Assembly (NCBI GenBank): GCA_015055785.1
Contig: SVHQ01000032.1
Location: forward strand, 1 to 12,640
DNA from: Clostridiales bacterium
Lineage (GTDB): Bacteria > Bacillota_A > Clostridia > Christensenellales > Borkfalkiaceae
DNA: 12,640 nucleotides
Reading direction: 5' to 3'
Numbering within the stretch: the first letter of the stretch is position 1; every line of letters begins with the position of its first letter. This document shows positions 1-12,640 of this stretch, piece after piece. The notes beneath the pieces were generated by a model, which saw only the letters and a program-made list of their open reading frames with translations, ran no database searches and was not told the DNA's origin. The translations under genes and the position numbers were made by a program.

Positions 1-512
1 CCTTTACGCACACCCACAACGCCGATGTTGCCAACATCTGCCCTTTCCTTTAAGTATTTTATGGAAAATAACGCTACGTAAACCCATTCAAACCAAGTGG
101 ATTCTTCCGCGCTAATATCTTTTAAATCGTTTAATCCGCGCGCTTGTTCGTAATTACCGTGTGCAAGCGAAGCAGGATACACCGTACGCATTATGCCCTC
201 TTCGTCCGCGCTCATTTTTCCCGAATAATCAGGCATTAATACAGCGTAACCCTTGTCAATGAAATATTGCATCATCTCTCTATCAATCGGCTCGCCAGCG
301 TCCTGCAAAAGCAATACGGCAGGTTTTTTATCCGTGCCGTTGGGTCTGCCAAACTGTGCGTAGATACGCACGTTTCCGTCCTCTACTACGTGACCGGAAT
401 ACGCAACGTGACTAAATCTTACGCCGTTACGATCTTCAATCCCCCATTCGCTTGCCCCCAATGGAGTTTTTAAATTAAATTTTTTCCATAAAGAAATTGC
501 GCTTAAAATCAT
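1..512 (-). CDS. Alpha/beta-hydrolase-like protein, N-terminal part (runs off left edge)
   Basis: The ORF opens with ATG at 512 and stays open to the window edge, giving 170 visible residues. An AGAGGA ribosome binding site lies only about 3-4 bases upstream. The fold is suggested by a strand at about residues 63-68 (AVLLLQD), a second strand at about 83-90 (GYAVLMPDY), and a helix-strand ending in NIGVVGVRKG at the edge. This matches the order of an alpha/beta hydrolase of the dienelactone-hydrolase or acetyl-esterase kind up to the nucleophile elbow. That elbow normally reads G-x-S-x-G, but here it reads G-V-R-K-G, so the catalytic serine appears to be Arg. No signal peptide is seen, so it is probably cytoplasmic. 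It lies 71 bp downstream of sbcC on the same strand with no obvious terminator or strong promoter between, so read-through from sbcDC is possible. Substrate unknown. Confidence 0.6.
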   Translation of the reverse strand, partial: MILSAISLWKKFNLKTPLGASEWGIEDRNGVRFSHVAYSGHVVEDGNVRIYAQFGRPNGTDKKPAVLLLQDAGEPIDREMMQYFIDKGYAVLMPDYSGKMSADEEGIMRTVYPASLAHGNYEQARGLNDLKDISAEESTWFEWVYVALFSIKYLKERADVGNIGVVGVRK

Positions 513-583
513 AATTCCTCTTTTATTATTTTATTGTACGTGCTCTTTCATTTATTCTTTATTTAGCCAAGCCAACATGTCCG

Positions 584-3178
584 TTAGAAACGTTCAACGC
601 GTACCTGGGAGCCATGTTTTTCATTTGCACCCGTTACAAGCAGTTTGTTGTCGATGCGATGTTTAAGCTCCTCCACGTGCGAAATTAAGCCGACGGAAAA
701 ACTCTTGCTCAATTTGCCCAACACGTCCATCACCGTATCCACCAATTTCTCATCCAGCGTACCAAAACCCTCATCCAAGAAGAAAAACTCAATAGGTCGA
801 AGGGATTTTTGACAAATCGCCGCACTCAAAGAAAGTGCCAAAGACAGAGACACCAAGAAGGTTTCGCCGCCGGAAAGCGTCTTCACTGCACGCAGGTTTC
901 CGCCGTCTAAATTATCCCCTACTTTAAATTCCTTTTCATATTTCAAGAAATACCTGCCCCCCGTCAACGACAATAACGTCTTGCCTGCCGAAAGGCAAAT
1001 TTCCTGCAAATATTCAGAGGCAATGTATTCTAAAAAACGGTTGTTGCGAAGCAAAGAACGCAATTCATCACACAAATCACGCGCCGCCTCTTTCTCCTTT
1101 AAGACTTTTTCAAAAGCACGGTATTTATCCCGCAATTCCTCCAAACGCTTGAGCTCCGTTTCACACGTTGCCACCCTGCGATTGAGTTCGTCCTTCCTTT
1201 CCTGCGCCGCCGCTTTATTATTTTGCGCCGTTTGCAGATTATCTTCGCTGTAATTTAAGAACTTATTTCTATCCGTTTCTTCATATTTATTTCGGTATAA
1301 ATCATATTTTTCAAAGAAGCTTTTACACTCTTCACACACCGCTTCTTCATCTCGTAATTTCAGCAACAATTCCTGCGCCTGCGCCGCATTTTCAAAACCG
1401 CCTTTTCTCAAAGCATCTACAAGTGCCGCTTGTAAATGCATTGTTTCCTCTTCGCCGCGAAGCACCAATGCTGTTTGTTTTTCTGCTTCTGCGCGGTGGC
1501 TATTCAAATGCTCCTGCGCGGCGTTGACGTCCGCTTGCAATTTTGTTTTTTCCGCTCGGAAAACAGTCAAACGAGCATCCAAATCGCGCTCCGTACCAAG
1601 CGTTGCTATCGCTGCATTTTTTACTTTTCTCTCGTTCCACAATTCGTGATACGCCGCGCCTTGCTGGGAAAGATTTTGCATTTTTTCTTTTCGCGCATTG
1701 TCGGCAATCTGCTGATTTTCCAGCGTTTGCAGTTCCGCGCGTATCTGTTTGCGCTTTTGTTCTATTTCTTTAAAAGCCGCGTGCAATGCCGTTACGTCCA
1801 CCTGCTCTGCATTCGTGCGCTCCAACGTGTATTTTTCCAATAAACGCTGTACGTCTACCTGCGTTTGTGGATATTTTTCAGCAATCGCCTTTAAATCATT
1901 TCGCACCTCGCCGTACGTTTCTACCAACAAAACGTCCTTGCAATTTTTCTTGATATAGTCAAGTAAATTATCCTCTTCGCCAAGCGCCGTCAAAGCTTTT
2001 TCTTTTTCCGCAAGAAGTACTGCAAAATCCAAATTAGACAATTCCTTCTGGCATTTACGATACTCCGCCAAACACTCGTTATATTTGCGCTCTGCCTCCG
2101 CTTCCGCCTTTAAATCATCTGCCGCACCGCGCACCTTTTCAAGCGCCAAGCTCGTCCGCAAAATCCTTTCTTCCACGTCACTTTCCGCCTGATGTTTGTT
2201 GGCAATCTTCAATTCCTCCAAAGCCTTTTGCGCATTGGTATTAGCAGCCTCCGCCATTCTTCTCGCCGTCTCCGTTTGTAAACGGTTTTTCTCCGCCGCC
2301 TGCGCCTCACGCACAACCGCTTTTGCAAAAGGAATACGCTCTGCCAAAGCACGCTTTTCTTCCATTTGTGGAAGTAGAATTTTCATTTCTTCCAAACGGC
2401 GGCACACTTCGTCGTATTGCAGTTTTTCTTTATGCAACGAATACGCAAGCTCATACTGCGCTTCAGCTTTTTTCAGTGCCTCATTTGCTTCGTTAAGGTT
2501 TTGTCTTTCTACGGTGAGCTGAGCATTCTTTTCGTCGATGAACTCATCCCTGCCCCCCTCGTTTTGCCCCATTTCGGCTTTGATAAGAGCAACTTCCTGC
2601 TCCGCCTGATAAAACTTTTCATTCGCGGACTTAGAGAGCTTTTCACCGTATTTTTCCAAATCAAATAAGCGAGAAACCAGTTTCACACGCTCTGCCGTCG
2701 TCGCTTTTACGAGCGCGGCAAAATCCCCCTGCGGCAAAGCAATACACATTTTAAAATCGTTAAAGCTAAGCCCGATGATGTCTTCTATTTTCTCATCCAC
2801 GTCGCGCGTGCCTTCCGCCAATGCCAAAAGCTCTCCGCTGTCCGTGTATTCATATAAAAAAGCTTTCGTCGTACCGTTTTTGCGTTTACGTTCTCTGCGC
2901 ACGCGATAAGCACGGCGTTTGCCTTCTGTCGTCAATTCAAAATCAAAAATGACGTAGGCGCTTTCTGCCTTATAATTAATGCAATCGTTCATGGATTTGG
3001 AAGCGCGTTCCACTACGCCGTACAAAGCAAGATGAATACAATCGAGAATGGTGCTTTTTCCACTGCCCGTATCCCCAAATATCCCGAACACACCGCCTGC
3101 AAGAAGCGCGCGAAAGTCAATCTGCGTCTTTTCCGAAAAGCTGTTTATTCCGCAAAATTCCAGATAAATCGGCTTCAT
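584..3178 (-). CDS. sbcC: Nuclease SbcCD subunit C (Rad50-like ATPase)
   Basis: This is the ATPase subunit of the SbcCD complex, which opens DNA hairpins and processes blocked or broken ends in the cytoplasm with SbcD. The 864 residues show a split ABC ATPase head. The N-terminal half has Walker A GDTGSGKST at 35-43 and a Q-loop at Q150 (LPQGDF). The C-terminal half has the ABC signature LSGGE at 768-772, Walker B with D802-E803 (FFFLDEGFGTLD) and the H-loop H834. Residues of about 170-705 are charged and heptad-like, as expected for coiled-coil arms. The length is short for the family (B. subtilis SbcC is about 1,130 residues). No CPxC zinc hook appears at the arm midpoint (about residue 405-440, with a lone C413). 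The only CxxC (C615-C618) is off-centre. The start ATG has AAGGAGGGG about 5 bases upstream. The gene begins 32 bases after the sbcD stop, forming an sbcDC operon. Confidence 0.95.
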   Translation of the reverse strand: MKPIYLEFCGINSFSEKTQIDFRALLAGGVFGIFGDTGSGKSTILDCIHLALYGVVERASKSMNDCINYKAESAYVIFDFELTTEGKRRAYRVRRERKRKNGTTKAFLYEYTDSGELLALAEGTRDVDEKIEDIIGLSFNDFKMCIALPQGDFAALVKATTAERVKLVSRLFDLEKYGEKLSKSANEKFYQAEQEVALIKAEMGQNEGGRDEFIDEKNAQLTVERQNLNEANEALKKAEAQYELAYSLHKEKLQYDEVCRRLEEMKILLPQMEEKRALAERIPFAKAVVREAQAAEKNRLQTETARRMAEAANTNAQKALEELKIANKHQAESDVEERILRTSLALEKVRGAADDLKAEAEAERKYNECLAEYRKCQKELSNLDFAVLLAEKEKALTALGEEDNLLDYIKKNCKDVLLVETYGEVRNDLKAIAEKYPQTQVDVQRLLEKYTLERTNAEQVDVTALHAAFKEIEQKRKQIRAELQTLENQQIADNARKEKMQNLSQQGAAYHELWNERKVKNAAIATLGTERDLDARLTVFRAEKTKLQADVNAAQEHLNSHRAEAEKQTALVLRGEEETMHLQAALVDALRKGGFENAAQAQELLLKLRDEEAVCEECKSFFEKYDLYRNKYEETDRNKFLNYSEDNLQTAQNNKAAAQERKDELNRRVATCETELKRLEELRDKYRAFEKVLKEKEAARDLCDELRSLLRNNRFLEYIASEYLQEICLSAGKTLLSLTGGRYFLKYEKEFKVGDNLDGGNLRAVKTLSGGETFLVSLSLALSLSAAICQKSLRPIEFFFLDEGFGTLDEKLVDTVMDVLGKLSKSFSVGLISHVEELKHRIDNKLLVTGANEKHGSQVRVERF

Positions 3179-3210
3179 GCGCCCCTCCTTTTATCATCCA
3201 AAGTGTATTT

Positions 3211-4386
3211 TTATTTTTCCGACAGTTCGTTCAACGTCGATAAAAACAAAGTCTTTAATTCTTCTTTCGGCTCCACGCCGTATGCCGAGCGATAAAAGGA
3301 CGTGAACAAAGCTTCGTCTGAAAGTCCCTTTCTCGATTCAAACTGCAATTCCTCTTCCGCTCGCACTTCCGCAAGCAGGGAAACAAGGTTGTCTTTCGCA
3401 GCCAAAGCCTGCGTATCCGACGAGGTAAGCGGCGAGGAAAGCACCAATCGCATTTCCACCAAATTGTCGGGATATTGCCCTAAAAGCGAGAGCGCCATTT
3501 CTACGTTCTCCGCTTGCAACCGAATCAGCTTTTTACCCGATTGTAAAGGTACGTCCTTTAAATTCTCCACGCCCTTTTTCGTTAAATCAAAAACTTTTAC
3601 GCCCTTATCCGCGCTCTCATCAAAAGAATACTGCAAGGGCGAACCGCTGTAATAACAATGATTTTTGCCCATGTGTTGTTTCTTATGTAGATGCCCAAGC
3701 GCAATGTAATCACTACTGGGAAGGGCGTCTATGGGAATGGCTCTCGCGCCGCCAAGGTCGATTTCCCGTTCGCTGTCCGAACAAGCGCCACCTGCCACAA
3801 AAATGTGCGCCATAAAGACGGAAGGCAGTTTTTCTACGTTGCCGCTCTCCCCTTCCTCCATCCACTTTCGCATCTGTTCGATATAGGGCAAATCGGACTT
3901 TGCTTCTTTAAATCTTGCCTCATTGGGATAGGGCAGGGTTGAGATGAACGCTTTTTCGCCCCGTTCATTTTCAAAAATTACATACCCCTTTCCCGAAAGG
4001 GTAGGACGGATTTTTCTCACGCCGAATGCGACACTATTTTCCGCGACGGGCAAAGCATTTCTTGCATTGCCGACGATATATATCCCTTGTTCTTCTGCCA
4101 AAGGCGCCGCCGCAGAGAGTCTGACACCGTCGTCGTGATTACCACTGATAATCAGCACAGCGCGCGAAGCTCCAGCCACTTTTTTGATTTTTTTAAAGAA
4201 CAGGTCTTCCGCCTCCGCACAAGGCGTGTAAGTGTCGAATACGTCGCCTGCGATAAGCACAAGTTCTATCCCCTCGCTATCGCAAATATCAACGATTTCA
4301 TCGAGGACAGCCGCTTGTTCTTCCAAGCGTTCGCGACCCATGAGCCGTTTACCGATATGCCAATCGGACGTATGCAAAATCTTCAT
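3211..4386 (-). CDS. sbcD: Nuclease SbcCD subunit D (Mre11-like nuclease)
   Basis: This is the metallophosphoesterase subunit, a Mn-dependent exo/endonuclease that acts with SbcC. All phosphodiesterase motifs are visible in its 391 residues: D8 and H10 (SDWHIG), G47-D48 (AGDVFD), G82-N83-H84-D85 (SGNHDD), H194 (MAHIF) and G231-H232-x-H234 (LGHLHKK). A capping/SbcC-binding C-terminal region follows from about 255, rich in charged residues. The length is normal for bacterial SbcD. The ATG is preceded by AGGAGGT at good spacing (about 6 bases). It is the first gene of the leftward sbcDC operon, with a candidate promoter at 4538-4566 and a leader of about 145 nt. Confidence 0.95.
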   Translation of the reverse strand: MKILHTSDWHIGKRLMGRERLEEQAAVLDEIVDICDSEGIELVLIAGDVFDTYTPCAEAEDLFFKKIKKVAGASRAVLIISGNHDDGVRLSAAAPLAEEQGIYIVGNARNALPVAENSVAFGVRKIRPTLSGKGYVIFENERGEKAFISTLPYPNEARFKEAKSDLPYIEQMRKWMEEGESGNVEKLPSVFMAHIFVAGGACSDSEREIDLGGARAIPIDALPSSDYIALGHLHKKQHMGKNHCYYSGSPLQYSFDESADKGVKVFDLTKKGVENLKDVPLQSGKKLIRLQAENVEMALSLLGQYPDNLVEMRLVLSSPLTSSDTQALAAKDNLVSLLAEVRAEEELQFESRKGLSDEALFTSFYRSAYGVEPKEELKTLFLSTLNELSEK

Positions 4387-4465
4387 GGTGCGACCTCCTC
4401 TTTTATCCTTTTTAACAGACTTTTCTACTTTTTTCGATTTTTTACAAAATCCTTTTCAAAACACC

Positions 4466-4494
4466 TTGCTTTTCCAATCGAAAAAAGGTATAAT
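4466..4494 (+). promoter_or_regulatory. Candidate sigma-A promoter for the DnaD-like gene
   Basis: TTGCTT (4466-4471) and TATAAT (4489-4494) are separated by 17 bases. The predicted start is near 4501, about 150 nt before the ATG at 4654. The transcript would run across the promoter of sbcDC, so the two are face to face rather than back to back. Confidence 0.65.
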
Positions 4495-4537
4495 AATCAT
4501 ATCTTCACTTCAGGGCGATATATACCTATTCTATTTT

Positions 4538-4566
4538 ATTATACACCATTTCTTCAAAGAAAGCAA
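4538..4566 (-). promoter_or_regulatory. Candidate sigma-A promoter for sbcDC
   Basis: Read on the minus strand, TTGCTT (4566-4561) and TATAAT (4543-4538) are separated by exactly 17 bases. The predicted start is near 4531, giving an sbcD leader of about 145 nt that crosses the opposing promoter at 4466-4494. The two promoters form an inverted repeat centred near 4516. Confidence 0.65.
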
Positions 4567-4653
4567 GGAAAGTGTTAAGGTAGAATAAAATTTTTCCCAA
4601 TTTACACAAACGCTCATCGCGATTTCGCATAAAAAATCATCGAGGAAACGCTT

Positions 4654-6396
4654 ATGGCTTTTTGTTCATTCTCAAAAGACACCGACAATACGTACACCCT
4701 TGTCGAAAATAAATTCATCACAAAGTATCTGCCCGAAGCAGATGGTTTTGCCGTGAAAGTGTATCTTTACGGGCTTTATTTGTGTGAAAACACGAATACA
4801 GATTTCTCCGTACGTTCAATGGCGGAAGTGTTAAAAACAACCGAACAAAAAATCATCGAAGCTTTCACCTTTTGGCAAGATTACGACCTCGTGGAAATTC
4901 TTTGCAAAGATCCGTTTACCGTACAGTATTTGCCCGTACGCTCTGCTGTCGGTCGGCCTAAAAAGGTGCGTTATGAGCAATACACCGATTTCAACAAGGA
5001 ATTGCAACGCAAGATGCAAAAGGTGGGGAAATTTATCTCCTCGAACGATTATGTTAAATATATGCACTTTTTGGAAGAGAATAATATTCAGCCGCAAGCT
5101 TTTTTGTTGATTGCAGAGTATTGCATCAACAAGCAAGGCGAAACCATCTCCCCTTCCTATATTTTCAATAAGGCAAAAAAATTAATTCGAAATGGTTTGA
5201 CCACCTATGAACAGGTGGAAAAAGAACTCTCCAATTACAACGCGCACGAAGGCGACCTCATGACGATTTTTGCCGCAATGTCCCTTTTCCAGAACGCGCC
5301 CGATGAAAACGATTACGCGCTGTATAAAAAATGGACGGAAACGCTCGGTTTCACCAAGGAAGGCATTGTAATCGCCGCGAAACATTTAAAACGCGGCAAT
5401 ATGACCACGCTGGATATATCTATAGAGGAACTATCGGAAAAAGGTAAAACGGAAGCAAAAGAAATCGAAGCGTATCTTTCCGACCGCGACGTTTTGGCAA
5501 ACCTCACTTTCCGTATTGGCAGAAAGCTTGGCGTCAAAGTGCATAATCCTGCACCCTATATCGATGAATACGTGGAAAAATGGTATACGTATGGTTTTGA
5601 AGAAGCTTCACTGTTGGATATTGCCTTGTTCTGTTTGAAAACAGCACGCGGTGATTTCGATTCTATGAACGCTGTCGTGCAAAACCTTTTCAACGAAGGA
5701 CTTGTTTCCCAAGAGGGCGTAAAAGATTTCCTCAAAGCGAAAAATGACGAACTGAAATTGTTCACGAAAATACAGGATATTTGCGGTTCTATTCGCAAAA
5801 ACACCACCAATCTTTCTTTGATTAAAACGTGGCGAGATTGGAAATTTAGCGACGAAATGATTTTGGAAGCGGCAAAACGCAGCGCAACAAGCGCGAGCCC
5901 TATCCCCTACATGAATAAAATTTTATCCGATTGGAAGCGCACGGAAGTTTATGCTTTGAAAGATATCCCCGACGCGCCTGCAAGCGGTGCAACGCCCAGC
6001 AAAACGGGGACTTCGCGCGGCTACGTCAACCCTGCCATCGAGGCGGTCAACGCCAAAGCCGACCGCGAACGTTATTATGCGCTTTTGCGTGAAAAAGCGC
6101 AAACAAGAGCTGAACGTTTCATCGCGAAAGCCAATGCAAACGAGAGATTCAAAGAAATCACGGCAGAACTTTCCAAGATGGAAATTGCCCTTGCCAAAGC
6201 GGAAGTATTCGAGCCTGCAACGCTCCCCTCTCTTTCCGCACAGAAGAAAAATTTGTTAGCGGAGCGCAAGAGTATTTTAATGAGCTTAGGCATCGAAGAA
6301 AAGGAATTAGTACCTCAATTCACCTGCAAAAAATGTTCGGACACAGGTTTTTTACCCAGCGGCACAGCGTGTACTTGTTACAAACCTGCAAATTGA
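4654..6396 (+). CDS. DnaD-domain replication protein with a DnaC/DnaI-like C-terminal zinc domain
   Basis: This is probably a primosomal protein that helps load the replicative helicase. In its 580 residues, 1-100 look like a DnaD-type winged-helix N-terminal domain. Two helical DnaD-like segments follow, at about 125-195 and 365-430. The second ends YMNKILSDWK, close to the usual DnaD C-terminal signature. A basic, low-complexity linker (about 430-460) leads to a helical stretch and then C558-x2-C561, DTGF, C573-x-C575. That arrangement (CxxC-x-DTG, then CxC, after a LAERK...LGI helix) is what I know from the N-terminal domain of Firmicute DnaC/DnaI helicase loaders, yet the protein stops there with no AAA+ ATPase. 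GAGGAA precedes the ATG at normal spacing. The gene stands alone between the divergent sbcDC operon and tRNA-Ser. Family assignment is good; its exact role is inferred. Confidence 0.8.
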   Translation: MAFCSFSKDTDNTYTLVENKFITKYLPEADGFAVKVYLYGLYLCENTNTDFSVRSMAEVLKTTEQKIIEAFTFWQDYDLVEILCKDPFTVQYLPVRSAVGRPKKVRYEQYTDFNKELQRKMQKVGKFISSNDYVKYMHFLEENNIQPQAFLLIAEYCINKQGETISPSYIFNKAKKLIRNGLTTYEQVEKELSNYNAHEGDLMTIFAAMSLFQNAPDENDYALYKKWTETLGFTKEGIVIAAKHLKRGNMTTLDISIEELSEKGKTEAKEIEAYLSDRDVLANLTFRIGRKLGVKVHNPAPYIDEYVEKWYTYGFEEASLLDIALFCLKTARGDFDSMNAVVQNLFNEGLVSQEGVKDFLKAKNDELKLFTKIQDICGSIRKNTTNLSLIKTWRDWKFSDEMILEAAKRSATSASPIPYMNKILSDWKRTEVYALKDIPDAPASGATPSKTGTSRGYVNPAIEAVNAKADRERYYALLREKAQTRAERFIAKANANERFKEITAELSKMEIALAKAEVFEPATLPSLSAQKKNLLAERKSILMSLGIEEKELVPQFTCKKCSDTGFLPSGTACTCYKPAN

Positions 6397-6436
6397 AATA
6401 TTTTTAAGAAATTTTACGAAAGCGAGTTGAAAACGC

Positions 6437-6465
6437 TTGCAATTTTTGAAAAAATACAGTAATAT
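6437..6465 (+). promoter_or_regulatory. Candidate promoter of tRNA-Ser
   Basis: TTGCAA (6437-6442) and TAATAT (6460-6465) are 17 bases apart, about 34 bases before the mature tRNA 5' end. A weak hairpin (AAGCG/CGCTT) followed by TTGCAATTTTT overlaps the -35 box and might end the upstream DnaD-like transcript, but it is too weak to call a terminator. Confidence 0.5.
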
Positions 6466-6498
6466 AAATAAGCGCTTTATGAAAGAGCACTTATTTAT

Positions 6499-6589
6499 GC
6501 AGAGATGTCTGAGTGGTTTAAGGAGCACGATTGGAAATCGTGTGTGCGCCTGAAACGTACCGGAGGTTCGAATCCTCTTCTCTGCGCCA
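6499..6589 (+). tRNA. tRNA-Ser (anticodon GGA)
   Basis: The acceptor arms GCAGAGA (6499-6505) and TCTCTGC (6579-6585) pair perfectly, followed by discriminator G and an encoded CCA. The anticodon stem CACGA/TCGTG encloses the loop TTGGAAA, giving anticodon GGA. The long variable arm (around 6545-6560) is typical of serine tRNAs, and the T-arm GGAGG-TTCGAAT-CCTCT is intact. Its 3' 61 bases lie inside the 62-bp attL repeat, so the element restored a functional tRNA on integration. Confidence 0.97.
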
Positions 6590-6590
6590 A
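6529..6590. repeat. attL: 62-bp direct repeat inside tRNA-Ser
   Basis: The repeat starts at GATTGGAAATCG in the anticodon stem-loop and ends one base past the CCA. It is identical to 10030-10091. The bases on either side differ (C versus T before it, G versus C after it), which fixes the limits. Strand exchange probably takes place in the anticodon stem-loop region. Confidence 0.95.
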
Positions 6591-6600
6591 GAAATAAAAG

Positions 6601-6632
6601 GGTTTCAGCTTTTTAGGCTGAAATCTTTTTTT
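6601..6632 (+). terminator. Intrinsic terminator after tRNA-Ser, supplied by the element
   Basis: GGTTTCAGC (6601-6609) pairs with GCTGAAATC (6617-6625), with one G-T pair, and is followed by seven T residues. It lies just inside attL, so it replaces the native tRNA terminator that integration moved beyond attR. It may also stop int transcripts arriving from the right. Confidence 0.8.
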
Positions 6633-6657
6633 ATGCCATTTTTCATGGAATACGATT

Positions 6658-7515
6658 TTAAAACTTTGGAAATAGCGTAAACTTTTCCAACTCTTTCCTT
6701 TTAAATTCATCTAAAACATGCATATATACATTCAAAGTCATATCTGCTGTTGAATGCCCGACAACCTGCTGACAAACATTTACATTCACACCGCATTCAG
6801 CACAACGAGTAATAAAAGTATGCCTTAAATCATGTAAATGATGATTGGGACAAAGCTTTTTAAAAGCTTTGCTTGGCGTTTGCAAAGAATAAGGAAACAC
6901 TCTTTTAGACCTTTCTTTCTCTTTCTTTGCCTGCTTTTTACGACCTTGCAATATTTCCTTAATATCTTCCGTCAATAGAATATGGCGAAAGCTATCGTCT
7001 GTTTTAGTGCCTTTAATAAGAATTAAATTGTTTTCATAATCAATGTCTTTCCATTCAAGGCTTAATGCTTCTGCCCTACGTACACCCGTATGCAAATAAA
7101 ACAGCATAAGCCATTTGTATTTTGACTTTTCAAGTGCTTGCAGAAACTCTCTTTGTTCTTTTACTGTGAGTGCTTTACTTTTTTTCTTTTTATAGGAAAT
7201 AGATTCAGTTAAAGAAACAAGATTTTTTTCAACTATACCTAATTTTTCAGCTTTTAAAAAGGCATTATTCCAAACTTGTCTTACATAAGTACGAGTACGA
7301 CTTTTAGGAATTGAAGATAACGCACTATCAATATCAAATAAAGTTATTTCTCTCATTTTTAAATCTTTTAGATATTGAGGCGTATGCAATCTTATTATCT
7401 GCTCTATATTGCGTATGCTGTTTTGGGCCAACGTAGGCTTTTTATATGTATTAAACCAAAGGGAAAGCCATTCACCAAAGGTTATAATTTTAAAATCAGG
7501 ACGGTTATTTTGCAT
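6658..7515 (-). CDS. int: Tyrosine recombinase / integrase
   Basis: It catalyses site-specific integration into, and probably excision from, tRNA-Ser. I chose the ATG at 7515 (285 residues, MQNNRPDFK) because AGGA sits 5-6 bases upstream. A longer in-frame reading from TTG at 7566 has no convincing ribosome binding site. Numbered from the ATG, an N-terminal helical DNA-binding region (about 10-105) precedes the catalytic domain. The catalytic set is complete: R146 (HTGVRRAE), K171 (GTKTDDS), H228-x-x-R231 (HDLRHTF), H254 (VVGHS) and nucleophile Y264 (LNVYMHV). The length is somewhat short for phage-type integrases. It lies directly beside attL and is the last gene of the leftward element operon. 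No excisionase-like gene is recognisable, though either small upstream gene could serve. Confidence 0.95.
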   Translation of the reverse strand: MQNNRPDFKIITFGEWLSLWFNTYKKPTLAQNSIRNIEQIIRLHTPQYLKDLKMREITLFDIDSALSSIPKSRTRTYVRQVWNNAFLKAEKLGIVEKNLVSLTESISYKKKKSKALTVKEQREFLQALEKSKYKWLMLFYLHTGVRRAEALSLEWKDIDYENNLILIKGTKTDDSFRHILLTEDIKEILQGRKKQAKKEKERSKRVFPYSLQTPSKAFKKLCPNHHLHDLRHTFITRCAECGVNVNVCQQVVGHSTADMTLNVYMHVLDEFKRKELEKFTLFPKF

Positions 7516-7689
7516 AATTTTCCTATTTGCTTTATTTGTGGGGCTGTCTTCCTCGGTAATGGGCAACCATTAAAGGGTTTCATATACGCCCTTTTGTAAT
7601 TCTTCTTTTCCGCTCTACCTTTACCAATAAACAATTCGCAAACAAGCTTTTAGCCCCATTAAAGAGAATGCTTTTCGCAAAATATACAC
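7516..7689. other. rep-int spacer with a GCAA-loop hairpin
   Basis: No gene is supported here. TAATGG (7557-7562), loop GCAA, then CCATTA (7567-7572) form a perfect six-pair hairpin with a GNRA-type tetraloop, about 40 bases upstream of the int ATG in its leader. CCATTAAAG occurs twice (7568 and about 7657), as does TTCGCAAA (about 7635 and 7674). These could be integrase arm sites or leader structure; neither role can be shown from the sequence. Confidence 0.35.
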
Positions 7690-8592
7690 TTATGCTAAAA
7701 GTTCCTTATACGAAATTTGAGTTAGCTTAAAATTCCAATCCCAAGGCGATATAATATTATCAGGCATAGGTATTAAATACGGCAATTTAGAACGGCGCAC
7801 ACGCTCTAAATATTCCATTAAATCACAAAAAACGTGAGCAGGGATTGAAAAGCATTTAGCATATTCCATATCACAATATGATGAAATGCCTTGCGCTTCC
7901 AACCATTCACAAACAAGCATTGCTTCATCATCATCATCAAAAACACTACGTTGCGGACGTTTCAAGTCCTTACTTGCAAAATATCTATGATTACATATTT
8001 TCAAACTATCCTTTGAAACATATTTAGCACAATATTTTGCAACGCGAACTCTATCCGACTTTGTGTTTTTGATTTCCGTTATTTGCGTAAAGCCAAATCT
8101 ATCACTTGATAAACGCCAATCTAATTTACCATTTTTATTTATAAATAAATCATCTTTATTCAAACAACGTACAATAAAATGAAAATGTAATCTATGCGTT
8201 TTAGAGCCATATTCAGGCACTAAAATATATTGAAATTCGGAAGCTCTTCTTTCCTTATAATGATTAAAAGCCTTTGTTATTTTATCTTTCATTCTTTGCG
8301 GATAGTTTATCAAATCCCCAACTTTTTCATCACCCAATGTTATCGTTCCAAAATAGTCAAAATCATTACACAAAGACAAATCAACAACATTTCTTTTAGC
8401 ACGTCTTAGAGCTATCCTTTGACTTTCACTATTGAAAACAACATTTCCGTCTTCGTCTGCGTCTATCATTTTGACACTTCTATTCACTTTGATTTCGGGG
8501 GTATTGTTATAATACCTTTTATTAAAGAAATTTATTCTATATTCCTTACGGCAATCCACCACGCTATAACACGTATCAAATCCAAAAACCAT
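7690..8592 (-). CDS. rep: HUH-endonuclease rolling-circle replication initiator (Rep)
   Basis: It is expected to nick one strand at the element origin, become 5'-linked through tyrosine and start rolling-circle replication. I chose the ATG at 8592 (300 residues), which has GGAG 8-9 bases upstream; a TTG five codons earlier overlaps that site. Motif I is YFGTITLGD (80-88). Motif II is LHFHF with the metal-binding H136-x-H138. Motif III is KYCAKYVSKD, with Y187 and Y191 three residues apart and lysines K190/K194. The Y-x3-Y pair and the AKY-V-x-K context recall phiX174 protein A and Microviridae-type initiators (superfamily I). No helicase domain is visible, so a host helicase such as PcrA would be needed. 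A GC-rich hairpin and a CTTGATTA motif lie just upstream. Family call is strong; closest relatives are unknown. Confidence 0.88.
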   Translation of the reverse strand: MVFGFDTCYSVVDCRKEYRINFFNKRYYNNTPEIKVNRSVKMIDADEDGNVVFNSESQRIALRRAKRNVVDLSLCNDFDYFGTITLGDEKVGDLINYPQRMKDKITKAFNHYKERRASEFQYILVPEYGSKTHRLHFHFIVRCLNKDDLFINKNGKLDWRLSSDRFGFTQITEIKNTKSDRVRVAKYCAKYVSKDSLKICNHRYFASKDLKRPQRSVFDDDDEAMLVCEWLEAQGISSYCDMEYAKCFSIPAHVFCDLMEYLERVRRSKLPYLIPMPDNIISPWDWNFKLTQISYKELLA

Positions 8593-8658
8593 TACAAAAA
8601 ACTCCAAACAACTTATACTTATATTTTTATTAAAAAATATATAATGGGTAAAAAACGT

Positions 8659-8672
8659 TACTTAATCAAGTA
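8659..8672 (-). other. Candidate Rep nick site (part of a double-strand origin)
   Basis: On the minus strand TACTTGATTAAGTA forms a TACTT/AAGTA stem exposing GATT. ACTTG-ATTA resembles the nick sequences of superfamily I initiators, in which cleavage falls after CTTG before AT (phiX174 ACTTG/ATATT; pC194 and pUB110 CTTG/ATA). It lies about 67 bases upstream of the rep ATG, on the strand that rep reads along. Confidence 0.5.
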
Positions 8673-8676
8673 GTAG

Positions 8677-8728
8677 GCGCGATGCGCCCCCCGATCCCCT
8701 TGGAATGGACGGGGGGGCGCATTCGCGC
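8677..8728. other. Large GC-rich inverted repeat, candidate Rep binding hairpin
   Basis: Arm 8677-8693 (GCGCGATGCGCCCCCCG) pairs with 8710-8728 over 17 pairs, with two single-base bulges, around a 16-base loop that contains CTTGG. The GC content is extreme against the AT-rich element. It starts four bases past the stop of the 132-residue gene and abuts the nick-site hairpin at 8659-8672. No T-run follows on either strand, which argues against an intrinsic terminator. A role in the origin, single-strand origin or packaging is more likely. Confidence 0.55.
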
Positions 8729-8732
8729 TGCA

Positions 8733-9131
8733 CTATATCTTCAACTTATGGGCACGAACAATATCAGACTTAGTTCCATTGGCATATTTATTTTCCAATT
8801 CAATCTGTTTTTGATACAAATCACTCAACATTTTTCGCAAATTACGAGAAGTAAACCCACGCAAATTATGCAAATAAAAAATAACTTCTAAATCTACTTC
8901 ATTTAGATTTTGAAACGTATACGCAAGTTCATTACGTTTAGTTTGCAATTCTTCTTTTGTAAAAGCAACTTTCATTTCTATCCATTCTTCTTTGCTCAAA
9001 GAGTGGTTTATAATACCGTCATAGTTTTCGATATAAGTATCAATCCTATCAAAATAATAATACAAAGACGGAACAGCACAAAAAGCCTGCTCTATTGTAT
9101 ATTTCTTTTCTTCTTTTTTAATTTTAATCAT
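8733..9131 (-). CDS. Small element protein of unknown function (132 aa)
   Basis: I do not recognise this protein. It is predicted largely helical and charged, with a lysine-rich start (MIKIKKEEKK), a Tyr-rich stretch near 24-40 and a segment at about 80-110 (VIFYLHNLRGFTSRNLRKML) that could be a helix-turn-helix. It has no signal peptide or membrane span. GGAG lies eight bases before the ATG. The ATG overlaps the stop of the preceding 86-residue gene as ATGA, the classic mark of translational coupling, so the pair is probably made together. By position (between the switch and rep) it could be a copy-number regulator, excisionase or replication accessory; that is only inference. Confidence 0.75.
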   Translation of the reverse strand: MIKIKKEEKKYTIEQAFCAVPSLYYYFDRIDTYIENYDGIINHSLSKEEWIEMKVAFTKEELQTKRNELAYTFQNLNEVDLEVIFYLHNLRGFTSRNLRKMLSDLYQKQIELENKYANGTKSDIVRAHKLKI

Positions 9132-9388
9132 ATAATACTCTCCATTTTTTTAGCTGTTTCTGCTGACGTTCGACAGCTGAAATATTCAAAACGATTTTCT
9201 TGTAAATTGCAATACATAACACGGAAACAACGTTTTGATGTCCGTATTACTGTAAAACAATCATAAACCTTATATCCTTTTCTACGATAAAAGAAATATC
9301 GATGAAATGTATAATCGTAAGAAAGAATATATTTACCTTTGAATTGTGGCGATAAATTCCACAACAACCAATGAACACGACCAACCAT
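9128..9388 (-). CDS. Small aromatic- and arginine-rich element protein of unknown function (86 aa)
   Basis: First gene of the leftward element operon. AAAGGA lies about 7 bases before the ATG. The 86 residues are unusually rich in Tyr, Phe, Arg and Cys (for example SYDYTFHRYFFYRRKGYKVY), with a likely beta-rich middle and a helical end (TSAETAKKMESII). There is no signal peptide, membrane span or recognised motif. It overlaps the next gene by ATGA. The basic, aromatic make-up would suit a nucleic-acid-binding protein, for example an excisionase or an ssDNA-binding factor, but nothing in the sequence proves this. Confidence 0.7.
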   Translation of the reverse strand: MVGRVHWLLWNLSPQFKGKYILSYDYTFHRYFFYRRKGYKVYDCFTVIRTSKRCFRVMYCNLQENRFEYFSCRTSAETAKKMESII

Positions 9389-9406
9389 ATTATTTTCCTT
9401 TATAAA

Positions 9407-9445
9407 GTAAAAGTCACCTACATAGGTGGTGTAGATGGCTTTTAC
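9407..9445. repeat. 39-nt imperfect hairpin in the element operon leader
   Basis: GTAAAAGTCACCTACA (9407-9422) and TGTAGATGGCTTTTAC (9430-9445) pair at 14 of 16 positions, plus one G-T wobble, around the loop TAGGTGG. It lies in the transcribed leader between the operon promoter and its first start codon. No T-run follows on either strand. CCACCTA recurs at 9498-9504 and is complementary to the loop, so the leader RNA could form a loop-leader interaction. Confidence 0.6.
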
Positions 9446-9509
9446 AGATTTATAAGTTATTTAGTTTTTTTGACAAATTAATAAATTAATAAATGCTCCA
9501 CCTACGCAT

Positions 9510-9524
9510 ATCTCTAAATGAGAT
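9510..9524. promoter_or_regulatory. Operator O1 (ATCTC-N5-GAGAT)
   Basis: Perfect inverted repeat ATCTC TAAAT GAGAT, covering the predicted start point (about 9524) of the leftward operon promoter. It shares spacing and half-sites with O2 and O3, so it is a likely binding site of the XRE repressor at 9626. Confidence 0.65.
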
Positions 9525-9530
9525 AAATAT

Positions 9531-9559
9531 ATTATACTATCTCAAAATGAGTTTGTCAA
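9531..9559 (-). promoter_or_regulatory. Main leftward promoter of the element operon
   Basis: On the minus strand TTGACA (9559-9554) and TATAAT (9536-9531) are both perfect consensus, with a 17-base spacer. Operator O2 lies entirely in the spacer and O1 at the start point, so bound repressor would block it. It is expected to drive the 86- and 132-residue genes, rep and int. Confidence 0.85.
9539..9553. promoter_or_regulatory. Operator O2 (ATCTC-N5-GAGTT)
   Basis: ATCTC AAAAT GAGTT, the second of the 15-bp repeats, centred 29 bp from O1 and filling the spacer of the leftward promoter. Confidence 0.65.
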
Positions 9560-9578
9560 CAGCTTTTATGCAAAAATA

Positions 9579-9607
9579 TTGAAAAACTTCTCAAAATGTG
9601 ATAAAAT
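9579..9607 (+). promoter_or_regulatory. Promoter of the element XRE repressor
   Basis: TTGAAA (9579-9584) and TAAAAT (9602-9607) with a 17-base spacer that contains operator O3. The predicted start near 9614 leaves a very short leader before the ATG at 9626, with AAGGTG as ribosome binding site. The layout implies autoregulation. Confidence 0.7.
9588..9602. promoter_or_regulatory. Operator O3 (TTCTC-N5-GTGAT)
   Basis: TTCTC AAAAT GTGAT, the third and most divergent 15-bp repeat, centred 49 bp from O2 within the repressor promoter spacer. It would be a weaker site used to limit repressor synthesis. Confidence 0.55.
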
Positions 9608-9625
9608 TTTAGTTAAGGTGATATT

Positions 9626-10015
9626 ATGAGAACAAAATTCGCAGAAAACTTTTCCGATATTCTTAAAATTAAGAATATTTCCCAATCTCAATTTGCAAGA
9701 TTATATGGTGTAAAGCAAAATACCGTTTCACAATGGGCAAATGGTAAAAGAGAACCGACATACCATGATTTATTGCGTATCTGCACTTTATTTGATATTG
9801 AAATACATGAAATATTAGGATATACTCCACGAGTAAAGAAAGCAATTTTAAGAGATATTATAGGAAGCAATCAAGAATTCCAAAAACAGCAAAAGCAACT
9901 AATCGAAAAAATGGAAGAAAACAAAAGTACTCTTACTGAAATACAATATGCAATCGAAGAATTATACCAAAAGACACTTGAAGAATATAAAACTATTTTC
10001 GGTTTTACCGATTGA
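9626..10015 (+). CDS. XRE-family (Cro/C1-type) repressor of the element
   Basis: DNA-binding regulator expected to hold the element quiet by binding the 15-bp operators upstream. Of its 129 residues, about 8-65 form a helix-turn-helix domain. The scanning helix is SQSQFARLYGV (19-29), and KQNTVSQWANGKREP (30-44) spans the turn and recognition helix. Residues of about 75-125 are Gln/Glu/Lys-rich and probably form a dimerising coiled coil. There is no S24 or ImmA-type peptidase domain, so induction cannot be by RecA-driven self-cleavage. AAGGTG precedes the ATG by five bases. It is the only rightward gene of the element, transcribed away from the operon, and stops 14 bases before attR. Confidence 0.9.
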   Translation: MRTKFAENFSDILKIKNISQSQFARLYGVKQNTVSQWANGKREPTYHDLLRICTLFDIEIHEILGYTPRVKKAILRDIIGSNQEFQKQQKQLIEKMEENKSTLTEIQYAIEELYQKTLEEYKTIFGFTD

Positions 10016-10017
10016 TT

Positions 10018-10032
10018 ATCTCATTATGTGAT
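10018..10032. promoter_or_regulatory. Possible fourth operator at the attR edge
   Basis: ATCTC ATTAT GTGAT has the same 5-5-5 layout as O1-O3 and overlaps the first three bases of attR. One such match could arise by chance in AT-rich DNA, so this is tentative. Confidence 0.3.
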
Positions 10033-10091
10033 TGGAAATCGTGTGTGCGCCTGAAACGTACCGGAGGTTCGAATCCTCTTCTCTGCGCCAA
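10030..10091. repeat. attR: 62-bp direct repeat, tRNA-Ser 3' fragment
   Basis: Identical to 6529-6590. It contains the anticodon loop through the CCA of tRNA-Ser but lacks the 5' half, so it is not a functional tRNA. It marks the distal end of the element. Confidence 0.95.
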
Positions 10092-10098
10092 CAAAAAA

Positions 10099-10124
10099 CA
10101 CACCTCTAAGGGTGTGTTTTTTTT
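10099..10124 (+). terminator. Probable native tRNA-Ser terminator, displaced by the element
   Basis: CACACC (10099-10104), a short loop, then GGTGTG (10111-10116) and eight T residues, flanked by an A-run on the other side. It begins eight bases after attR, the same relation to the tRNA tail as the element-borne terminator at 6601-6632 has to the intact tRNA. Confidence 0.8.
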
Positions 10125-10252
10125 GTTGCATTGTGAAGAGATTGAGACCTTTCCGCATACGCGGAGGTTCGCGCGAACAATGCGCTTTATCTATATTAAA
10201 ATCACCGACGAAGGCTCGTAGCATTGTGAAGCTTTGTTGCTTTGCAACAATC
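10125..10252. other. Structured non-coding segment between attR and the third tRNA tail
   Basis: No credible gene. GCATTGT (10128-10134) can pair with ACAATGC (10177-10183) and recurs at 10221, in an 11-bp direct repeat GCATTGTGAAG. Nested inside, ACCT(TT)CCGC pairs with GCGGAGGT around ATAC. TTGTTGC-TTT-GCAACAA (10234-10250) is a perfect seven-pair hairpin. The two alternative GCATTGT partners allow mutually exclusive folds. It may be a remnant of an older element or a species-specific repeat. Confidence 0.4.
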
Positions 10253-10269
10253 TCCTCTTCTCTGCGCCA
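10253..10269. repeat. Third partial copy of the tRNA-Ser 3' end
   Basis: TCCTCTTCTCTGCGCCA matches the last 17 bases of the tRNA including CCA. It lies 178 bp beyond the end of the tRNA sequence in attR. A 17-base match at such a place is unlikely by chance, so it is probably the scar of an earlier integration or a decayed att site. Confidence 0.65.
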
Positions 10270-10273
10270 TTTT

Positions 10274-10543
10274 TTAATTATCTCTTATATCCTTAACAAA
10301 ATTTTCAGGAAACAATTCTTCCATTGAAACTTCTAAAATTTTTGCTATCACAAAAAGCTCCTTATCCGTTGCGCTACGCACTTGTCCTTCCAACTTAGAA
10401 TAGCTTGTTGGATTCATATCACAACCCATCACTTGTATTTTAGCAATAAACTCTTTTTGTTTTATTCCTCTCTCTTTACGCAATCTCTCTATTTTTTCCC
10501 CTACAACATTAGCCGTTCCATATACTTGCTTCCTTATTTTCAT
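10274..10543 (-). CDS. XRE-family transcriptional regulator (89 aa)
   Basis: A single helix-turn-helix domain protein. Residues of about 12-75 form the fold: GEKIERLRKERGIKQKEFIAKI, a turn, then NPTSYSKLEGQVRSATD with the recognition helix, and a closing KELFVIAKILEVSMEELF. It has no effector or protease domain. The ATG has TAGGAC upstream at fair spacing. It is divergent from the exported-protein gene at 10667, with 123 bp between holding consensus promoter elements and two palindromes that are its likely operators. It begins just past the third tRNA tail copy, so it may belong to an older island, and it is not closely similar to the element repressor at 9626. Confidence 0.88.
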   Translation of the reverse strand: MKIRKQVYGTANVVGEKIERLRKERGIKQKEFIAKIQVMGCDMNPTSYSKLEGQVRSATDKELFVIAKILEVSMEELFPENFVKDIRDN

Positions 10544-10572
10544 TATAATGTCCTACATTTTTATTTTTTGCA

Positions 10573-10601
10573 ATTATACTCTAAAAAATACTTGACATAA
10601 T
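10573..10601 (-). promoter_or_regulatory. Possible promoter of the 89-residue regulator
   Basis: A consensus TATAAT on the minus strand (10578-10573) has only a weak -35 (TTATGT or similar near 10600-10595), which touches the palindrome at 10600-10614. A repressor bound there could act on both divergent promoters. Confidence 0.4.
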
Positions 10602-10620
10602 TCCAAAATGGAATTATAAT
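10592..10620 (+). promoter_or_regulatory. Consensus promoter of the exported-protein gene
   Basis: TTGACA (10592-10597), a 17-base spacer and TATAAT (10615-10620), all perfect consensus. The palindrome 10600-10614 fills the spacer, so the promoter should be strong but tightly repressible. Confidence 0.85.
10600..10614. promoter_or_regulatory. Operator A (ATTCC-N5-GGAAT)
   Basis: Perfect inverted repeat ATTCC AAAAT GGAAT in the promoter spacer. It has the same 5-5-5 layout and AAAAT centre as O2 of the element but different half-sites, so it is probably read by the divergent XRE regulator at 10274-10543. Confidence 0.65.
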
Positions 10621-10627
10621 TAAAATA

Positions 10628-10642
10628 ATTCCGAAATGGAAT
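10628..10642. promoter_or_regulatory. Operator B (ATTCC-N5-GGAAT)
   Basis: Second perfect copy, ATTCC GAAAT GGAAT, centred 28 bp from operator A and just downstream of the start point. The near three-turn spacing would allow cooperative binding on one face of the helix. Confidence 0.65.
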
Positions 10643-10666
10643 AAAAAATATAGGACGGTTTTACTT

Positions 10667-11182
10667 ATGAAAAAATTTTGGAAAACGTTACTCTCTTGTT
10701 TGTTAATGATTATCTCGACATTATCAATCTGTTGTTGCGCACCCAAGCCTGCATTGGATATTGACGATGCAAAAGATGCATTAGAAGATGCTGATTATGA
10801 TGTTGAATTTATCACCAACCCCGATACCGATGAGGTAGAGTTCGCCGAATCTATCGACAAATACCTTACAGCTGAAGGCGAGAATGATGAATACATCTGC
10901 ATGATTTTATTCGACTCTGCAACCATGGCAAAAAAATATTATAACACCTTATTATATAGCGTCGAAAGTGAAATCAAACAGATGGAAGCAAACATTAAAG
11001 CATGCGAATATTATCTTAAAAAATACGATGAAAAAATTAAAAGCGATGAACGCGATGAAATTGAAGATTGGATTAAAGAAGATAAAAAAGATATTGAAAA
11101 ATATGAAGAAGAATATTGCATCGGCAGAAGCGGAAAGCTCGTATGGTACGGCTCCATTGACGCTATAAAAGATACAAAATAA
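10667..11182 (+). CDS. Small exported acidic protein, possible lipoprotein (171 aa)
   Basis: I do not recognise the family. Residues 1-24 look like a signal peptide: MKKFWK, a hydrophobic core, then three consecutive cysteines at 22-24 (ICCCAP). A lipid anchor on one of them is possible, but the residue before C22 is Ile, so the lipobox is not canonical. The mature part is strongly acidic (DIDDAKDALEDADYDVEF), followed by a long Lys/Glu-rich helix at about 105-150 that is probably coiled coil. Weak AGGA lies about 11 bases before the ATG. It has its own repressible consensus promoter and a strong terminator, so it forms a single-gene unit controlled by the divergent XRE regulator. It probably sits at the outer face of the membrane. 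Confidence 0.7.
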   Translation: MKKFWKTLLSCLLMIISTLSICCCAPKPALDIDDAKDALEDADYDVEFITNPDTDEVEFAESIDKYLTAEGENDEYICMILFDSATMAKKYYNTLLYSVESEIKQMEANIKACEYYLKKYDEKIKSDERDEIEDWIKEDKKDIEKYEEEYCIGRSGKLVWYGSIDAIKDTK

Positions 11183-11200
11183 AATAATCGATAATTAAAA

Positions 11201-11238
11201 AACAGAGCACTCATCGCGTACATGGGTGCTCTGTTTTT
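11201..11238. terminator. Bidirectional intrinsic terminator
   Basis: AACAGAGCACTCAT (11201-11214) pairs with ATGGGTGCTCTGTT (11221-11234), with one G-T pair, around a six-base loop. T-runs follow on both strands. It serves the convergent exported-protein gene (from the left) and the Na/Pi transporter gene (from the right). Confidence 0.92.
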
Positions 11239-11262
11239 ATTTTTAACTTAATTTTACATATT

Positions 11263-12640
11263 TTAATTTTCGGCATTTTTCGCTTCGCTTTGCGAACCCG
11301 TGGGATTCAAAATACTATAACCGACGTTAACAAGATGGTCAGCTACACGTTCCAACCCAACGACCATGGACGAAAAATACGGGCTGTGTTCTATCTTACA
11401 ACAACCTTCCGCCAAACGTGCATAATGGCGAGTTGTCAAATCGCGTTTCATATTATCCACTTGATTTTCAAGTGCCGCCAATTCATTCAGACGAGCGGAA
11501 TTCATATCCTCAAAAGCTTCCGCTGCAATTTCAAACATACGCAAAACTGCATCTTCCATTTCATGCAATTCCTGCATGGCAACTTCAGAAAACGCCAAGT
11601 TCTTCTCCTGCATTTCTAAAGCAATCTCACTAAAGTTTTCCGCATGGTCACCGATACGCTCCAAGTCGTTTAAAACATGGAAATATGCGCCAACGTGACG
11701 TTCATCGGAGACGTCCACAAGCGGTGACAATTTAATCAAAAACCGCGTTACTGCTTTATTCGTGAAGTTGATAGCTTGCTCTCGCTCCTCGATTTCCGCC
11801 GAGTATTCCGTAGCGACATCGTTCAACGCCGCGAAAGATTTTTTAAGATTTTCCTGCGCTTGTTCAGCCATATACTGCACTTCTTTCTTCACCTGCATCA
11901 CTGCAACAGACGGCGTTTTTAACAAGAGCTCATCCACATATTTAAGCTGACGGTTTTCCGTATCCCTAACAACTTTATCAGGAATGATTTTTGTTACCAA
12001 CGTCACCAGCTGTTTCAAAAACGGCAACAACAAAATCGTTGTCACTACGTTAAAGATAACGTGGAACCAAGCAAGCTGCATTTCACGCGAGGACGTAAAG
12101 GATTGCAAAATCTCTACCGCTTGGTCTTTAAAAAGCCAAATAATCATTGTGAAAACAATCGAACCAATTACGTTAAAGGAAAGATGGAAAAGCGCCGTAC
12201 GCTTTGCATTCTCCACCGAACCAATACATGCCAGCACCGCCGTGATACAAGTACCGATATTCGAACCGAGCACAAGGAACAACGCGCAATCAAGCCCCAA
12301 TGCTCCCACGCCTACCATCGTAATGAAAATACCCGTTGCAGCCGACGAGCTTTGAATAATCGCCGTAAACACCGCACCTAAAACTACCAGCAACAGCGGA
12401 AAATCTACTTGCTTAAACAAGTTTTGGAAAAAGATTGTAATTTCGGGATAATTATCAAACGCGCTACCCATTACGTCGAGTCCCACGAATATCAAACCAA
12501 AACCGCACAAAATACCGCCGATCTGTTTGATTCGTTCCCCTTTCAAAAAGGTGAGCATGACGCCCACAAACGCCAAAGCCGCTACAATCATTTTTACCAC
12601 TTTTAAATAAGAAAATGCCACGATAACGCCCGTGACGGTG
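11263..12640 (-). CDS. Na+/phosphate cotransporter family protein with PhoU-like C-terminus (5' end off the window)
   Basis: Membrane protein of the NptA/YjbB type, coupling phosphate movement to sodium. The reading frame stays open to the right edge and the in-frame residues there (TVTGVIVAF) belong to the first transport repeat, so the true start lies outside. The GTG at 12621 is not a credible start. Counting from that GTG, hydrophobic spans lie near 11-26, 34-52, 74-108, 111-134, 143-164 and 184-203. The second-repeat signature QSSS is at 90-93 and GSNIGT at 119-124. From about 225 on, the soluble part has two PhoU-type helical repeats with ERIGDHA (321-327) and ERVADHL (424-430). The PhoU-like half probably regulates or senses. 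It is convergent with the exported-protein gene. Confidence 0.93.
   Translation of the reverse strand, partial: TVTGVIVAFSYLKVVKMIVAALAFVGVMLTFLKGERIKQIGGILCGFGLIFVGLDVMGSAFDNYPEITIFFQNLFKQVDFPLLLVVLGAVFTAIIQSSSAATGIFITMVGVGALGLDCALFLVLGSNIGTCITAVLACIGSVENAKRTALFHLSFNVIGSIVFTMIIWLFKDQAVEILQSFTSSREMQLAWFHVIFNVVTTILLLPFLKQLVTLVTKIIPDKVVRDTENRQLKYVDELLLKTPSVAVMQVKKEVQYMAEQAQENLKKSFAALNDVATEYSAEIEEREQAINFTNKAVTRFLIKLSPLVDVSDERHVGAYFHVLNDLERIGDHAENFSEIALEMQEKNLAFSEVAMQELHEMEDAVLRMFEIAAEAFEDMNSARLNELAALENQVDNMKRDLTTRHYARLAEGCCKIEHSPYFSSMVVGLERVADHLVNVGYSILNPTGSQSEAKNAEN

Follow-up and report, generated by a model that had tools for sequence, protein, structure and literature searches.

The window, the whole stretch of 12,640 nucleotides that was analysed, holds a small unit with its own integrase and its own replication protein (Rep). 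It raises the question of what kind of element this is and how it could travel between hosts, the present one being probably a gut Clostridia bacterium.

Insertion site and integrase

The integration target is a tRNA-Ser(GGA) gene (6499..6589, + strand; ARAGORN and Rfam RF00005), which is whole at the attL side. The attL copy (6529..6590, +) is 62 bp long and reaches from the anticodon loop to the first base beyond the tRNA 3' end; the attR copy lies at 10030..10091 (+). The direct repeat pair starting at 6529 and 10030 covers 69 nt at 97% identity, including 62 nt that are perfect, and bears out the earlier note, which had placed perfect 62-bp att repeats around the unit. The unit between the att copies measures 3,501 bp by repeat spacing and contains the integrase (Int), a two-tyrosine HUH Rep, genes for a 132-aa and an 86-aa protein and a divergent XRE repressor. 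Its reading frames and both att copies look intact, and the presence of Int, an HUH Rep, a candidate origin and a repressor switch agrees with the earlier description of a complete-looking unit.

The second att copy starts at tRNA position 32-33 in all 13 relatives that have one; the copy in locus L079 is split in two. The resident right flank (10092..10269, +) consists of a terminator and a segment with a tRNA-Ser-like 3' end, and the 17-bp third copy of the tRNA 3' end at 10253-10269 belongs to this flank, outside the element. A remnant of a second element was ruled out as the source of this third piece, because in the element-free loci L023, L030 and L033 the tRNA is directly followed by similar right-flank sequence. 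The empty site was sought in 30 loci of one genus that carry the left neighbour gene. The tRNA-Ser and the right flank were found in 21 of these, with element-like sequence after the tRNA in 2 and none in 19, so that the empty tRNA-Ser site on which the earlier note had made its proposal depend is present in relatives. With an att repeat that restores the tRNA, an integrase inside and an empty site in relatives, the unit has the features of a tyrosine-integrase element inserted in a tRNA gene.

The tyrosine integrase (6658..7515, −; PF00589, E 1e-23, and PF14659) has 285 aa when read from the ATG at 7515. The open frame reaches a TTG at 7566, and comparison with homologues suggests that the ATG is the likelier start. 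The protein is 45-64% identical to 15 integrases, every one of which lies beside a tRNA-Ser, and it was matched in 31 of 301 genomes (E ≤ 1e-40). In the Int tree, 9 of the 13 inner branches remained open, and the tree does not separate an inovirus-first from a mini-element-first ancestry. Identity to the window Int was 58-65% in 8 hosts with a DnaD identity of at least 60%, and 57-64% in 4 hosts with a DnaD identity below 50%. This similarity in near and distant hosts indicates spread without a visible vehicle, as would be expected of a self-sufficient cryptic element that is inherited mostly vertically and spread by natural DNA uptake, with Rep providing copy-number bursts that aid integration. 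We regard this explanation as highly improbable; against it stands some host signal in the comparison of Int with host DnaD identity (Spearman 0.51, p 0.025), which covered 19 of the 31 genomes after 12 with partial or distant Int matches or no listed DnaD identity were dropped.

Replication module and repressor switch

The Rep (7690..8592, −) is an HUH two-tyrosine protein of the ORF2/G2P class, 300 aa long from the ATG at 8592, that matches PF23343 (REP_ORF2-G2P, E 2e-13) and has the motifs RLHFHF and YCAKYVSK. Its open frame extends to a TTG at 8607; here too, homologues suggest that the ATG is the likelier start. Assignment to the Rep_1 (pC194-type, PF01446) plasmids was rejected, the Rep family being PF23343. 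The predicted origin region spans about 8659-8728 (−). It includes the predicted nick site CTACTTG/ATTAA (8659..8673, −) in the loop of a small predicted hairpin, the putative nick position being taken from known CTTGATA sites. CTTGATA is the nick core of the Rep_1 kind in the section consulted of PMC10378824, and the CTTGAT core of the element is thus of the Rep_1 kind despite its PF23343 Rep. Adjoining the nick site is a GC-rich hairpin of 20 pairs (8677..8728, −; DNA fold z −5.8), whose stability was equalled in 0 of 200 shuffles and which is a candidate origin and/or packaging signal. The automatic hairpin scan flagged 2 of 8 such loci (the window and L088), and GC-rich stretches at this place in the others were read by eye.

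A 20-nt origin motif, ACTTGATTAACGGACATTTT, is exactly the same in the inovirus L005 and the mini-element L080, and the window has only TACTTGATTAA in common with it. In L005 the motif is located 506 nt upstream of the Rep gene and does not adjoin it. No clear example of the motif was found in several circular inoviruses.

Two small genes precede Rep in the leftward operon and overlap by 4 bp, and no curated family matched either of them in family scans. The 132-aa protein (8733..9131, −), an open frame with no assigned function, has relatives in one database protein (75%) and in L081 (30%). The 86-aa protein (9128..9388, −) is basic, with a net charge of +10, and its family is also present in inoviruses, namely circular bajarodino 31 and 73, as well as on the Zot contig of genome G174. 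Its size, charge and setting allow the guess that it binds single-stranded DNA.

The XRE/Cro-CI-type repressor gene (9626..10015, +; HTH_3, E 4e-12) is divergent from this operon, and its product is 45% identical, over its length, to the XRE of mini-element L086. A promoter-like TTGACA-17-TATAAT site directed toward the leftward operon (9531..9559, −) matches the consensus at 12 of 12 positions. The consensus scan returned 18 promoter-like sites against 18.4 expected, and this was the sole 12-of-12 site. Three operator-like sites, TCTCNAAATGWGA, were found by motif count at 9511-9523, 9540-9552 (one mismatch) and 9589-9601, and together they span both divergent promoter regions. With up to one mismatch, 0.17 such sites were expected, and three were reached in 0 of 200 shuffles. 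Terminator-like hairpins matching the consensus lie just inside attL, between the tRNA and the Int end (6603..6623), and in the leader of the leftward operon (9415..9437, −); the scan of 6480-10300 gave 7 against 1.8 expected. The leader hairpin is possibly an attenuator. In L086 and L088, inspection of the leader sequences by eye shows hairpins followed by CTTTTAC.

Kinship with inoviruses and recurrence of the element

The earlier note had compared the element with actinobacterial pSAM2-like elements; the nearest kin found were instead inoviruses, the filamentous phages (Inoviridae). Locus L005 (CAJFQM010000018.1, a chicken Clostridia MAG) is a full inovirus prophage at the same tRNA with the same flanking genes, and its Int and Rep are 63% and 45% identical to those of the window. 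Its Zot remained below threshold in Pfam (E 0.02) and PHROGs (E 0.1) and is 45% identical, over 97%, to its counterpart in bajarodino virus 1, a circular record. When the window Rep was searched by tblastn against 50,697 phage records, 23 matched (13 bajarodino, 8 Dulem and 2 Microviridae), and all 6 of the Dulem and bajarodino matches that were opened are filed as Inoviridae. The Rep module is thus homologous to that of L005 and of circular inoviruses. L075, a second inovirus-like prophage, shares the integrase class and has a Rep_1 and a membrane Walker protein that received no Zot call in Pfam or PHROGs; the Walker protein of L112, in which Rep_1 adjoins an 86-aa relative, is 38% identical to it. 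Overall, four of the five gene classes of the element (Int, Rep, 86-aa and XRE) also occur in inoviruses or inovirus-like prophages of related bacteria.

Other searches gave more distant matches. Against plasmids, Rep matched 5 records at 25-30%. In IMG/VR, there was no match to the window Rep by itself or to the Rep alignment, two loci at 27-28% identity were returned with the Int alignment, and the origin patterns gave 0, 5 and 19 stretches. These stretches were taken as chance, since by tblastn none encodes a relative of Rep, Zot, Int, the 86-aa protein, the 132-aa protein or XRE; the IMG/VR scans as a whole returned no close relative. A distant DNA search of phages with the element and 4 kb around it gave two short matches, both inside the tRNA stretch.

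The surroundings of the integrase were inspected in 17 of the 31 genomes, comprising 16 fetched loci and G001 (as L005), and 15 of these 17 loci were aligned, with L085 (G103) and L090 (G088) left out. Int occurs together with a G2P-class Rep, and without Zot, in the elements of the window and of 6 of the 15 other aligned loci; 5 of these 6 elements are bounded and measure 2.4-3.0 kb. In L074, L079, L081, L082, L083 and L084 the integrase class is present and a Rep was not recognised, and L087 was ambiguous. The Reps of the mini-elements occupy three places in the Rep tree. At the 90% level, the Rep cluster is present on 18 contigs, and the window-type Rep profile matches 5 of 301 genomes (E ≤ 1e-10) and 3 of 57 within the genus. 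For the database proteins P0003-P0014 and P0016, the longest contigs measure, for example, 3,001, 3,354 and 3,411 bp. The earlier note had called the unit an unusual, stripped-down Firmicute version. It is no lone oddity, since the compact Int-Rep-XRE order recurs in several related Clostridia genomes.

In the element, neither the ORF list nor family scans revealed a pI/Zot, capsid, relaxase or coupling gene, consistent with what the earlier note had said of the last three. Likewise, no FtsK/TraB-type DNA translocase and no short single-TM coat protein ORF was found; only two ORFs have a strongly hydrophobic stretch, and both are entirely or largely antisense to the genes of the element. As virion genes are absent, the element probably hitch-hikes and depends on a filamentous phage or another helper to spread. 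A helper was sought with three Zot profiles in the six genomes with other Rep-bearing mini-elements (G143, G246, G261, G131, G157 and G165). The profiles matched 0 of 6 (E ≤ 1e-8), 0 of 6 and, weakly, 1 of 6; the weak match is in G157 (E 2e-8), where the surroundings do not settle its identity, and no certain co-resident helper inovirus was found in these six genomes. L005-type Zot is itself rare, occurring in 3 of 301 genomes (E ≤ 1e-8), compared with the 31 for the integrase.

The missing virion genes, the lack of a certain helper and the four gene classes held in common with inoviruses would also fit a decayed inovirus prophage that deletions have stripped of its morphogenesis genes and left immobile. 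We consider this quite unlikely. All five frames, both att copies, the promoter-like site, the operators and the origin look intact, and the Rep cluster occurs on many contigs; independent decay is hardly expected to yield the same compact gene order in several genomes with Reps from three places in the tree.

Alternatively, the element may be an integrative, plasmid-like rolling-circle element mobilised by conjugation, in which Rep could act as the relaxase and, bound to the nicked strand, be recruited by a resident ICE through its coupling protein, as is reported for Rep_1 plasmids with ICEBs1. Its likeness to inoviruses would then reflect shared replication modules only. The Rep-origin module is indeed not exclusive to inoviruses, because Pseudoflavonifractor L006 has a Rep of this class, together with the core CTACTTGAT, next to an FtsK-like 461-aa ATPase and an integrase. 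For ICEBs1, the consulted part of PMC5714925 reports that ConQ interacts with Rep proteins of pC194, pUB110 and pTA1060. The element's Rep, however, belongs to PF23343 and not to Rep_1, family scans gave no relaxase match, both the integrase class and the 86-aa gene recur in inoviruses or inovirus-like prophages, and L005 occupies the same insertion site. The outcome of the helper search is in favour of conjugative mobilisation, to which we give a low probability.

Proposed way of life and known systems

We consider it rather probable that the element belongs to the inovirus lineage as an integrative rolling-circle element without a capsid, and that it lives like a satellite, resembling RS1 and equipped with its own integrase. 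A helper-dependent satellite, which the earlier note had suggested, is the best-fitting reading, and packaging is probably by a helper inovirus, which is its least certain step. In such a satellite, XRE would hold the leftward promoter repressed. Upon derepression, Int would excise a 3.5-kb circle by attL x attR recombination in the tRNA, and Rep would nick CTACTTG/ATTAA beside the GC hairpin, giving single-stranded circles by rolling-circle replication. The circles would be extruded in filaments of the helper, whose own insertion site may be the same tRNA, and would reintegrate in a new host. Chances are about even that gut Clostridia harbour a whole class of integrating inovirus satellites, about 2.4-3.5 kb in size, in which one tRNA-Ser integrase family has repeatedly been joined to different inovirus-type Rep-origin modules, some sharing the att site of full inoviruses.

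If this is true, these elements would be among the smallest integrating satellites. As satellites, they would extend the satellite-helper biology of filamentous phages to Clostridia and to integrase-borne elements of few kilobases, and would be a hint that DNA travels between uncultured gut Clostridia by means of filamentous phages. Their size permits gene-by-gene study, and the identical origin motif of L005 and L080 offers a direct test of Rep sharing. A large inovirus survey was entered, according to the portion consulted of PMC6813254, through pI/Zot, "the only conserved marker gene" of known Inoviridae; because of this entry point, such surveys would miss derivatives that lack Zot.

The window element is similar to L005 in Int (63%), Rep (45%), XRE class, site, att repeat and flanking genes, but L005 measures 7.0 kb and encodes Zot/pI and further membrane proteins, which the window element lacks. 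RS1, the CTXphi satellite of Vibrio cholerae, has an HUH Rep, a phage-type repressor and no virion genes. The window element is likewise a small integrating element with this gene content and a replication module that is kin to an inovirus. RS1 depends on host Xer and has the antirepressor RstC, whereas the window element encodes a tRNA-Ser integrase of its own and a Rep of a different family and resides in a Clostridia host, and general family scans recognised no RstC-type match in it. According to the portion consulted of PMC4439123, RS1 is a satellite that carries an antirepressor, and CTXphi has the HUH Rep RstA and the repressor RstR. Because of the integrase and the missing RstC match, the element is not filed as a relative of RS1, only as RS1-like in its working.

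Schmid et al. (2024) reportedly describe, to go by the title, a plasmid satellite of an inovirus. As far as that title tells, it too is a capsid-free replicon and an inovirus satellite, but an autonomous plasmid, whereas the window element integrates. Actinobacterial ICEs of the pSAM2 type combine a tRNA integrase and a rolling-circle Rep with an FtsK-like transfer gene. The first two are also present in the window element, which is much smaller; kinship with these ICEs was rejected because it has no FtsK-like gene and its Rep is of the phage ORF2/G2P type. PICIs have an integrase and a divergent repressor, lack capsid genes, are kin to tailed phages and usually replicate by a primase-type system. 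The window element resembles them in its integrase, divergent repressor and absent capsid genes, but no primase-type replication or packaging-redirecting gene was recognised in it, and its kin are ssDNA filamentous phages rather than tailed phages.

Anatomy and insertion site

The tRNA-Ser(GGA) gene at 6499-6589 (+) was the sole tRNA detected in the window by ARAGORN, and Rfam concurred. The 62-bp att repeat described in the earlier note was confirmed: a perfect copy of the 3' part of the tRNA, from the anticodon loop onward, is located at 10030-10091, and the unit is 3,501 bp long. From left to right, it carries genes for a tyrosine integrase (Int, -), an HUH two-tyrosine Rep (-), a 132-aa protein (-), an 86-aa protein (-), and a divergent Cro/CI-type repressor (XRE, +). 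Homologues place the likely starts of Int and Rep at ATG 7515 and ATG 8592, respectively. The left neighbor (4654-6396) is a DnaB_2/DnaD-like gene.

In the family to which the first relative belongs, this neighbor was matched in 265 of 301 genomes (E <= 1e-60). The best 30 DnaD-like loci, all from one genus, were examined for the site. The flank contained tRNA-Ser in 22 loci and lacked it in 8; two of the latter, L018 and L024, have their tRNA together with an element further out. One of the 22 loci stops at a contig end, leaving 21 for comparison. Element-like sequence followed the tRNA in L027 (genome G163) and L038 (G001). The other 19 had none behind tRNA-Ser, so the empty site sought in the earlier note exists in relatives. 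A terminator-like hairpin directly follows the tRNA in 17 of these 19 loci. In L023, L030, and L033, the post-tRNA sequence matched the window's post-attR flank with scores of 81-90, versus just 15-16 for the element interior; the remaining element-free loci matched both more weakly. The flank and hairpin data together indicate that the element inserted between the tRNA and its terminator.

Beyond this terminator, the window has a stretch (10092-10269) ending in a copy of the tRNA 3' end. The same arrangement was seen in 9 of the 22 tRNA-Ser relatives (L016, L021, L023, L025, L028, L030, L034, L037, and L043). The stretch is 172-207 nt long and falls into two length classes; where it ends, it copies the last 9-21 nt of the tRNA, CCA included. 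It could represent a structured RNA resembling a tRNA, or else a tiny tRNA-directed repeat. Also outside the element, at 10274-11182, a second XRE gene (-) diverges from a lipoprotein-like gene (+, by eye), and two similar palindromes, AATTCCRAAATGGAAT, lie between them within 10588-10643.

Inovirus kinship and the small integrase elements

The Rep carries PF23343 and the motifs RLHFHF and YCAKYVSK. Among 50,697 phage records, it matched 23, by name 13 bajarodino viruses, 8 Dulem viruses, and 2 Microviridae; all six bajarodino/Dulem records opened are filed as Inoviridae. A single scan of genome contigs yielded two loci. L005, from a metagenome-assembled chicken Clostridia genome, is a 7.0-kb element at the same tRNA-Ser, adjoining the same DnaD, SbcD, and SbcC genes, with a 59-bp att repeat and 63% (Int) and 45% (Rep) identity to the window. 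It further encodes a 276-aa Walker protein, proteins of 109, 508, and 125 aa, and an XRE. The 276-aa protein scored below cut-off for the morphogenesis ATPase Zot (pI; Pfam E 0.02, PHROGs Zot-like E 0.1) but shares 45% identity with the bajarodino virus 1 Zot across 97% of its length. L005 is taken as a full inovirus prophage. Inovirus detection begins from pI in the relevant passage of PMC6813254. In L006 (Pseudoflavonifractor), a 29% Rep is accompanied by an integrase and an FtsK-like ATPase, so inoviruses are not the only carriers of this Rep class. The same broad Rep class was seen near large serine recombinases in L091 and L092, the latter also with restriction-modification-like genes (by eye).

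The integrase was found in 31 of the 301 genomes (E <= 1e-40). Its surroundings were viewed in 17, and 15 integrases were aligned (16 rows with the window). All 16 adjoin tRNA-Ser, GGA or CGA. Eleven carry a long exact att copy of 50-62 bp (window, L005, L074, L075, L077, L078, L080, L081, L082, L083, and L086). The copy is shorter in L079, L084 (truncated where the contig stops), and L088; no second copy was found in the fetched part of L076 and L087. Zot or a Zot-type protein occurs in two loci, L005 and L075. The L075 Walker protein, which neither Pfam nor PHROGs identifies as Zot, is 38% identical to that of L112. Seven loci (window, L076, L077, L078, L080, L086, and L088) have a G2P-class Rep and no recognised Zot. 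Six have no recognised Rep: L074 and L081, and L079, L082, L083, and L084, which carry another protein pair. L087 was not assigned to any of these groups. Periods range from 2,450 to 3,501 bp among the six bounded Rep-bearing, Zot-less elements; for L076, the second boundary was not located. Relative to DnaD, the element and tRNA-Ser of L082 and L083 (G158 and G223) have the opposite orientation to those of the window, L005, L079, and L084. RelB/ParE-type toxin-antitoxin-like small gene pairs were seen by eye in L083 within the att bounds (~8434-8956) and outside them (~4060-4592).

The branching order of the integrases was not resolved in the Int tree. Among 8 hosts whose DnaD identity is >= 60%, Int was 58-65% identical to that of the window; among 4 hosts below 50%, the range was 57-64%. 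Some host signal was present over the 19 genomes used (Spearman 0.51, p 0.025). In the Rep tree (33 rows, three with long branches), Reps of the Zot-less elements occupy three places. The window and L080 share a clade with L005 (100/99); L077, L078, L086, and L088 fall near bajarodino viruses (89/90); and L076 groups with L093 (100/99), called inovirus-like only because it adjoins a Walker protein that contains a hydrophobic stretch.

The 86-aa protein has 11 database relatives (55-89% identity), and its profile matched 6 of 301 genomes; in one, G174, the relative shares a contig with a Zot. Using tblastn, relatives were detected in circular bajarodino 31 (35%) and 73 (32%) and in L109 and L111-L115, which all have further ORFs with strongly hydrophobic stretches. 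L109 has Zot, and L112 has a Zot-type Walker protein. These kinship searches together indicate that the Int, Rep, 86-aa, and XRE classes all occur in inoviruses or inovirus-like prophages. Only two relatives of the 132-aa gene were found, one database protein and one in the mini-element L081. The inovirus-like prophages L111, L112, L113, and L148 (three genomes) adjoin glycogen phosphorylase/synthase-like genes (by eye), and in G201 two Zot-type genes are separated by a few kb.

Candidate origin upstream of Rep

The nonamer CTTGATTAA is exact upstream of Rep in the window, L005, L080, L086, and L088, with 8 of 9 positions kept in L077 and L078 and 7 of 9 in L076. It lies 506 nt upstream of Rep in L005 and 17-63 nt upstream in the other seven loci. 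A count over both strands of the eight loci (124,510 bp) gave six exact nonamers, five at Rep-upstream places and one elsewhere in L078. CTACTTGATTAA has a single exact copy in the window, at 8662-8673 (-), and an additional one-mismatch copy at 12405; allowing for one mismatch, 0.04 copies would be expected. ACTTGATTAACGGACATTTT is identical between the presumed inovirus L005 and the mini-element L080. The adjacent hairpin (8677-8728) greatly exceeds shuffled sequences in stability (z -5.8), and the scan upstream of Rep flagged a strong hairpin only in the window and L088 (2 of 8). After a GC-rich stretch, L089 (inovirus-like by its Walker neighbor) has CTACTTGATATA and L006 has CTACTTGATAGA. 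A clear origin motif was absent from several circular inoviruses inspected. The motif resembles the phiX174 site. CTTGATA is given as a nicking site of Rep_1-type replicons in a passage of PMC10378824.

Proposed regulation and life style

A 12-of-12 sigma-70 match (9559-9531, minus strand) faces the leftward operon, in a scan that gave 18 promoter sites overall versus 18.4 expected. Operator-like TCTCNAAATGWGA has three sites at up to one mismatch versus 0.17 expected, spanning this match and the XRE gene's own promoter-like sequence, which is weaker. The XRE of L086 is 45% identical, and TCTCAAAATGAG-type sites were seen by eye upstream of its operon. The leader of the leftward operon contains a terminator-like hairpin (9415-9437). 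As there, leaders upstream of Rep in L086, L088, L077, and L078 appear to have a hairpin and then CTTTTAC or T runs (by eye); attenuator or counter-transcript control is possible in the mini-elements.

The most economical reading is an element held silent by the XRE repressor, which Int would excise and Rep would amplify as ssDNA after nicking the origin; the ssDNA would be packaged in filaments of an inovirus. Anatomy, empty site, inovirus kinship, and the shared origin core are established from sequence, whereas regulation, excision, nicking, and packaging are inferred. Counting against this reading, three Zot profiles revealed no certain helper inovirus in the six genomes with the other Rep-bearing mini-elements. 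Helper conjugation through Rep, instead of filament packaging, is possible, and both the Rep beside an FtsK-like ATPase in L006 and a part of PMC5714925 were counted in its favor.

In the literature on inovirus or filamentous-phage satellites and on integrating rolling-circle elements, the hits listed were RS1 papers, reviews, and others. Among these hits, mostly outside subscription journals and judged by titles and abstract openings, none dealt with integrase-borne inovirus satellites in Clostridia. Schmid et al. 2024 reportedly describe a plasmid as a satellite of an inovirus. RS1, the satellite of the filamentous phage CTXphi, has a life style similar to that proposed here; unlike RS1, the window element uses its own integrase.
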